DNA of 64,000 bases, taken from Sulfurovum sp. AR (GTDB lineage: Bacteria; Campylobacterota; Campylobacteria; Campylobacterales; Sulfurovaceae). This document shows, one piece after another, positions 1 through 64,000 of this stretch. The position numbers and the translations under genes were made by a program. Position 1 is the stretch's first letter; each line of letters begins with the position of its first letter. The stretch is taken from the NCBI RefSeq assembly GCF_000296775.1, contig NZ_AJLE01000006.1, positions 248,001 through 312,000 on the forward strand. Direction: 5' to 3'. The notes under the pieces were generated by a model. The model was not told the origin of the DNA. It saw only the letters and a program-made list of their open reading frames with translations, and ran no database searches.

Positions 1-63
1 TTTAGCAGTGCTATTATGTTTGCAGTATTTCCAGACAACAATGTTCTAGTGCATCTTATGTAA
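1..63 (+). CDS. C-terminal end of a gene cut by the window edge
   Basis: Frame 1 is open from the first base to a TAA at 61-63 and would encode the last 20 residues of a protein ending in PDNNVLVHLM. This is too short to identify. It is called only because the frame stays open to the edge and the stop lies just before the riboswitch leader. The open frame could be chance. Confidence 0.3.
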   Translation, partial: FSSAIMFAVFPDNNVLVHLM

Positions 64-78
64 TACATAACGTTAAAT

Positions 79-145
79 TAAAAGCTAAACTCATTGTGAA
101 GTGAGGACAGAAAGCCATGGGTCTTATAAAGATTGCCAGGCTGCA
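79..145 (+). promoter_or_regulatory. Cyclic-di-GMP class I (GEMM-I) riboswitch, copy 1
   Basis: The RNA carries the GEMM-I signature. A GCTAAA segment (83-88) leads into a 6-bp hairpin capped by a GUGA tetraloop (CUCAUU/AGUGAG). Then come GACAGAAAGCC, a second arm containing GGGTCT, and the closing GCCAGG-CUGC. Aligned by eye to the Vibrio Vc2 aptamer, the ligand-contact positions G20, A47 and C92 are retained. G20 is the base associated with c-di-GMP rather than cGAMP preference. A weak 7-bp hairpin follows at 151-173 before the PAS gene at 226. It presumably controls the four-gene signalling operon; whether ligand turns expression on or off is not visible. Confidence 0.88.
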
Positions 146-150
146 AACAG

Positions 151-173
151 TAAACTTTATGATTGTAAGTTTA
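151..173 (+). other. Hairpin downstream of riboswitch 1, possible expression platform
   Basis: TAAACTT (151-157) is an exact inverted repeat of AAGTTTA (167-173) and lies just after the aptamer. No T-tract follows, so it is not a standard intrinsic terminator. A G6 run (209-214) within the Shine-Dalgarno region lies about 35 nt further on. A hairpin is found at the same relative place after riboswitch 2. Confidence 0.4.
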
Positions 174-225
174 TTGGAACTACACTTCTTACACTACACA
201 CTACAAAAGGGGGGAGAATAATACA

Positions 226-639
226 ATGAATAGACCTGATCCAATTGATGAAGAGTATATCTTTGAAAAAGGCTTGATCGTAAGTTCTACAGATCTTAAA
301 GGCATCATTACATACGCGAATAGAAAATTCTGTGAAATAGCAGGATATACCAAAGATGAACTCGTAGGCAAAAATCACAATATCGTCAGACATCCAGATA
401 TGCCAAAAGCAGCATTCAAAGAACTTTGGGACACGATACAGGGCGGAAAAGAGTGGACCGGTATCGTAAAGAACCTAAGAAAAGATGGCAGATATTATTG
501 GGTTTATTCACATATTTCACCTATCATCGTTGATGGAGAGATCACTGGTTATACTGCAGCCAGAAGACCGGCATCTGAAACAGAAGTAACAGAGACAATT
601 CCTATATACAGGGATTTATTAGAAAAAGAAAGTAATTAA
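226..639 (+). CDS. Single PAS-domain protein, aerotaxis-receptor type
   Basis: This 137-residue protein is almost entirely one PAS domain. Residues 18-110 carry the Aer-like pattern: VSSTDLKGIITYANRKF, then AGYTKDELVGKNHNIVRHPDMP, then KNLRKDGRYYWV. In Aer and CetB relatives this domain binds FAD and reports redox or oxygen state. There is no methyl-accepting, kinase or output domain, so it probably signals through a partner, most likely the histidine kinase two genes downstream. The start has a purine-rich ribosome site (GGGGGGAG, 209-216). It is the first gene after a c-di-GMP riboswitch, and the Hpt gene follows 18 bases later. FAD binding is inferred from the family. Confidence 0.85.
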   Translation: MNRPDPIDEEYIFEKGLIVSSTDLKGIITYANRKFCEIAGYTKDELVGKNHNIVRHPDMPKAAFKELWDTIQGGKEWTGIVKNLRKDGRYYWVYSHISPIIVDGEITGYTAARRPASETEVTETIPIYRDLLEKESN

Positions 640-657
640 AGAGAGGTTGTCAACAAA

Positions 658-2055
658 ATGTACTATATACTAAATGAAACAAATCAAATTATCGCTGCAG
701 ATAAGAGTCTATTGGAATTATGCGGTTTATCGCATATAGATGAATTATCATTAAAAATTGCATTAGGCGATACAAGATTTGATTTATCCGAAACAGATAT
801 CAAGATCACAACAGGTCAAGATGATACAATGTTTCCGGTCTCTAAAACTTCCCTTTCAAGTATGCTTGGTCGTATCACATTGGTTGAAATCCAAACAGAA
901 GAGGAAAAAGCTGCTGAAGATGATCTATCGGTATTAACGCTTGATGATACTATAGAAAATATCGCACCTCTCGAAATAGAGGAAAGCAGTGAAGAAAAAG
1001 AAGTGGCTATCGATGACAACGAACTCTTTGATCTTGTCATGGAAGAGGAAACAGAAAGTATCACTCCTCTTGGTAGTCAAGATACAAGTAAAGAGGCGGA
1101 GCTTGCCATAGAGGATAACGAACTCTTTGACCTTGTTATGGAAGAGGAGACAGAGCGCAGTGTTGAAACGGTAGAAGCACCACTCGATATTATGACCGAA
1201 GATACAGAGATCCTTGACTTGGGCTTATCCGATAAAGAAGAGGAAGTAGCTAGTGAGAAAACTGTGTCAGAAGAGAGTGCTGAAATTCTTGTAGATATCG
1301 ATAAAGTGTGTCAACAGATCGGTATTTCTCATGAAGACTACGATACATTCCTCAATGAATATATCGATACGGCACTGGGACTTGAGCAGGATCTACAGAG
1401 TGAAGAGAGTACAAAACGTTCCAATGCTGTTGCAACACTTTCCCATCTTGGTGAGGTATTACAACTACCGGTTATCGGAGACATCATAGCCAAAATAGAT
1501 ACTGTACCTGCAGATGAGCTAAAAGCAACTGTAGAATCTTTTTACGCAACTCTCTCAAGAATCACTACAACACCAACTTCTCAAGCAGAACCTGAAATGA
1601 CACTCCTTGATACCCAAGAAGAAGATAAGATGGATCTTTTCGATGTAGAAGAAAAAGAAGTTGAACTAGAAGCGCCTATCAATGAAAAGGGATTTGGTAC
1701 GATTTCACTTGAAGGTATCAAACCTATTCACTTTGACTTTCAACTTGAAGAAGCTGCTAATGATCTCTCTTTACCGGTTGACCTTATTGAAGAATTTGTA
1801 CATGATTTTATCGAGCAATGTCATATTGAGACCAAAAATATGCTCAAAGCCTATGAAGAGGGCGATCTGGATGCCATTCAGAAAATAGGACATCTGCTTA
1901 AAGGTGCAGCAAGTAACCTTCGTATCAATCCACTCTCTGATACGCTCTATAAGATACAGTTTTGTGAAGACAGCAGTACTTTAGAAGCTTTGATCAAAGA
2001 CTATTGGGGACACTTTTTGTCTTTCGAAATTCAAATAAATGCGCTAGCAAAATAA
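658..2055 (+). CDS. Hpt phosphotransfer protein with acidic repeat linker
   Basis: This 465-residue protein ends in a histidine phosphotransfer domain (about residues 355-460). The motif HLLKGAASNL places the likely phospho-histidine at position 402. A second Hpt-like helical region lies at about 200-290 with a histidine at 253 (LSHLGEVLQL), but it lacks the KG that normally follows and is probably degenerate. The N-terminal 80 residues are faintly PAS-like. Between lies a highly acidic linker with two copies of a DNELFDLVMEEETE unit. It probably shuttles phosphate between the hybrid kinase downstream and the single-domain receiver at the end of the operon; this role is inferred from the gene set. 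Confidence 0.8.
   Translation: MYYILNETNQIIAADKSLLELCGLSHIDELSLKIALGDTRFDLSETDIKITTGQDDTMFPVSKTSLSSMLGRITLVEIQTEEEKAAEDDLSVLTLDDTIENIAPLEIEESSEEKEVAIDDNELFDLVMEEETESITPLGSQDTSKEAELAIEDNELFDLVMEEETERSVETVEAPLDIMTEDTEILDLGLSDKEEEVASEKTVSEESAEILVDIDKVCQQIGISHEDYDTFLNEYIDTALGLEQDLQSEESTKRSNAVATLSHLGEVLQLPVIGDIIAKIDTVPADELKATVESFYATLSRITTTPTSQAEPEMTLLDTQEEDKMDLFDVEEKEVELEAPINEKGFGTISLEGIKPIHFDFQLEEAANDLSLPVDLIEEFVHDFIEQCHIETKNMLKAYEEGDLDAIQKIGHLLKGAASNLRINPLSDTLYKIQFCEDSSTLEALIKDYWGHFLSFEIQINALAK
1009..1155 (+). repeat. Imperfect tandem acidic repeat inside the Hpt gene
   Basis: Two copies of a 16-residue unit, (I)(D/E)DNELFDLVMEEETE, are encoded at 1009-1056 and 1108-1155, giving a 99-base period. 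The spacer segments are also related (ESITPLGSQDTSKEAELA versus the preceding IEESSEEKEVA). The units look like docking or linker motifs. The even phase fits an in-frame duplication. Confidence 0.75.
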
Positions 2056-2068
2056 AAGGAAATACACT

Positions 2069-5000
2069 ATGACTATACGTAATAGACTCAAACTTATTGG
2101 TCTGGTACCAATTTCTCTACTCATTCTACTATCAAGTTATTTCTTTGTAACTTCATATGTAAACTATGAAAAGGCTAATGCACTGAAAACGACATTGATC
2201 AACAATGGTGCTTTGGACAAATCACTTATCGAAATCGGTAAAGAGAACGGATTAACAGCCTTATATCTTGGAAGCGATAAGAAAATGTATGCGGATGCAC
2301 TTATCAAACAACGTGAGAAACTAGATGAGTCTTTTGAAAACCTCAAATATGAAATCATCACAGACAAAAAGGTATACCTTCCATTCTTAGTTGAACTATT
2401 AGAAGGAGGGGCGGCAAAAGCATTAGACCCTTATACACTGCTAGTAGCCAATATAGATAAACTTCCCGAAGCCAGAAAAAAGATAGATGCTGAAAATGTA
2501 GATTTTAAAACGACGTTTTTTCAAACCTATAGAAACGGTCTATCTACACCAACGCTTGACAAGATCCTGATACTTAAGAAGTATGCACTTGATACAGATA
2601 TTTCAGGACTGATCGATACACTTACACAAATTTATACAGCTCAGGAGTACAGTGGACTTGAAAGAGGATTTATTGCATATTATATGGCAAAAAGATCTTC
2701 TCTCTCATTTGAGGAAATTGCATTATGGGATGAATTCAAAACAAAAGCACATATTTTTGATCTCAAACAGGTAAACAATGATGCATTGCGTACACAACTG
2801 GAAAAAGTCCTCTATAACGATCATGCCAAAGAAGTGATGAATGACCTGGCTCTGACATCATCTGCGATCCAGACAGATATCGATAACGGTGACTATGCAG
2901 AAGAAGTTATGGACTGGTTTGCATTGCAGACACAGAAGATCGCACTGCTTTCAAAAGCAGAACTCGTGGTTTCAAATGCTCTATGGAAAAAAAGTAACCT
3001 CTATCTTGATAAACAACTTTTGCTTCTTGCTATCGCAGGCGCTATCTGGTTGCTGAGTTTTATTTTGGCCTACCTGGGGTACACAACAGCAAGAGATATT
3101 ACAAGAAACATTAAAGAGCTTGAAGACGTATTGAACAAAGCGGTTGAAGAGATGAAAGCCAGTGATCAATACCTTGCATCAGATTCACATGCGATTGAAA
3201 ATATCGACCTTGATACGCATGAAGGTACAAAAGAAGCCTATAAATTCCTTGAGGACCTTGTTGAAACAGCAAAAGATGATAAACTTATTGCCCTCCAGGC
3301 CAATGAAGCAAAATCACTTTTCCTCGCAAACATGTCACATGAGATTCGTACACCTCTGAACGGTATTGTTGGATTTACAGAGATCTTACGTAGTACGAAT
3401 CTTACTGAAGAACAAGAAGAGTTTCTTTCAATTATTGATAAAAGTTCTGAAAACCTTCTTAGTATTATCAATAACATTCTCGACCTTTCAAAAATTGAAA
3501 GTAACAAGGTCGAGATTGAAAGTATCGTATTTGATGCAGCTGAAGAGTTTGAGAGTGCAGTTGAGACCTATGCAGTTGCAGCAACAGAGAAAAATATTGA
3601 CATGAACTACTACATGGATCCAACGATTTCTGCAAAACTCAAAGGTGATCCGACGAAGATCAAAGAGATTGTGATTAACCTTCTTTCCAATGCCGTTAAG
3701 TTTACAAGTTACGGTGGAGAAGTCAATCTTGATATTGTCAAAGAGACAGATGAAAATGGTGTGAATAGAGTGAAGTTCAGTGTTAGAGATAACGGTATTG
3801 GTATGACCAAAGACCAACAATCTCGTATTTTTGATGCCTTCTCTCAGGCCGATGTATCGGTCACAAGAAAGTATGGTGGTACAGGTCTAGGTTTGACTAT
3901 TTCTAGTCAATTCGTTGAACTTATGGGTGGAAAACTTGAACTTGAAAGTGCTAAAGACTACGGTACAACATTCTTCTTCTCACTACCATTAGAAGAGGTT
4001 GCATCTACTGAGGTTAATTATGAAAATGCATTCAACGATCTTGTCCTAGGTAAATATGAGCAGGATGTTCCGACAAAACTAGACAAAAATCTAGAAAAAT
4101 GGTTTGAATACTTTGGACCAACTGTCAAACATTTTGAATCCATAGCTGAACTCAAAGAGCTTGATTACAATGATACCTGTAAGAACTACTGGATCGATAT
4201 TGACAAAGCAAGACAAAACATGCTTGATGCTATTGAAAATATGGATAAATCGAAACTCATTATTATTGCCAATGTTACAAGCCGTAATAAGGTTGAAGCA
4301 CTGGATATTGATCAAAGCCATGTTCTCTTTAAGCCGGTTACACTCAGTAAACTAAAAACTGTCTTGAACAATACTGCGACTATAGCGCCTCAGCGTATTG
4401 AAGAAGCAGCAGCAGTACAACAGACCAGATTTGATGCTAAAGTATTAGTGACAGAAGACAATATTATTAACCAGAAACTTATTAGACGTATACTTGAAGA
4501 GCATGGGATTACCGTGGATATCGCAAATAACGGTCTTGAATCCTTTGAAAAACGTAGAAGTGGTGATTATGACCTCCTCTTTATGGATATTCAAATGCCT
4601 GTGATGGATGGTATTGAAGCGACACATGAGATCCTTGACTATGAAGAGGATGAAGAGTTAGCACATATCCCGATCGTAGCTTTAACAGCCAATGCCCTTA
4701 AGGGTGACAGAGAGCGATTCTTGGCCGAGGGTATGGATGAGTATATCACTAAGCCTATTGAAACGACTGAACTACTTTATATACTTAACAAGTTCTTATC
4801 AGACAAAGCAATTGGCGAAACTGCAGAAGCTACCAAAACAGAAGAAACAGTGGTTGAAACATCTGAAGAGAGTATCACTCCGACAGCTGAGATCTCTGAT
4901 GAACCAGAACTCACGCTTGACGAGCCTGCAGTAGAGAATATTGAAACACCTAAAAAAGAAAAGATCCTGATTGCTAAAAAATTATTGCTGGCTCGTAGAG

Positions 5001-5278
5001 TTTTAGCAAAAGTTTTGGAAAATCTAGGACATGACTATGATACATTGGATGATATGGAGATGTTAGAGAACACATTGGCATCAGGCGACTATGATATACT
5101 CTTTACTGATACAGACCTAGTTACAGAAAGTATCAGCCACTCTAATGGAAATGTAGCTATAATTTCATCAAGCAATACAAATGCTCCTCAAGAAGTCAAT
5201 GTACAAAAGGGTGAAACCATCTCAAGTACTGCTTCTAAAGAAGAGATAGAAAACATAATCACAAAGTATAGAGGATAA
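2069..5278 (+). CDS. Hybrid histidine kinase, NIT-type sensor, three receiver-like domains
   Basis: The protein has 1069 residues. It begins with a membrane segment (about 10-32). A periplasmic helical region of about 270 residues follows, with the nitrate/nitrite-sensing (NIT) pattern, including ENGLTALYLGS and LERGFIAYYMAKRSSLS. A second membrane segment lies near 315-340. The HisKA box SHEIRTPLNG places the phospho-histidine at 424, and the HATPase has NLLSNAVKFT and GGTGLGLTIS. Residues about 660-770 resemble a receiver without phospho-acceptor residues. A true receiver follows with LFMDIQMPVMDG (Asp840). The last 100 residues look like another receiver lacking the N-terminal acidic pair. 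It sits between the Hpt and receiver genes, so a multistep phosphorelay is likely. The ligand is unknown. Confidence 0.87.
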   Translation: MTIRNRLKLIGLVPISLLILLSSYFFVTSYVNYEKANALKTTLINNGALDKSLIEIGKENGLTALYLGSDKKMYADALIKQREKLDESFENLKYEIITDKKVYLPFLVELLEGGAAKALDPYTLLVANIDKLPEARKKIDAENVDFKTTFFQTYRNGLSTPTLDKILILKKYALDTDISGLIDTLTQIYTAQEYSGLERGFIAYYMAKRSSLSFEEIALWDEFKTKAHIFDLKQVNNDALRTQLEKVLYNDHAKEVMNDLALTSSAIQTDIDNGDYAEEVMDWFALQTQKIALLSKAELVVSNALWKKSNLYLDKQLLLLAIAGAIWLLSFILAYLGYTTARDITRNIKELEDVLNKAVEEMKASDQYLASDSHAIENIDLDTHEGTKEAYKFLEDLVETAKDDKLIALQANEAKSLFLANMSHEIRTPLNGIVGFTEILRSTNLTEEQEEFLSIIDKSSENLLSIINNILDLSKIESNKVEIESIVFDAAEEFESAVETYAVAATEKNIDMNYYMDPTISAKLKGDPTKIKEIVINLLSNAVKFTSYGGEVNLDIVKETDENGVNRVKFSVRDNGIGMTKDQQSRIFDAFSQADVSVTRKYGGTGLGLTISSQFVELMGGKLELESAKDYGTTFFFSLPLEEVASTEVNYENAFNDLVLGKYEQDVPTKLDKNLEKWFEYFGPTVKHFESIAELKELDYNDTCKNYWIDIDKARQNMLDAIENMDKSKLIIIANVTSRNKVEALDIDQSHVLFKPVTLSKLKTVLNNTATIAPQRIEEAAAVQQTRFDAKVLVTEDNIINQKLIRRILEEHGITVDIANNGLESFEKRRSGDYDLLFMDIQMPVMDGIEATHEILDYEEDEELAHIPIVALTANALKGDRERFLAEGMDEYITKPIETTELLYILNKFLSDKAIGETAEATKTEETVVETSEESITPTAEISDEPELTLDEPAVENIETPKKEKILIAKKLLLARRVLAKVLENLGHDYDTLDDMEMLENTLASGDYDILFTDTDLVTESISHSNGNVAIISSSNTNAPQEVNVQKGETISSTASKEEIENIITKYRG

Positions 5279-5283
5279 GAAAC

Positions 5284-5652
5284 ATGGCATTAAAAGTACT
5301 TGTTGTTGATGATGACTTCATCAACAGAAAGCTCATACAGACTCTTTTAAAAAAGAATCCAAAAGTAACAGAGATCATAGAGGCAGAAAATGGGTCTGAC
5401 GCCTTAGATAAAATGAAGAAAGATCCTAGTATCAATATGATACTCTTGGATATTATGATGCCAGTTGTGGATGGGATAGAGTTTTTGAAGATCTTTAGAT
5501 CTGATATGAATAATGCACATGTACCTGTTATTGTACTCTCTACGGATGATACACGTAAAACAGAAGTCTATGATAATGGGGCAAACGACTTCTTGCGTAA
5601 ACCTGTTATGCAAGATAATCTCTATGAAAAAATAGACCAGTGGGCAAACTAA
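5284..5652 (+). CDS. Single-domain response regulator (CheY-like)
   Basis: This 122-residue protein is a receiver domain alone. The acidic pair is in VLVVDDDF (9-11), the phospho-acceptor Asp56 is in LLDIMMPVVDG, a Ser/Thr switch is in LSTDD and the conserved lysine is in FLRKP. There is no DNA-binding or enzymatic output. It starts five bases after the kinase stop and closes the riboswitch-headed operon, so it is the likely final phosphate acceptor from the Hpt protein. Its target could be a motor or another enzyme; nothing in the sequence says which. Confidence 0.9.
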   Translation: MALKVLVVDDDFINRKLIQTLLKKNPKVTEIIEAENGSDALDKMKKDPSINMILLDIMMPVVDGIEFLKIFRSDMNNAHVPVIVLSTDDTRKTEVYDNGANDFLRKPVMQDNLYEKIDQWAN

Positions 5653-5677
5653 CTGATCTCTTACAACAATAAATCCT

Positions 5678-5695
5678 ACCAGCCATAAGGCTGGT
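5678..5695. terminator. Bidirectional hairpin between the signalling operon and lon
   Basis: ACCAGCC and GGCTGGT form a perfect 7-bp stem with an ATAA loop, 26 bases after the receiver stop and 25 bases before the lon stop on the other strand. The genes converge here. The flanking T and A runs are weak, so its strength as an intrinsic terminator is uncertain. Confidence 0.6.
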
Positions 5696-5719
5696 TAAAC
5701 TCTATAAAAAATCGCCTTA

Positions 5720-8137
5720 TTATACAAATATCTCTTTCAATACTTCTTCAATACGAGACACCCCAATAACTTCTACATTATTCTTTACTTCATCAGGAAT
5801 ATCATCCAGATCACGTTCATAGTTCTTCATTGGGATGAGCGCCTTTTCAACTCCTGCTTTGTACGCAGCGATCAATTTCTCTTTGAGCCCACCTATAGGC
5901 AATACTTTTCCTGTCAGTGTGACTTCACCGGTCATAGCGACTTTATTATCTATCTTTTGTCCGCTTAAGATGGAAGCGATGGCACTTACCATGGCGATAC
6001 CCGCACTTGGGCCATCTTTCGGCGTTGCTCCTTCAGGTACATGGATATGGAGGTCATAACGCTTATAGACTTCACTTGGATCCACTACGATACGCTCTTC
6101 TCTCTCTTTTGCACTATGAGGAATGATGGAAGGAGAGATAGGTAGTTCTCCATTGTCTATCAATATCTTCACAACAGAATGTGCGATACGCACAGACTCT
6201 TTCATCACATCACCTAAACTACCGGTAAGCTGTAATGCTCCCTTACCTTTGATCTTAATGGCTTCAATGGTTAAAACATCTCCCCCCACCGCTGTCCAAG
6301 CCAAACCACTGACAATTCCGACTTGAGGCTTACTGTCTACTTGCGATATCTCGAAGACTTTTTTGTCTGTAAACTTCTCCAGGTTCTTTCTTGTGATGCT
6401 TATCGACTCTTTTGTTTTATCTTCTAGTAGTTGTCTTGCACCTTTTCTCATTAAGCCGGCAATCCTACGGCGTAAATTCCGTACCCCAGCTTCTCTGGTA
6501 TATTCATCTATCAGTGTTTTTAGTGCTTTATCTGTAATGGAAAACTCTCTATTCTTTAGCGCATGTTTTTTCAGTTCCTGAGGTATGAGATAGCGCTTTG
6601 CGATCTCAAACTTCTCTTTAGGTGTATAGGAGTTCAACCCTATAAACTCCATCCTGTCACGCAGTGGTGCAGGTATACGTCCCACGTCATTTGCAGTCGC
6701 AATAAAAATAGCTTTACTCAGATCAATGTTGAAATTGAGATAATAATCTCTATACTTACTGTTTTGCTCCGGGTCAAGTATCTCAAGCAGCGCTGCAGTA
6801 GGGTCACCTCTCATGCTGCGTCCTACTTTATCTATCTCATCAAGTACGATGACCGGGTCCATGCTTTTGGCTTCTATCAATCCCTGCACTAAACGTCCAG
6901 GCATTGCTCCTACATAGGTTCTTCGGTGTCCTCTCAGTTCATTAACATCTTCAAGTCCACCCAGTGCCATACGCACAAGCGGTCTTCCCAATGCCGTAGC
7001 GATGGAGTTGGCAAGTGAAGTTTTACCTACACCCGGAGGTCCTGCAAAACAGAGTATGACACCTCCAGTCTCTTTTTGTTTGATACCTCTAAGCTCTGCC
7101 AATTCACGAACGGAGAAAAACTCAACGATACGCTCTTTTGGTTTTTCCAAAGAGTAATGGTCTTTATCGAGCTCAAGTGACACATCTTTCACACTGAGAT
7201 TTTTCTTGGTTAACTTTCCAAATGGAAGTTCAAGTACCCATTCCAGATAACTCTGAAGTACATTGGCATCAGCAGAGTCAGGATGCATACGGGCAAAACG
7301 GTCTAACTGTTTGCTGATCTCTTTAAACGCATCCTCTTGCATATGAGGCTTGAGTTCTGCTATCTTTTCTCTAAAGTTAGCGATCTCCTCTTCCCTTTGT
7401 GTATCCATACCCAACTCTTGCTGTATCTCTTTGAGCTGTTCTTTAAGGAAATACTCTTTATTGGTCTGTTCTATCTTCGAATGCACTTTTGTACGTATCT
7501 CACGCTGCACTTTTGCAGACTCTATCTGAGAGGTGACTATGTCAATGAGCCCCAGGAGACGTTTTTCTATATTCATCTCCACATAAAGAACATAAGCGAC
7601 TTCTTTATCCAGTTTCAACATAGAAGAGACCAAGTCTGCGATACGGTTCGGCTCATCATTTTCCTCTATGGTACGTACAAGATCCGCAGGGATTTGACTG
7701 TTCAGAGCAGAAAGTTTTTTGACCTTGTCTCTGAGAATATCCATCAACGCATCTGCTTTAAGCTTATTATAACTCTCTAACGTGACCACATCTATCACAG
7801 CACGGTTAAAAGGACCTTCTTGAGGTTCAACGATCTTTCCACGGGCAAGTCCCTGGAAAAGTATCTTGACCCTGCCATCAGGTATATGTACTTTTCGCAT
7901 GATCGACCCGATCACTCCTACTTTATACATAGTATCAAAATCATGTGTACCCTCTTTACCAGGCATAGAAGAAGTCACAAAGAGTAACGAGTTATTTTCC
8001 ATAGCATCGGCTGCTGCATCGATATCTTTTTGGTCTGTAAGAAAGATGGGACTTATCATAAATGGGTAGAGGAAAAGTTCATCCTCAACCACTATAGGCA
8101 AGGTAGTCGGAAATGCATCATAATCACTGAGTTGCAT
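5720..8137 (-). CDS. lon: ATP-dependent Lon protease
   Basis: The 805-residue protein has the full LonA architecture: an N-terminal substrate-binding LAN domain, a coiled helical region, an AAA+ ATPase with Walker A GPPGVGKTS (366-374), and a C-terminal serine-lysine protease with PKDGPSAG (catalytic Ser711) and GGLKEKLIAA. It degrades misfolded and regulatory proteins in the cytoplasm. The start is supported by AAGGAGC seven bases upstream. The gene is convergent with the signalling operon, and bamD lies upstream on the same strand. Confidence 0.97.
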   Translation of the reverse strand: MQLSDYDAFPTTLPIVVEDELFLYPFMISPIFLTDQKDIDAAADAMENNSLLFVTSSMPGKEGTHDFDTMYKVGVIGSIMRKVHIPDGRVKILFQGLARGKIVEPQEGPFNRAVIDVVTLESYNKLKADALMDILRDKVKKLSALNSQIPADLVRTIEENDEPNRIADLVSSMLKLDKEVAYVLYVEMNIEKRLLGLIDIVTSQIESAKVQREIRTKVHSKIEQTNKEYFLKEQLKEIQQELGMDTQREEEIANFREKIAELKPHMQEDAFKEISKQLDRFARMHPDSADANVLQSYLEWVLELPFGKLTKKNLSVKDVSLELDKDHYSLEKPKERIVEFFSVRELAELRGIKQKETGGVILCFAGPPGVGKTSLANSIATALGRPLVRMALGGLEDVNELRGHRRTYVGAMPGRLVQGLIEAKSMDPVIVLDEIDKVGRSMRGDPTAALLEILDPEQNSKYRDYYLNFNIDLSKAIFIATANDVGRIPAPLRDRMEFIGLNSYTPKEKFEIAKRYLIPQELKKHALKNREFSITDKALKTLIDEYTREAGVRNLRRRIAGLMRKGARQLLEDKTKESISITRKNLEKFTDKKVFEISQVDSKPQVGIVSGLAWTAVGGDVLTIEAIKIKGKGALQLTGSLGDVMKESVRIAHSVVKILIDNGELPISPSIIPHSAKEREERIVVDPSEVYKRYDLHIHVPEGATPKDGPSAGIAMVSAIASILSGQKIDNKVAMTGEVTLTGKVLPIGGLKEKLIAAYKAGVEKALIPMKNYERDLDDIPDEVKNNVEVIGVSRIEEVLKEIFV

Positions 8138-8221
8138 AATGTTGCTCCTTTAAAAATATTAAATTTTGTTTTATATATCAAACACACCCTTAAAAGGTGT
8201 TGTGTTCCTGCATTTTAAAGA

Positions 8222-8875
8222 TTAGTCGAAGACATAACCTATGATGCCTTTTTCAGGTGGCGTAATATCAGTCATTTCAACCACTGAGCCTTTATTTTTC
8301 TCTCTGTAGATCTTGGCTGCCTCTTCTTTTCCTGTTCGGTCATAGAGTGCTGCGATATTTTCATTGAGCAGATATTGACTCATATGTAATCTTATCAGCA
8401 TCGTATTAACAAGCGGTGCATAAGGGGAGCCCGGATAACGGTTGATATATACTTTAGCCGTAGCGATACTGTCCATAATGAGCTTTTGATCTTTATAGAC
8501 ATCTTTGATACCTAAAAACGACGCTTTGAGTTTCATGAAGTCTGTATATTCACGGCTCTCATACTCGCCAAAACGTTTATTATACTCATCAAGATAATAG
8601 TTCGCAAGCAGGTACTCTTCCGCATTCATATGTGCATGAGCAAGCATCATCAAAGAGGTCGGCATAAGGGGTGAACGCATATGTTCACTCTTTAGAGATA
8701 TATAATAGGCATCAGCCTTATCCAAATTTCCGCTCGTAATACTGTTGGCTATCTTCTGATACCAATAGAGTGCCGGTTTATTAAATTCAGCCACTTCCTT
8801 CTCCTCCCCACACCCCACAAATAAAAATAATATCGCTGCAGCCATACCTACAAACACACTTTTCTTCAAGTTCAT
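8222..8875 (-). CDS. bamD: Outer-membrane assembly lipoprotein BamD
   Basis: The 217-residue protein starts with a lipoprotein signal peptide ending in a lipobox (LFVGCGEE; lipidated Cys near residue 20). Tetratricopeptide-like helices follow, with YWYQKIANSITSGNLDKAD and the RYPGSPYAPLV signature typical of BamD/ComL. It belongs to the BAM complex that inserts beta-barrel proteins into the outer membrane. An open frame extends further upstream, but the start at 8875 has an AGGGAAAG ribosome site and gives a proper signal peptide, so it was chosen. lon lies 84 bases downstream on the same strand. Confidence 0.88.
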   Translation of the reverse strand: MNLKKSVFVGMAAAILFLFVGCGEEKEVAEFNKPALYWYQKIANSITSGNLDKADAYYISLKSEHMRSPLMPTSLMMLAHAHMNAEEYLLANYYLDEYNKRFGEYESREYTDFMKLKASFLGIKDVYKDQKLIMDSIATAKVYINRYPGSPYAPLVNTMLIRLHMSQYLLNENIAALYDRTGKEEAAKIYREKNKGSVVEMTDITPPEKGIIGYVFD

Positions 8876-9098
8876 ATCTTTCCCTAAATTAAAATCTAAT
8901 AATATATATAATAGCTCAAAGTATGTAAAAAGCGTATTAGCTAGTATAGATAATTCCAAAAAGATGGCTCTTATAGGGGTATCTCAAATTCACAAAGTAA
9001 AAAGGTAACGCTTGTACAACGAGAATATGATATAATTAATTATTATTTAATATCAATTTTATATTAACTATGATATTCTTTAATTTAGTATTACAGAG
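8876..9098. other. Divergent intergenic region between bamD and the pilin operon
   Basis: This AT-rich stretch has no open frame worth calling. It holds -10-like sequences for the rightward transcript: TATAAT at 9031-9036 and TAGTAT at 9086-9091, the latter placing a start at the first base of the riboswitch. It presumably also holds the bamD promoter. No clear -35 boxes were seen. Confidence 0.4.
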
Positions 9099-9167
9099 AA
9101 AAAGCCAAACTTACTGTGAAGTAAGGACGGAAAGCCATGGGTCTCTAGCAGATAGCCAGGTTACCAA
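9099..9167 (+). promoter_or_regulatory. Cyclic-di-GMP class I (GEMM-I) riboswitch, copy 2
   Basis: The aptamer core is clear. AAAGCCAAA leads into a 6-bp hairpin with a GUGA tetraloop (CUUACU/AGUAAG), then GACGGAAAGCC, a second arm (GGGTCT...AGATAGCC) and the closing AGGTTACC. Aligned by eye to the Vc2 aptamer, G20, A47 and C92 are all present, so c-di-GMP is the expected ligand. It lies 90 bases before the secreted-protein gene at 9257 and about 9 kb from a close relative at 79-145. GEMM-I elements elsewhere often precede pilin, adhesin and chemotaxis genes, which fits both positions here. Confidence 0.92.
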
Positions 9168-9169
9168 TC

Positions 9170-9187
9170 GTAAGCCATCATGCTTAT
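9170..9187 (+). other. Hairpin after riboswitch 2, possible expression platform
   Basis: GTAAGC (9170-9175) pairs with GCTTAT (9182-9187), one pair being G-U, around a 6-base loop. Its left arm, GTAA, could instead pair with TTAC at 9091-9094 to close the aptamer. The two pairings are mutually exclusive and could form the switch. No T-tract follows. Confidence 0.4.
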
Positions 9188-9256
9188 ATCATCATTTCTC
9201 AAATGTACATACACAAATTTAGCTTATATAATAGATGAGCATTAAAGGGTATTATC

Positions 9257-12200
9257 ATGAACAATTTGAGTAAAATTTTTAAATTATATCTATTGCCATC
9301 TCTTCTCTTTCTACTACTTCACACATCTCAACTCACTGCCGCATCTAATTCATGTCCTGGTAGTGTTATATCTGGCAGTGTTCTTAATGCAGCACTCATA
9401 GACGATACAAATGAAGATGATTATTATAGGTATACCCCTGGTGATTACGGACAAATAACGCTAAGCTTTAGTGCCACTGAAAAGATAAATATTTATGTAA
9501 GTAAGGATGCATGTGACGATGATGGGATTTTGAGTATCGGTAATGGTGAAACAAGTGGATATGTAACTGTTAATGTAACGGATACAGAAACTCTCTATAT
9601 TCATGCGGAATATTTCCACAATGATGCTGACTACAATATCACCTTAAACTTTGAACCTGCTCTTCCTGTAGATATCTGTTATGATTATGCATACAAACAA
9701 AATGACGTATACTTGACCGAAGAGAATGATGGCTCTTTTGACCCCCGTATCCAAGGTACAGGGCTCACGAATGACAATATCACTGTCGAGCTCTATATAC
9801 AAAATATAGATCCTGCAGATACTGCCATGGAAAATTTAACCGTTGATATCTTTGATATAAATGTATCTCAAGCTACTTATGTTCCCAATTCTACCTGGGT
9901 CACGCAGCCTGGAGAGCTTACACCCACGAATGTAACTGATGTCAACAGTAGTGCAAGCTACAACAATGACATAGCTATCAATGATGTCATCAGTAGAGAC
10001 TTTTTCTATCTGAATTATGATTTATCACCTCTGGGAAATGAAATTGATATACCTCTCAATGTCAGACTGAATTATACGGGTAACAATATTGTCATTGATA
10101 GTACAATACCTTTATGTAACAATAATTCCTTAAATTATACACCTGCTTATGGTATCTTCAATGTAGAAGACAGTATACTCACGTATCTAGACAAATATAA
10201 TCTTCCAACACAAACAGCCAATCGTGTAGGTGATCTTGTAGTAGCTGCCTATGAAGCGGATGATGTTTATCAGAGAAAAAATGTCTCTACTGTTGTTGCT
10301 GTAGAGTTAATCGATGCGGCAAAACATGGCGGAATTGCTACTTCCTGTGCGCAATATGATAGTGCACTAACACCTCGTATATGGCTTACCTTTGATAACA
10401 ACGTCTCACGTACAGATTTTGATTATACTACCATTACCGATGCCATTGCCAATGGTGCTCTCTCTGACCAGATTCCAATCAATGGTCCATTCATCTCTAC
10501 TGCACCCGAATTTTACAGTATTGCAAGAGAAAATGCTGCCTTCAGAATTACATATAATGGTGCGGGAAGTGGCGATTTACTAAATACTGAAGCAGTCACT
10601 TGTCCACCTCAAGCCGGTGCAGGGACATGTTATAATGTTAAGAATTTTACGGAAGCCATTAAGTATAATGGTGGGAATTGTGCGCAAGATGTTGATGGTA
10701 ATTCTAAAAATATAGATAAAATTCCACAATTTTGTAACAATGCCGGTACTGCTGCAGCTTCTGCAATGACACCAGGGGAATTGGCAACCTGCATGGAATG
10801 TATTTATGGGTTTGATGTCAACTTCCTCTGTTCACGTGACAACTTTGCCATACGGCCAGAGAGCTACCGTATGACTCTGAATGACCAAAATCAGAATGAT
10901 CCCACACAACAAAGCCTCATTGCTATCAATGATAATTTGGCAGGAAATCAAAACAGAAATCATACAAATAATACGCCATATCATGTGGCAGCTGGATACA
11001 ACTATGCACTTCAAATTCGTGCGGCCAATCACGTAGATGATAACGCAACACCTGGTTATAATGTGGGATTTTTTATGGATGGAAATGACAGTCAACGTTC
11101 TTTTAGATTGGCATGGCCTGCATCAGTCAATCCATCATCAACCTACTGTAATGACACAGCAGATCACAATAAAACAGTAACATTGCTCAACGGAGGAGCA
11201 GATCTCAATCTCAGCAGTGATCAAGTTGGTAAATACAATTTAACTATGTTTGACAGGCTATGGACTAGAGTTGACTGGGATCCGACACTCATGACACATC
11301 ATACAACAGGACAAGGGGCTGGGTACTTTCTAACGGGGAGAGATTGTGTTTGGGGTACATCTGCCGTACCTAGTCAGAATACACTAACAGGATTTAGTGG
11401 AGAGAATCTTACTAATGTAAGTGGGTGTGATATCTCCTCTGATAACCACACTAATATTAACAATAATCTAGAATACAAAGATATTGCATTGCGTGTGCAT
11501 CCTTACAAATTCGATCTTAACGGTAGCAATCCGATCAATCCCAATGTAGGTCCCTACACAAGGACCAATGGGCAAACCTTTGTCTATATCGATACACCGC
11601 CTACGATGGATGAAAATAACACGGATATGAGCTACAATATGAATGGTACATTCTTTGCCGCAGGGTATAATGACATTGGTAGCCTCAGTAATTTCGTTAC
11701 GGGATGTTATGCGGATGATCTCAATATGGCTCTTAGTTTTACCTATAACAGTCCTGAACCTTCCTCAAGCAAAACACCATTCCTCTCATATAGTTTAAAG
11801 GACCATAACACGACCGATAAAACAGATATTTATAGACCTGTTCCTGTTTCAGGTTATCTTTTAGATGATCACTTTGAAGTAGGAGATCATAATAGTAGCA
11901 CTGTACCATTGATTATTGACCAAAATGGAACTTTCTTTGTAAAACCTATGTTAGGTGCCATCACTATGGACTTGGGATACAACTTTAAACGTGATTATAA
12001 TAACACACTAAACCCCAGATATATAGAATTCCATGACTTTAACATCACCTATAAAACAAATCCAACGAATATCAAAGCCGATCTCCAAAGTGATCACCAA
12101 ATCTTTGGGGATATCATACTTGACCATGATGTTACATTTGTCTATGGTAGAGCTAAACCTTCTCAATATTTTTATGATGATGTCACTGCAAACTTTGTAG

Positions 12201-12667
12201 ACACCCCAATTTCAATTGTCATTTATTGTGATCAAGACCCTGTTACATGTTCTGCTGTATACAATATAACAAATACCACATTTGGACAAACAGATGAATA
12301 TAACTGGTATCTTTCACTTGGACATGTTACAAATGAGAATGATGGGAATATTACCTTAAATGCAAGTACTGGGGGGAGTGTTTCACCTACTGACCCTGCT
12401 GCCGTAGCTATTAACGATAGTGGAGGTGTGAATGATCCTGATGTTAGAGTTTCAGCAACGGCCACTATACGCCCTCTAAATGTTGATATTACCTTTGGAG
12501 CAGATACAAACAGATGGCTTGTTTATAATAAAGATAAAAATGAGACACCAATTCCTTTTTACCGCGTCCGTTTCATAGGTCAAAGCGGCTGGGCAGGCTA
12601 TGGTGATACCGGACATGTGGTTGATACTGATGCTAGTACAAAGAAAAATAGACGATTGGGGTGGTAA
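9257..12667 (+). CDS. Large secreted protein of the pilin operon, adhesin or MshQ-like
   Basis: The protein has 1136 residues and an N-terminal signal peptide (about 1-29, ending LTAA). Residues about 33-135 resemble a pre-peptidase C-terminal (PPC) domain (DDYYRYTPGDYGQITLSFSA). Next comes a DUF11-like beta-sandwich (about 165-295), then a long Asn- and Asp-rich region with many paired cysteines, ending in RRLGW. The pattern LPTQTANRVGDLVVAAYEAD resembles repeats of MSHA-associated MshQ-type proteins. It is the first gene after the c-di-GMP riboswitch, and four prepilin genes follow directly. A pilus-tip or surface adhesin role is inferred from position and architecture. No enzymatic motif was seen. 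Confidence 0.7.
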   Translation: MNNLSKIFKLYLLPSLLFLLLHTSQLTAASNSCPGSVISGSVLNAALIDDTNEDDYYRYTPGDYGQITLSFSATEKINIYVSKDACDDDGILSIGNGETSGYVTVNVTDTETLYIHAEYFHNDADYNITLNFEPALPVDICYDYAYKQNDVYLTEENDGSFDPRIQGTGLTNDNITVELYIQNIDPADTAMENLTVDIFDINVSQATYVPNSTWVTQPGELTPTNVTDVNSSASYNNDIAINDVISRDFFYLNYDLSPLGNEIDIPLNVRLNYTGNNIVIDSTIPLCNNNSLNYTPAYGIFNVEDSILTYLDKYNLPTQTANRVGDLVVAAYEADDVYQRKNVSTVVAVELIDAAKHGGIATSCAQYDSALTPRIWLTFDNNVSRTDFDYTTITDAIANGALSDQIPINGPFISTAPEFYSIARENAAFRITYNGAGSGDLLNTEAVTCPPQAGAGTCYNVKNFTEAIKYNGGNCAQDVDGNSKNIDKIPQFCNNAGTAAASAMTPGELATCMECIYGFDVNFLCSRDNFAIRPESYRMTLNDQNQNDPTQQSLIAINDNLAGNQNRNHTNNTPYHVAAGYNYALQIRAANHVDDNATPGYNVGFFMDGNDSQRSFRLAWPASVNPSSTYCNDTADHNKTVTLLNGGADLNLSSDQVGKYNLTMFDRLWTRVDWDPTLMTHHTTGQGAGYFLTGRDCVWGTSAVPSQNTLTGFSGENLTNVSGCDISSDNHTNINNNLEYKDIALRVHPYKFDLNGSNPINPNVGPYTRTNGQTFVYIDTPPTMDENNTDMSYNMNGTFFAAGYNDIGSLSNFVTGCYADDLNMALSFTYNSPEPSSSKTPFLSYSLKDHNTTDKTDIYRPVPVSGYLLDDHFEVGDHNSSTVPLIIDQNGTFFVKPMLGAITMDLGYNFKRDYNNTLNPRYIEFHDFNITYKTNPTNIKADLQSDHQIFGDIILDHDVTFVYGRAKPSQYFYDDVTANFVDTPISIVIYCDQDPVTCSAVYNITNTTFGQTDEYNWYLSLGHVTNENDGNITLNASTGGSVSPTDPAAVAINDSGGVNDPDVRVSATATIRPLNVDITFGADTNRWLVYNKDKNETPIPFYRVRFIGQSGWAGYGDTGHVVDTDASTKKNRRLGW

Positions 12668-12670
12668 ACA

Positions 12671-13408
12671 ATGCTAAACACTACACTTAAACGACCTGCT
12701 ATTGCTATGTTAGAGTTGATCTTTGCCATCGTGGTCATGGGTATCGTACTGATGTCTGCTCCGATGCTCATAAGTACTTCTACTAAAAGTGGCTTTGTTG
12801 CTATCCAACAAGAGGCCATCCATGAAGCTGCTTCACATCTGAATATGATCATGGGATATCACTGGGATGAAAATGATGCGGATGAGCGTTATGTCGACCC
12901 TATCTTACAGGTAACCTCAGGGAATGGTGATTTAGATGAAGATGGAAATACAGGTCGTCGTTTAGGAACACCTGAAGAGAGTTACCGTGCCTTTATACGT
13001 TCTGATGGAACAGATGACCTTGCTGCATCAGCCCTTGCCACATTTGGTGCTGCTGATGGAACGGAGACAGAAAAAGATGATATCGATGATTTTTCAGGCA
13101 ATACAGATCTCACAGAGATCGACACTGCAGTAGCAGATAATGTAGAAAAAACCACTATTAATATCAATGCAGTGGTTGCCTATATTCCTGACACCCCAGG
13201 AAGCGGAAGCTATGCAGACCCTGGAGCTGATAATAAAATCACATTCACGCCTAACTTTACAGCGAATTCGGGAACCAGTACCAATATAAAAAGAATCACT
13301 GTGACGCTCACAAGCACCAGTGGAGTTACAGAATTGGATAAACAAATCATATTACATGCTTTTTCATGTAATATAGGTGGATATACATTAGCAGAGAGAG
13401 GATTTTAA
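12671..13408 (+). CDS. Prepilin-like protein with unusual +1 residue
   Basis: The 245-residue protein has a type IV prepilin N-terminus: a short basic leader (MLNTTLKRPA), the processing site A/IAMLE, and a hydrophobic helix (LIFAIVVMGIVLMSA). Glu at +5 is present, but the mature protein would begin with Ile instead of the usual Phe. The rest is an acidic globular domain rich in Asp, Thr and Gly, possibly a minor pseudopilin. It starts three bases after the secreted-protein stop, and its TAA overlaps the next ATG (TAATG), so these genes are translationally coupled. No assembly ATPase or secretin is encoded in this window. Confidence 0.8.
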   Translation: MLNTTLKRPAIAMLELIFAIVVMGIVLMSAPMLISTSTKSGFVAIQQEAIHEAASHLNMIMGYHWDENDADERYVDPILQVTSGNGDLDEDGNTGRRLGTPEESYRAFIRSDGTDDLAASALATFGAADGTETEKDDIDDFSGNTDLTEIDTAVADNVEKTTININAVVAYIPDTPGSGSYADPGADNKITFTPNFTANSGTSTNIKRITVTLTSTSGVTELDKQIILHAFSCNIGGYTLAERGF

Positions 13409-14247
13409 TGATGCATAACCGAATGAATAGATCAGCTTTTTCTCTTCTTGAGCTTATTTTTGTCATCGTGATACTTGGTATCGTCTCTTCTTTGGGTGCT
13501 GAGATCATTGCAAATGTATATCAAAGTTATGTATTGCAAAGAGCACAGCATCGTGCTTCTCTTAAAACAGAACTTGTCGCGACTGAAGTTGCCAATCGTT
13601 TGCGCTATGCGATCCCTGGTACAGTTATCCGTAGAGTAGGTAAAACAGGTACCCCAGAGGAGCTTAGTGAGACCATGGCCAGTTCCCCTGATGCCTATAC
13701 TGTGCTCCAATGGGTTGCCTATGATGGCGACAGTTTTGAAGCCATTTCCAGTGCTACAGACCGTAAACCTGGGTGGAGTGGTTTTTGTGATATCAATACA
13801 AGTACAACAAACAGTATCAGTACACCAGGTTCAAATCTAGGTTTGGCCAGTACTATTATCGGCAATCTATCGAAAAGTGCTACGCCTGTGAAAAGTATTA
13901 CAAATGCATACCTTTACTTCCCTTATGATACTACAGCCTATGATATAACTACAGGAACAGGAGAGACCATTACACTTGGTACCAATGCCCCAAGAATATT
14001 TGAGCACTATAAACTCTCTTGGAGCTCTTATGCTCTGGTTGTTGAAAATGGAGACCTCTACCTTTATTACAATTTTTCTCCTACACCGGCAGCTGCTATA
14101 GGGAACATCAAGTCTCTGCTACTTAAGAACGTGACGAATTTCAAGTTCCAGGGTGCAGGACGTACCACCCGATTTAAAGTATGTAAACAAGAGAACATTG
14201 GTGAAGATTTCAATATCACATCATGTAAAGAAAAGGCGGTCTTCTAA
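13408..14247 (+). CDS. Type IV prepilin / pseudopilin (PilW or GspJ-like)
   Basis: The 279-residue protein has a canonical class III signal: leader MMHNRMNRSA, cleavage before FSLLE, and helix LIFVIVILGIVSSLGAEII. The downstream part (VYQSYVLQRAQHRASLKTEL) is an extended helix and then a beta-rich domain of about 200 residues. Size and position suggest a large minor pseudopilin of the PilW/GspJ kind. It overlaps both neighbours as TAATG. The function in pilus or secretion pseudopilus assembly is from the family; the exact class is not certain. Confidence 0.83.
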   Translation: MMHNRMNRSAFSLLELIFVIVILGIVSSLGAEIIANVYQSYVLQRAQHRASLKTELVATEVANRLRYAIPGTVIRRVGKTGTPEELSETMASSPDAYTVLQWVAYDGDSFEAISSATDRKPGWSGFCDINTSTTNSISTPGSNLGLASTIIGNLSKSATPVKSITNAYLYFPYDTTAYDITTGTGETITLGTNAPRIFEHYKLSWSSYALVVENGDLYLYYNFSPTPAAAIGNIKSLLLKNVTNFKFQGAGRTTRFKVCKQENIGEDFNITSCKEKAVF

Positions 14248-14714
14248 TGATATTAAAATCCAAACGTAATGCTTTTTCCCTATTGACCGCACTATTTGTC
14301 ATTGTTCTTATGGCGACTGTAGCGATGCTTGTGATGAACATGACAGGGAAAATGGTAAAAGAGACAACAACACAGTACCAAAGAGAACAAGCGGCTCTGT
14401 TGGCCAAAAGTTATACAGAATATGCCATTATGGCAGTCACAGCCAATGATAGAACGACTAACTGTCTGAGTGATATCGACGGTACTGTCGGATCTAATCC
14501 AGCCAATGGAAATGGCTATCGTATTCGTGCACGTATTGCTTATATCGGCCATAATGCAGAAGTCGGTACATGTTCTACAGTTTTTAGCAATAGTGTCAAT
14601 GAAGCTAATTCACCACTCAATATCATTGTAGATGTGTATGTAGAGTATAAAGAGGCAGATAATACAAGTGCCCCATGGGTTACCTATCATAAAAGAACAT
14701 TACAGAAGATTTAA
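14247..14714 (+). CDS. Minor pseudopilin lacking Glu5 (PilX or GspK-like)
   Basis: The 155-residue protein has leader MILKSKRNA and then FSLLTALFVIVLMATVAMLV. The processing site is normal, but position +5 is Thr where major pilins and most pseudopilins have Glu. Loss of Glu5 is characteristic of GspK/PilX-type tip subunits, so it may cap the fibre. The remainder is a short helical and beta domain. It overlaps the preceding stop by one base (TAATG). Confidence 0.78.
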   Translation: MILKSKRNAFSLLTALFVIVLMATVAMLVMNMTGKMVKETTTQYQREQAALLAKSYTEYAIMAVTANDRTTNCLSDIDGTVGSNPANGNGYRIRARIAYIGHNAEVGTCSTVFSNSVNEANSPLNIIVDVYVEYKEADNTSAPWVTYHKRTLQKI

Positions 14715-14755
14715 AAATGATACATGTGAATATTTTTACTACAAAAGGAATCTCT

Positions 14756-15397
14756 ATGAAAAGATCAGCTTTTACGATGATCGAACTGGTTTTGGTCATT
14801 GTCGTTTTAGGTATATTGGCCGCACTTGCCCTGCCAAGATTTGAGCGTGACATCAAACAAGAAGCAGCAGATAGTGTACTCTCAGACATTCGATACACAC
14901 AACATTTGGCATTGATGAGTTCTAAACATAAATTCGATGAACCAAAATGGCAAAGAGCTTTTTGGAAAATATCTTTTGAACCATGTAGTGATAATGGTTT
15001 GTTTACCAATATAGGAACAGATGTAGGCTATGATGGGGACATATCTGAAACAGAGTCAGCGATGGATCCAGTGAATGGCAAGATAATGTATTGGGACAAC
15101 TCTACAAACTGTGCTGATGGAGGTGACAGCAATACCAGTGACCGTATCTTTCTTACAAAAAAGTTCGGTATCAAAGCTATCGCTGGTGCAAATGGATGTG
15201 CTGGGGTTCAAGATATAGGTTTTGACCATTTGGGTAGACCTCATGTCAGCTTCTCAGGTTCTACTGCACCTACCTATGGAAGCTATATGAATACAGCATG
15301 TACATTTACCTTTACAATGTCAGATGATGATACCTTCTCCATCCAAATAAATCCTGAAACAGGCTATGCTTTCATCGTAGGCCAATTAGATTCTTAA
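14756..15397 (+). CDS. Type IV prepilin / pseudopilin (GspH or FimT-like)
   Basis: The 213-residue protein has the leader MKRSA, then FTMIELVLVIVVLGILAALAL with Glu at +5. The downstream motif DIRYTQHLALMSSKHKFD resembles GspH/FimT minor pilins. The start at 14756 was preferred over an upstream ATG at 14717 because AAAAGGAA lies seven bases ahead and it gives a normal five-residue leader. It is the last gene of the riboswitch-headed operon. The four prepilin-like proteins together look like a minor-pilin set that primes a fibre made elsewhere in the genome. Confidence 0.85.
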   Translation: MKRSAFTMIELVLVIVVLGILAALALPRFERDIKQEAADSVLSDIRYTQHLALMSSKHKFDEPKWQRAFWKISFEPCSDNGLFTNIGTDVGYDGDISETESAMDPVNGKIMYWDNSTNCADGGDSNTSDRIFLTKKFGIKAIAGANGCAGVQDIGFDHLGRPHVSFSGSTAPTYGSYMNTACTFTFTMSDDDTFSIQINPETGYAFIVGQLDS

Positions 15398-15489
15398 TCT
15401 CTTTTCTATTTACCTTTCATTAAGTATCTTAAGTTAAAATTAAGTATGGATATAGCGATATATCTATACTTTAACATTAAGGATATATT

Positions 15490-16023
15490 ATGAACAAAAG
15501 TATAACGGGAAGACATTTCGAACTTACTGAGCCTATCAAGACTTATGCTGAAGCAGCTATTGATAGCCTGGAAAAATATCACTTAGACATTATTTCTGCA
15601 AGTACTGTGATCTCAGCGAGTGAAAAGAATGGGAAAAAAGGCTTTGTCACAGAGTTCATTATTAACCTTAAAGATAAAAATACGATCGTTATCACCCAAG
15701 TAGATAAAGATGTGTATGCCGCTATGGATCTGGCCATAGAAAGAGTGAAAAAATCACTTAGAAGACATGCCGATAAAATAAAAGATCATAAAATCATGAG
15801 TTTTAGGGATCTGGGAGAAGAAGCTGAAGCTGTCAGTGAATTAACAACAGAGGAAGTAGAGATTGTCCCAATGGACCTCGAGTTACACAAACCTCTTGAT
15901 TTTGACGAAGCGATAGAGGCACTACAAGCTGAGAAAAAAAGACAATTTATTGTCTTTAATGACAATGAGGGATTGATGCGTGTCATGTATAAAAGAGCGG
16001 ATGGTAGATTCGGACTTTATTAA
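15490..16023 (+). CDS. hpf: Ribosome hibernation promoting factor, long form
   Basis: The 177-residue protein has an N-terminal S30AE/RaiA domain (about 1-95: SITGRHFELTEPIKTYAEAA, and ERVKKSLRRHADKIKDHK) and a C-terminal dimerisation domain (about 120-177: KPLDFDEAIEALQ, then FIVFNDNEGLMRVMYKRADG). The long form pairs ribosomes into inactive 100S particles in stationary or starved cells. A -10-like TATACT lies at 15465-15470, and the gap of 92 bases from the pilin operon suggests its own transcript. recG converges from the other side. Confidence 0.92.
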   Translation: MNKSITGRHFELTEPIKTYAEAAIDSLEKYHLDIISASTVISASEKNGKKGFVTEFIINLKDKNTIVITQVDKDVYAAMDLAIERVKKSLRRHADKIKDHKIMSFRDLGEEAEAVSELTTEEVEIVPMDLELHKPLDFDEAIEALQAEKKRQFIVFNDNEGLMRVMYKRADGRFGLY

Positions 16024-16040
16024 AATCCCTTTCTTAAGTT

Positions 16041-16058
16041 CTCCAGGATGCCCTGGGG
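16041..16058. terminator. Possible bidirectional terminator between hpf and recG
   Basis: CTCCAGG and CCTGGGG flank an ATGC loop, giving a 5-bp perfect core extended by a G-U and a G-C pair. It sits in the short gap between the convergent hpf and recG genes. No clear T-tract follows on either strand. Confidence 0.35.
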
Positions 16059-16059
16059 A

Positions 16060-17868
16060 TCAAATTCCCACACTTATTAATCTATTTTTTGCCCTAACAA
16101 CTACTGCTTCATCTTCAGCCATATCCAGCCATTTGAACCGCTGACCGCTTTGTATCGTACCGTCCAGTATATCACCACTGTCACGAAATTTCAGATCCAG
16201 TTTCGCGATATCAAAACCATTGTTCGTTCGTGCAAACTGTTCAAGCCTGAAATTCTCTGCAGTGTTGGAGTAAAGATAACACCAGCTCTTTAGCCCATTA
16301 CGGCCTACCCTACCCCTGAGTTGATGCAGTGTAGCAAGTCCAAGCCGTTCTGCACCTACGATCACGATAAGTGTAAGCCTTGGCAATGAGATACCCACTT
16401 CAACCACTGTTGTGGCTAAGAGTATATCCCCTTTTTCTCTGAATTCAAGTAATACATCCTCTTTATCCTTATCCTTACCATGTGTGACATAGACATTCTC
16501 AAACTTCTCTTCCCAAAAGCCCCGACTCTCTTCCAAAGACTGATACGGAACCTCACTACTCTCTTCTACCAAAGGGTAGATGATGAGCACCTGATGCTTT
16601 TGGGCAATCTCATCTTTGATATGTGTCAAAAGATTGGGAAAATCCTGCTTACTTATGGTCTGAGTCAAGACTTCACGTTCAAAAGGTGTGGTAGTGATGA
16701 GACTGACATCAAGAAGTTCAGACTCCATCATCGCCTGTGTTCTTGGTATCGGGGTAGCTGAGAACTGTATAAAGTGCGGTTTTTTCTCACCTGCACTGAC
16801 CAACGCTTCCAAACTCTGTCGCTGCTTAGTACCAAAACGGTGTTGTTCATCGACCATGACCAAAGAAGCCTGGGGCAGGTCTTCTTTAAATAGCAGTGCA
16901 TGAGTTCCAATGATAAAATCTGCCTCTTTGTAATTTCCCTGGTCTTTGCCTTGCATGACCAGTGCCACTTTGATATCTTTTGGCAAATGTTTACATGCCT
17001 CTTCATAGAGTTGCAGTGCAAGCAGTGATGTAGGTGCCATCAATATACTCTTATGCTGTAGTGCCATCATCACTGAGGCAAGTATCACCATCGTTTTACC
17101 AGAACCCACATCACCAACGACCATGCGTTTGGCTGCTTTGTCTTCTCTTGCCAAATCCGATCGTATCTGTGCTATGACCTCCTGTTGTTCGTGTGTCAGC
17201 GTAAAAGGCAAATGATTCACAAATGATTCTATACTGCCTGTCAGTGATCTGTGTGCAGGGAAATCTGCTCTTTTACCCCGTAATTTTTTCATATGATTGT
17301 AGGCTTCAACAAACTTCAGTACACTGATAAAGTCAGGCTTGAAGGTCGTACCCTCATACACCTCTTCCATACTTTTTGGAAAATGTATATGCATCAGTGT
17401 AGAAACCTCTTTACTGTCCAAACCTTCATGATAGAGATTTTGTTCATTAACATAACACTCAATAAGTGAAGAGATCTCACTCTCTTTGAGTACAGTTTTG
17501 TACTTAGGTGTTATTTTTCCTATCGTTTTGATAGATTTGGGCTGTGACATTTGCAAGTAGCCCTTATACTCTTCCAATCTGCCTTGTATCACATGGCTTG
17601 ACCCTACTTCAAAAAGTTTATGGTGGTACGGGGTGACCCTGAAAAATGTAGAAGAGAGCCGTCTGCCTGATCGTGTGAGATTAAAAGTGACACGCAATTT
17701 TCCCGCGTAAACACTCGAATCAACTACTTTGGCCTCAATGGTATTGATCTTACCTAGCTCCAGGGTAGTTGAAAGTGTCGTATCGTTGTAAGAAGTCGGG
17801 ATGATCAGTGCTAGATCAAGCAAAGAGTGAATTTTGAGTTTTTTAAAAAGTTGTTTTGCCTCTTCCAT
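16060..17868 (-). CDS. recG: ATP-dependent DNA helicase RecG
   Basis: The 602-residue superfamily 2 helicase has an OB-fold wedge domain (about 45-130), Walker A GDVGSGKT (Lys258), the DEQH box in MVDEQHRFG, the motif III-like QFSATPIPRTQAM, and the C-terminal helicase motifs VVEVGISLP and QLRGRVGR. RecG remodels stalled forks and Holliday junctions. It is shorter than the enterobacterial enzyme (about 690), which is usual for this phylum. The start follows GGGAATAGGG. It lies downstream of the M16-family gene on the same strand. Confidence 0.95.
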   Translation of the reverse strand: MEEAKQLFKKLKIHSLLDLALIIPTSYNDTTLSTTLELGKINTIEAKVVDSSVYAGKLRVTFNLTRSGRRLSSTFFRVTPYHHKLFEVGSSHVIQGRLEEYKGYLQMSQPKSIKTIGKITPKYKTVLKESEISSLIECYVNEQNLYHEGLDSKEVSTLMHIHFPKSMEEVYEGTTFKPDFISVLKFVEAYNHMKKLRGKRADFPAHRSLTGSIESFVNHLPFTLTHEQQEVIAQIRSDLAREDKAAKRMVVGDVGSGKTMVILASVMMALQHKSILMAPTSLLALQLYEEACKHLPKDIKVALVMQGKDQGNYKEADFIIGTHALLFKEDLPQASLVMVDEQHRFGTKQRQSLEALVSAGEKKPHFIQFSATPIPRTQAMMESELLDVSLITTTPFEREVLTQTISKQDFPNLLTHIKDEIAQKHQVLIIYPLVEESSEVPYQSLEESRGFWEEKFENVYVTHGKDKDKEDVLLEFREKGDILLATTVVEVGISLPRLTLIVIVGAERLGLATLHQLRGRVGRNGLKSWCYLYSNTAENFRLEQFARTNNGFDIAKLDLKFRDSGDILDGTIQSGQRFKWLDMAEDEAVVVRAKNRLISVGI

Positions 17869-17941
17869 CCCTATTCCCTTCTGTTTTAATGATTATACAA
17901 AAGTTTTAGAGACAAAAGGAATAATATGTCAATTTGACATA

Positions 17942-19252
17942 TTATTTTTTAGGAGAAGCTTCCTTTTTTGTGACAATGCTGAAAGTAATATCTGACAACT
18001 CTGTATGTACTTTGATAAAGGCATTGACTTCATCCAGTGTAACAGACTCGATCTTTTTTAACTGCTCTTTACTAAAATCAAGCGGTCTCCCATAGTAATA
18101 GTCATTAAAGGCCCTATGCAGTCTCTGGGAAAGTGTTTCTGTACGTAAGGGCTCAGAACCAAGTAAAAACTTCTTAGTATCATCAAGCTCCTTTTGGGTG
18201 ATCCCCTCTTTGACAAAAGTGTCTACCACTTCTTGTATCAGCTCTTTTGCCTCATCTTGCGTACTAAGCTTTGTTTGCATATATCCGCTCAAATAAGAAA
18301 CCGGTTTTGTACGTCTGAATGAGGAATAGACCCCATAAGTGAGCCCGCGTTTCACACGTATCTCCTCCATCAGACGTGAACCAAACCCGGCACCCCCCAG
18401 AAGATATTCTGCGATTTTTGCTAGGTATTGATCTTTTTCTTTATAACTGTAGTTGAACGGTGCACCAAAATAGATATAGGCCTGTTGTGTATCTTCATTG
18501 ATGAGTACCACTTCTTTTTTATCTGAAGCTTGAATACTTTTTATTTCTTTCTCTTCCACTTTTGGCAATACTGCAAGAAGTTTTGTCAGATACCCTTGGG
18601 CTTCATCCAAAGTAATATCACCGCCCACAACACCTATGGCATTGTTATACCCTAAATGTGTAGAGATAAATGTCTGAATATCCTCCAATGATATACTCTC
18701 TATACTCTCGATCGTACCGTCATACGGTCTGGCTAAAACGCTCCCTTTAAAAAGTGTTTCACGCAAAGAAGTCCCTGCGATATAATCAAAATCACTCTTC
18801 TTTTGTGTCAGCCAACCTATCTTTTGATGTTTAATGTGAGACAGTGCTTCTTTGGTGTAATTTGGATCTTTTAAAAGTTCTTCCAGACGCTCTACTGCAT
18901 AAGGAAATTCACTTTTTAATGAAGAGACCTCTATCACAAAACTCTCACGTCCTACATGTGCACCGATCTCTACGGCATGTGCATCAAGTTTTGTAGCGAA
19001 TCCTACACTTCCCTCTTTAGAGGTACCTTCATTCATGAGCCTTGCAGACATATCAGCCAAACCATCTTTGGTATTACTCAAATGTCCTGCATTTTGAAAG
19101 ATCAGTTGGATGGACACAATAGGAAGATACTTCTCTTGCTCAAATACAACAGGTACCTTGCTCCCTTTAAGCTCTATCTCTTGAACGAATGCTGCCATCA
19201 ATACTCCTTGTACTGCTATCCATAATAAAATTATTTTCTTAAGATTCGGCAT
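17942..19252 (-). CDS. M16-family peptidase homologue lacking the zinc motif
   Basis: The 436-residue protein has a signal peptide (about 1-21) and the two-lobed M16B fold: N-terminal NAGHLSNTKDGLADMSARLMNEGT, and a C-terminal half with GGAGFGSRLMEEIRVKRGLTYGVYS. Active M16 enzymes have HxxEH where this one reads DMSAR, so the zinc site is absent. Such chains act as the non-catalytic partner in two-subunit M16 peptidases, usually with the active chain next door; no such gene is in this window. The location is probably periplasmic. The start region shares a 13-base string with that of mqnC. Confidence 0.85.
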   Translation of the reverse strand: MPNLKKIILLWIAVQGVLMAAFVQEIELKGSKVPVVFEQEKYLPIVSIQLIFQNAGHLSNTKDGLADMSARLMNEGTSKEGSVGFATKLDAHAVEIGAHVGRESFVIEVSSLKSEFPYAVERLEELLKDPNYTKEALSHIKHQKIGWLTQKKSDFDYIAGTSLRETLFKGSVLARPYDGTIESIESISLEDIQTFISTHLGYNNAIGVVGGDITLDEAQGYLTKLLAVLPKVEEKEIKSIQASDKKEVVLINEDTQQAYIYFGAPFNYSYKEKDQYLAKIAEYLLGGAGFGSRLMEEIRVKRGLTYGVYSSFRRTKPVSYLSGYMQTKLSTQDEAKELIQEVVDTFVKEGITQKELDDTKKFLLGSEPLRTETLSQRLHRAFNDYYYGRPLDFSKEQLKKIESVTLDEVNAFIKVHTELSDITFSIVTKKEASPKK

Positions 19253-19291
19253 TTAGTGCCTCACTGTACTGAATTTTAATTCTTGTCATAT

Positions 19292-19307
19292 AAAACCTTT
19301 AGGTTTT
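19292..19307. terminator. Short inverted repeat between mqnC and the M16 gene
   Basis: AAAACC and GGTTTT flank a TTTA loop, giving a 6-bp perfect stem with adjacent T or A runs on both strands. It could attenuate transcription running from mqnC into the M16 gene. The stem is AT-rich and weak. Confidence 0.35.
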
Positions 19308-19385
19308 TATTTACTCTACAATACCCATAAATGTGTATGGTCACATAAGTCGACTGCTAACAAACAACTAAATTGCAACGTCCTA

Positions 19386-20459
19386 TTAATAGTACCGTTC
19401 TAATATCTCATACGCGGTATTACGTTTTGCAGGCTTTTCCCCCACATCCCTAATGAGCTTTATCATCTCTTCCTGGTTCATCTGATTTTTAGCCCCTGCT
19501 GCTGAAACCACGTTTTCTTCCATCATCGTTGAACCCAGATCATTGGCGCCAAAAAGAAGTGCCATTTGTCCGATATAAGAGCCCTGTGTCACCCATGAAC
19601 TCTGTATGTTCGGTACATTATCCAAAAAAAGTCTGGCAACAGCCAAATAACGAAGATAGAGATTGGAAGAGGTCTTGGTGATCGTTGGCAACTCTCTTTT
19701 CAGCTGTGTATGGTCACTTTGATAAGACCACATGATAAAGGCTCTGAACCCTCCGGTCTCATCCTGAAGCTGACGTATATAATCCCAATGCTCTACGATC
19801 TCTCGGGTTGTCTCTACCGTACCGTACATCATCGTAGCCGTAGACTTGATACCAAGTTTATGTGCCTGACGGTGTACTTCCAGCCATGTATCTTTATCGT
19901 GTTTTTTAGGTGCGATGATGTCACGTACCCTGTCTGAAAGAATCTCGGCACCCGCACCAGGGATAGAACTGAGCCCCTTTGCTTTCAATCTTCTCAGGAC
20001 TTCGGAGATACTGATCTTTGAACGGTTGGCAATGTAATCGATCTCGATGGAGGAAAAACCGTGTATCGTAACTTGAGGGTATTTCTTTGAGATATGTTCA
20101 ACGAGGTCTTCATACCACTCTATCTGCAGTTTAGGGTGTACGCCTCCTTGAAAGAGTATCTGTGTCCCGCCTATAGCCAAGAGCTCATCTATCTTTTGAT
20201 CGATTTCATCAAAGGACAAAATGTACGCATCTTCTTTTTTCTCATGTGTATAAAAAGCACAAAACTTACAATCCACCCAACAAATATTCGTATAGTTGAT
20301 ATTTCTGTCTACAACAAAAGTAGTGACACCTTTGGGATGCATCTCTTTTTTACGTGCGAGTGCCATCTTCCCAAGGGTTTTCAGATCAGCGTTTTCAATA
20401 AGCTCTACTGCCTCATCAATACTCATACGTTTATGTGCGGAATTGGTACGAATCGTCAT
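19386..20459 (-). CDS. mqnC: Dehypoxanthine futalosine cyclase MqnC (radical SAM)
   Basis: The 357-residue radical SAM enzyme has the [4Fe-4S] motif CWVDCKFC (Cys60, Cys64, Cys67) and the family segments FQGGVHPKLQIEWY, GFSSIEIDYIA and SIPGAGAEIL. MqnC makes cyclic dehypoxanthine futalosine in the futalosine route to menaquinone, the route used by Campylobacterota. The related MqnE/CofH-type enzymes share the fold, but the length and the GGVHP segment fit MqnC. It follows nusB by 42 bases on the same strand. Confidence 0.92.
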   Translation of the reverse strand: MTIRTNSAHKRMSIDEAVELIENADLKTLGKMALARKKEMHPKGVTTFVVDRNINYTNICWVDCKFCAFYTHEKKEDAYILSFDEIDQKIDELLAIGGTQILFQGGVHPKLQIEWYEDLVEHISKKYPQVTIHGFSSIEIDYIANRSKISISEVLRRLKAKGLSSIPGAGAEILSDRVRDIIAPKKHDKDTWLEVHRQAHKLGIKSTATMMYGTVETTREIVEHWDYIRQLQDETGGFRAFIMWSYQSDHTQLKRELPTITKTSSNLYLRYLAVARLFLDNVPNIQSSWVTQGSYIGQMALLFGANDLGSTMMEENVVSAAGAKNQMNQEEMIKLIRDVGEKPAKRNTAYEILERYY

Positions 20460-20501
20460 TTAGTGCCTCTCTTACATTGCGTTTTCACGCATATCATTTT
20501 T

Positions 20502-20900
20502 TTATTTCTCTTTATCCAATGCATCTAAAACACCATTGATAAACTGTGGTGACTTTTCATCTGCAAGTTCTTTTGCCAATTCAACGGCTTCATTGATGAT
20601 AATGGCTTTATCTGTTTTTGCGACAAGTATCTCATAGGCTCCCAGCCTCATGATCGCTTTTTCTACTTTTCCTATGGCATCATAATCCCAATCTTTCAAA
20701 TGCTCTTTGATTTTAGCATCTAACATATCAAGATTTTCTATGGTTCCCTGGAAAAGAATATCTGAAAACTCTTTTTGCTTGTTTCGGATCTTACCCTCTT
20801 CCAAAATTTCATCCGAGAATTTACCTATATTCTCATTTCCCAGATCATAGGCATAAAGTAGCCCCACTACAGCAGTACGTGCCTGATGTCTAGTAGCCAT
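20502..20900 (-). CDS. nusB: Transcription antitermination factor NusB
   Basis: The 132-residue all-helical protein begins [19 protein letters not shown] and ends with the signature INEAVELAKELADEKSPQFINGVLDAL. NusB with NusE binds boxA RNA and supports rRNA antitermination. Its ATG shares one base with the ribH stop (TAATG). The ribH-nusB pair is a very common bacterial arrangement. Confidence 0.96.
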   Translation of the reverse strand: MATRHQARTAVVGLLYAYDLGNENIGKFSDEILEEGKIRNKQKEFSDILFQGTIENLDMLDAKIKEHLKDWDYDAIGKVEKAIMRLGAYEILVAKTDKAIIINEAVELAKELADEKSPQFINGVLDALDKEK

Positions 20901-21367
20901 TAGTCAAGCTCACTGTAAAGGTTAATGAGCTCGATCAGTCCTACCATCGCTTCAGCACCTTTGTTCCCGGCTTTGGTACCCGCTCTCTCTATGGCTTGCT
21001 CGATGCTGTCTACTGTAAGTACACCGAATGTTGCTGGTTTACCGTGTTTCAATGTTACTGATGCCACACCTTTGGTTGCTTCTGCAGATACATAATCAAA
21101 GTGAGGTGTTGCACCTCGGATCACTGCACCTAAACAACATACTGCGTCATATTTTCCAGAAGCCAATGCTTTATCCAATGCGAATGGTATTTCAAATGCA
21201 CCTGGTACCAAGATAAGATCCAGCTCATCGGCATTTCCGCCATGTCTTGCATAAGCATCCTTTGCCCCTTCTACCAGTCTGTCTGTAATGAAGTGGTTAA
21301 ATCTTGCATTGATGATCGCTACTTTTTTACTCTTATCTACCGATAATTGACCTTCTACGATTTTCAT
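20900..21367 (-). CDS. ribH: 6,7-dimethyl-8-ribityllumazine synthase
   Basis: The 155-residue lumazine synthase has the family landmarks [47 protein letters not shown] and [24 protein letters not shown]. It joins 5-amino-6-ribitylaminouracil with dihydroxybutanone phosphate, the penultimate step of riboflavin synthesis, as an icosahedral or pentameric shell. It lies between kdsA and nusB, and its TAA overlaps the nusB start. Confidence 0.97.
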
Positions 21368-21401
21368 GTTATTCCTTTACTTTTAATATTTAAATTCTTA
21401 T

Positions 21402-22202
21402 TTACTCAACGATCATTCTGATCGCATCGATCTGTTCTATCAATGCATCCAACTTACTTAACTCTATCATATTCGGTCCGTCACTTAAAGCGATGCTCGG
21501 ATCAAAGTGCGTTTCGAAGAAGAAACCATCCACACCTACTGCTGCAGCAGCACGTGAAAGGTAAGGCACAAATGAAGAATCTCCACCTGAACTTGCTCCA
21601 CCCGATGCAGGCATCTGTACAGAGTGTGTTGCATCAAAGATCACAGGGGCAAACTCACGCATCGTTTTAAGACCACGCATATCTACGACAAGGTTACCAT
21701 AGCCAAAGGTTGTACCTCTTTCCGTAAGCCATACATTATACTTCTTGGCATTCTCATAACTCACCTCACCATCGAACCCTCTGGTCTTAAGCACTTTTCC
21801 TACAGAGTGCTCCATGGCAGCAGGTGCCAGGAATTGTCCTTTTTTGATGTTCACGACTGCAGAGGTTTTTGCAGCAGCAACCAGCAGGTCAGTCTGACGA
21901 CATAAAAATGCAGGAATTTGAAGTACATCCGCTACCTCAGCCGCTGCTGCTGGCTGTGTGTAGTCATGGACATCCGTTAAGATCTTATAGCCAAACTGCT
22001 CTTTAACCTCTTGAAGCATTTTAAGCCCTTCATCCAGTCCAGGACCTCTAAAAGAATCCAAACTTGTACGGTTGGCTTTGTCAAAACTTGCTTTAAAATA
22101 AAAATCTTTAGTACAGTCATCATGATATTTCCCTAAAGATTCTGCAATACGCATCACATTGTCACGACTCTCCAGAACACAAGGTCCAGCGATCAAAATC
22201 AT
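21402..22202 (-). CDS. kdsA: 3-deoxy-8-phosphooctulonate (KDO8P) synthase
   Basis: The 266-residue enzyme begins [12 protein letters not shown] and contains the motifs [30 protein letters not shown] and [10 protein letters not shown] of KDO8P synthase. It condenses phosphoenolpyruvate with arabinose-5-phosphate to give the precursor of the Kdo sugar of lipopolysaccharide. An open frame extends 23 codons upstream, but the start at 22202 gives the standard N-terminus and an ATGA overlap with the stop of the transporter gene ahead. Confidence 0.96.
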
Positions 22203-23101
22203 TTTAGTCCTTTTGGCAGAGCTACAAGCAGCCCTGATAATATTACCAAGATTATACCCAAAACTGTCCAAATATCAGGAATGGGGTCTCCAAGCATGAT
22301 ACCGATCACTACCGCGAAGACAATATTACTGTAACTAATGGTACCAACGATCCCTGCCTTTGTGAGTTCATACGCTTTGGTCATCAAAAGCTGAGAAATG
22401 GTTGCAAAGATACCGACTGCCACAACGTAAGCCCACTCTATACCCTCTGGCATCACAAACGCTGCAAACATCCAATCAAACTCCTCTGTAACATTCACAT
22501 AGGGTGTGATCAACATCAGAAAAAGCGGTGCAACTGTTCCTACCCCCATAAATGACATGACTATAGCACGTGTATCATAGTATTTTCTAAGTTCCCGTAT
22601 GGAAGTATACGCCAGCGCTGCACCCATACCTGAAAAAATACCCAGAATGTCATACTTGTCAAAAGTCCCACCTTCAGGCTGTGCTACCAGAATGATCCCC
22701 ACGAATCCTATGATGATAGCGAGTAAAGCACTCTTGTGTAATTTCTCATTTAAAAACAGATAGGCAAATATCGCCACAAATATCGGTGAGGTTTTGTTAT
22801 AGGTCACGGCTTCGCCCAGGGGGATATATGCCATGATATAAAAGTATGCCAAAAGCGCTGCAAACCCCATAGAACCGCGGAAAATAAGCAAGAAGGGCTT
22901 TCCGCCTATTTGCTTTAAAGGCACTTTATAAATGGCTATGCCTACAAGAATGACTCCAAAGATATTTCGAAAAAAAGTCACTTCTACCGGGGGCAGCGCC
23001 TGGCTCACGACTTTTGCAAATCCTCCCATCACAGCAAAGCTCAGTGAAGCTAAAAGCATCAGAAGGATACCTCTATCCATATTTTTAATCATTTTTGTCA
23101 A
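22199..23101 (-). CDS. EamA/DMT-family inner-membrane transporter
   Basis: The 300-residue protein has about ten hydrophobic segments in two EamA repeats (about 15-145 and 160-295), for example [20 protein letters not shown] and [20 protein letters not shown]. The first repeat has the typical [12 protein letters not shown] and [19 protein letters not shown]. Members export amino acids, nucleosides or other metabolites; the substrate cannot be read from sequence. It is the first gene of the kdsA-ribH-nusB-mqnC run. Confidence 0.88.
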
Positions 23102-23153
23102 AAGATCATCCCCATTTTTTCTAAAAAAATTTTTTACCTAGGCAAAACCATAT

Positions 23154-23182
23154 TTGCTAATTTTGTGAAAGTGTAGCATAAT
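23154..23182 (+). promoter_or_regulatory. Promoter of the 86-residue small gene
   Basis: TTGCTA (23154-23159), a 17-base spacer and CATAAT (23177-23182) match the sigma-70 pattern well. The expected transcription start is at about 23188-23190, which coincides with the ATG at 23189, so the message may be leaderless. Confidence 0.5.
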
Positions 23183-23188
23183 ACCTTT

Positions 23189-23449
23189 ATGAATGATACA
23201 GAATTTTATACCAAGCTTTTAGCACTTCCCAATGGTGCGAATGATGTACGTTACCTTGACAAATGGTATTTACTGAGAAAAGAGACATTGCTGGACGGCA
23301 AACTTCTCAAAGTGTATGCCCAAGAGCTGGGAGGCAATGACATTATCAGTGGGAACTACTACCCCACCATGAAAAATGGGATGCTTAAACCTTGTGAAAT
23401 GTCAGATAAAAAAGTAATAGACTTTGTGCTTCATGCTAAAGCTATCTGA
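23189..23449 (+). CDS. Small protein of unknown function, possibly leaderless mRNA
   Basis: The 86-residue soluble protein is rich in Leu, Lys and Tyr (RYLDKWYLLRKETLLDGKLLK, then NDIISGNYYPTMKNGML). It has no signal peptide, membrane segment or recognised motif. There is no Shine-Dalgarno sequence before the ATG, and a good promoter ends six bases upstream. Its last 8 bases overlap the end of the convergent DUF3108 gene. Coding is supported by the length, the promoter and the ordinary residue composition, but the function is unknown. Confidence 0.65.
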   Translation: MNDTEFYTKLLALPNGANDVRYLDKWYLLRKETLLDGKLLKVYAQELGGNDIISGNYYPTMKNGMLKPCEMSDKKVIDFVLHAKAI

Positions 23450-24188
23450 TCCTTGTAAGCTTTGCATCTCCATATAACAGTATATCCTTGATCACAGATC
23501 TATGGATAAATCCATCTTCTGCAACAGAAAGTAGGATATCACCTTTTTTCTTTCTGAAATTTTTTTGATGGATGAATGCCTTCGCATAGATCTTTCCATC
23601 CTGACCCAGATCTTTTTTGTATGCTGCTACTTGCCCCTCATCGGGTAGAGTAATTTGGACTTTACCCTTTTGTTTTTCAAGTCCCACTGACTTAAACAAA
23701 TATGTTTTCCCTTTCTGCTTTTCCTTCACAGCATTACCCAGGTTAAAATAGAGTGTCAAAAGGTCATCTTCAGCATAAAATTTGAGTCTTTCTGTATGGT
23801 CTTCTACCAATCTTTCTTTCTTCCATTTTCGAACCCTTTTTGTGACACTCTTCTTATCATGATCGATACGATACTCTTTAACGACTTTTTTATCTCTCTT
23901 CTCACTTGTCATCTGATAAAAATCACTCACCATGAGTCCGTCTTTCATATGCCCCTTAGAAAGATAATGTTCAGTCTGTCCGCCCATCAGGACTTTCGCC
24001 AATCCTGCCAATCTTACTTTTGTATTGATCTCATAGGTTTCAGCATTTTGTGTCAGTCTGTTTTTTATCGTTCCTACCGTACCAAATATTCCAAAGGTTG
24101 CTCTATAATCCAATTGTGTCACTTTGGCTGAAGCAAAATTTCCTAAAAGTAAAAACAAACCACTCAATATAATCATTCTTCTTAGCAT
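23442..24188 (-). CDS. Periplasmic DUF3108-family protein
   Basis: The 248-residue protein has a signal peptide (MLRRMIILSGLFLLLGNFASA) and a beta-rich domain matching DUF3108: an early Tyr-x-Ala strand (YRATFGIFGTVGTIKNRL), a central FYAEDDLLTLYFNLG and a final GDAKLTRI. Its function is unknown; the family occurs in the periplasm or outer membrane of proteobacteria. The frame stays open 112 codons upstream, but the start at 24188 has AAAGGA and gives the signal peptide, so the upstream part is rejected. It is divergent from the MscS gene. Confidence 0.82.
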   Translation of the reverse strand: MLRRMIILSGLFLLLGNFASAKVTQLDYRATFGIFGTVGTIKNRLTQNAETYEINTKVRLAGLAKVLMGGQTEHYLSKGHMKDGLMVSDFYQMTSEKRDKKVVKEYRIDHDKKSVTKRVRKWKKERLVEDHTERLKFYAEDDLLTLYFNLGNAVKEKQKGKTYLFKSVGLEKQKGKVQITLPDEGQVAAYKKDLGQDGKIYAKAFIHQKNFRKKKGDILLSVAEDGFIHRSVIKDILLYGDAKLTRIR

Positions 24189-24226
24189 ATCGGTCCTTTT
24201 CCATCTCAATTTATACCAAATTCTAT

Positions 24227-24232
24227 TATAAT
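24227..24232 (+). promoter_or_regulatory. -10 box for the mscS-like gene
   Basis: TATAAT lies 38 bases before the chosen ATG, in the short divergent gap. No convincing -35 box was seen, which is usual in this phylum. Confidence 0.45.
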
Positions 24233-24264
24233 GATGTGTATAAAAAGTGGAGGATACGAAAAAT

Positions 24265-25458
24265 ATGCCAACAACTGAAGTAAATACGACCGAACTCAAT
24301 GCCACACAATCCCTCAATGTCATAGATGACCTCTCCATGAACCTTGAAGGAACCGTACAGACACTGCTTGTACCTGTGTATGAAAAGTTTCCTTTTTTGC
24401 ACAACACCTTTTTGGATATCCCTTTGGCAAACCTTTTTGCTGCTATAGTCGTTTTTTTACTCTTTCTACTTTTTCGAAAACTCTTCACACTTATTGTTAT
24501 AGGTACCCTGCAGAAAATCTCCAAAGTAACAGAGACCTATTATGATGACAAGGTCATATCTGCACTCAAAGGGCCTATACGTTTTGCTTTTATACTGATC
24601 GGTGTACATCTCTTTTTCTTGCTGATATTCAAAGAGACGGAATTCATTAAAAACATTCTCAATACACTGGTCGTCTACACCGTATTTTGGGCCATTATTT
24701 CTGTGATGGAGTCTTTGCGCAGTGTGTTTCACCATGCAACGGAGAAATTCAACCCTGACCTTGCCAAAGAGATGGGGAACTTCATACTTAAAATAGCCAA
24801 GATCCTTGTTGGGGCTGTAGGTTTGGGGGCCATGCTTCAAGTATGGGGGATCAATGTGACCGCGCTTGTTGCTTCTTTGGGGCTTGGAGGTCTTGCCTTC
24901 GCACTTGCTGCGAAAGATACCGCGTCCAATATGTTTGGATCTTTTGCCCTGCTTGCAGACAAATCTATACGCATCGGCGAATGGATCAAAGTAGGAGGTG
25001 TGGAAGGTACAGTAGAAGACATAGGAATGCGTACGACCAAAATACGCTCATTTGAGAAAGCACTTATCACAGTGCCTAACCAGATCGTATCAAACTCCCC
25101 TATAGAGAACTTTTCCCGCAGGGGAGTCCGTAGGATCAAAATGCAGCTAGGACTTACATACGGTACCAGCAGGGATCAGGTGGATGCCATCGTCAAAGAG
25201 ATCAGAGCCATGCTGCATGGACATGAGAAGATCTCCCAAAAAGAGACTTTGCTTGTCAATTTCGAATCATTCGGAGATTCATCCCTGAACATTTTCATCT
25301 ATACGTTTACCGACACTTCCAACTGGGAACGCTACTTAAATATACGTGAAGATATCCATCTGAAGATCATGAAGATCGTTGAAGAGAACGGAGCAAGCTT
25401 TGCCTTCCCTTCACGCTCTATCTATATAGAACAGACACCTGATAAAAATGTGTTATAA
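24265..25458 (+). CDS. MscS-family mechanosensitive channel
   Basis: The 397-residue protein has an N-terminal extension of about 60 residues and three or four membrane helices, including LANLFAAIVVFLLFLLFRKLF. The pore helix and beta domain carry the MscS signature (GLGGLAFALAAKDTASNMFGSFAL, VEDIGMRTTKIRSFEKALITVPN). These channels open on membrane tension to release solutes in osmotic downshock. An in-frame GTG at 24247 lies upstream, but GGAGG at 24249-24253 sits correctly for the ATG at 24265. der follows 31 bases later. Confidence 0.9.
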   Translation: MPTTEVNTTELNATQSLNVIDDLSMNLEGTVQTLLVPVYEKFPFLHNTFLDIPLANLFAAIVVFLLFLLFRKLFTLIVIGTLQKISKVTETYYDDKVISALKGPIRFAFILIGVHLFFLLIFKETEFIKNILNTLVVYTVFWAIISVMESLRSVFHHATEKFNPDLAKEMGNFILKIAKILVGAVGLGAMLQVWGINVTALVASLGLGGLAFALAAKDTASNMFGSFALLADKSIRIGEWIKVGGVEGTVEDIGMRTTKIRSFEKALITVPNQIVSNSPIENFSRRGVRRIKMQLGLTYGTSRDQVDAIVKEIRAMLHGHEKISQKETLLVNFESFGDSSLNIFIYTFTDTSNWERYLNIREDIHLKIMKIVEENGASFAFPSRSIYIEQTPDKNVL

Positions 25459-25459
25459 T
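25454..25459 (+). promoter_or_regulatory. -10 box for der
   Basis: TATAAT overlaps the stop of the channel gene and lies 30 bases before the der ATG. A start near 25466 would give a 24-base leader. Confidence 0.45.
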
Positions 25460-25489
25460 TCCAATAATTATTAAGAAAGAATATTATTT

Positions 25490-26893
25490 ATGCAAGAACT
25501 TAAAAAAGTAGCGATACTAGGAAGACCAAACGTGGGAAAGAGTTCACTCTTCAACCGTTTGGCAAGACAAAGAGATGCCATCACTGCTGATGTCTCAGGA
25601 ACCACAAGAGATATCAAAAAGCGTATCGTGACCATCTCAGAGAACCGTGACTTTGAAGTGATCGATACCGGAGGGATAGACTACTCTTCCGAACTTTTCT
25701 CCAAAGTAGCTGATTTTTCAATGAAAGCTGCAGAAATGGCAGATATCATCATCTATATGGTAGATGGTAAAACACTGCCATCTGAAGAGGACAGAGAACT
25801 CTTCTACAAACTTCAGGCACTGGGCAAGCCGCTTGCGCTTGTGGTGAACAAGATCGACAATGACAAAGAAGAAGAGCGTTACTGGGAATTTTTGGAGTTT
25901 GGTGCAGAGGCAACGTTTCCTATGTCCGTCAGTCATAACCGTTATTTTAATGACTTCTATGCATGGCTTGAAGCACTCATACCTCCTCGTGAAGAAGAAC
26001 CTATAGGACTTGAACTAACCGAAGATACGGAAGTAGACCCTTTTGATGAGATAGTCCGCGATATCAATAGCGTCGAAGAAGAGATAGATAACGAGATCAA
26101 GGTGGCCATCCTCGGTCGGGTAAACACAGGAAAAAGTTCACTCCTGAATGCACTGTTGGGTCAAGAACGTTCCGTGGTCTCTGATGTTGCAGGTACAACT
26201 ATCGATCCTATTGATGAGACCATAGAATACAATGACTACAAAATTACTTTTGTCGATACTGCGGGAATCAGAAGAAGAAGCAAGATCGTGGGTATTGAAA
26301 AGTATGCACTTTCACGTACAGAAGAAATGCTGGAAAAAGCAAACCTTGTTCTACTTGTGCTTGATGCTACCGTAGGTGTGACAGAGCTTGATGAAAGGGT
26401 GGCCGGACTGATAGAAAAATACAGACTGGCTTGCCTGATCGTCGTGAACAAATGGGATATCCATGGAGAGAAAACCTATGAGGAAATGGTTGAAGAGATA
26501 CGTGATGAGCTGAAGTTCCTGCACTATGCACCGCTGATCACCATTTCGGCAAAAACAGGATTGCGTGTCAACAAAATACTTGACAAAGTAACAGAGATCT
26601 ATCAACGATATACCCGTCGTATCCCTACTTCCGAACTTAACGATACGATACGTGAAGCCATAAGAAGGCACCATGTACCCTCACATAACGGTGCGGTAGT
26701 AAACATCAAGTTTGCAACACAGTATGAGACAAAACCACCAAAAATTGCCCTCATCAGCAATAGACCTGAATTTATACACTTCTCCTACAAACGCTACCTG
26801 GCGAATTTCCTTCGAAGCAAATATGACTTTGAAGGGGTACCTTTAGACATCGTTGCCCGTAAACGCGGCGAGCGCTTCGATGATGATGAGTAG
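25490..26893 (+). CDS. der: Ribosome-assembly GTPase Der (EngA)
   Basis: The 467-residue protein has two tandem GTPase domains followed by a KH-like domain. The P-loops are GRPNVGKSS (about 10-18) and GRVNTGKSS (about 208-216). DTGG and DTAG switch II motifs and NKID and NKWD specificity motifs are present in the two domains. The linker is acidic. Der is needed for maturation of the 50S subunit. The end (RKRGERFDDDE) fits the family. Confidence 0.97.
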   Translation: MQELKKVAILGRPNVGKSSLFNRLARQRDAITADVSGTTRDIKKRIVTISENRDFEVIDTGGIDYSSELFSKVADFSMKAAEMADIIIYMVDGKTLPSEEDRELFYKLQALGKPLALVVNKIDNDKEEERYWEFLEFGAEATFPMSVSHNRYFNDFYAWLEALIPPREEEPIGLELTEDTEVDPFDEIVRDINSVEEEIDNEIKVAILGRVNTGKSSLLNALLGQERSVVSDVAGTTIDPIDETIEYNDYKITFVDTAGIRRRSKIVGIEKYALSRTEEMLEKANLVLLVLDATVGVTELDERVAGLIEKYRLACLIVVNKWDIHGEKTYEEMVEEIRDELKFLHYAPLITISAKTGLRVNKILDKVTEIYQRYTRRIPTSELNDTIREAIRRHHVPSHNGAVVNIKFATQYETKPPKIALISNRPEFIHFSYKRYLANFLRSKYDFEGVPLDIVARKRGERFDDDE

Positions 26894-26914
26894 GTTTTTT
26901 TACTAACACTTCGC

Positions 26915-26920
26915 TATAAT
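26915..26920 (+). promoter_or_regulatory. -10 box and short leader for trpS
   Basis: TATAAT is followed by a perfect inverted repeat, TCCTAAAA-TTA-TTTTAGGA (26922-26940), whose right arm contains the ribosome site AGGA. Transcription would start inside the left arm, so only a partial hairpin would form in the RNA; the repeat could instead be a DNA operator. Confidence 0.4.
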
Positions 26921-26946
26921 CTCCTAAAATTATTTTAGGATACTAT

Positions 26947-27909
26947 ATGCGTGTACTTACAGGAATACAAGCTTCAGGAAAACTTCATTTAGGGAATTAT
27001 TTTGGAGCCATGAAGCCTATGGTTGAGCTTCAAGAAGAACATGAACTTTTTACTTTTATCGCCAACTACCACTCACTCACAAGTTCAAAAGATGCAGCTA
27101 CACTAAAACAACACACAATCGATGCTGCTGTGGATTATCTTTCCATTGGCATTGACCCGGAGAAAACAACATTTTGGGTACAGAGTGACATGCCTGAAGT
27201 ACTTGAACTTTACTGGATACTCTCTAAGTTCACACCTATGGGATTATTGGAGCGTGCGCACTCCTACAAAGACAAAGTGGCCAAAGGTATCCCAGCAAGT
27301 CATGCTCTCTTCTCCTATCCTGTATTGATGGCAGCGGATATCCTTATCTTGGATACCCAAAAAGTTCCTGTAGGTAAAGACCAGATCCAACATGTTGAAA
27401 TGACCAGAGATATCGCGATAAAATTCAACAATGAATATGGTGAGATCTTTACGCTTCCAGAGCACCTTGTACAAGAAGATGTGGCTACGATCCCAGGTAT
27501 TGACGGGCAAAAGATGAGTAAGAGCTATGACAATGCCATTGATCTATTCATGGAGGAGAAACCCCTTCAAAAAAGATGTAATAAGATCATTTCATCCTCC
27601 ACACCATTAGGTGAACCATTGGAATATGAGGGAGACAATATCTATGCATTGGCATCCCTCTTTTTGAATGATGAACAGAAACTTGAACTGCAGGCACGTT
27701 ATAAAAGCGGTAAAGAGGGGTATGGTCACTTTAAAAAATATCTCAAAGAATTGATCTGGGAAGAGTTGGGTGAAGCCAGAGAAAAACGAGAGTATTACCT
27801 TAACCATATGGATGAAGTCAATGATATTTTGGCACAAGGAGCGAAGAAATCCAGAGCGATCGCACATACCAAAATGTCTAAAGTAAGAGAAGCGGTAGGA
27901 CTACTATAA
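26947..27909 (+). CDS. trpS: Tryptophanyl-tRNA synthetase
   Basis: The 320-residue class I aminoacyl-tRNA synthetase has the HIGH-like motif GKLHLGNYFG (11-20), the KMSKS loop GQKMSKSYDNA, and the family segments ILSKFTPMGLLERAHSYKD and KVPVGKDQIQHVEMTRDIA. It charges tRNA-Trp with tryptophan. The length is typical of bacterial TrpRS. der lies upstream with its own stop 54 bases before. Confidence 0.97.
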   Translation: MRVLTGIQASGKLHLGNYFGAMKPMVELQEEHELFTFIANYHSLTSSKDAATLKQHTIDAAVDYLSIGIDPEKTTFWVQSDMPEVLELYWILSKFTPMGLLERAHSYKDKVAKGIPASHALFSYPVLMAADILILDTQKVPVGKDQIQHVEMTRDIAIKFNNEYGEIFTLPEHLVQEDVATIPGIDGQKMSKSYDNAIDLFMEEKPLQKRCNKIISSSTPLGEPLEYEGDNIYALASLFLNDEQKLELQARYKSGKEGYGHFKKYLKELIWEELGEAREKREYYLNHMDEVNDILAQGAKKSRAIAHTKMSKVREAVGLL

Positions 27910-27943
27910 AGTCGGTCCTACTTTCACTTCATCACACTTACCC

Positions 27944-28168
27944 CTATAGATCACTATCCTCATCCGCTTCGATATCCCCTTCATCATCAAGATCAAGGTC
28001 ATCATCTGCTTCTAGTTCTGCATCTGTCGGCATTTCATAGGCACTCTTATCTAGCGGATCCACAAAGTTTTGATCATCGATCGTATTGTACTGTACAATT
28101 AAATATACGATACCTATAGACAAAAGTCCAACAAGCAATATTGCAAAGCTTTCTAACAAATTTTTCAT
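27944..28168 (-). CDS. Small membrane protein with acidic tail
   Basis: The 74-residue protein has one N-terminal membrane helix (FAILLVGLLSIGIVYLIVQY, about 8-27) and a long tail that is almost entirely Asp and Glu near the C-terminus (EADDDLDLDDEGDIEADEDS). The function is unknown. The start follows GAGGATAAAAG. It is preceded by an unusually structured 5' region (28183-28254). The nearest upstream gene on this strand is murI, about 220 bases away, so it probably has its own promoter. Confidence 0.7.
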   Translation of the reverse strand: MKNLLESFAILLVGLLSIGIVYLIVQYNTIDDQNFVDPLDKSAYEMPTDAELEADDDLDLDDEGDIEADEDSDL

Positions 28169-28182
28169 CTTTTATCCTCAAA

Positions 28183-28254
28183 TTGGTGGTCTGGCAAACT
28201 CAGTTATGACATTTCTGAGTCCCATAACTTGCTTCACAACAAATTAGGCTTTTT
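28183..28254 (-). promoter_or_regulatory. Structured leader resembling part of a GEMM-I aptamer
   Basis: Read on the minus strand, this RNA starts AAAAAGCC and forms a 6-bp hairpin with a GUGA tetraloop (28243-28228). This arm matches riboswitch 2 at 22 of 27 aligned positions, with pairing-preserving changes. It ends GCCAG-ACC-ACCAAUU, close to GCCAG-GUU-ACCAAUC of riboswitch 2. The middle differs. The GAAAGCC ligand core is missing and is replaced by a segment that can form either a 7-bp hairpin (GACUCAG/CUGAGUU) or AGUUAUG/CAUAACU. The small membrane protein gene starts 15 bases later. Confidence 0.35.
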
Positions 28255-28389
28255 ACATACAGTAAAACCGTATGGATGTATTCTAGCATAGATAAGTTTA
28301 TATTAGGTGTTTTTTATTAAAAATATATATGAAAATAACTTTATCTAATGTATAATTAAGTAGGAGCTTATCAGGGGAAATAGAGGGTC

Positions 28390-29181
28390 TTAATGATTAT
28401 CCACTTCTATAACTTGTATATGTACATAGTTCTCAATGATACTCTCAACCACTTCGATCCGAATCTCACCTGTCGTATGAATATGTACCTGCAAGTCTCC
28501 CTCATTGAGATGTCCTTTTTGGGTACCTAGTGTAAGTAAATGTCTGGAGATCGCTTCACCTGTATGGATAAGGCTTACGTTACAGTCCATGATCTTTTCT
28601 ATACTTTGACCCACAAGAGGGTAGTGTGTACACCCCAGTACGATCGTATCGACATTATTCTCACGCATCGGTGAAAGCCATGTTTCAAGTAGCCCTTTTG
28701 TCACCTCACTCTCCAGTTCACCTTTTTCTATCTGTTCAACCAAACCGGGACACGCCTGTTCAAAAATATCAACACTTTTTTGTGATGAGAGCATTTGTGC
28801 CAATGTTTTATACTTATCTCCCTGAAGTGTGGCCGGTGTTGCTAAAACTCCTATTTTCCCAGTTCTTGTCTGTTCGATAGCCGGTTTGATACCTGGTTCT
28901 GTACCTATGATGATCAGCGAAGGGTACGTTTCACGTAAATGTTGGATCGCGGAAGAAGTTGCCGTATTACATGCCAATATCAATGCATCGATCTGATGGG
29001 TATTGATAAGATAGTTGGTAATATTGAGTGAGTATTGTAGAATTTGTTCTGGGGTTTTTTCACCATAAGGCGCATTTTTAGTGTCTGCCACATAGAAGAT
29101 CTGTGCACCTTTGATCACTTGGGTCATAGCCTGAACCACAGTCAAGCCACCCAAACCAGAATCAAAAACACCTATACGCAT
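28390..29181 (-). CDS. murI: Glutamate racemase
   Basis: The 263-residue enzyme begins MRIGVFDSGLGGLTVVQAM and carries the two catalytic cysteine motifs ALILACNTATSSA and IVLGCTHYPL, plus the family segment VADTKNAPYGEKT. It makes D-glutamate for peptidoglycan. An upstream in-frame start exists, but AAGGAG lies 10 bases before the ATG at 29181 and gives the standard N-terminus. It follows a newly noticed 38-codon ORF and rho on the same strand. The ribosome site abuts a perfect 8-bp inverted repeat. Confidence 0.96.
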   Translation of the reverse strand: MRIGVFDSGLGGLTVVQAMTQVIKGAQIFYVADTKNAPYGEKTPEQILQYSLNITNYLINTHQIDALILACNTATSSAIQHLRETYPSLIIIGTEPGIKPAIEQTRTGKIGVLATPATLQGDKYKTLAQMLSSQKSVDIFEQACPGLVEQIEKGELESEVTKGLLETWLSPMRENNVDTIVLGCTHYPLVGQSIEKIMDCNVSLIHTGEAISRHLLTLGTQKGHLNEGDLQVHIHTTGEIRIEVVESIIENYVHIQVIEVDNH

Positions 29182-29186
29182 TATAG

Positions 29187-29303
29187 TTATCTCCTTGTAG
29201 ATAGACAAAGCCCATCTACAATTGCTCCGTTAGGAAATGCCCTTGGGGCGCCTTTCACTAAAGCTTTACCTATCGGTTCAGATGAAAATATAGATATTTT
29301 CAT
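29187..29303 (-). CDS. Unannotated 38-codon ORF between rho and murI
   Basis: An ATG nine bases after the rho stop opens a frame of 38 residues that ends five bases before the murI ATG. It begins MKISIFSSEPIGKALVKGAP and continues to GLCLSTRR. Composition is balanced, with Pro, Gly and Ser, not the low-complexity look of chance AT-rich frames. It fills the gap exactly, which suggests translational coupling rho - ORF - murI. The ribosome site is weak (TAGGTAA). I do not recognise the peptide. It could be a real small protein, a leader for murI or a remnant. Confidence 0.45.
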   Translation of the reverse strand: MKISIFSSEPIGKALVKGAPRAFPNGAIVDGLCLSTRR

Positions 29304-29312
29304 TGTAGTTAC

Positions 29313-30641
29313 CTACGCACCTTCGTTCATCAGAGAAAGAAACTCTTCATTTGTTTTGGTTTTCATCATTTTAGAGAAGAGGAACTTCAGCCCTTCTACT
29401 TCTTCCATGTTTTGCATTGCATTTCTCAATGCCCATACTTTTTGAAGCGTTTCAGGATCCATCATCAATTCTTCTTTTCTTGTTCCTGATTTTGTCACAT
29501 CGATCGCAGGATAGATACGTCTTTCAGAGACGTGACGGCTAAGCACCACTTCGGAGTTACCTGTACCTTTAAACTCTTCAAAGATCACTTCATCCATACG
29601 GCTACCCGTATCTATCAGTGCTGTAGCAATGATGGTCAAAGAACCACCCTCTTCTATGTTTCTAGCTGCACCGAAGAAACGTTTTGGTTTATGAAGTGCA
29701 TTGGCATCCACTCCACCAGAGAGTACTTTACCTGAACTTGGTGTAACTGTGTTGTAGGCACGTGCAAGTCTTGTGATAGAGTCAAGTAAGATGATGACAT
29801 CTTTACCCATCTCTACTCGTCTTTTGGCTTTTTCTATCACCATTTCGGCTGTTCTGACGTGATTCTGTGCAGGAAGGTCAAACGTCGAAGCATAGACTTC
29901 ACCTTTCACTGAACGCTGCATGTCTGTAACCTCTTCCGGTCTCTCATCTACAAGTAGTACCATCAGAGAAGCATCGGGATTGTTGTGTGTAACCCCATGT
30001 GCAAGCTCTTTTAAAAGTTCTGTTTTACCTGTTCGCGGCGGAGCAACTATCAGTGCTCTTTGTCCTTTTCCTATAGGGGTAAAGAGGTCAAGTACCCGTC
30101 CGGTCATTTTCATTGGATTATATTCGAGTTTGAGTTGTTCACTGGCATACAATGGAGTAAGGTTTTCAAAAAGAGGTCTCTGTTTCGACTTCTCCGGAGC
30201 TAAATAATTGATCGCTTCAATTTTAAGCAGTGCATAATACTTCTCTTGGTCTTTAGGCGAGCGTACCTGACCTGTAACAATATCACCATTTCTCAGTGCA
30301 AATCGTTTGATCTGTGTACCGCTTACATAGGTGTCATTACTCGAGTTGGCAAAGTTTCCGTCTATTGAGCGTAAAAAACCAAAACCATCGTTCATGATTT
30401 CAAGAATACCCGTATAGAGGATAAATCCTCCCTGGCTCACTTGTGATTTAAGGATTTCGAAAATAAGATCTTTTCTTTGAAATTCATTAGGGTTTTCAAC
30501 TTTAACTTCTTTTGCTATCGTTACAAGTTCTGTCAGTGGAAGTTGTTGAAGATTTTCTATTTTGTAGCCCTCTACCGGTACGTGTGTTCTGTTTTTCCTG
30601 CTGGCAGCATTGCCGTTAGAAGATTTTTTATTATCGCTCAT
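29313..30641 (-). CDS. rho: Transcription termination factor Rho
   Basis: The 442-residue RNA helicase has the N-terminal Rho helix-bundle ([21 protein letters not shown]), the cold-shock RNA-binding domain ([15 protein letters not shown]), P-loop [15 protein letters not shown], Walker [17 protein letters not shown], and the Q and R loops ([23 protein letters not shown]). It terminates unlinked transcripts. The start at 30641 has AGAGGAAAT, and the upstream in-frame codons are not expected in the protein. Confidence 0.98.
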
Positions 30642-30718
30642 ATTTCCTCTTGTTCTGAATATGCATTGTGAAGATTGTACGTTAGCCATACGATATGCTA
30701 CGTGTAGTAGTTAATCGC

Positions 30719-30724
30719 ATTATA
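30719..30724 (-). promoter_or_regulatory. -10 box for rho
   Basis: On the minus strand TATAAT is followed by GCG and lies 78 bases before the rho ATG, giving a leader of about 70 bases. No clear -35 box was seen. Confidence 0.4.
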
Positions 30725-30791
30725 ATCCTTTTTGGCTGAAATTATAATTAAAGCGCGTCTCTTGGGCAAACCTTGAACAGTCTATGACTCC

Positions 30792-31181
30792 CTATGTAAG
30801 GGCAAAAAGCAGTAACGGTGGATACAAGGCTGCTCCCATCCAAAAAAACATTGAAGGTATTTTCCATTCTAACATTTGTGCTATCTCAGGTGATACTTTA
30901 CGCTCGATAAAGACTTTTTTAATCAGTTCTATTTTATAAAACAGATCAAAGATTTTAATGGCTAAAAGAAAGATCATAGTCAAATTCAATACACCGGTAA
31001 GTACGACTACAAAAAGTATAAAGTAAAACCCTGGTTGGATGAGAAAAAACAAAAAAATGCTTTTCTGATAATAAGTATAGAGTTTTGCCAAAACTCCCAC
31101 AAGCGTCTGGGCACGCTGAATAGTTGCCTCAAAAAGTTCTGCAAAAAGAAGGATCATTGTCAATAAAAGTGCATTTTCCAT
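30792..31181 (-). CDS. Small integral membrane protein, unknown function
   Basis: The 129-residue protein has about three or four hydrophobic helices (for example LLLTMILLFAELFEATI, FFLIQPGFYFILFVVVLTGV and IPSMFFWMGAALYPPLLLF) joined by a basic loop (KIELIKKVFIERKVSPEIAQ). No family was recognised. It lies between rho and ccoI and is divergent from ccoI by about 88 bases. No strong ribosome site was found, so the start is uncertain. Confidence 0.65.
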   Translation of the reverse strand: MENALLLTMILLFAELFEATIQRAQTLVGVLAKLYTYYQKSIFLFFLIQPGFYFILFVVVLTGVLNLTMIFLLAIKIFDLFYKIELIKKVFIERKVSPEIAQMLEWKIPSMFFWMGAALYPPLLLFALT

Positions 31182-31269
31182 AGAAGATTTTACCCATATT
31201 TAGATAAAATATATACTTCTCGTGATATCGACAAATAACCATATATTACAATCAATCAAGGAAGTATCA

Positions 31270-33684
31270 TTGGCAGACATAGCTTGTACCCACTGTAATC
31301 TCACTTTCGCTGAAGAAGTGATGATCGCTGAACAACAGAATGAGAAACAACTCTTTTTCTGCTGTAAAGGCTGTCAGGGGGTCTACCATCTCTTGAACTC
31401 CAAAGGACTGGATACCTTTTATGACAAGTTAGGCGATACCAAACTTCAACCTGCCATACAAAGCAATGAAGATATCGAAAAGTTTGACTTGGAAGGATTT
31501 AAAAACAAATACATTACTCTCCATGAGGATGGACTATATGAGATCAACCTCATCATTGAAGGTATCCACTGTTCTGCATGTGTATGGCTCAACGAAAAGG
31601 TCCTGCATAAGACGGATGGTGTCATAGAAACAAGTATCAACTATACCAACAACAAAGCCAAGATCATCTGGGATCCTGAGGTCATCCAGCTCTCTAAGAT
31701 CATAGAAACGATCCGTTCCATCGGTTACAATGCCTACCCCTATGACCCGAAACTTCAAGAAGAACGTGCCATAAGTACACGAAAAACCTATTATTCCCGT
31801 ATTTTAGTGGCTGTTTTTGGTGCCATGAACATCATGTGGCTGGCTGTTGCCCACTATGCCGGATACTTTGGGGGTATAGAACAATCCTTTAAAGATATTC
31901 TGAATGTGGCTGAGTTTATATTGGCTACTCCTGTTCTTTTTTACTCCGGATGGATCTTTTTCAGAGGTGCGTATTATGGATACAAGAATAACATTGTCAA
32001 TATGGATACCCTGGTTGCTTCAGGTGCGCTTTCTGCCTATATCTACTCCATCTATGCCATGATCACTCAAAGCGGAGAGGTCTACTTTGACTCCGTGGTG
32101 ATGATCATCACTTTTGTACTGGTAGGAAAATACCTTGAAGTACTGAGTAAAAAACATGCCGTTGACACACTGGACACACTTATGGGAAGTACACCGACCG
32201 AAGTGACCACACTGAAAGATGGTGTAAAATCCCTCGTGAGCATTGAGAACATCATCGTGGGAGACATCATAGAACTGAAACCCGGTGAAAAAGTCGTGAT
32301 CGATGGTGAAGTCACCTGGGGACAGGGCTCTTTTGATGAGAGTTCACTCACAGGAGAAAATGAACCGATCTATAAAAAGAAATATGACACGATCTTAAGC
32401 GGTTCTTTGTGTTTAGACTCCGTCATACACTACAGTGCAACCAAAGATGCCTCAAATTCTATGCTGACCTCCATCGTCAATCTTCTTGAAGAATCCATCA
32501 CAAAAAAACCCCGTATAGAGCAATTAGCAAATACGGTTTCAGGGTACTTTTCAACGGTCATTCTCATCATTGCCCTACTAACCTTTGCAGGGTGGTACTT
32601 TTGGACAGAGAGCTTTGAACAGGCACTCATCGTAGGTATCTCCGTTATCGTTATTGCCTGTCCGTGTGCCTTGGGATTGGCTACGCCTATGGCAACCCTT
32701 GTGGGTATCAGCGTTGCAGCAAAACGGGGTATCCTTTTTAAAGAAGCTTCTTTTCTTGAAACAATGGCAAAAAGTGACATTTTAGCCTTGGACAAAACAG
32801 GTACGATCACCGAAGGTAAACCCTCTGTTGTCAAATCTGAGTATCTTGAAGCCTTTGAACCCTCTTTACTCTATGCGCTTGTGAGTACCTCCAATCATCC
32901 CATCTCTAAAGGGATCAAAGCATATCTTGAAGATACACATGAAAAGTTAGAGACGCGAACGCTTGAAGAAATCACCACTATCGAAGCCAAAGGGATCAAA
33001 GCCAAATATCAAAACCAAGTACTGCTTGGAGGCAACGCAGAACTGATGAAAGCTTCAAAGCTCGATGTGGATATAGATTCACCAAATGCCCTCTTCTTCT
33101 TTATGATAGACGACAGGCTTATCGCACGGTTTGAACTGACCGATACCATTAGGGAAGGTGCAGCCCGAGCTATCAAGAAGATTCAAAATCTAGGGATCAA
33201 GGTGGTCATGCTTACAGGGGACCATGAGCAGAGTGCCCAAAAAGTGGCAAAACAGGTAGGAATAGAAGAGGTTTATGCCAAACTTCTTCCTCAGGACAAA
33301 GCTGCACTGATAGACACATTCCATCAAGAGGGACATGTGGTCGTCATGGCCGGAGACGGAATCAATGATGCCATAGCGCTTGCTTCTTCAGACATCTCTA
33401 TAGCGATGGGGAATGGTGCAGATGTGGCTATCTCTGTAAGTGACATAGTGCTTTTAGATGAAAAACCTGAAAGTATTTATGAGTCGTATAAGCTCTCACG
33501 AAGAACCTTTGGTGCAGTCAAGGAAAATCTTGGTTTTTCTTTGTTGTATAATGTTGTAGCTGTTCCGCTGGCTGTCATGGGATTTGTCAATCCACTGGTG
33601 GCAGCACTCTCCATGAGTCTGAGTTCATTGGTCGTGGTCGGTAACTCTATGCGTATTAAACGTTTAAAATTCAAGGATAGATAA
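31270..33684 (+). CDS. ccoI: Copper-translocating P-type ATPase for cbb3 oxidase assembly
   Basis: The 804-residue P1B ATPase has an N-terminal Cys-rich zinc-ribbon-like stretch (CTHCNLTF, then CCKGCQGVYHLL), then an HMA domain with GIHCSACVW, eight membrane helices with the CPCALG ion site, the phosphorylation motif DKTGT, and GDGINDA. The extra N-terminal Cys cluster and the adjacent ccoS identify the CcoI/FixI type, which supplies copper to cbb3 cytochrome oxidase. The chosen start is TTG at 31270, preceded by AAGGAAG. A GTG 16 codons upstream has no good ribosome site. The stop overlaps ccoS as TAATG. Confidence 0.93.
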   Translation: MADIACTHCNLTFAEEVMIAEQQNEKQLFFCCKGCQGVYHLLNSKGLDTFYDKLGDTKLQPAIQSNEDIEKFDLEGFKNKYITLHEDGLYEINLIIEGIHCSACVWLNEKVLHKTDGVIETSINYTNNKAKIIWDPEVIQLSKIIETIRSIGYNAYPYDPKLQEERAISTRKTYYSRILVAVFGAMNIMWLAVAHYAGYFGGIEQSFKDILNVAEFILATPVLFYSGWIFFRGAYYGYKNNIVNMDTLVASGALSAYIYSIYAMITQSGEVYFDSVVMIITFVLVGKYLEVLSKKHAVDTLDTLMGSTPTEVTTLKDGVKSLVSIENIIVGDIIELKPGEKVVIDGEVTWGQGSFDESSLTGENEPIYKKKYDTILSGSLCLDSVIHYSATKDASNSMLTSIVNLLEESITKKPRIEQLANTVSGYFSTVILIIALLTFAGWYFWTESFEQALIVGISVIVIACPCALGLATPMATLVGISVAAKRGILFKEASFLETMAKSDILALDKTGTITEGKPSVVKSEYLEAFEPSLLYALVSTSNHPISKGIKAYLEDTHEKLETRTLEEITTIEAKGIKAKYQNQVLLGGNAELMKASKLDVDIDSPNALFFFMIDDRLIARFELTDTIREGAARAIKKIQNLGIKVVMLTGDHEQSAQKVAKQVGIEEVYAKLLPQDKAALIDTFHQEGHVVVMAGDGINDAIALASSDISIAMGNGADVAISVSDIVLLDEKPESIYESYKLSRRTFGAVKENLGFSLLYNVVAVPLAVMGFVNPLVAALSMSLSSLVVVGNSMRIKRLKFKDR

Positions 33685-33935
33685 TGTCAGAAAATATAGT
33701 CATTTTAATGATAGGTGTCTCTACATTTTTAGGTGCCATAGGCTTACTGGCTTTAATTTGGGCGGTAAGAACAGGACAATTCGACGACCATAGTAAATTC
33801 ATAGATGCGGTCCGTCACGACAATGAGGAGGACCTGAAAGATGCTGCTATGATGGAAGAGAAGAAAAAGGCCTATAAAAAAAAGATCAAACAAGAAAAAC
33901 TGGAAAAAGAAAAAAACTATCGACCGGCAGATTAG
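33684..33935 (+). CDS. ccoS: cbb3-type cytochrome oxidase assembly protein CcoS
   Basis: The 83-residue protein has one membrane helix (VILMIGVSTFLGAIGLLALIW) followed by the family motif AVRTGQFDD and a charged tail (EEKKKAYKKKIKQEKLEKEK). CcoS is required with CcoI for copper and haem insertion into cbb3 oxidase. Its ATG overlaps the ccoI stop, so the two are coupled. The oxidase structural genes are not in this window. Confidence 0.93.
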   Translation: MSENIVILMIGVSTFLGAIGLLALIWAVRTGQFDDHSKFIDAVRHDNEEDLKDAAMMEEKKKAYKKKIKQEKLEKEKNYRPAD

Positions 33936-33990
33936 TATCTGTCAAGAAAGTTTATGATAGTATTATATGCATAAATATCAAAGGCTTACT

Positions 33991-34554
33991 ATGTACATAA
34001 AAAAACTCTGTATCACTTCACTTTTAACACTTGGACTGCTTCATGCCCAAAGCAATATAGGGCTTAATGTCAATAATGAGGATCTAGAAGTAGGTGCTTC
34101 TATCGATCTGAATGCTTTGACCTACTATTCTGACAGTACTTCCTATACACTGGATGCTTCTTATCTTCATACGGATGGAGACAACCTAGCGACCGTGGGT
34201 GTCAGTGCGGAAAGTACTTTCCAGGGTGTCGAAGGACTTGCACTTGGACTAGGGATAAAATCTGTGTTTGCCGATGATTTTATCGCTATTCCCTTCTGTG
34301 CTAAAGCAAAATATACACTTCCCTTCAACTACAGCATCCCTACCACTTCGTTAACAACAAGTTTGGCTTATGCGCCTTCTGTTCTTACATTCAGTGATGG
34401 AGAAAGCTATACGGAATTTAGAGTAGAAGCAGATATGGAGATCATCACGAATGTACATCTGTTTACCGGGTATCGTAATATAAATACAGAGTATGATACC
34501 CATGATCAAACGTTTAATAACAGCTTTTATGGTGGGTTAAAACTTAGTTTTTAG
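33991..34554 (+). CDS. Outer-membrane beta-barrel protein, YfaZ-like
   Basis: The 187-residue protein has a signal peptide (MYIKKLCITSLLTLGLLHAQ) and alternating amphipathic strands ending in an aromatic residue (NNSFYGGLKLSF), the sorting pattern of outer-membrane barrels. Strands such as LNVNNEDLEVGASIDLN and VHLFTGYRNINTEYD resemble the YfaZ family. The function is unknown. The start at 33991 is preferred to an ATG at 33967 because AAAGG precedes it and the signal peptide is then normal. Confidence 0.65.
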   Translation: MYIKKLCITSLLTLGLLHAQSNIGLNVNNEDLEVGASIDLNALTYYSDSTSYTLDASYLHTDGDNLATVGVSAESTFQGVEGLALGLGIKSVFADDFIAIPFCAKAKYTLPFNYSIPTTSLTTSLAYAPSVLTFSDGESYTEFRVEADMEIITNVHLFTGYRNINTEYDTHDQTFNNSFYGGLKLSF

Positions 34555-34557
34555 TGC

Positions 34558-34563
34558 TATACT
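34558..34563 (+). promoter_or_regulatory. -10 box for the sugar-nucleotide operon
   Basis: TATACT lies 40 bases before the phosphomannomutase ATG, within the 48-base gap after the barrel gene. It would start the transcript that runs through pgi, ugd and the epimerase. Confidence 0.4.
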
Positions 34564-34602
34564 TTCATGCACACGCCAAACCGGCTATCTGGGAGGAATA
34601 GA

Positions 34603-35985
34603 ATGACAGCTATGATAGAAAAAAGTATATTCAGAGAGTATGATATCCGTGGGATATTCGAAAAAGAGCTGAATGAAACATCTGTCAAACTGATCGGCTA
34701 TTACCTTGGCCAGAAAATCGGTGGAGACAAAGTCGTTGCCATCGGTTATGATGCCCGCTCACACTCTCCCATTCTAAGAGACTATCTGACTTCAGGACTC
34801 AATGCTGCAGGATGTAAAGTCTTGGATATGGGGATGGTTGCTACTCCTGTGAATTACTATAGTAACTACATCGATTTTGATGGTATGACCACAGATGCTT
34901 CTATTATGATCACAGGTTCACACAACCCTAGCGAATATAACGGTTTTAAAATCACCGTGGATCAAAGTCCTTTTTTCGGAGAAGATATCTATGCATTGGG
35001 GGATGAGATCCTGTCCCATCAGGATCTCGTCATTAAAGACAATACGACAAAAACAGATATAGATGTAAGAACCCCTTACATCAACTTTATGGTGAAAGAG
35101 TTTGCCCACCTGAAAAACTTCCCTCAAAAAATTGTTATTGATGCGGGTAATGGTGTTGCAGACACCGTCATCACAGATATCTTTGATGCGTTGAACTTTC
35201 ACTACACTGGTCTCTACCTTGAACCAGACGGTACTTTCCCGAACCACCATCCAGACCCCTCTGTAGAGAAGAACCTTGCAGATATCAAAGCAACTTTAGA
35301 AAAAGAGGGGGATATCGCTTTTGCCTACGATGGAGATGCTGACCGTATCGCCGTGCTCACACATAAACATAACATCAAGGGGGATCAAATGGCACTGCTC
35401 TATGCGATGAAGATGCAGAACCCTACAGTTATAGGTGAGGTCAAATGCTCACAGGTTATGTACGATGAACTTGAGCGTCGCGGTGCAAAAGCCATCATGT
35501 ATAAAACGGGGCACTCCAACCTCAAAGTAAAAATGAAAGAGACCAATGCCGATCTTGCCTGTGAGGTGAGCGGGCATATCTTCTTTAAGAACCGTTATTT
35601 TGGGTATGATGATGCCATCTATGCCACACTTAGAATGCTGGAGCTCATCCATGATGGAATTGATCTAGATAAAGAGATCGATGCGCTTCCAACTGTGTTT
35701 TCCACAGAAGAGATCAAAGTGGAGACCACAGAAGAAGAAAAATTTTCGATCATTGACAAAGTGAAAGAACTTCTTGTCAATCCACCTGCAGATTTTCCTA
35801 AAATTCTCAACATCATTGATGTAGACGGTGTACGTATCAACTTTGAAAAAGGTTGGGGACTGGTGAGAGCCAGTAACACCACACCTGTACTTGTCACACG
35901 GTTCGAATCTACCGATGCAGCACTGGCAAAAGAGTATGAATTCAAAGTCAATGCACTGATTGCACAAGCAAAGAGCCTATTATGA
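34603..35985 (+). CDS. manB: Phosphomannomutase / phosphoglucomutase
   Basis: The 460-residue alpha-D-phosphohexomutase has the phosphoserine loop ITGSHNPSEYNG, the metal-binding loop AYDGDADRIAVL, the sugar loop CEVSGHIFFKN and the phosphate-binding RASNTTPVLVTRFE. It interconverts the 1- and 6-phosphates of mannose or glucose for surface polysaccharide precursors. GGGAGGAATAG lies just before the ATG at 34603, so the longer frame from 34567 is not used. Its stop overlaps the pgi start (ATGA). Whether it is mainly ManB or a bifunctional AlgC-type enzyme cannot be told. Confidence 0.9.
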   Translation: MTAMIEKSIFREYDIRGIFEKELNETSVKLIGYYLGQKIGGDKVVAIGYDARSHSPILRDYLTSGLNAAGCKVLDMGMVATPVNYYSNYIDFDGMTTDASIMITGSHNPSEYNGFKITVDQSPFFGEDIYALGDEILSHQDLVIKDNTTKTDIDVRTPYINFMVKEFAHLKNFPQKIVIDAGNGVADTVITDIFDALNFHYTGLYLEPDGTFPNHHPDPSVEKNLADIKATLEKEGDIAFAYDGDADRIAVLTHKHNIKGDQMALLYAMKMQNPTVIGEVKCSQVMYDELERRGAKAIMYKTGHSNLKVKMKETNADLACEVSGHIFFKNRYFGYDDAIYATLRMLELIHDGIDLDKEIDALPTVFSTEEIKVETTEEEKFSIIDKVKELLVNPPADFPKILNIIDVDGVRINFEKGWGLVRASNTTPVLVTRFESTDAALAKEYEFKVNALIAQAKSLL

Positions 35986-37202
35986 TCAACAGACTCTCTT
36001 TTACTTTTGAAGATGAAAAGACCCAGCAAAAGGCCTTTAAGGCAATTGAAAAAGAACAGCAGAGTATTGGCTATTATACGCTGCCAGATCAAGATATCAC
36101 ACCTATATTGGCGTATTGTGACTCGATCTCTGATACGGTAGATACCATAGCAGTCATTGGGATCGGAGGGAGTTCTTTAGGTGCTAAAGCCGTATATAAA
36201 TTTCTCAAACCTCTCAATGGGCTTACACGAAAACTTTACTTTTTTGAAAGTACAGACCCTATCAATATCACTAACCTACTCTCAAAAATAGAACTTGCAA
36301 AAACCCATTTTCTCGTGATCTCCAAATCAGGGACCACGGTAGAGACCTTCTCTATCTATAAATATCTCTATTCACTTCAGAATGATCCTACAACCTATAC
36401 TTTTATCACTGATCCTGGCTCACCACTTGAAACATATGCTAAAGAGATCAATGCAACCGTACTTCACCTACCTCACAATGTAGGTGGAAGGTTTTCTGTA
36501 CTCTCAACGGTAGGGCTTGTTCCCTTGGCTTTATGCGGTATAGATATACAAGCACTGCTTAATGGTGCAAAGGAGGTCAAAGAGAGCTTTTTTCATGATG
36601 GATACCTAAAAGATACACTACTTAAAAAAGCTGCCTTTTATGCAAAAAATCATACCCAATACAATATCAACTGCATTTTTGCCTATTCTGAAACACTCAA
36701 ATATTTCTGTGAGTGGTATGTGCAGCTTTGGGGAGAGAGCCTAGGTAAACACCAACGCCACAGTGCATTTCATGTCGGTCTGACCCCTATTGGTCTTATC
36801 GGTCCGGAAGACCAGCATTCATTTCTACAGCTTATTATGGAAGGGACCAGAGACAAATCTGTTACTTTCATTAAGATTGAAGATTTTAATGACAATATCA
36901 CTATCCCAGATATCACACTTCCTCACTTGGACGGGCTTGATACCCTTAACAATCTACCTTTTTCAAAACTTATCAATATGCAGTGTGATTCGGTATTGGA
37001 GTCACTAGAAGCACAAGATGACATTCCTATTGACACTATTTTACTCCCACACGTTGATGAGAACACCATTGGGTCACTGCTTTACTATTATGAACTACTT
37101 ACTTCACTGGTGGGAGAGCTTATCGATGTCAATACCTATGATCAACCCGGAGTAGAAGCAGGAAAGATCATTTTAAAGAAGAAACTAAATCAAAAGGAAT
37201 GA
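35982..37202 (+). CDS. pgi: Glucose-6-phosphate isomerase
   Basis: The 406-residue SIS-fold enzyme has [16 protein letters not shown], the phosphate-binding [36 protein letters not shown], and [20 protein letters not shown]. It interconverts glucose-6-phosphate and fructose-6-phosphate. It is shorter than the enterobacterial enzyme (about 550 residues), which is normal for this phylum. It overlaps the mutase by four bases and is followed by ugd. Confidence 0.95.
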
Positions 37203-37209
37203 TAAGATC

Positions 37210-38382
37210 ATGAATTACAAGATAGCCATTGCAGGTACGGGATATGTGGGACTATCAAATGGGATCCTATTGGCACAGCATAATGAAGTGGTTGCCCTTG
37301 ATGTCATCCCTGAAAAAGTAGAAATGCTCAACAAAAAGATCTCTCCTATTGAAGATGCAGAAATAGAAGAATATCTTAAAAACAAACCTTTGAACTTTAA
37401 AGCGACACTAGATAAACATGAAGCATATGAGAATGCGGACTTTGTCATTATCGCTACCCCTACAGATTACGATCCTGAGACCAATTATTTCAATACCGAA
37501 CTGGTCGAATCCGTGATCAAGGATGTCATTAAGATCAACCCAGATGCAGTGATGGTGATCAAATCTACCATTCCTGTAGGCTACACGAAAAGCATCAGAG
37601 AAAAATTCAACTGTGAAAACATCATCTTCTCTCCAGAGTTCCTTAGAGAAGGGAAAGCCCTCCATGACAACCTTTACCCATCTCGTATCATTGTAGGTGA
37701 GGAGAGCGAACGTGCAAAAACCTTTGCAAACCTTTTGGCACAAGGTGCCATCAAAAAGAATATCGATATTCTTTTTACCGGGTCTACAGAAGCAGAAGCA
37801 GTGAAACTCTTTTCAAATACTTTTCTTGCAATGAGAGTCGCCTACTTCAATGAACTTGACTCCTATGCTGAAACACATCACCTTGATACCAGACAGATCA
37901 TAGAAGGAGTAGGACTTGATCCTAGGATAGGTATGCATTACAACAACCCTTCATTTGGATATGGTGGCTACTGTCTGCCTAAGGATACCAAACAGTTACG
38001 GGCGAACTATAAAAATGTGCCCAACAGTCTTATTAGTGCTATTGTAGAGGCAAACACTATGAGAAAAGATTTTATTGCGGACTCTATCTTGAAAAAGCAC
38101 CCTTCTACAGTCGGTATCTACCGCCTGACGATGAAAAGCGGGTCAGACAATTTTAGATCCTCATCGATCCAAGGTATCATGAAACGTATCAAAGCTAAAG
38201 GAATCAATGTTGTGGTCTATGAACCTGTACTACAAGAAGAAACATTCTTTCACTCAAAAGTAATGAAAGACTTACAAGAATTCAAAAATATTTCCGATGT
38301 GATTGTCGCGAACAGACTCTCAGATGACCTCATAGATATAAAGGGAAAAGTCTATACTAGAGATCTTTTTGGTAATGACTAA
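37210..38382 (+). CDS. ugd: UDP-glucose 6-dehydrogenase
   Basis: The 390-residue enzyme has the N-terminal NAD-binding [15 protein letters not shown], the [14 protein letters not shown] segment, [19 protein letters not shown], and the catalytic cysteine in [12 protein letters not shown] (Cys255). It oxidises UDP-glucose to UDP-glucuronate. The gene next downstream encodes a UDP-glucuronate epimerase, so the pair should supply UDP-glucuronate and UDP-galacturonate for surface glycan. Confidence 0.94.
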
Positions 38383-38391
38383 AGGAAGGAA

Positions 38392-39399
38392 ATGAAGATA
38401 TTAGTCACAGGAACAGCGGGGTTCATTGGGTTTAATTTGGCAAAGAAATTACTTGAGCGCGGGGATGAAGTCATTGGCATAGACAATATCAATGACTATT
38501 ATGATATAAATCTCAAATATGGGCGCTTAAAAGAGTTAGGCATTACCCCTATACAAATAGAAGAGAACCAACCTGTCACTTCGAGCATTTTTCCCAAACA
38601 TACCTTTATCAAGTTAGATCTCTCCAATAAGGCTCAGATGGAAGCCTTGTTTAAAAAAGAAAAATTTGATGCGGTTTGCAACCTTGCCGCACAAGCAGGT
38701 GTACGGTACAGCCTTGAGAACCCCCATGCCTATATCGAAAGTAACATACAGGGCTTTATGAACATTCTTGAGGGGTGTCGAGAGAACGGTATCAAAAACC
38801 TCTCTTACGCTTCCAGCTCTTCTGTCTATGGACTCAACAAAGAACAACCTTTCAAAACCACTGATCAAGTCGACAGACCTATCTCTATCTATGCAGCTAC
38901 CAAAAAATCAAATGAACTGATGGCACATACCTACTCTCACCTCTTTGGTATCTCTACAACTGGTCTTAGATTTTTTACCGTCTATGGTCCTTGGGGCAGA
39001 CCCGATATGGCACCCATGCTCTTTGCGGATGCCATTCTTCATGGCAGAGCCATCAAGGTCTTCAATCAAGGGGATATGAGCAGAGACTTTACCTACATCG
39101 ACGATATTGTAGATGGCTGTATCAAGGTGATCGACCACCCTAATGAAAAAGATCTCTATCAGATCTATAACATCGGGAACAATGCCCCTGTACAACTGAT
39201 GGATTTTATCAAGGCTTTAGAGAACTCTCTAGGAAAAGAAGCAAAGAAAGAGTATCTCCCGATGCAGCCAGGAGATGTTAAATCAACCTATGCAGATGTC
39301 AGTGGGCTCATGAATGACTTTGGTTATAAACCCGATACTTCTATCCAGGAGGGTGTGGACAAATTTGCACAGTGGTATAGAGCGTTTTACCATATATAA
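38392..39399 (+). CDS. UDP-glucuronate 4-epimerase (extended SDR)
   Basis: The 335-residue SDR enzyme has the nucleotide-binding GTAGFIGFNLAKKLLERG, DNINDYYDINLKYGRL, AAQAGVRYSLENPHAYI and the catalytic YAATKKSNE (YxxxK). The NDYYD segment and the match to CapI/LspL-type proteins favour epimerisation of UDP-glucuronate to UDP-galacturonate over UDP-glucose. It follows ugd by nine bases, which supports the substrate call. Confidence 0.9.
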   Translation: MKILVTGTAGFIGFNLAKKLLERGDEVIGIDNINDYYDINLKYGRLKELGITPIQIEENQPVTSSIFPKHTFIKLDLSNKAQMEALFKKEKFDAVCNLAAQAGVRYSLENPHAYIESNIQGFMNILEGCRENGIKNLSYASSSSVYGLNKEQPFKTTDQVDRPISIYAATKKSNELMAHTYSHLFGISTTGLRFFTVYGPWGRPDMAPMLFADAILHGRAIKVFNQGDMSRDFTYIDDIVDGCIKVIDHPNEKDLYQIYNIGNNAPVQLMDFIKALENSLGKEAKKEYLPMQPGDVKSTYADVSGLMNDFGYKPDTSIQEGVDKFAQWYRAFYHI

Positions 39400-39419
39400 A
39401 ATATAACAGAATATATTTT

Positions 39420-41000
39420 TTATAAGTTTGTAAATTTTAACATATCCATCTTTTTATCATACACTTCACTCTGCACATCAAACAATCCAAGCAGTGTGGA
39501 GAAAAGATTGTCTTGAGAAAATTCATTTGAAGCAGTTTTTCTAATCTCTTCTTTATCCAGAGGAAAATCTTTTCCTAACCATAGCAGAGAAGCCACATTT
39601 TTTTGAGCATCCGGCGCTATAAAATATGGAAGTCCATGCAGGTAGAAACCTCCTTCGCCCAAAGACTCGCCATGATCCGCCATATAGAACATCGCTGTAT
39701 CCACAGTATCCTCATACTTCTTCAAAAGCCCTATCGTCTGAGAAAGAAAGTAATCAGTATAGAGTAGTACATTATCATAGGCATTGGCAATCTCTTCCTG
39801 GGAACACTCTTCTAGCTGATTGGTCTGGCAAGTGGGAGTAAAGCGTTCAAACTCTTTTGGATACCGCTTGTAATATGCTGGGCCATGATTCCCCATTTGA
39901 TGCAGCACGATCACCATGTCTTTGGAGCTCTCTTCGATCACTCTATCCAGTCCGACCAGCATCCCTACATCTCGACACTCCCCCTCACACATAGTATTAT
40001 TCTCAGGTGTTTTATAATACTCATACTGTACTCTATTCGCCACACCTTTAGAATCGGAGTTATTGTCTCTCCATAATACCTCTACCCCGGCATGAGAAAG
40101 TACATCCAGTACATTTTCGGTGTGAAGTCCTTTTTGTGTATCATAATCATCTCTATCATAGACAGAGAACATACAAGGTACGGAAACAGCTGTCGTGGTC
40201 CCACATGAATACATGTTCGAAAAATTGATGATATTTTCTTGTTTCATCCGTGGATTGGTCTCTCTTTGATACCCATTCAATGACAAATGATCAGCACGCA
40301 CTGCCTCGCCCACAACCATAATCACTACTTTTCTCTTTTCTCTTTTCCCTATCTTGGCATCTAATCCTGTCTGTATGAGTGGCATATCTCTCTCTGTGAC
40401 CTGTCCTTTCACATAAGAACCCAAAGAGTAAAGTCCATAAGTTGGATTGGTATAAGAACGTAAGATCTTATGCTCTCTGAAAAAAGAGGTATAGTACTTG
40501 GAGAAAGGAAGCATAATAACAAAGATTAAGGCAAAACTGCCTGCACTCAGTTTTAATTTTGAAAAAAATTCCTTTTTTATACCATGATATACTATAGGTG
40601 TTTTATAGATAAAATAAGAAGGCAAAACCCCAAGTAGTATTACATAACCAAACAGTTTCCAGCTCATAAGATCAGAGGCTTCATTCATATCTGTCTGGAC
40701 CGTATTTTCAATCATCGTTGTATCCATAATGACATTATAGGTTTGCATAAAATAGTTTGCAGTCGCTGCAGTCATCAACATGAATATGAGCATGGGCTTA
40801 GTGACATATCTCCAACTTAAAAGAGAAAATAAAAAGATTAAAAAAAGAAAAAGTACCAAACCTTGCGAGATAACAAAAGGTGCATAGGTACTATCAAAAG
40901 GATACACTTCCAGCACATGCTTAAAAAATGAAACATTGGTAAAAAGTACGATAAATAACGAGACCCCTATAATAAGAGCAGCTGATGTTCTAGGTTTCAA
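39420..41000 (-). CDS. eptA: Phosphoethanolamine transferase (EptA family)
   Basis: The 526-residue inner-membrane protein has five N-terminal helices (about 1-180) and a periplasmic sulfatase-fold domain. The domain has VVGEAVRADHLSLNGY, the nucleophile threonine region SCGTTTAVSVPCMFS, YMADHGESLGE and HGLPYFIAP. It transfers phosphoethanolamine from phosphatidylethanolamine to lipid A or, in related bacteria, also to surface glycans and flagellar protein. It lies between the sugar-nucleotide genes and the glycan operon but is on the minus strand with its own upstream gap. Confidence 0.92.
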   Translation of the reverse strand: MKPRTSAALIIGVSLFIVLFTNVSFFKHVLEVYPFDSTYAPFVISQGLVLFLFLIFLFSLLSWRYVTKPMLIFMLMTAATANYFMQTYNVIMDTTMIENTVQTDMNEASDLMSWKLFGYVILLGVLPSYFIYKTPIVYHGIKKEFFSKLKLSAGSFALIFVIMLPFSKYYTSFFREHKILRSYTNPTYGLYSLGSYVKGQVTERDMPLIQTGLDAKIGKREKRKVVIMVVGEAVRADHLSLNGYQRETNPRMKQENIINFSNMYSCGTTTAVSVPCMFSVYDRDDYDTQKGLHTENVLDVLSHAGVEVLWRDNNSDSKGVANRVQYEYYKTPENNTMCEGECRDVGMLVGLDRVIEESSKDMVIVLHQMGNHGPAYYKRYPKEFERFTPTCQTNQLEECSQEEIANAYDNVLLYTDYFLSQTIGLLKKYEDTVDTAMFYMADHGESLGEGGFYLHGLPYFIAPDAQKNVASLLWLGKDFPLDKEEIRKTASNEFSQDNLFSTLLGLFDVQSEVYDKKMDMLKFTNL

Positions 41001-41099
41001 TGTGACCCTTGTAAAAATTTTCGTTATGATAGCTGAAAAAGGTTAACATAATATAGATGATTTCAATTCAAGTGATATTAAATCGATTATTCAATTCTG

Positions 41100-42110
41100 T
41101 TAAATATTTTTTATAAAATTATTGATTTTCCAGAAAACAAATCGTACTAAATCTGGTAAATGCCTTACTCTCATCATTCTTCTATTATATATCTTATAAT
41201 TACCTACAGTAGATTCGTCTTCTTTTGAATTCTCAACAATATTATTTATCATTGCTAGTAAGTTATATTCTTCAATAACCCTTCTTCTGGCCTCTTTTAC
41301 TGCGGGCAACCTTCTTTCATATTCACCAGGTGTAGATATGATTTTTTTAATCTTTTCAATAGAATCTTCAACATTATATATATCTATTAGAAGCAAACTG
41401 TCTTCTGGAAAATACTCATATACATTTGGACAACCATAATAAATGGGTACAGCATATCCTAAAAATGTATCTGCAAGTTTTTCTGTCCAAACATGTGGAG
41501 CATAATGGTTTTCAATAGCTACATGAAACTCATAGTCATCTATGGCTTCTGCTTTTGTTTCAATCCATTTAAATCCTCTACCAAATCTTTCTAATTCAGG
41601 AATTTTTTCTTCCATGATTTTTGTAAATTCATATCTAAGTTTATGTATTGTATGCCCTTGTTGTTTATTTGAGCATACTGTCGATATTTTTTTTGTTTTA
41701 GTCGGATGAGTTACACTCACAATATCATCATAATCTTTTCCATAAAACCACACATTGCCTGTCTGAGAACGGATGGCGTTTGGATGAGGCAATGCTTTTT
41801 CATCTTGATTTGTTATCAAATAATGAAACTGTTTTGCAAAACCTCTGCCATATCGTGTAATAGAAGTAGGCTCAGTTGTTACCAAAATTGTATTTTCTTT
41901 TGGACACGATAATTGTTCAACTCTATTAGGAGTAATATGAGGAATATCATCTATGATGACTAACCAATCATAATCTGTTTCTAGTGGGTTAAATGTGAAT
42001 GAACAAGATCCCCATTTAGCATCATTATGCGGAGACTGCTTTTTGAATCCTGATTCTTCATCAGCTAAACTTCCACGATTCAGTAATTTAACTCTGGTAT
42101 ATTTTTTCAT
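41100..42110 (-). CDS. Glycosyltransferase family 10 (fucosyltransferase-like)
   Basis: The 336-residue protein matches the GT10 C-terminal signature: FHVAIENHYAPHVWTEKLADTF followed by GYAVPIYYGCPNVYEYFPEDS. Members use GDP-fucose to add alpha-1,3/4 fucose. The N-terminal half is divergent (WLVIIDDIPHITPNRVEQL). No GDP-fucose synthesis genes are in the window. It is the last gene of the minus-strand glycan operon and is strongly AT-rich. The donor sugar is inferred from the family only. Confidence 0.82.
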   Translation of the reverse strand: MKKYTRVKLLNRGSLADEESGFKKQSPHNDAKWGSCSFTFNPLETDYDWLVIIDDIPHITPNRVEQLSCPKENTILVTTEPTSITRYGRGFAKQFHYLITNQDEKALPHPNAIRSQTGNVWFYGKDYDDIVSVTHPTKTKKISTVCSNKQQGHTIHKLRYEFTKIMEEKIPELERFGRGFKWIETKAEAIDDYEFHVAIENHYAPHVWTEKLADTFLGYAVPIYYGCPNVYEYFPEDSLLLIDIYNVEDSIEKIKKIISTPGEYERRLPAVKEARRRVIEEYNLLAMINNIVENSKEDESTVGNYKIYNRRMMRVRHLPDLVRFVFWKINNFIKNI

Positions 42111-42129
42111 GCTTCCTCATTGAACTTTT

Positions 42130-42753
42130 TTAATGTATTGGTTTTACATTTCTTTTTATGACTTTTGCCGGATTACCAGCTACAGCATTACCGGGTTCTA
42201 CATCCTTTGTAACAATACTTCCCGCTCCTATAATCGCATTTTCTCCTATAGTAACTCCTTTTAAAATCATTGCATTATTACCAATCCACACATTATCACC
42301 AATAATAACATCTTTTGTAATATTTTGTTTTTTACCATCAATTGCATAATCATGAAAATCACTATCCATTATAGTTACATTCCATGCAATAGCAACATTT
42401 TTGCCAATTTTTAAAGATTTTCCTACTCTAATATGTGCTTTCGCTCCAATATAAGTTTTATCACCAATTTCTAAGTTCGCACCATCTTCTACAGTAATAG
42501 CTGAATTCATGCCGATACTGACTTTTCCTGTAATACAAAGTTTACTATCTTTCATCAAATTAAGACTACTCCCACTAGATGCATAGCTAGCTGTCGTTGA
42601 GTCTCCAAAGCCAATAACAAAGTCTGTAGTTTTTGATGTAATAAACTTAACATTCTTTTTAATTCTTATTTTTGATTTACCCTTAATAGTTATTGCTTTG
42701 GACTTTAGTAAAAACTTTATAAATAAATTATTTAATAAAGAATGTGAAACCAT
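42130..42753 (-). CDS. Hexapeptide-repeat acyltransferase
   Basis: The 207-residue protein is a left-handed beta-helix acyltransferase with repeated [LIV]GxNxx units (SIGMNSAITVEDGANLEIG, then VTIGENAIIGAGSIVTKDV) and the terminal VAGNPAKVI typical of WbbJ/LacA-type O-acetyltransferases. It probably acetylates a sugar of the surface glycan, possibly the amino group made by the FdtB transaminase; another candidate for that step lies at 46801-47484. The end overlaps no neighbour, and 19 bases separate it from the GT10 gene. Confidence 0.83.
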   Translation of the reverse strand: MVSHSLLNNLFIKFLLKSKAITIKGKSKIRIKKNVKFITSKTTDFVIGFGDSTTASYASSGSSLNLMKDSKLCITGKVSIGMNSAITVEDGANLEIGDKTYIGAKAHIRVGKSLKIGKNVAIAWNVTIMDSDFHDYAIDGKKQNITKDVIIGDNVWIGNNAMILKGVTIGENAIIGAGSIVTKDVEPGNAVAGNPAKVIKRNVKPIH

Positions 42754-42763
42754 GTTATTTTCC

Positions 42764-43843
42764 TTATAAATCTAAATATCCAAAGACTTTTTCATATGAT
42801 TTTTTAGCTGTATAATTTTGTAAGCATTTCTGATATCCATTTTGAGCAATAGCTTCTCTCTCTTGTTCATGCGATAGATAATAGATGACTTTTTTTAATA
42901 GGTCTTCCTTTGATGTGTATGTTTCAATATCTTTTTCCAATTCAAAATATTCTTTTAATTCTTCATGGTAACCGGTAATATAAAAACTCCCAGTAAAAGG
43001 AACTTCAAAATCTCTTCCTTTCAATATATATATATCATCATTTTTCCCTACCGTAGAGAAACCTAAAACAATTTTTGATTTATTAAAAATTTCAATCATC
43101 TCATCAGCTTCAGCAAAACCTTCTTTCCAACCATTTCCTTTTGTATAAACACTGATTCCATTTTGTCTCAAAAAATTAATATATTCACCCCTAACTCCAT
43201 AGCTAGCTCCAACAAACCCAACATCATACTCTTTTTCTAAATATAGGTTTTTATATATTTTCTCATTTCCTGCAAAATCTTTATAAATTGGATGTCCCCC
43301 TTCAACCAAATACTTAATAATTGCACTTTTTGAAGTGGTTAATGATAGATCAAAATATTTACAAACATCTTTCATCCCTCTGTATATGCCATCTTTACCT
43401 TTTCTACTTCTAAATTTTCGCTCATCATCATAACATTCACTAATAATCGGTATATTATATTCTCTCAATTTTTTTAACGTTTCCATATCTGTCCCATGGC
43501 CAGTTATATAAATCATTATTACATCTACCTTTTTTTTAGAAGTAATATTATCAACAAAATTTAACATCAGCCGATTTTTTTGACTTTTATACTTATACCA
43601 TTCCTTTGAATGTGCAACAGGTGTTAATTCAAAAATATCTACATCACCTAATTCTTTTAAAGGCGCAATAATATTATTTTCTGCAAATGTATTTATTGTA
43701 TGGAACAATGTAATGATATTTAGCTTCCGCCCAGAAAAATTATTACCTTTTATTTTGTAATCATCCAAATAAAACTTTTTTCCAAACCTTTTTTTGTATA
43801 TCATATTCTCAAAATGATATTTAACCTTTTTAATTAATTTCAT
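42764..43843 (-). CDS. CgeB-like glycosyltransferase
   Basis: The 359-residue protein has a GT-B-like layout. The C-terminal part has VGFVGASYGVRGEYINFL, IEIFNKSKIVLGFSTVG, LKGRDFEVPFTGSFYITGYHEEL and a final helix, as in CgeB/DUF3880-type transferases. Sequence upstream of 43843 is also open, but GAGGGTAAA precedes this ATG and the fdtB stop is immediately upstream, so this start was chosen. The sugar it transfers is unknown. A related, frameshifted protein lies at 47883-48964. Confidence 0.75.
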   Translation of the reverse strand: MKLIKKVKYHFENMIYKKRFGKKFYLDDYKIKGNNFSGRKLNIITLFHTINTFAENNIIAPLKELGDVDIFELTPVAHSKEWYKYKSQKNRLMLNFVDNITSKKKVDVIMIYITGHGTDMETLKKLREYNIPIISECYDDERKFRSRKGKDGIYRGMKDVCKYFDLSLTTSKSAIIKYLVEGGHPIYKDFAGNEKIYKNLYLEKEYDVGFVGASYGVRGEYINFLRQNGISVYTKGNGWKEGFAEADEMIEIFNKSKIVLGFSTVGKNDDIYILKGRDFEVPFTGSFYITGYHEELKEYFELEKDIETYTSKEDLLKKVIYYLSHEQEREAIAQNGYQKCLQNYTAKKSYEKVFGYLDL

Positions 43844-43844
43844 T

Positions 43845-44948
43845 TTACCCTCGATATTCCAACAATAGATCAACAATTTTTTGTGTATCTTCCAAACTTT
43901 GTACCCCACTAATAGGTAAACTCAATACTTCAGAATGTATTTTTTCAGTTATAGGATAACTATTGTTACCAAATTCGTTGTATGCATTTTGTTTATGTGG
44001 AGGTATAGGATAATGAATAAGCGTTTGTACACCATTCTCCTCTAAATACTTTTGAAGTTGATTCCTATTTTTCGTTCTAATTACAAACAGGTGCCATACA
44101 TGATTATCAATATTTCTAACTACAGGGAGAACTATATTCTCATTTTTTATATTTTGAAGATAATAAGCAGCAATTTTTCTTCTATTTTCTATCTCTTTAT
44201 CTAAAAAATTCAACTTTACTCTCAACATTGCCGCTTGTATTTCATCGAGTCTACTATTTACACCTTTATAGAGATTTTCATACTTCTTTTGACTACCATA
44301 ATTTCCTAAAGCCATTATAGTCTCTGCAAGTTGTTTATCATTAGTCGTTACAGCACCACCATCGCCTAAAGCACCCAAATTTTTTCCTGGATAAAAACTA
44401 AATCCACTTGCATCTCCAAGATTACCGGCTTTTTTATCTCCATAATATGCACCATGTGCTTGTGCTGAATCCTCAATGACTTTTAGATCATATTTTTTTG
44501 CAATCTCATTTATTTTTTCCATATTAGAAGTCTGTCCATATAAGTGAACAGGCATGATTGCTTTTGTTTTCAATGTAATTGCTTCTTCGATTTTCTCTGG
44601 ATCTATTAAATAGTCATTAATACCCGCTTCAACTAAAACTGGTTTTAGGTTATTAGCACTTATCGCTAAAATCGAAGCAATATAAGTATTGGCAGGTACT
44701 ATTATTTCATCCCCATCATTCATGATGCCCATCTCTTTATATGCTCTAATAATAAGTGTCAGGGCATCAAGACCGTTTGCAACTCCTACAGCATATTCAG
44801 TACCGCAATACTGGGCAAATTCATTTTCAAAACTGTTGCACTCATTCCCCTGAATATACCAACCGCTATCTATGACACGAGTGCATGCATTAATCAATTC
44901 ATCTCTGTATTGAGCATTTAAATTTTTTAAATCTAAAAAAGGTATCAC
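43845..44948 (-). CDS. fdtB: Sugar 3-aminotransferase, FdtB/QdtB type (PLP)
   Basis: The 367-residue DegT/DnrJ/EryC1 aminotransferase begins [17 protein letters not shown] and has [20 protein letters not shown] and the PLP lysine in [16 protein letters not shown]. With the ketoisomerase encoded at 47471-47881 it fits synthesis of dTDP-3-amino-3,6-dideoxyhexose (Fuc3N or Qui3N). The dTDP-glucose genes rmlA and rmlB are not in the window. It overlaps the GNAT gene upstream by four bases (ATGA). Confidence 0.85.
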
Positions 44949-45883
44949 TTTATCTCCATTTCATAAAAATCATGTACTACAGCTCTAGCACCAAATCCTT
45001 CTTTTTGGGATATAAGCCCGGTATTTAAATATCTACCTGCATCTTCATTTGATATACCAAAATCGAAATATTTCTTATTTTTATAGACTTCTTTTATTAA
45101 ATAATCTACTAGTAAATCTAATGCACCTATTTCCCGTCCCTCTTCACTATTAGCCAAATATTGTGCATGTACAATATTTTTATTTTCATAAATCAAAGCA
45201 CCTGAAACTACTTTTTCATCTTTTTTGGCTATAAAAAGTCGAATATTTTTTGGAAATAACATAGCCAACTTTTTAATTTCTTCTAAACTATGCACAGGCT
45301 TTGCTTCGTGATTTGATTCTAAAACATCGGTCAACAATTGCCAAAATATTTGATAATCATTTGACTCAAACATTTCTATTGTTTCTTTTTTTGCTTTATT
45401 TATCGTCCACTTTCTTCCTTTAGAATATCGAACTTGTTCTGTTAAGTCTATAGTAGAAGTCACATCTCTTCTTAAAAGCTTTGCATCATTTCTAAAAAGT
45501 GCATATCTATCTTCTTCGGCTGGTTTAATATGGTAGATATACGGGATACACTTATATACTATTTTTTTTACATTTTGTTCTTTAAGAAAAACTTTTAAAG
45601 ATTCAAAAATATTTAACATAGTTTCTGTTTTCATCTTATCATCAACCAAAAAGCCACCAAATGTAAGTCCTTGATGCGAATACAAAATATTATCTTTTAT
45701 ATTTGCTGGCAATACAGCTATCAACTTATCATCTTCATTAAATACCAGAAGCGAAAAATCTACGAACCTATCAGAATGGTATTCCATATAGTCTCTTTGA
45801 AAAAAAAAGTGAGTATTTTTTGAGTTTTTAACAAAACTATCCCAACTATTTTTAAATTCTTTTGTATATTTAATAACTTTCAT
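44945..45883 (-). CDS. FemAB-like GNAT-fold acyltransferase
   Basis: The 312-residue protein has two GNAT-like halves: N-terminal [15 protein letters not shown] and LIAVLPANI, then [14 protein letters not shown], and a C-terminal [20 protein letters not shown] and [19 protein letters not shown]. This pattern is seen in FemAB-related proteins of surface-glycan clusters, where they are thought to acylate or aminoacylate sugars. It lies directly between the propeller protein and fdtB, so it may act on the amino sugar. The donor is unknown. Confidence 0.72.
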
Positions 45884-46804
45884 CTATTTCTCAACCAACT
45901 CTGCATATCCAAATCCATCTTGCCCCATATTATTACCATTATAGAACATATATGTTTTTTCTTTTATTGTTATTATTGATGGGTAACTTAAATGTATAGA
46001 ATCCCATCCATCCTCAGATAACTCTATTCCTAACTTTTTATCATCTCTCTCCCAATTTATGCCATCTTCTGATATAGCTTGTCCTGCTATATATCTACCA
46101 TCAGTCGTACCGTAAGTAAAATTCATAATATATTTATGATCTTTTTTATATGTTCTCGGCCGCCCTATTCTATACTCTAAATTATCTTTATCATTTTCTA
46201 TACACTTTATTCCATTTTCTCCAAAGTGAATTCCATCTTCTGATTCTATATAATTAATATCATATTGTGGGAAATCTATACCATTTATATTTTCCCATCC
46301 ATTACCTGTAGCATACCAAAATTTAAATCTATTATCTTCATATATCACCGAATGAATTGCTCTTATATAAAGTGCCTCATCTTCCCTATCTAAAATTGGA
46401 GTATTTTTATATCTTTTGAATGTTTCACCATTATCATGGCTGATAGCAAGTCCACTATATGCCAAAAACTTTGATTTTTTAACAAGTTGAAATCCTACAT
46501 AATACATGTAAATTTTGTCTTCAACTCTAATCAAATCTCCTAAAATGACTCCATTATCATCAAACATTCCATCTTTACCAATATTCAAAACAGGAACGTC
46601 TGATATTTTCAATATTTTTGATGGATTATTTGCATCTAAATCTATATAGCCTATTCTACCTACCCCTTTTACATCTCTAAAACTCACATAAACTCTTATG
46701 GTGTTTTCATCTAATAAAAATGCTGTAGGCGTAAGTGCAGAATTATCTTTCCAACTTCCATCTTTGGGTGGTTGATAAACCAAACCTTTCTTTTCCCATT
46801 TCAT
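45884..46804 (-). CDS. Five-bladed beta-propeller, glycosidase-like protein
   Basis: The 306-residue cytoplasmic protein has no signal peptide and shows the repeated aromatic and Asp strands of GH43/GH32/GH130-like propellers (SALTPTAFLLDENTIRVYVS, GLAISHDNGETFKRYKNTPI, YIMNFTYGTTDGRY, TYMFYNGNNMGQDGFGYA). Such proteins are found in O-antigen and capsule clusters, where they may be glycoside phosphorylases or transferases rather than hydrolases. The substrate and activity are not known. It overlaps the NeuD-like gene by four bases. Confidence 0.7.
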   Translation of the reverse strand: MKWEKKGLVYQPPKDGSWKDNSALTPTAFLLDENTIRVYVSFRDVKGVGRIGYIDLDANNPSKILKISDVPVLNIGKDGMFDDNGVILGDLIRVEDKIYMYYVGFQLVKKSKFLAYSGLAISHDNGETFKRYKNTPILDREDEALYIRAIHSVIYEDNRFKFWYATGNGWENINGIDFPQYDINYIESEDGIHFGENGIKCIENDKDNLEYRIGRPRTYKKDHKYIMNFTYGTTDGRYIAGQAISEDGINWERDDKKLGIELSEDGWDSIHLSYPSIITIKEKTYMFYNGNNMGQDGFGYAELVEK

Positions 46805-47484
46805 TGATCTTCCTTGATTTTAAATAATCTATGAGTATTTACTTTTGATAATTCTGTTTGCTTTAGTTGGTAAAATCCTCTTTCGACTGTGTCTTTCTGA
46901 ATAAGAGCTCCGGCTCCTATAAAATTATCTTTGGCTATTTTCGTATTATCTTCTACAGTACAATTCACTCCTAAAAATGAATTTTCACCAACTTCACAAA
47001 ATCCAGAAATTACACAATGGGAAGATACAAAACAATTATCTTTTATAGTAGAATTATGTCCAATATGATTTCCACTCCATAAAGTGACATTATTTCCAAT
47101 TTTGACAAAAGGTTGCAAGGTATTATCTTCAAAAATAAAACAATTCTCACCAATCTCAACATTTCTCCATACAAATGCTTTTGAGCTGATATAACTAGCA
47201 CATGTATAACCTTTTCTTTTAGCTTCTCCATAAATTTTTGTTCTATTTCTATTTAATTTTCCCGAACTAATCGCAACATATACTTCATACTCATTTGGAT
47301 TATAGTTTTTTTCTAATGTTTCAAAAGGAACAACTGGTAAATTATTTACTATTTCATCTTTAATAAATTTTTCATTTACACTAAATGCTATTACTTCATA
47401 AGTTGAATCGAATTGAAAATACTCATACGCGATTAAACCCGTCTCTCCACTTCCTATAATGATAAGTTTTTTAGTTTTTTGCAT
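46801..47484 (-). CDS. NeuD/PglD-like sugar acyltransferase
   Basis: The 227-residue protein has an N-terminal Rossmann-like domain (KLIIIGSGETGLIAYEYFQF, about 5-95) and a C-terminal left-handed beta-helix (VEIGENCFIFEDNTLQPFVK, SGFCEVGENSFLGVNCTVED). This two-domain form is typical of PglD and NeuD, which acetylate sugar amino or hydroxyl groups. Next to fdtA and near fdtB, it is a candidate N-acetyltransferase for the 3-amino sugar. The start at 47484 follows AAGG and overlaps fdtA by 14 bases. Confidence 0.78.
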   Translation of the reverse strand: MQKTKKLIIIGSGETGLIAYEYFQFDSTYEVIAFSVNEKFIKDEIVNNLPVVPFETLEKNYNPNEYEVYVAISSGKLNRNRTKIYGEAKRKGYTCASYISSKAFVWRNVEIGENCFIFEDNTLQPFVKIGNNVTLWSGNHIGHNSTIKDNCFVSSHCVISGFCEVGENSFLGVNCTVEDNTKIAKDNFIGAGALIQKDTVERGFYQLKQTELSKVNTHRLFKIKEDQ

Positions 47485-47881
47485 TATTAACCTTCGATAT
47501 AAAAGATTGATAATCCCTGATATAGTCAGATTCATCATACAGTTCGTTTGCAATTACAACCAGTACACAATCATCGCTAAAGTCATACATTTCTCGCCAT
47601 ATAAGCCCTTCTATTAAAAGACCTTTGTTTGGACTATTAAGTGTAATCTCTTCTCTTTGTTTACCATTGTCCAAAATAAAAGTGCAACTACCTTTTACGA
47701 CTATAGCTATTTGCTTCAGATTGATGTGAGCATGATAACCTCTTATCACACCTTCTTTAGTGTCAAATATATAATATACTCTTTTTATATCAAATGGGGC
47801 ATTATACCCTTCTTCTATAGCGATAAGAGAACCTCTTTCATCTCCTAAGGTTTTAAAATTTATCAATTCATAATTAGACAT
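47471..47881 (-). CDS. fdtA: dTDP-4-keto-6-deoxyglucose 3,4-ketoisomerase, FdtA type
   Basis: The 136-residue cupin of the WxcM/FdtA/QdtA family has FKTLGDERGSLIAIEEG, the catalytic-region IRGYHAHINLKQIAIVVKG, and NKGLLIEGLIWREMYDFSDD. It converts dTDP-4-keto-6-deoxyglucose to the 3-keto isomer, which the FdtB transaminase then aminates. Fuc3N (FdtA) and Qui3N (QdtA) branches cannot be separated by eye. It follows the broken glycosyltransferase by one base. Confidence 0.87.
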   Translation of the reverse strand: MSNYELINFKTLGDERGSLIAIEEGYNAPFDIKRVYYIFDTKEGVIRGYHAHINLKQIAIVVKGSCTFILDNGKQREEITLNSPNKGLLIEGLIWREMYDFSDDCVLVVIANELYDESDYIRDYQSFISKVNNAKN

Positions 47882-47882
47882 T

Positions 47883-48964
47883 TCATACTTCCTGTAGTTT
47901 TACACCATTTTTAAAAATATAATCATCCCACTCATATTTTTCCAGTAATTCATTATTAATAACTTCAATCATATATTTCGTAACTCTTTTTGCATTTACT
48001 ATTTCATAAGCTTTTCTGGAACCTGACGCTCCAATTTTTTCATACAATCTATTACTAAGATATTGTTTAATTTTATTAAAACAATCTTCAACTCCTATAA
48101 AGTAAACAATCTCTTTATTATTTTTAAATAACCTATCCATTTCATTTACTTCTGGTGTAAAAGTACAAACACCAACACCTAAAAAATGGTTCATTCTATC
48201 AGAGGACTCCATGACTTTATTTTCGTTCTTTTTATCTAAATATTCATCTCTATTAAAATTAATTGCAATCTTAGATTTAGATATTTCATCATAATAATTT
48301 TGTCCAAAAACTGGAGGGTTACCAAGAGAACCAAAAAGTTTTAGTTTTAAATTATTTTTTTTACAGAATTTATCTAATTCAACTGCAAATTTATATCTAA
48401 TATCCTCCTTATGATCTCTCGCTATATATATAATATCATATTGCTTTTCTTTATTTTTTGATTTATCGAAAGCTTCATCCGTTATAGATGGCAAATATGC
48501 ACATGTTAGATTTTCAAAACTTTTAGATAACTTCTCTAATCTTGAACCAGCAGTCTGAAAAAAGAAATCTATATACTCAAACTGTTCAAAAAAGATATTA
48601 TTTTGTGTTTCAACTATATCAACAAACCATTTAGCTATATTTATCTGTGGATTACTATCCTTAATTTTTTTAAAGTTTGTGGAGATATCATCTCAGCTTT
48701 TGATAATAACAGTAGATCCGGCTTTAAATTTCGACAAAGTTCAATCAGGCTTTTATTCATCTCTTGAATAGCTTTTTTCTTAAATGCTAAAAATCTATTA
48801 TTTTTTGCAATATCCCTATAACTAAAATCATATACTAAGTGATTATTTTGAGTCAAACCATGAGATATTTTTCTATCCATTGAATAATAAACATTACCAT
48901 ATTTATTTTCACTAAAGTTTGCACAGTGAACAATTTTTAAAGTACCATGTATTATTCTTGCCAC
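47883..48964 (-). pseudogene. Glycosyltransferase split by a one-base frameshift in an A7 tract
   Basis: The N-terminal part (from GTG 48964, about 98 residues) reads through LLLLSKAEMISPQTLKK, then goes out of frame and stops soon after. The remainder is intact in another frame down to 47883. Adding one A to the A7 run (T7 at 48665-48671 on the plus strand) gives continuous reading: TLKKIKDSNPQINIAKWFVD and so on to the conserved LPSITDEAF, for about 360 residues. The product resembles the CgeB-like GT at 42764-43843. It could be a true disruption, a phase-variable tract, a slippage-corrected gene or a sequencing error. Confidence 0.82.
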
Positions 48965-50094
48965 ATCATTTCCTTTATAAAATCTATAATCCGATCACAT
49001 GCCTTTCCATCACCATAAGGATTATGTGCTTTACTCATTCTCTCATATTCCTTTTCATCATCTAAAAGCTTCTGTGCTTCATCTATGATCGTTTGCGAAT
49101 GTGTTCCTACCAGTTTCACTGTGCCTGCTTCAACGGCTTCTGGCCGTTCAGTAGTATCTCTCATTACAAGTACCGGTTTTCCTAAACTCGGAGCTTCTTC
49201 CTGAACTCCACCGGAATCTGTGATAATAAAGTATGATTTATTCATCATATAAATAAAGTTTTCATACTGTAGTGGTTCTATCAAAAATACATTTGATACA
49301 TCAGATAGTATCTCTTTCACAGGTTTTTGAACATTTGGATTGAGATGGACCGGGTAAACGATATCAATATCTGTATTGTTTTTCGCTAGTGTTTTTAGTG
49401 CTTCGCAGATATTGATAAATCCTTGTCCAAAGTTTTCTCTTCTGTGACCGGTTACAAGTATCAATTTCTTAGTATCATTAAATTGATACTGAGAATTTAT
49501 AGATGCAATGATTTTATTTTTTAGTTGAGGAGTATTTTCTATTTTATCTAAAGCTAAAAATAGTGCATCTATAACAGTATTTCCAGTTACTAAAATAGTG
49601 TCCTTATTTTTATTTTCTTTAAGAAGATTATCTTCACTTGTAGTGGTTGGAGCAAAGTGGTAGTTTGCCAAGATACCTGTTATCTGTCTATTAGCTTCTT
49701 CAGGCCAAGGGCTGTATAGGTCACCCGTTCTTAAGCCTGCTTCTACATGCCCTACTTTTATTTTATGATAAAACGCTGCAAGAGAACTGGCACTTGTAGT
49801 TGTCGTATCTCCATGTACCAAGACAATATCAGGATTAAAGTCAGCCAATACACCTTTCATACCTAACAAGACATTGGATGTTACATCAAATAAGTCTTGT
49901 CCTGGTTTCATTATATTTAAATCATAATCAGGCTTAATATCAAACATCTCAAGCACTTGGTCTAACATCTCTCTATGTTGTGCGGTTACACATACTTTGG
50001 ATAAAATTGAAGCCTCTTTTTCAAATGCTTTTACTAAAGGCGCCATTTTTATGGCCTCTGGTCTTGTTCCAAATACTAAAAGTACTTTTTTCAT
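48952..50094 (-). CDS. wecB: UDP-N-acetylglucosamine 2-epimerase (non-hydrolysing)
   Basis: The 380-residue enzyme begins [20 protein letters not shown] and has [47 protein letters not shown] and [28 protein letters not shown]. It makes UDP-ManNAc from UDP-GlcNAc. The sequence is complete. Its start overlaps the preceding GT4 stop by four bases, and its end overlaps the frameshifted GT by 13. Confidence 0.95.
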
Positions 50095-51185
50095 TTTAAA
50101 AGCTCTTTGTATTCATTCAATGTCTTGTTTGCTATTTGGATCCAATCAAAATTTTCTTCAACAAACTTCTTAGAGTTTTCACCCATTTTTGTAAGGTCCC
50201 CTTCTAAAATCTTATCAATTTTTTCGGCCAAGTCTTTAGGGTCTTTTGGTTCACAAAGATATCCATTGATACCATCTTTTATTAAAACAGGTATTCCACC
50301 CACTTTTGTACCAACTAAAGGTAAAGATGCAGCCATTGCTTCCAATCCGCTGATACTTGTAGCCTCCATTAAGGATGGTAAGATGGAGAGATCAGAAGCA
50401 CTGTAATAGTCAATGATTTCATCATGTTTTTTGGACCCCAAAAGAATAAATCTATTTTTAAAATTTTCTTCTAAAATATTTTTGACTTCGTGGAACTGTT
50501 CACCATCACCGATAAAAAGTAGTTTTAATTTATCATTTTTTATATATTTAGTTGCTAGAGCAAGATAGTTAATTCCATTTTTCCAAACCATTCTTCGAGT
50601 CATGATCGCTAGTATTTCATCATCCTTAATGGATAATTCTGCTCTTAATTTTTTTCGAACCTCTTCATTTCTTGTAAATTTAGAAGAGATCACACCGTTT
50701 GAAATAAAAACCTTTTTTGCATCAATATGAAAAGGGACTTCAAGAAGTTCTTCACTTGGTGCCAAAAATAATTTGGGTTTACTGAACAGTCTTTTTAAGA
50801 GAGGGATTCTATATCCGCCTTTTTTAATTCTTTTCAAATAACCGGAAGTATGGTTTGTGTACACCAGAGGAATATCTTTGATATTGTAAAATTCTAATGG
50901 TCTCATCCCATGTATATGTATGATATCAAAATGGTTTTCTTTTGCCAGTTTTTTTAAAAATTTATTGATCTGATATCCGTAGGTAAACCCAATATATTTT
51001 AAATTGAATCTATAAATATCAATGCCATCTACCGTTTCAAAGGCTTTTTGACCTTTCTCAACAAATTTAGTAGCAACACTGACATGACATCCTATATTTT
51101 TTAAAGCTTGTGAAAGCTCATAGACATGTGCAGTAATGCCTCCTACTGTTGGAGGATAATCCAAACTAACCATTAATATTTTCAT
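50091..51185 (-). CDS. GT4-family glycosyltransferase (first of two)
   Basis: The 364-residue GT-B enzyme has the N-terminal glycine-rich loop [20 protein letters not shown], the [10 protein letters not shown] segment and the GT4 signature [22 protein letters not shown] with [29 protein letters not shown]. It adds a sugar to the surface glycan; donor and acceptor are unknown. It overlaps both neighbours by four bases (ATGA). Confidence 0.9.
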
Positions 51186-52273
51186 CGTTTTAATAAGCCT
51201 TCATATACTGCAATAGTCTTTTCTACCATATTCTTCAAGGAAAAATTATAAGTTACATAATTATATCCATCGAACTTTAATTCCTTTGACTTTAAAATTT
51301 TTTCAGTCAATACTTCACTCTCACCTACAGGATAAAAAAATCCATTTTCACCTTCAACGATAATATCCAATACGCCTCCATGACTTGTCGCCACTACAGG
51401 CGTGTTAAGAGCCAATGCTTCAGCAACACTTCTTCCAAAACTCTCTGGTTTTTTAGAACTGCTCACCACTACATCACTTAAAGCATAAATTTCAGCCACC
51501 CTACTTTGTGAACCGGTAAAGATGATAGTATCCTCTAAACCTAACTCTTTCAGCAAGCCTTCTAAGGAGTGAAAATACTCCTGTTTGTCTTCTCGTACTC
51601 CACCAACGATCAAGCCTACAATATTTGGATCATTTTTTTTCAATAAAGCAATAGCACGGATAAAGGTCTGATGGTCTTTGAGTTGCGTGATACGTCCTAC
51701 CGTTGTGATGATTCGTTTATCTTCTAAATGATACTCTTTTTTGAAATCTTCGATAAATGATTGATCAAGATTTTGAGGATTGAATTTTTCTAAGTCTATG
51801 CCTCGTGGTATTACGTTGATCTTCTTCTCTTCTGTGTGATAATGCTCTTGGATATACGCTTTGATGGCACCGCTCACACATATCACCCTATCTCCTTTTG
51901 CCATAATGGCACTGTAAGGGCTCACACTGTTAAATCCATGCACTGTGGTAACAAAAGGGATATGCAGCTTTTTATTTGCCAGGTAAGTAAGCCATGCAGG
52001 GACTCTGCTTCTTGCATGAAGGATATCAGGCTTCAATTCGCTCAAGATTTTTTGTAATTTCACTATACGTAAAGGAGCAGTCAAAGGATTTTTGGAACAG
52101 ACATCAAAAGTGATATGTATCCCGCCCTCTTTTGTGATCTGTTCTTCCAGTTTTCCCCCTGCACTGATCACGATACTCTCATGCCCCAATTTCACCAACT
52201 CACGGCTCAACTCTACAGTACCGCGTTCTACACCGCCTTCATTCAGTTCAGGCAATAACTGTACTATCTTCAT
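51182..52273 (-). CDS. GT4-family glycosyltransferase (second of two)
   Basis: The 363-residue protein has LLPELNEGGVERGTVELSREL, HARSRVPAWLTYL, TTVHGFNSVSPYS and SSSKKPESFGRSVAEALALNTPVVATSHGGVLDIIVEGENGF, all typical of GT4 lipopolysaccharide glycosyltransferases. It follows the ELM1-like gene in the same operon with a four-base overlap. The specificity is unknown. Confidence 0.9.
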   Translation of the reverse strand: MKIVQLLPELNEGGVERGTVELSRELVKLGHESIVISAGGKLEEQITKEGGIHITFDVCSKNPLTAPLRIVKLQKILSELKPDILHARSRVPAWLTYLANKKLHIPFVTTVHGFNSVSPYSAIMAKGDRVICVSGAIKAYIQEHYHTEEKKINVIPRGIDLEKFNPQNLDQSFIEDFKKEYHLEDKRIITTVGRITQLKDHQTFIRAIALLKKNDPNIVGLIVGGVREDKQEYFHSLEGLLKELGLEDTIIFTGSQSRVAEIYALSDVVVSSSKKPESFGRSVAEALALNTPVVATSHGGVLDIIVEGENGFFYPVGESEVLTEKILKSKELKFDGYNYVTYNFSLKNMVEKTIAVYEGLLKR

Positions 52274-53160
52274 AGACTTACCCCTTCAAGGTATGTCTTA
52301 AAATCTATTTTTTTATTATGATGTTTTATAGTGCCATCAAAAATATGCAGATACCCTTCTTTTTCCAACATATCTATGAATCGGGTGAATTTATTATCTT
52401 TCTCACTCTCTAAAGGTAAAACAACCACATTAGACTTACCGTAGGAGACCGCTTCTGAGATCATAGAGGTACTGTCACCTGTGATAAACACCGTCTCGCA
52501 CTGTTCTAGAAAATCAGGAATGGGATTGACGGGATTTTTAGAGAAGATCACTTCATAATCAAAAGCATATGACGCTATCAAATCTTCTATCTCTTTACTG
52601 GTTCTAGGAGATGTGGTGATAGCAACCTCATACTCTCTGTATGCGTCAACTATCGTGTCTAATTGTGCCTGTAGTTCTTCTTTCAACATAGTAAAACTTT
52701 TATTGTCCCCACCAATCACGATACCTATAGACTTTTTTTGTGCCTTATAAAGTCCTTTAGGCTCCACATAAGAAAAATTTGCAAGTATCTCTATAATGTT
52801 CTTCTGTTTAGGCGGATTGTCATGGCTTTGAGCAAAGATAATATCAAAATCATAGTGATAACCTCGAGGCAGCATCATCGCTACCGATCTTGCATGCATT
52901 TTTTTAGCCAGCACTTTCGTTGCATAGGATGTGCTGGAGCCTGTCCCCACGACCATATCATATGTTTTATCTAACTGTATATCAAACAGATTTTCACTGT
53001 ATATTCCTACTTTATCAAATATATAGCTCAGTGCTTTAAACCATTGATGTTTAAATGTGACCGATACAACATCATAAGATACATTCAAATACTTCACAAA
53101 AGCTAGCGACTGATTCAGATGTCCCGGACGACCATCACTGAGTATAAGTACTCTACTCAC
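52270..53160 (-). CDS. ELM1-like protein of LPS gene clusters (GT-B fold)
   Basis: The 296-residue protein matches the mitochondrial fission ELM1 family: LILSDGRPGHLNQSLAFVKYL, VVGTGSSTSYATKVLAKK, IGIVIGGDNKSFTM and FITGDSTSMISEAVSYGKSNVVVLPLES. In bacteria these proteins sit in LPS operons and look like GT-B glycosyltransferases; the activity has not been settled as far as I know. The GTG at 53160 overlaps the acyltransferase stop as GTGA and is preceded by AGGTGG, so it is preferred to the in-frame GTG at 53169. Confidence 0.8.
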   Translation of the reverse strand: MSRVLILSDGRPGHLNQSLAFVKYLNVSYDVVSVTFKHQWFKALSYIFDKVGIYSENLFDIQLDKTYDMVVGTGSSTSYATKVLAKKMHARSVAMMLPRGYHYDFDIIFAQSHDNPPKQKNIIEILANFSYVEPKGLYKAQKKSIGIVIGGDNKSFTMLKEELQAQLDTIVDAYREYEVAITTSPRTSKEIEDLIASYAFDYEVIFSKNPVNPIPDFLEQCETVFITGDSTSMISEAVSYGKSNVVVLPLESEKDNKFTRFIDMLEKEGYLHIFDGTIKHHNKKIDFKTYLEGVSL

Positions 53161-54041
53161 AGCCGCCACCTGTTATGCATCCAGAACCATTGAGAAGGAT
53201 ACTTTCTAACGACATCCTCGATGGCTTTATTGTATTGCAAAGTCATCGCTTCAAGCTTTTTCTGCTGATCTTCTATCTCATCTGCCATATACTCAACGGG
53301 TGCATTGATCACCAACTCATACAACCCGTCACTACCTCTCACTACAAAAACAGGTACGATCAAGGGATCAAGCTTCAATTTCAGTGAAGCAACAGAAAGC
53401 GTGGTTTCCGCAGGTTTTCCAAAAAAGTCTATCTTGGCACTGTGTGAACCACCCGATTTCTGATCTATAAGCAGTCCCACATTCCCCTTCGCTTTCAGCT
53501 TTTTCATCATAGAAAGCATTGCTTTATCTTTACTTGCAGCACTGTTACCGTATTTCTCACGAAACGGTGTGGTAATGTTGGATTCTATCAGTCTGTTGTT
53601 TCCCTTGCGTCCTATGACGATCATAGGGAGTCCGTTTTTTGCGATAAAGTGTGCCATGAGTTCCCAGTTGGAGAAATGTGCCGTCATAAAGACGATACCA
53701 TGTGGACTGTTTTGTGCCAATTCTTGTAATTTCTCTTTGACTTCTTCTCTGTTTTTGATCGCATTGTCGATATCGAATTTTCCCGTGAACATCAACAAAA
53801 TTTCAGTAATGGTTTTAGAGAGTTCCCTGTACACTTCTTTAGAGAGGATCACTATCTCTTGAGGTGTTTTCTCAGGAAAGGCCATGGCAAGATTAGTAAT
53901 AGTAAGATGGCGTCTTTTTTTATCTAGTCGGTAGACAAGAAGGGTAAGCGCTTTCATCATCATATAAATAAATGATGTAGGTGCTATCTTTGCCAACCAC
54001 AAAAATAGTCTTACAAACGCATACTCTATTTTTTCTCTCAT
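53157..54041 (-). CDS. lpxL: Lipid A acyltransferase, LpxL/HtrB family
   Basis: The 294-residue protein has an N-terminal membrane segment, HFSNWELMAHF containing the catalytic H-x4-E, IGRKGNNRLIESNI, GLLIDQKSGG and the C-terminal QWFWMHNRWRL. It adds a secondary acyl chain to Kdo-lipid A or its precursor. It is the first gene of the minus-strand glycan operon and divergent from hisH. Campylobacter relatives are called WaaM or HtrB. Confidence 0.9.
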   Translation of the reverse strand: MREKIEYAFVRLFLWLAKIAPTSFIYMMMKALTLLVYRLDKKRRHLTITNLAMAFPEKTPQEIVILSKEVYRELSKTITEILLMFTGKFDIDNAIKNREEVKEKLQELAQNSPHGIVFMTAHFSNWELMAHFIAKNGLPMIVIGRKGNNRLIESNITTPFREKYGNSAASKDKAMLSMMKKLKAKGNVGLLIDQKSGGSHSAKIDFFGKPAETTLSVASLKLKLDPLIVPVFVVRGSDGLYELVINAPVEYMADEIEDQQKKLEAMTLQYNKAIEDVVRKYPSQWFWMHNRWRL

Positions 54042-54130
54042 TCCTATCCTGTCTGCAAATATGATATGTAATTTTACCCAAATAGCCTAAAGGATAAAGA
54101 CTCCAAACACCTGCTTTCAATTTAATTTGC

Positions 54131-54136
54131 TATAAT
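54131..54136 (+). promoter_or_regulatory. -10 box for hisH
   Basis: TATAAT preceded by TTTGC lies 36 bases before the hisH GTG start, in the divergent region with lpxL. No clear -35 box was seen. Confidence 0.4.
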
Positions 54137-54172
54137 CACAGTAATTTATAAGAGTATCAAAGGAATACGATC

Positions 54173-54784
54173 GTGATAGGAATCGTCGATTACAACATGG
54201 GGAACCTGGCCTCTGTCATTAATGCATTTGCCAAGGTCGGTGCAGATGCCACTCTGGAGAGTGACCCTTCCAAACTTGGCCAGTATGATAAACTCATCCT
54301 ACCTGGGGTAGGTGCCTATGGTGATGCTATGGAACACCTCAAAGCAAACGGTATGGATAAAGCAGTCATTGATTTTGCTGCATCAGGCAAACCACTTTTA
54401 GGTATCTGCCTTGGGATGCAATTGCTTTTTGAAAGTTCTGAAGAGTTTGGACAGACACAAGGTTTGGGACTGATTCCCGGCAAAGTCGTTGCTTTTGATG
54501 AAAAGAAATTTGACCATCACCTCAAAGTACCGCATATGGGTTGGAATGAACTCTTTCAACAAAAAGAAACGGCTATCTTTGCCGGACTGAACAAAGACTT
54601 CTATCTCTACTTTGTCCACTCATTCCATGCTGTATGTGATGATCAATACGTCATAGGAAAAACACACTATGGGTATGAGTTTGTATCGGCCGTACAAAAT
54701 GGGAACATTTACGGTATCCAACCACACCCTGAGAAAAGCCATGAGAATGGTTTGAAAATCATAGAAAATTTTACAAAACTATAG
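54173..54784 (+). CDS. hisH: Imidazole glycerol phosphate synthase, glutaminase subunit
   Basis: The 203-residue class I glutamine amidotransferase has the nucleophile Cys79 in [11 protein letters not shown], the oxyanion region GVGAYGDAM, and the catalytic HPEKS near the end. With HisF it makes imidazole glycerol phosphate in histidine synthesis. The start is GTG, supported by AAAGGAATA. hisA follows 11 bases later. hisF is not in the window. Confidence 0.95.
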
Positions 54785-54795
54785 GAAAAGAACAG

Positions 54796-55509
54796 ATGAC
54801 AATACTACCAGCAATAGACCTTAAAGACGGTAAAGCAGTAAGACTAAGCAAAGGGCTCATGGAATCTGCAAAGATCTACTCGGATGAACCTTGGCAAGTG
54901 GCCAAACGTTTTGAAGAGCTTGGGAGTGAATGGGTGCACCTTGTTGACCTTAACGGTGCTTTTGCAGGTAAGCCTGAGAACTTAGAGCAGATCAGACAAA
55001 TTCGTGAGCACTGCAACCTCAAACTTGAACTGGGTGGAGGTATCCGTGATGAAGAGACTATCAAGATGTACCTTGACTTGGGGGTTGACAGACTCATATT
55101 GGGTTCAGTAGCAGTAAAAAACCCTCAGTTTGTAAAAGATATGGCAGCCAAATACCCAATCGTTGTGGGCATTGATGCCATAGACGGCATGGTCGCTGTG
55201 GAAGGCTGGGCAGAAGTGAGTGATATGAAAGCCACTGACCTTGCACGGGAATTTGCCAACGCAGGTGTACAAGCAATCATCTGTACTGATGTAGGCCGTG
55301 ACGGAATGATGACAGGGGTCAATGTAGATTTTACACTGGAAATTCAAAAGGCTTCAGGCCTTGAAACGATCGCTTCTGGCGGATTAAAAGATATGACAGA
55401 TATCAATGCACTTATAGAGGCAGGTATCGATGGTACGATCGTAGGTAAAGCTTTCTACGAAGGTACACTTGACTTGGAAGAAGCATTTAAGGTTGCTAAT
55501 GCAAGATAA
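54796..55509 (+). CDS. hisA: Phosphoribosylformimino-AICAR phosphate isomerase
   Basis: The 237-residue TIM barrel begins [18 protein letters not shown] and has [51 protein letters not shown] and [10 protein letters not shown]. It performs the Amadori isomerisation before HisF in histidine synthesis. Its stop lies inside the start of prmA (11-base overlap). Confidence 0.95.
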
Positions 55510-56326
55510 ATATTATGAACTGACCATCACACTTGATGATACTTATGTAGATTTTATCGCAGACTTCATTGCCAATATTTATGGTGAAGGACTGGAACTC
55601 GGTACAGGAAAGATCATCGTACGAAGTGAATCTGATTTAACTTTCGTTAAAGATGCACTTGTATCATTAGCCGGTACTTTAAGTAATGCCATCAAAATGG
55701 ACTATACACTCGAAGAGAAAGAAAATATAGACTGGATAAAAACCTATCAAGACTCTATCCAACCTATAGAAGCTGGTAAATTCTATATCTTCCCAAGCTG
55801 GTATGCGCCTAAAGAAGAGTGTATCAATATCAAAATAGACCCTGCACTTGCTTTTGGTTCAGGACACCATGCCACGACATTTTCATGTTTGGAGGCTATC
55901 AGCACTTATGTCGATGCCGGTAAATCTGTTATAGATGTCGGTTGTGGTTCTGGTATTTTGGGTCTTGCGTGTAAGAAACTGGGGGCAAATGTAGAACTTT
56001 GTGACACGGACCCTCTCTCTGTTGAAAGTTGTAAAGAGAACTTCACACTCAACGAAGAAACCTACGACAAACTCTGGGAAGGCTCTATAGACAAAGCTGA
56101 AGGTACCTATGATATAGTCATTGCAAATATCATAGCAGATGTACTCAGATTTATCGCAAAAGATTTAAAATCTGCGTGTAAAGAAGATGGACTGTTGATA
56201 CTTTCAGGTATTTTAGATAAAAAAGAAAACCTAGTAGTAGAATCATTTAAAGAACTTACACTAGTACAAAGAATACTTAAAGATGAATGGGTCACACTCG
56301 TATATAAGAAGGAAATAAATGGCTAA
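55499..56326 (+). CDS. prmA: Ribosomal protein L11 methyltransferase
   Basis: The 275-residue protein has an N-terminal substrate-recognition domain, then [21 protein letters not shown] and the SAM-binding motif [18 protein letters not shown], and [11 protein letters not shown]. It methylates ribosomal protein L11. The ATG at 55499, overlapping the hisA end, gives the expected N-terminus; upstream codons are in hisA. It overlaps ftsH by eight bases. Confidence 0.92.
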
Positions 56327-58289
56327 GCAAAATAATAATCAAGATAATAATAATAATAATTTTTTCAACAATAACCCGTTATTGGCGTTTGCACTCTTTT
56401 CTATTGTTATCATCATGATCTTTAAATCATTTGTGGGTGATAGTGGCGGTCTTGGCAATATGCTCGACAGCAGCAACAATGTCACACAAACCAAGACAGT
56501 AAAATACTCTGAGATCAAGAGTGAAATAGCAAAAGGAACGATCACATCTGTAAAACTTACGCCTACAACGGTAGAAGCTATCGCTGATATCGATGGACGT
56601 AAAACGCGTTTTATTGCACAAAATGTTCCAACCTATGACAAAGATCTTATCCCTCTTTTGGAAGAAAAACATATCACTTATGAAGGTATCATGGGGGGTG
56701 GCTTTCTCTCTGATCTTTTAGGGTCACTGCTGCCTATCCTCATCTTCTTTGCTATTTGGATCTTCTTGGCTAAAAAAATGTCTAAAGGTATGGGGGGCGG
56801 TATACTGGGTGCAGGTAAAGCCGACAAGCTGATAAACTCTGAAAAACCTGATACGAAGTTTCATGATGTACAGGGAGTGGAAGAAGCCAAAGATGAAGTA
56901 AAAGAGATCGTTGATTTCCTTAAATTCCCTGAACGTTATATAGAACTGGGAGCAAAGATCCCCAAAGGTTTACTTTTAGTAGGACCTCCAGGTACGGGTA
57001 AAACACTGCTTGCAAAAGCTGTGGCAGGTGAAGCCTCCGTTCCTTTCTTCTCTGTAAGTGGTTCAAGTTTCATTGAAATGTTTGTGGGTGTAGGCGCAAG
57101 CCGTGTACGTGATCTTTTTGCCCAGGCAAAAAAAGAAGCACCCTCTATTATTTTCATTGATGAGATCGATGCCATTGGTAAAAGCCGTGCATCGGGTGGA
57201 CAGATGGGTGGAAATGATGAAAGAGAACAGACACTCAACCAACTACTCGCAGAGATGGACGGTTTTGGTACAAATACCCCTGTGATAGTACTTGCTGCGA
57301 CGAACAGACCAGAAACACTGGATGCAGCCCTTCTTAGAGCAGGACGTTTTGACAGACAGGTACTGGTAGACAAACCTGATTATGACGGACGTTTGGCTAT
57401 TTTGAAAGTACATTCTAAAGATGTGAAACTAGCAGCCAATGTTGATTTAACTATTGTTGCAAAACAGACAGCTGGTTTGGCAGGTGCTGATCTGGCGAAT
57501 ATCATCAACGAAGCTGCGCTTTTAGCCGGAAGATTTAACAAAAAAGAGATAGAACAAGAAGATCTTTTAGAATCTATAGAGCGTTCATTTGTGGGACTCG
57601 AAAAGAAGAATAGAAAGATCTCAGAAGTTGAGAAAAAGATCGTAGCCTATCATGAAAGTGGTCATGCACTGATGGCAGAACTTACACCAGGTGCCACACG
57701 TGTCACAAAAGTCTCTATTATTCCTAGAGGATTGGGTGCATTGGGCTATACCCTGCACCTTCCTGAGGATGAAGAGCGTTTCTTAAAACAAAAGCATGAG
57801 CTTATGGCTGAGATAGATGTACTTCTTGGTGGCCGTGCGGCTGAAGAAGTTTTCATCGGTGAGATAAGTACAGGTGCAGGGAATGACCTTGACCGTGCAA
57901 CGGCTATTTTAAAAGATATGATCTCTGTATATGGGATGACCGATGTGGCAGGGCTCATGGTTCTTTCTCGTAGCCAAAACTCTTTCCTTGGCGGTGGTGC
58001 AGTATCCACAGACTATAGTGAGAAAATGGCAGAAGATATGGATAACTATATCCGTTCTACGTTGAATGAACGTTATACCTATGTCAAAAATACGTTAACT
58101 GATTACCATCAAGCCATAGAAAATATGACGGCTGTACTTTTAGATGTTGAAGTGATCGAAGGTAAGAAAGTACGTGAGATCATAGAGAATTATGAAAAAG
58201 AGAATAATATGAAGAGCCGTCTAGCCCATGGTGATAAAATAGCAAAAGCTGAAGCTGAAACTGCCGAGAAAGAAAAAACTGACGAGTAA
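56319..58289 (+). CDS. ftsH: ATP-dependent zinc metalloprotease FtsH
   Basis: The 656-residue protein has an Asn-rich N-terminus, a first membrane helix ([16 protein letters not shown]), a periplasmic domain, a second helix ([15 protein letters not shown]), the AAA domain with GPPGTGKT (222-229), and a protease domain with zinc motif HESGH (445-449). It degrades membrane and regulatory proteins. The start overlaps the end of prmA. Confidence 0.97.
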
Positions 58290-58292
58290 CCA

Positions 58293-59009
58293 ATGAAAAA
58301 TGCAAAGCTTATCTATATCCTGCCAAATCTGTTTACTGCAAGCAGCATTTTTGTAGGGGTGATAAGTATGGTCGAAGCAAGCAAAGGAAACATAATACTT
58401 GCTTCATGGCTCATCCTTTTGGCACTTGTCTTTGACGGTTTGGATGGGCGTATTGCACGTATGACAAACACCACCAGTCAGTTTGGTGTAGAGTTTGACT
58501 CTTTAGCAGACATTATCTCTTTTGGTATCGCTCCAGCCATGTTACTCTATTTTTTCATTGGTAATGAATTTGGACGTTTTGGCATACTGGTCTCTGCACT
58601 CTATGTGATCTTCGGTGCGATTCGTTTGGCGCGATTTAACATCTCTACTGCAAAAACAGACCCCAACGTATTTATAGGACTGCCTATTCCTACTGCAGCC
58701 ATTTTTGTCTCCATGTGGATACTTCTCTTTTATAAATATACACTTGAAGATTACGGTATCATATTGCTTTTTCTAACGCTTGGTATTGCCGTACTGATGG
58801 TAAGTAACTTTCGTTACCCTTCATTTAAGAAGGTAAGCCTGGACAAGCCCATGGTATTTAAAACCATGATCATGCTGATGCTGACCGCTTCTTTACTCTA
58901 TCTTTTTTCGGCAGAAGGCTTTGCCATTATTATCTTAGGATATACACTCTATGGTCCTCTTCGTGCATTACGGACATTAAATGTACGAAATATCAAAATT
59001 AAGAGATAA
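58293..59009 (+). CDS. pssA: Phosphatidylserine synthase (CDP-alcohol transferase)
   Basis: The 238-residue membrane protein has the CDP-OH-P signature in FDGLDGRIARMTNTTSQFG followed by EFDSLADIISFG, and about six to eight membrane helices (for example IILASWLILLALVF). It makes phosphatidylserine from CDP-diacylglycerol and serine. It starts three bases after the ftsH stop. A leucine leader transcript begins shortly after it. Confidence 0.92.
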   Translation: MKNAKLIYILPNLFTASSIFVGVISMVEASKGNIILASWLILLALVFDGLDGRIARMTNTTSQFGVEFDSLADIISFGIAPAMLLYFFIGNEFGRFGILVSALYVIFGAIRLARFNISTAKTDPNVFIGLPIPTAAIFVSMWILLFYKYTLEDYGIILLFLTLGIAVLMVSNFRYPSFKKVSLDKPMVFKTMIMLMLTASLLYLFSAEGFAIIILGYTLYGPLRALRTLNVRNIKIKR

Positions 59010-59019
59010 TTATTATCCC

Positions 59020-59048
59020 TTGTATTTTATTTTTAAATACTGTATAAT
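59020..59048 (+). promoter_or_regulatory. Strong promoter for leuL-leuA
   Basis: TTGTAT (59020-59025), a spacer of exactly 17 bases and TATAAT (59043-59048). This is the best sigma-70-like promoter I saw in the window. The expected transcription start is near 59055, 17 bases before the leader peptide ATG. Confidence 0.7.
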
Positions 59049-59071
59049 TTCTAAAATTTAAAGGAGAGATT

Positions 59072-59143
59072 ATGAAAACTATCATAAACCAACATACTAT
59101 TTTCACTAAAGATAGCTCTCTCCTGCTGCTGCTCGCACTCTAA
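59072..59143 (+). CDS. leuL: Leucine leader peptide (attenuator) of leuA
   Basis: A 23-codon frame has an ideal ribosome site (AAGGAGAG) and encodes MKTIINQHTIFTKDSS followed by six Leu among its last seven residues (LLLLLAL), with codons CTC CTG CTG CTG CTC GCA CTC. It sits between a strong promoter and leuA, the first enzyme of leucine synthesis. Such a Leu run is the mark of a ribosome-mediated attenuator. The leader ribosome site (59062-59069) is perfectly complementary to 59117-59124, inside its own Ser-Leu codons. I found no clear intrinsic terminator after it, so the final switching step is not seen. Confidence 0.82.
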   Translation: MKTIINQHTIFTKDSSLLLLLAL

Positions 59144-59298
59144 TCGTCTAACGATCCATACCCTTTTTACACAATAAATAAACAATTAGTTTCTAATAAC
59201 TACAATTTAGGTAGAATTAGACAATCATTTACACCCGTACTTTAAAAAAGTATGCTATTGAACCCTCACTGCCAGGTGTAGCTTTAATGAGAGGTATG

Positions 59299-59321
59299 AT
59301 AATGTGGCGCTGCCGCATTAT
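59299..59321 (+). promoter_or_regulatory. Strong hairpin directly before the leuA ribosome site
   Basis: ATAATGTGGC and GCCGCATTAT form a 10-bp stem with one G-U pair and a GCT loop. It ends at the GAGGAGAA of leuA (ATG at 59335) and could hold down translation or be the anti-attenuator output. A longer-range pairing, TACACC (59230-59235) with GGTGTA (59275-59280), also lies in this leader. Confidence 0.55.
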
Positions 59322-59334
59322 GAGGAGAAACAGA

Positions 59335-60885
59335 ATGGAAACCATAAAAATATTTGACACCACATTAAGAGACGGTGAGCAGAGCCCAGGGGCTTCTATG
59401 AACACTGAAGAGAAGATCCAGATCGCTGCACAGTTAGAGCGTTTGGGTGTAGATATCATCGAAGCGGGTTTTGCCGCAGCAAGTCCCGGAGATTTTGATG
59501 CGATTGACAAGATCTCACAAAGGGTCACAAACTCGACGGTCTGTTCTTTGGCCAGAGCGATCGATGCAGATGTAAAAGCAGCAGGGGAAGCCATCGCCAA
59601 AGCAAAGATGAGACGTATCCATACATTCATAGCCACCTCAAGCATCCATATGGAACATAAGCTTAAGATGAAACCTGATGAAGTGATCAAAAGAGCGGTC
59701 AGAGCTGTTGAGTATGCACGTACATTCGTGGATGACGTAGAATTTTCCTGTGAGGATGCAGGCCGTTCAGATATCGGTTTTATGAAAGAGATCTCTGATG
59801 CCGTCATAGAGGCAGGTGCAACTACGATCAACTTACCCGATACGGTGGGGTTCAGACTTCCTTTTGAGATCGGTGCAATGGTCAAAGAGATGAGCGAATA
59901 CACCAAGGGTAGAGCGATCATCTCCGTACATAATCATAATGACTTAGGTTTGGGTGTCGCAAACTCTTTAGAAGCGGTGATCAATGGTGCAAGACAAATA
60001 GAGTGTACCATCAACGGTTTAGGTGAAAGAGCAGGAAATGCTGCACTGGAAGAGATCGTCATGGCATTAAAAACACGTTCAGATGTCTTTGCTGACTATC
60101 AAACCAATATCAACACCAAAGAGATCTACCCATCAAGCCGTTTGATCGCCAATATTACAGGTATAGAACCTCAGCCGAACAAAGCCATCGTCGGTAAAAA
60201 TGCTTTTGCACATGAGAGCGGTATTCACCAGGACGGTATGTTGAAAAATAAAGAGACTTATGAGATCATACGTCCGGAAGATATCGGATTGGATATGGAT
60301 GACACATTGGTCTTAGGTAAACACTCGGGCCGTGCAGCCTTTAAAGACAAATTGGCGAAGTTAGGATTTACTTTAGATAATGAAGCATTAAATGCTTCTT
60401 TTGAACGTTTCAAGATCATGGCAGATAAGAAAAAAGATATTTATGATGATGACCTAAGGGCGTTGGTCACTGATGAGATGACAATGGCGCCTAAAGTCTT
60501 TGAATTGGTCTCTTTACAGTTAATGGATTGTTCCAATGGTGTACCCTCAGCGGCAGTAAGTATTAGAAAAGGCGAAGCAGAGATCATTGATGCAGGTATA
60601 GGTGAAGGGACCATCGATGCGGTCTTTAAAACTATTGACAGGATCTCCGGCTATGAGGGTCAATTGATGGACTACAAAGTAAAGTCGGTAAGTCAGGGTA
60701 AAGATGCTTTGGCAAATGTCACCGTTAAAGTCTCATTCAACGGCGAACCTGCCATCATAGGACATGGATTGAACATAGACACCATGTTAGCCTCGGCAAG
60801 AGCTTATATCGGTGCGCTAAATTCTTACTTGAGCATGGAAGGGAAGTTAAAGTCTCGTTACGTTGACAGTTCAAAGACTGTCTAA
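59335..60885 (+). CDS. leuA: 2-isopropylmalate synthase
   Basis: The 516-residue enzyme begins [20 protein letters not shown] and has [32 protein letters not shown] and the metal-binding HNHNDLG. A C-terminal LeuA allosteric domain (about 390-510) gives leucine feedback control. It condenses 2-oxoisovalerate and acetyl-CoA. GGAGAA precedes the ATG at 59335; an in-frame upstream ATG at 59287 lies in the leader hairpin region and is rejected. It is controlled by the leuL leader upstream. Confidence 0.95.
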
Positions 60886-60917
60886 TCCCCTTTCCTTGAT
60901 TGATATTCAGACTTTTT

Positions 60918-60943
60918 CCTCTACTTTTCTAGAAAAGTAGAGG
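60918..60943. repeat. Perfect 26-base palindrome after leuA
   Basis: CCTCTACTTTT-CTAG-AAAAGTAGAGG is perfectly symmetric and lies 32 bases after the leuA stop. As RNA it gives an 11-bp stem. No T-tract follows on either strand, so it is an imperfect terminator at best, or a protein-binding site. Confidence 0.6.
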
Positions 60944-60992
60944 AACGTCATCACGGTTCTCAAATGACTTCTATTTTTTAAGGAGGTTTTCC

Positions 60993-61025
60993 GTGACACT
61001 CAACCTTCTGTTAACAAACAGTTAA
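60993..61025 (+). CDS. Candidate 10-codon Leu-rich mini-ORF before hemD
   Basis: An ideal ribosome site (AAGGAGG) sits seven bases before a GTG that opens a 10-codon frame, VTLNLLLTNS, with four Leu. It is inside an inverted repeat (TCACGG 60951-60956 and CCGTGA 60990-60995). It may be a leader peptide or a chance site. Confidence 0.35.
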   Translation: MTLNLLLTNS

Positions 61026-61077
61026 ATACAAAGTTGTACCATATACTCTAATTCGATCTTCAAAATAAATGTGAATC

Positions 61078-61980
61078 ATGGAAAAAATACAGAACATACT
61101 GGAACCATTAAACTTAATCTATTATACCTATGATGAAAAAAAGAACCTTTTAATATTGGATAAAAATTGGGCCAGTGAGTATACCTACCCTGAATTGATC
61201 AAAATCACACATGCACTCAGTAAAAAACATATCCACTTTTTTATTGATGAAAATAAATCTATCGTGATCGCAGATTCAGATACTTTATTGAAAAAAATAA
61301 AAAGACACTTCATATCAATGATCGCAAACATAAAGAACAGCAGAATGCCTATCTATATCTTGAGTGATAAAAAAGTTAAATGGGCCAAGAACTTACCGGT
61401 ATTCGACATAGAACCGATCCAACAAGATATTGATCTCTCTTCTTATGATGCTTTGATATTTACGTCCAAAAATGCACTTTATGCTCTTGATACTATGGAT
61501 AAAACCTGGAAAAAGAAACCAGCATATGTGATAGCGCCGGAGACGGCTAAAATAGTGAAACACTTAGGCGGGAATCTAAGATTTGTTGGCAAAGAAAAAC
61601 ATGGGGATCAGTTTGCATTAGAGATAGCAGAAAAATTTAAACATCAAAAACTTCTTTATGTCAGAGCCTCTAAAGTGATCTCGAATATTACAGATATTTT
61701 AAATACAAATAGCATACTGTGTGACGAGTTGATCATATATAAAACAGTTTGTAAACATTTTGATAAAAAAGTAAAATTACCTAAAAATTCAACCATAATC
61801 TTCTCTTCACCTTCAACGATTGAATGTTTTTTTAAAAACATATCTTGGGATGAAAGTTTTAAAGCCATATCCATAGGCCATACAACTGCACATCACTTTC
61901 CGGAAAATATTACACCTGTCATTTCTGATACAACTTCACTTGAATCGTGTGTTAAAAAAGCGATAGAACTCAATAGCTAG
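61078..61980 (+). CDS. hemD: Uroporphyrinogen-III synthase with N-terminal extension
   Basis: The 300-residue protein has a C-terminal part (about 90-300) with the HemD layout: two alternating alpha/beta domains, LSSYDALIFTSKNALYAL, VGKEKHGDQFALEIAEKF, LLYVRASKVISNITDIL, and TIIFSSPSTIECFF with AISIGHTTAHHFP. It cyclises hydroxymethylbilane to uroporphyrinogen III. The first 88 residues form an extra basic domain (IYYTYDEKKNLLILDKNW) that I do not recognise. The ribosome site is weak, so the N-terminal start is less sure. Confidence 0.72.
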   Translation: MEKIQNILEPLNLIYYTYDEKKNLLILDKNWASEYTYPELIKITHALSKKHIHFFIDENKSIVIADSDTLLKKIKRHFISMIANIKNSRMPIYILSDKKVKWAKNLPVFDIEPIQQDIDLSSYDALIFTSKNALYALDTMDKTWKKKPAYVIAPETAKIVKHLGGNLRFVGKEKHGDQFALEIAEKFKHQKLLYVRASKVISNITDILNTNSILCDELIIYKTVCKHFDKKVKLPKNSTIIFSSPSTIECFFKNISWDESFKAISIGHTTAHHFPENITPVISDTTSLESCVKKAIELNS

Positions 61981-62028
61981 GGATCATACATTCTACTTTT
62001 CAGAACATAGATCCGTCGATCTTTAGTC

Positions 62029-62589
62029 TTACCACCAATAACGCGGATAGTGCCGCTTTGGATTGTTAGACATATTATTGACTGCAAGTGCGATCATCAA
62101 CAGAATGAAAGCACCTGTTGCAATCGGTGTGATTACGAACTTGTATCCCAATTCATGGATTTGAGAACTCCCTATCACAGCAATTAATGCCGTAGCACCT
62201 CCAGGCGGGTGCAAAGTACGTGTAAAATGCATGACCACGATAGATAAAGAGACGGCCAAGGCACTTAGGACTGAAGTTTCCAGTGGAATATATTTGTAGA
62301 CCGTGATACCTATACATGCGGAAAGGATATGGCCACCAATTAAATTTCGGGGCTGTGACAACTCTGCCTGGGGAACACCATATATCAGTACTGAAGAAGC
62401 GCCAAAGGAGCCCACTAGAAAAAGAGTATCTGATACATTCATAAACATGTATTTATGCAGCACTGATATAAGGTAAATGCCAAGAAAAGCGCCTATACCA
62501 GACCATATAACATGTGACAGACGTGCTCTAGATGGCGGAGCCTCCAAGCCCCGCATTCGGTTGAAATAGCCATATAAATGCCGGCGCAT
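62029..62589 (-). CDS. HPP-family membrane protein
   Basis: The 186-residue protein has four or five membrane helices and the name-giving motif RTLHPPGGATALIAV. Related proteins are annotated as possible nitrite or other small-molecule transporters; the substrate is not established here. The frame is open 14 codons upstream, but AAAGGAGACG precedes the ATG at 62589. The globin gene upstream on the same strand is 72 bases away. Confidence 0.85.
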   Translation of the reverse strand: MRRHLYGYFNRMRGLEAPPSRARLSHVIWSGIGAFLGIYLISVLHKYMFMNVSDTLFLVGSFGASSVLIYGVPQAELSQPRNLIGGHILSACIGITVYKYIPLETSVLSALAVSLSIVVMHFTRTLHPPGGATALIAVIGSSQIHELGYKFVITPIATGAFILLMIALAVNNMSNNPKRHYPRYWW

Positions 62590-62661
62590 CACCGTCTCCT
62601 TTGAAGGGTAGTATTCCCGGTAAAAATCCAAGAAAGCAACTATACAGTTTGAATCCTTTAT

Positions 62662-63087
62662 TTACGATGCATATAGCTCTTTTTCTCTGGCGATCAGGAT
62701 ATCAGCTAGGAAAAAATAAGCTTCTTTCCAGGCATCAAGGATCTCATCTGTAGCAGCATCGCCCAGCACCTCTTTAATTGCACCAAGTATTGCAGTACCC
62801 ACCATTGGATAGTGTTCAGGCTTGACATGGGTACGTACATGGCTTTGGGCCATCTTCTCAACCGCTTTAGATAAAACGTCAAGGTTATCAATATTTGCTG
62901 CATAGGCTCCCACTGCCGAAGCTAGTTTTTTATGCTGATCCGGATCTGCATCTTTGAAGAGCTCTTTGAGTTCCGGATGTTGGCTAAAAAGGATCTCATA
63001 CATTTTTGTTGTGATGGCTTCTGCATGTTGAGAAACAGCACCTGCTGTAGCTTTGACCGTAGTAATCGTTGATTGTGAAAGTGACAT
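62662..63087 (-). CDS. Single-domain haemoglobin
   Basis: The 141-residue globin resembles Campylobacter Cgb and Vitreoscilla haemoglobin: VSQHAEAITTKMYEILFSQHPELKELF, the distal-pocket region, and HVRTHVKPEHYPMVG where the proximal haem histidine should be. No flavin domain follows, so it lacks its own reductase. In relatives it detoxifies nitric oxide or buffers oxygen. The start has a nearby AGGAGATAAA. It lies between the HPP and FmdE-like genes. Confidence 0.88.
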   Translation of the reverse strand: MSLSQSTITTVKATAGAVSQHAEAITTKMYEILFSQHPELKELFKDADPDQHKKLASAVGAYAANIDNLDVLSKAVEKMAQSHVRTHVKPEHYPMVGTAILGAIKEVLGDAATDEILDAWKEAYFFLADILIAREKELYAS

Positions 63088-63193
63088 TTTATCTCCTGTT
63101 GTTTATAAAGTTTCCGAAGTATATCCCAAGAAATGATTTAAAAAATTGATTTATATCAAGATTGCATGTTTAACCATTCAGCATCATGCATGG

Positions 63194-63802
63194 TCAATAG
63201 ACTTGAATGATTTTATTACTTAACTCTGTAGAGAGTAAAATTTCTTTTACTCTTGATTGCCATAACTCTTTGAAAATCCTTTCTTCCTGATCAGATGCTT
63301 TTCCCTGCAGTATTTTTCCCATCAACGGCCTTAATCTTTGATCTCCCGGAACCACTGAGGGATCATAACTTAGAGAAACAGACGTATCATTATCCATTCT
63401 TTTTAGGGTGACTTCTCCCATCATTTTTTGATCATAAGCAAGTAAGTGATCCCTTGAAAATCTTCCCTTTATCCCTTTAAATCCCTCTTCACCGCTTGCA
63501 CCTACAATAAAGGAAATAATATTGCCTATGACACCTATGGTGCCTTCTGATCTTTTCCCCTTTATCCCAACATAGATATTCCCACGTTGTGGCAGCTCAG
63601 TACCGTAGAGAACTTTTAATCCTATCATTGTCATAAGATATGCGCCTGCAACAGTCGGACAAGAATGGCCTGCTTGCTTGACACAATCCAAATAACCAAT
63701 CTCAACTTTGCCCTCTTCAAATGCTCCTAAAAAATCACTGAGCGGATCATAAAGTTGAATAGACTCAACTTCATCAAAAAATAAAGGATATTTCATTTTC
63801 AT
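63194..63802 (-). CDS. FmdE-like protein
   Basis: The 202-residue protein has the Cys-His motif GHSCPTVAGAYLMT and KGKRSEGTIGVIGNII typical of FmdE-type zinc-binding proteins, first seen beside formylmethanofuran dehydrogenase genes. No methanogenesis context exists here, and the function is unknown. The ATG at 63802 has AGGA five bases ahead and is preferred to one two codons upstream. The neighbouring globin may suggest a link to haem or nitrogen-oxide chemistry, but this is only a guess. Confidence 0.68.
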   Translation of the reverse strand: MKMKYPLFFDEVESIQLYDPLSDFLGAFEEGKVEIGYLDCVKQAGHSCPTVAGAYLMTMIGLKVLYGTELPQRGNIYVGIKGKRSEGTIGVIGNIISFIVGASGEEGFKGIKGRFSRDHLLAYDQKMMGEVTLKRMDNDTSVSLSYDPSVVPGDQRLRPLMGKILQGKASDQEERIFKELWQSRVKEILLSTELSNKIIQVY

Positions 63803-63883
63803 TACCATCCTATTTCAAATATATTATTAGGAATCAATATATAGATTCAGCCAACTGATACTGTAATTTGAAGGTTAAAAAAA

Positions 63884-64000
63884 CTATTTATATTCCCAGA
63901 AAGGTAGTAAATAATTTATTTGCTCATCATCGAGTATCTCAAGTGTTTCAGCGATACATCGGATATGCACTTTTGTCACGGATGCTTTCAGTTTAGCAAT
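63884..64000 (-). CDS. C-terminal end of a gene cut by the window edge
   Basis: On the minus strand the frame is open from the window end to a TAG at 63884-63886 and would encode 38 residues (IAKLKASVTKVHIRCIAE, then LEILDDEQINYLLPFWEYK). The family cannot be told from this fragment. A gap of about 80 bases separates it from the FmdE-like gene. Confidence 0.5.
   Translation of the reverse strand: MAKLKASVTKVHIRCIAETLEILDDEQINYLLPFWEYK

Follow-up and report, generated by a model that had tools for sequence, protein, structure and literature searches.

Of the known systems compared here, Vc2 lies upstream of tfoY in Vibrio cholerae and works as a translational OFF switch of the GEMM-I class, governed by how stable P1 is (PMC9262584). 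The GEMM-I RNA of pilM in Geobacter metallireducens senses c-GAMP and controls transcription by means of a terminator (PMC9262584). In Clostridioides difficile, genes for the cell surface and for virulence are reported to be under c-di-GMP riboswitches (PMC6200980). Literature searches returned no riboswitch papers for the genus considered here.

The window (the whole stretch of DNA that was analysed, 64,000 nucleotides) was searched with cmscan. Two matches exceeded the curated threshold, both in the c-di-GMP-I clan: a complete aptamer at 9095-9169 (+) with E 3.5e-13 and another at 75-149 (+) with E 1.9e-11. The preliminary description had called the former a very good GEMM-I aptamer and proposed a search with RF01051. 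Run genome-wide with a cut-off of 35 bits, this search gave 66.3 bits for 9095-9169 and 60.3 bits for 75-149, and the claim held. The whole genome contained 21 matches above the cut-off, with 9095-9169 second in score. None was found in 14 control genomes. Those relatives that turned up in a named collection were Sulfurimonas MAGs, which suggests this genus for the genome; 37 of 60 relatives had matches, and all but two of these 37 belonged to the same genus. P2 and P3, with a GUGA (GNRA-type) loop in P2, were visible in the alignments of the 9095-9169 aptamer, and P1 was identified from covariation. The aptamer class is already known; the switch design and the linkage to a cassette are the interesting parts. 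The features of the leader are listed below.

9069-9078, + strand: probable -10 region TATGATATTC, TATGnTAT type; almost all of the 21 leaders aligned have a similar element at this spacing 5' of the aptamer.
9088-9095, + strand: 5' strand of the outer helix P0, GTATTACA, partner 9204-9212 (pairing and covariation in 16 leaders, moderate support).
9091-9097, + strand: 5' strand of P1 (TTAC, bulged A, GA), partner 9168-9173 (covariation over 16 leaders).
9095-9169, + strand: c-di-GMP-I (GEMM-I) aptamer, with G20 at 9104, C92 at 9164 and a GUGA tetraloop in P2 (cmscan, RF01051 score, alignment of 21 copies).
9168-9173, + strand: 3' strand of P1, TCGTAA, of which 9170-9173 also lie within hairpin B (covariation).
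9170-9187, + strand: hairpin B, GTAAGC 9170-9175 with GCTTAT 9182-9187, mutually exclusive with P1 (covariation over 16 leaders).
9177-9191, + strand: putative anti-Shine-Dalgarno (anti-SD) segment, TCATG 9178-9182 and ATATC 9186-9190, in the loop and 3' strand of hairpin B, complementary to the start codon and Shine-Dalgarno (SD) sequence (duplex energies).
9195-9200, + strand: TTTCTC, a possible partner of GAGAAA 9096-9101 in the minimum-energy fold without ligand (fold; weak statistics across leaders).
9204-9212, + strand: 3' strand of P0, TGTACATAC (strongly conserved among related leaders; P0 covariation).
9222-9240, + strand: hairpin D, GCTTAT/ATGAGC, just 5' of the SD, with TATAAT in its stem-loop (almost all leaders have a hairpin here).
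9244-9249, + strand: SD sequence AAAGGG (sequence; AAAGG(T) conserved among related leaders).

Ligand class was assessed by alignment of the genome's 21 aptamer copies, with Vc2 numbering carried over. G20, A47, A48 and C92 were present in 21/21 copies, and G20, A47 and C92 are the canonical residues contacting c-di-GMP. The genome encodes 14 GGDEF and 10 EAL domains, so c-di-GMP is the likely ligand of the window aptamer. That the aptamer is instead a c-di-GMP-I-GGC variant or a cGAMP-type GEMM-I with another ligand is extremely improbable: the best Rfam clan label is indeed the GGC variant, RF03167 (65.3 bits vs a cut-off of 59), and the pilus gene pilM of Geobacter does carry a c-GAMP-sensing GEMM-I switch (PMC9262584), but RF01051 outscores RF03167 on this aptamer (66.3 vs 65.3 bits). 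The 21-46 pair was C-G and followed by A47 in the genome's copies (A47 in 21/21), against a consensus of G-C and then G47 in the GGC model; the distinguishing residue of the variant is thus missing, and the label was rejected. The cGAMP type was also rejected, position 20 being G in 21/21 copies and not the A that marks cGAMP-sensing GEMM-I.

The preliminary description had further suggested, from the two copies in the window, a shared regulon for attachment within 15 kb. This was weakened by the 21 aptamers found genome-wide, and by a conspecific genome (G100) which has 18 aptamers and keeps the equivalent of the 75-149 copy (C1:309941), with none at its adhesin. The 75-149 aptamer heads an operon at 226-5652 encoding PAS, Hpt, hybrid histidine kinase and response regulator proteins and was conserved at the same place in close species as well. 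Names read from ORF starts place PAS-domain proteins, a chemoreceptor-like protein, a WecG-like glycosyltransferase, lipoproteins, an L,D-transpeptidase-like protein and others after the remaining aptamers. Because the other aptamers precede such varied genes, this is a broad c-di-GMP regulon and not a two-copy attachment module; it exposes a large riboswitch regulon, with up to 21 aptamers per genome. Tandem aptamer pairs were seen in the same genome at G000:C6:400693-400920, C8:28447-28745 and C9:83429-83664, the two copies of the C6 pair being near-identical in sequence. A decayed GEMM-I remnant was noted at 28167-28274 (-) of the window, in which parts of P2 and P3 are kept and the GGACGGAAAG segment is gone; an SD and ATG lie close downstream, and it scored 32.5 bits with a custom covariance model, under the Rfam threshold.

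The aptamer at 9095-9169 lies 5' of the following genes, as had been proposed when it was described as heading an adhesin and minor-pilin operon.

9257-12667, + strand: secreted protein of 1136 aa with several domains and rich in beta structure, probably a pilus-tip adhesin (signal-peptide-like start, structure model, relatives).
12671-13408, + strand: prepilin-like protein 1 (prepilin-like N-terminus by eye; syntenic in relatives).
13408-14247, + strand: prepilin-like protein 2 (PF07963).
14247-14714, + strand: prepilin-like protein 3 (weak GspK/ComGE-like match, GspK-type pseudopilin).
14717-15397, + strand: prepilin-like protein 4 (PF07963; weak GspG/GspH).

The earlier assignment of a secreted protein followed by four prepilin genes stood best for the secreted protein, with its signal-peptide-like start, and for the two of the four downstream ORFs that carry the prepilin N-methylation motif PF07963; it was weaker for the third, with only its GspK match, and for the first, recognised by eye. 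The 1136-aa protein matched no Pfam or NCBIfam family, DUF6701 included. The G100 allele matched DUF6701 (34.0 bits vs a cut-off of 27), a domain known from MshQ. The adhesin model was beta-rich (pLDDT 76.6). Residues 133-282 formed an Ig-like/adhesin-like beta-sandwich with TTHA1873 as best match (Z 11.1, 2.7 A over 130 residues) and Z around 9 to pilus and adhesin domains, a common fold. Foldseek with the whole protein gave only loose full-length matches, to large multi-domain proteins, and no homologue of solved structure was found by sequence. At its N-terminus, one relative had P-domain, Ig and cadherin-like modules. By analogy to the MshQ and PilY1 systems, the best reading is a pilus-tip adhesin with minor pilins.

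Relatives of the 1136-aa protein were found in 58 of 78 genomes of the genus. A custom covariance model was made from the genome's 21 copies and run on the 58 fetched loci and the window. It gave 29 matches, 26 of them in front of an adhesin ORF and the other three in the window itself. The aptamer heads 24 of the 48 adhesin loci having at least 350 nt upstream. About 20 of the aptamer-headed loci share the leader far past the aptamer; five (L061, L064, L065, L071 and L074) have a different one. The preliminary description had missed this long conserved leader, which reaches as far as the start codon, and likewise the exchangeability of the operon as a whole and the genome's 19 other aptamers. 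Its order is common to the approximately 20 related operons: a TATGnTAT-type promoter-like element, aptamer, hairpin B, a GATGTACATAC element, hairpin D and AAAGGTGTTATTATG. The conserved leader is about 170 nt long. The hairpin at the position of hairpin D varies in sequence between leaders; for most of them its z lies at about -2 to -3.8. Among the individual leaders, L054 (1127-1390) and L107 (7209-7467) have a 171-nt insertion with inverted-repeat ends in the P3 loop, across which the aptamer was still recognised. L054 also has a group II intron domain match (RF02005, 88.9 bits) at 138-388 (-), genome G012, just 5' of the adhesin leader. The adhesin-leader aptamer of L077 (1238-1343, genome G015) no longer has an equivalent of C92 and is possibly non-functional.

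A transcription start downstream of 9167 had been named as a result that would overturn the riboswitch reading, and it was not supported. Such a start would mean that the adhesin is transcribed mainly from a TATAAT-like site at 9204-9232 and that the aptamer binds ligand with small effect, which we consider very unlikely. The site, TGTACA-17-TATAAT, matches at 10/12 positions; however, its TATAAT falls within the stem-loop of the covarying hairpin D, it is absent from related leaders, and the scan gave 5 such sites in 400 bases vs 2.9 expected. A promoter between aptamer and gene was accordingly rejected. The TATGnTAT-type element 5' of the aptamer is conserved.

Two helices compete for the same bases. 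In P1, TTAC 9091-9094 pairs with GTAA 9170-9173 and is lengthened by GA 9096-9097 with TC 9168-9169. Across 16 leaders of related operons, P1 was paired in 84% of cells (14-53% for slid-partner controls), hairpin B in 86% and P0 in 82%; the covariation score was reached by 3/500, 0/500 and 23/500 shuffles, respectively, counts which are not probabilities since the leaders are related. P1 and hairpin B showed compensatory changes over the same columns. As both covary in related leaders, they exceed chance, and covarying alternatives over shared columns are, read from the alignment, the signature of a switch. The hairpin proposed at 9170-9187 thus exists, and the GTAA arm it was thought to share with a closing pairing to TTAC is common to both helices (9170-9173). 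The swapped-partner test was not significant for P0 (P 0.43) and weak for GAGAAA/TTTCTC (P 0.034, with faulty segments in two loci, and 0.058), so these helices carry no weight in the switch argument. At two other loci of the genome another platform design is likely: sequences 3' of the aptamer are complementary to its 3' half (anti-aptamer), as TGCAGATC/GATCTGCA at L015 (G000:C6:167296-167371) and AGATAGTC/GGCTATCT at L003 (C6:318415-318489).

The anti-SD segment was examined by duplex energies. In the window, ATATC 9186-9190 pairs with GGTAT 9248-9252 and TCATG 9178-9182 with CATGA 9256-9260. The mean duplex energy of anti-SD with SD/start was -7.79 kcal/mol for cognate partners and -6.90 kcal/mol for swapped partners, at a P of 0.011 that is optimistic because the segment was picked after fold inspection and several failed candidate segments. 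When the segment was shuffled the mean was -5.98 kcal/mol, and 0/300 shuffles were as low as cognate. Two control segments had no cognate SD complementarity in the same test. Sequence changes in L107 and L058 improve the anti-SD match. With P1 enforced, SD accessibility fell in 12 of 18 leaders and rose in 3 (mean 0.56 to 0.41). A first model of the bound state, in which the aptamer core was constrained without P1, gave no average change. In the leader of the window itself, enforcing P1 has an equilibrium cost of approximately 10 kcal/mol, and folding during transcription must therefore play a part.

Judged by its anatomy, the leader would repress rather than induce the operon in response to c-di-GMP, and we infer the sign of the switch to be OFF, for which Vc2 is a precedent. 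Without ligand, hairpin B would form and hold the anti-SD strand, leaving the SD open. With c-di-GMP, P1 would form and take the 5' arm of hairpin B; the hairpin would open, its freed loop and 3' strand would pair with the SD and start codon, and translation would drop. We put at about one in two the probability that this is a canonical c-di-GMP-I riboswitch acting as a translational OFF switch on a swappable tip-adhesin/minor-pilin operon. If so, high c-di-GMP would shut off the tip adhesin, as expected for a pilus used before, not after, settling.

That sign runs against the usual expectation for adhesins, since c-di-GMP more often raises adhesion. A switch of the opposite sign, which agrees with this usual role, is possible but less likely. 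Hairpin B, or the long P0 with the GAGAAA/TTTCTC helix, would then be the repressive state (attenuation or a closed leader), and P1 formed by c-di-GMP would dissolve it and raise adhesin expression. A U-rich stretch follows hairpin B in some relatives, but it does not directly adjoin the stem, and in the window it is interrupted; terminator control of the window leader was rejected, with 0 intrinsic terminator-like sites in 8900-9300. Likewise, the aptamer 5' strand pairs with the SD/start region in L094 and L054 (-19.1 and -12.8 kcal/mol, respectively), which ligand would undo, but this pairing is not general (cognate vs swapped P 0.13); sequestration of the SD by this strand was discarded as strong only in those two leaders. 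Pairing of aptamer GCC with SD GGU in the consensus fold was also discarded, because the columns it depends on hardly vary and can prove nothing.

The OFF switch would form part of a larger exchangeable unit.

8943-15395, no strand: exchangeable cassette of leader, adhesin and prepilins (blastn against a conspecific genome).

By blastn against G100, the one conspecific genome compared, DNA identity was 97.1% on the left, as far as 8942, and 98.4% on the right, starting at 15396; between these points only two stretches matched, at about 71% identity. The flanking proteins were near-identical (bamD 98.7%, hpf 100%) and those within were divergent (adhesin 31.7%, prepilins 38-45%). In close species the breaks fall at almost identical positions (8940-8948 and 15356-15401), and different alleles lie between them: that of L061 has an aptamer and a different leader, and those of L059 and L062 are without aptamer. 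Gene order, with names read from ORFs, was lon, bamD, adhesin, prepilins, hpf, recG in most loci long enough; L054 had no bamD or hpf within the fetched stretch. Both the promoter-like element and the riboswitch lie inside the exchanged block, and the control element would travel along with the adhesin genes. On balance, it seems slightly more likely than not that second-messenger control of adhesion is here an allelic, exchangeable trait: a conserved riboswitch leader with an anti-SD hairpin would be carried by a tip-adhesin/minor-pilin cassette whose chromosomal site is fixed, and the pilus adhesin would be under c-di-GMP in some members of the species and not in others, perhaps even with opposite sign. 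This provides a sequence-resolved, testable case of a regulatory RNA swapped together with the surface structure under its control.

Compared with the known systems, the locus recalls the adhesins and type IV pili of C. difficile, where surface genes are under c-di-GMP riboswitches, and differs in that the latter has a Gram-positive host and other gene families. We know of no report of cassette exchange in the riboswitch-controlled adhesin systems of C. difficile. With MshQ-like and PilY1-like tip proteins it shares a large secreted beta-rich protein beside several prepilins, and the conspecific allele matches DUF6701; the window protein, in contrast, is without a family match, and its operon occupies a fixed site, between bamD and hpf, for which many alleles exist. 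Like pilM, it has a GEMM-I RNA on type IV pilus genes and a P1 3' strand common to an alternative structure, whereas its aptamer has G20 and its leader is without a terminator. With Vc2 it shares a GEMM-I aptamer with c-di-GMP residues and, as we infer for the window, OFF logic via P1; it differs in organism group and target, and in that a separate hairpin, which contains the putative anti-SD, uses the 3' strand of P1 as well.

Follow-up and report, generated by a model that had tools for sequence, protein, structure and literature searches.

A conserved LeuL-type leader peptide before leuA in Sulfurovum, a probable attenuator

The locus studied here raises the question of whether a short leucine-rich peptide encoded in front of leuA controls that gene in Sulfurovum, and by what means it could do so. 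The window, which is the whole stretch of 64,000 nucleotides of Sulfurovum sp. AR that was analyzed (contig NZ_AJLE01000006.1, positions 248,001 to 312,000), contains leuA, encoding 2-isopropylmalate synthase, at 59335-60885 (Pfam HMGL-like and LeuA_dimer), with ftsH-like and pssA-like genes upstream and a hemD-like gene downstream on the same strand. Positions are those of the window and features lie on the + strand unless stated otherwise. In the enterobacterial leu operon, Leu codons are found in a leader peptide 5' of leuA, and the enterobacterial leu and trp leaders act by attenuation through mutually exclusive terminator and antiterminator hairpins. The window resembles the enterobacterial leu leader by the Leu codons in a leader peptide before leuA, but it differs by the absence of a terminator/antiterminator pair, by its run of CUC and CUG codons and by the hemD-like gene that stands directly after leuA in place of another leu gene.

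According to the LeuL passages of the first report, C. jejuni transcripts led in 2013 to the proposal of LeuL, a peptide of 28 amino acids with five rare Leu codons, orthologs occur in most leucine-making Epsilonproteobacteria, and the C. jejuni leader RNA ends shortly behind the stop codon (PMC3847290). LeuL translation was seen in 2025 by initiation-site ribosome profiling, in a study whose tBLASTn searches generally traced leader peptides no further than C. jejuni or related Campylobacter (PMC11955535). The LeuL passages of both papers contain no mention of amino-acid-level conservation, of a helix at the ribosome site or of P2, the second promoter-like element presented below (PMC3847290, PMC11955535), and in the parts of the open-licence literature available to us we found no description of the peptide conservation or mechanism of LeuL. 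The leaders analyzed here share with LeuL the rare CUN Leu codons (PMC3847290, PMC11955535), whereas the stretch that precedes these codons varies from family to family. The tBLASTn restriction to Campylobacter fits the strong divergence of the peptide that we found between families.

The leader gene and its conservation in the Sulfurovum group

We observed the leader ORF, MKTIINQHTIFTKDSSLLLLLAL, at 59072-59143, with 23 codons and a TAA stop, a C-terminal end LLLLLAL and a gap of 191 nt to the leuA start at 59335. A ribosome site, AGGAGAGA (59062-59069, with AGGAGAG at 59062-59068), precedes the ATG at 59072, and the leader promoter P1 (59020-59048) comprises TTGTAT at 59020-59025, 17 nt, and TATAAT at 59043-59048 with a TG before the -10; P1 and the ribosome site are both conserved in the genus. 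The P1 pair did not appear in the output of the promoter scan because TTGTAT agrees with TTGACA at only three of six places. The putative control codons CTC CTG CTG CTG CTC GCA CTC occupy 59120-59140. As for LeuL, an ORF of 20-35 amino acids with a ribosome site and with leuA directly downstream is thus found in the window, and the peptide, ribosome site and promoter are all present as the earlier note had claimed. No match was obtained in Pfam/NCBIfam up to E 10 for the window peptide and the peptides of three relatives, nor in Rfam up to E 1 for a T-box or other leader in 58300-60900.

The earlier note had called for a comparison of the leaders upstream of leuA in related genomes. We searched 78 genomes of the genus, obtained a leuA match in 73 and fetched 68 upstream regions, from which one locus (L016) was left out since its contig begins inside leuA. 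A Leu-tailed leader was present in all 67 remaining Sulfurovum-group loci, that is, in every one having upstream DNA, which is not expected by chance. The ORF length is conserved (21-24 codons), LLL is found in 66/67 leaders (the exception, L170, has LLSLL), and all but L179 start with M-K. In addition, TATAAT or TATACT lies 18-50 nt 5' of the leader ATG in 67/67 loci, together with a TTG-type -35 in 65/67. In L002 the ORF is identical to that of the window over 72/72 nt, with 19 differences in the upstream 120 nt; the close relative L068, on a contig named Sulfurovum sp., has a LeuA 86% identical to that of the window and the leader MKHVMQQHTIFAQETTLLLLSL.

The choice of Leu codons in these leaders was strongly biased. 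Among 364 Leu codons of the genus leaders, we counted 156 CTC, 117 CTG, 62 CTA, 25 CTT, 4 TTA and no TTG, so that CUC, CUG or CUA account for 335/364; TTA and TTG make up 36% of the 1731 Leu codons in 49 ORFs of the window used for comparison. The order of the codons is also fixed, the first Leu being CTC in 56/66 leaders and the second CTG in 57/66. Overall, on this comparative evidence, the leader gene before leuA is real and conserved and belongs to the already described LeuL type. Conservation, the promoter, the ribosome site and the strong preference for CUN codons all support the proposal that a Leu leader controls leuA, while its novelty for Campylobacterota does not stand, LeuL being known from the published passages (PMC3847290, PMC11955535).

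A few leaders depart from the common form. Four of them (L022, L150, L176 and L183) carry related repeats with CTTTAAGCAAAGCTCAAA, or a near variant, at the leader stop codon, and their peptides end unusually, with LLLLLLS, LLLLPVI or LLLLLSK. In two others, the genus loci L021 and L179 that lack P2, the Leu run is preceded by the atypical ISIRIVS and ISIQDTS, and the spacers, of 61 and 57 nt, are the shortest.

Conservation ahead of the Leu codons in other families

A leader was scored in 74 of 99 loci from other genera of the order, one of which (L038) looks spurious: 45 carried LPKIEIKN or a near variant, 29 another Leu leader, and 25 none. The LPKIEIKN leaders are distributed by family as f20 17, f18 11, f4 11, f9 4, f22 1 and f10 1, and one is present in a contig named Sulfurospirillum (L069). 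Near-invariant, lineage-specific stretches stand directly before the Leu codons, namely KxLPKIEIKNxLL in these six families, FIKSVN[ST]LLLL in f8 and KxYIFIYKLSLLNLL in a Campylobacter-like genus. In the f10 locus (L043), the gene in front of the leader seems to run into the leader ATG, and the leader of this group may therefore be translated after that gene and not from its own promoter.

For 43 distinct LPKIEIKN leaders, pN was 0.035 and pS 0.92 over the eight motif codons (uncorrected, pS being saturated), columns that are favoured because the motif itself was used to pick the loci; over 16 codons, pN was 0.148 and pS 0.805. The columns before the motif, which were not chosen, were also nearly fixed, with K in 39/43 at -13, K in 41/43 at -10 and G in 42/43 at -16. 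Over 13 codons, the three codon positions had identities of 0.84, 0.89 and 0.52, and identity in the translated frame reached 0.81 vs 0.39 and 0.42 in the other frames. Leaders of the FIKSVN[ST]LLLL type, from 26/31 f8 loci, gave a pN/pS of 0.26 (0.13-0.52), and those with Y[IL]FIYKLSLLNLL, from 11/15 loci of the Campylobacter-like g42, which we guess to be the C. jejuni group, a pN/pS of 0.074 (0.02-0.15), the rows being motif-picked in both cases. The leaders of the window's own genus had a pN/pS of 0.58 (0.46-0.78), a weak amino-acid-level signal. Their codons at -7/-6 are nearly fixed compared to genome usage (ATT for 54/58 Ile, TTC for 45/53 Phe), which suggests an RNA-level constraint.

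The distribution of the LPKIEIKN class requires 6 changes, 5 of them forced by well-supported branches, on a 43-row tree of LeuA with open deep forks; the class would thus be old, or repeatedly gained and lost. A genome search for LPKIEIKN matched 48/200 genomes with one match each, and some of these places were compared with the leuA positions. LPKIEIKN was not found in the open-licence PMC literature.

Taken together, these patterns indicate selection at the amino-acid level on the LPKIEIKN residues before the Leu codons, pointing to a possible role of the nascent chain in relatives. As with arrest peptides of the TnaC type acting with Rho, a G-poor tract lies behind the leader stop and no intrinsic terminator is found, and relatives have conserved nascent-chain residues; the window's peptide differs by its weak amino-acid-level constraint, and its effector and stalling would be putative. 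Tentatively, at somewhat less than even odds, LeuL could be more than a counter of Leu codons: the nascent chain would take part in much of the order, through ribosome stalls that depend on the peptide, are coupled to Rho and perhaps respond to leucine or Leu-tRNA, and in the Sulfurovum branch RNA pairing would have taken over part of this role. Of all the leaders tested, that of the window is the least peptide-like, and this idea rests on the relatives.

RNA pairing and the region between leader and leuA

As observed in the window, TCTCTCCT (59117-59124), formed by the Ser codon and the first Leu codons, makes 8 pairs with the leader ribosome site at 59062-59069 (score 20), and this helix is contained in the minimum-energy fold of the leader. 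More generally, UCUCUCCUG, made up of the Ser/Thr codon and the first two Leu codons, is complementary to AGGAGAGA. We compared the best contiguous pairing in 128 distinct leaders, counting identical pairs once and excluding L038, L223 and every leader that lacks LL in its tail. The mean was 16.34 vs 15.5 when partners were swapped between species (0/100 swaps as high; kinship ignored) and vs 12.1 or 12.9 with synonymous codons. By group, again ignoring kinship, the swap test gave 18.2 vs 17.3 for the genus (60 leaders) and 14.71 vs 14.17 for the rest (68), and no excess within the LPKIEIKN group (42 leaders, 14.02 vs 13.98, 48/100 swaps as high). These comparisons suggest that the Leu codons pair, with covariation, with the leader's own ribosome site.

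The second promoter-like element, P2, was analyzed in 80 leaders of the family (67 of the genus and 13 others). Its -10-like hexamer is TAGAAT at 59212-59217, and TANNAT in the setting TTTAGGTAAAATTAGAC was found in 70/80 loci by a strict pattern and in 78/80 by a looser one; by eye, the hexamer was missing from L021 and L179. It lies within an inverted repeat, TCTAAT ... ATTAGA (59192-59221), with changes on both sides in 3/31 aligned relatives. RNAalifold on these 31 compact leaders gave a consensus of UCUAA/UUAGA and ACC/GGU, with 8 pairs and -2.97 kcal/mol, in which one pair shows two-sided changes in three sequences and is broken in one. The arms change together in L155 and L182 (A-U) and L178 (C-G) within the alignment and in L157 (G-C) outside it. 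A2 and A5 of the hexamer are kept though unpaired in the RNA fold. By eye, the left arm is lost in L167, L169, L172 and L197 with TANNAT retained, an observation that speaks more for a promoter than for a hairpin of RNA alone. As a promoter-like element independent of the leader, P2 may provide a basal level of leuA. We tried and rejected a DNA operator, TTAGGTARAATTAGAC, shared with other genes: it has one exact site in the genome, and with up to 3 mismatches we counted 44 sites vs 92 for the reversed control, with no sign of a regulon. In f8, many of the loci L041 and L321-L347 contain a TTTTCTTTTTTTATTTAAAAAAAGATATAAT-like sequence between leader and leuA, where an inverted repeat again stands immediately 5' of a -10-like hexamer.

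A stem begins at a fixed distance behind P2. In the window, the arms TACACC (59230-59235) and GGTGTA (59275-59280) start 12 nt behind the hexamer and enclose a 39-nt loop with repeat-like sequence, with no T-run. Over all offsets from 0 to 44, a range set beforehand, the profile peaks for stems starting 12-14 nt behind the hexamer (0.19 vs 0.01 in shuffles); at least 4 perfect pairs beginning 7-17 nt behind it were present in 60/78 loci, an offset range picked after viewing the loci. We read this stem as a possible hairpin at the 5' end of a P2 RNA. Its loop contains GTCATYCYGGA-like palindromic repeats in L003, L028, L030 and L180 and GGAAGTG-like ones in L005, L013, L014 and L157, as if it tolerated insertions.

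Closer to leuA, the segment 59265-59294 resembles a repeat (AGGYGNAGCTTTAGTGAGAG) that is interspersed in genomes of the genus; it is followed by the hairpin ATAATGTGGC-GCT-GCCGCATTAT (59299-59321), which has no T-run and adjoins the leuA ribosome site GAGGAG (59322-59327). A pseudoknot-like riboswitch in the window's 110-nt spacer (ACACC/CTCAC/GGTGT/GTGAG) was considered and rejected, with no Rfam match and a core scattered through the genus. The AGGYGNAGCTTTAGTGAGAG core is matched within 3 mismatches in 59/78 genus genomes and, being so dispersed, is read as a repeat relic; the whole 190-nt spacer occurs once in the genome. An ATG in frame with leuA lies upstream of its start (59287-59334) and is probably unused, since by eye the frame is not maintained in L149 and L150.

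Termination and the alternatives weighed

Directly at the stop codon lies a small hairpin noted by eye, ATCGT-CTA-ACGAT (59143-59155), which reads ATAGT-CTA-ACTAT in several relatives (C-G to A-U). A G-poor, C/U-rich tract, a putative Rho loading tract with 2 G and 10 C in 35 nt, covers 59144-59178. The 35 nt behind the stop contain 5% G and 24% C across the 67 genus loci, against 16% and 16% in intergenic DNA of the window; values of about 5% G and 22-24% C hold for the genus, for the rest of the family and for the LPKIEIKN leaders, and f8 has 3% G but only 9% C. Among intergenic 35-mers, 9.5% likewise contain no more than 2 G together with 4 C or more, and composition alone is weak evidence for Rho. 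The window encodes rho itself (29325-30563, - strand; TIGR00767, 684 bits, above cut-off). Our terminator search bore out the earlier claim that no intrinsic terminator is found in 59143-59334, which holds for this genome. By a strict rule, a terminator-like hairpin with a T-run precedes leuA in 17/67 genus loci (0.8 expected) and 5/13 other family loci (0.2 expected), and in none of the 45 LPKIEIKN loci nor of 5 f8 loci. In the genus, 13 of the 17 are the hairpin at fixed distance behind P2, and in the other four (L024, L167, L173 and L174) GGTAG pairs with CTACC. The composition behind the stop, the rho gene in the window, the ends of the C. jejuni RNA and the lack of T-run hairpins in LPKIEIKN and f8 loci make a Rho-type ending the preferred, though unproven, mechanism.

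We consider it fairly probable that 59072-59143 is leuL, a ribosome-mediated attenuator of leuA in which Leu-tRNA-dependent stalling controls read-through from P1, probably with Rho. With charged tRNA-Leu(CUN) ample, one ribosome would complete the leader and depart; the Leu codons would then close the leader ribosome site, the G-poor, C/U-rich RNA would be left bare, and transcription would end early, most likely by Rho since no hairpin terminator is present there. With Leu-tRNA short, the ribosome would be held on the Leu codons, the ribosome site would stay open and the tract occupied, and RNA polymerase would continue into leuA. Points that weigh against this reading include the terminator-like hairpins of 17/67 genus loci, the missing swap-test excess in the LPKIEIKN group and the lack of a leader in some genera of the order (25/99 loci outside the genus).

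Attenuation of the classical kind, in which terminator and antiterminator hairpins exclude each other, appears unlikely. The T-run hairpins exceed expectation in the genus and in the other family loci, with stems of unlike sequence, and the GGTAG/CTACC pairing could compete with neighbouring hairpins. However, no terminator was found between leader and leuA in the window, and the consensus of 31 leaders (the window not among them) contains the P2 inverted repeat only, with no antiterminator or alternative hairpin involving the leader ORF. Moreover, the hairpin lies about 75 nt behind the stop, beyond the reach of a stalled ribosome, at a fixed distance from P2; we dropped the terminator-like hairpins as an attenuator since most sit 12-14 nt behind the P2 hexamer.

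The peptide could also be a relic, or a small protein acting elsewhere, with leuA expressed mainly from P2 under a DNA-binding regulator at the inverted repeat. The leader would indeed have little weight if the downstream P2 dominates, and the TANNAT hexamer of 78/80 family loci, its A2 and A5 kept though unpaired, and the co-changing arms of L155, L182, L178 and L157 agree with such a view; but a leader that functions is suggested by its nearly exclusive use of CUN Leu codons and by the conservation of P1, and near matches to TTAGGTARAATTAGAC, beyond its single exact site, did not exceed the control. We hold this explanation to be distinctly unlikely. We regard as very unlikely a translational attenuation, in which the leuA ribosome site (AGGAGA) would be sequestered by the Leu codons (UCUCCU) except when a ribosome is stalled on these codons. 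The window and its six closest allies do have an AGGAG-type leuA site with which the Leu codons can pair, forming 6 pairs in the window. However, in most of the genus leuA is preceded by AAGGT or AAGGC, poor partners for CUCCU, and the leader's own ribosome site forms a longer helix with the Leu codons (8 pairs).

Overall, attenuation by leuL, probably with Rho, remains our preferred reading. These results confirm LeuL across a whole genus of the Campylobacterota and define its anatomy, and they make testable how an attenuator may function with no visible terminator and whether the conserved residues before the Leu codons stall the ribosome in relatives. The self-closing ribosome site, P2 with its fixed hairpin and the peptide-level selection in relatives are worth following. 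If the conserved residues do stall the ribosome, a leader of the textbook codon-counting kind would, across part of its range, be read for its peptide.
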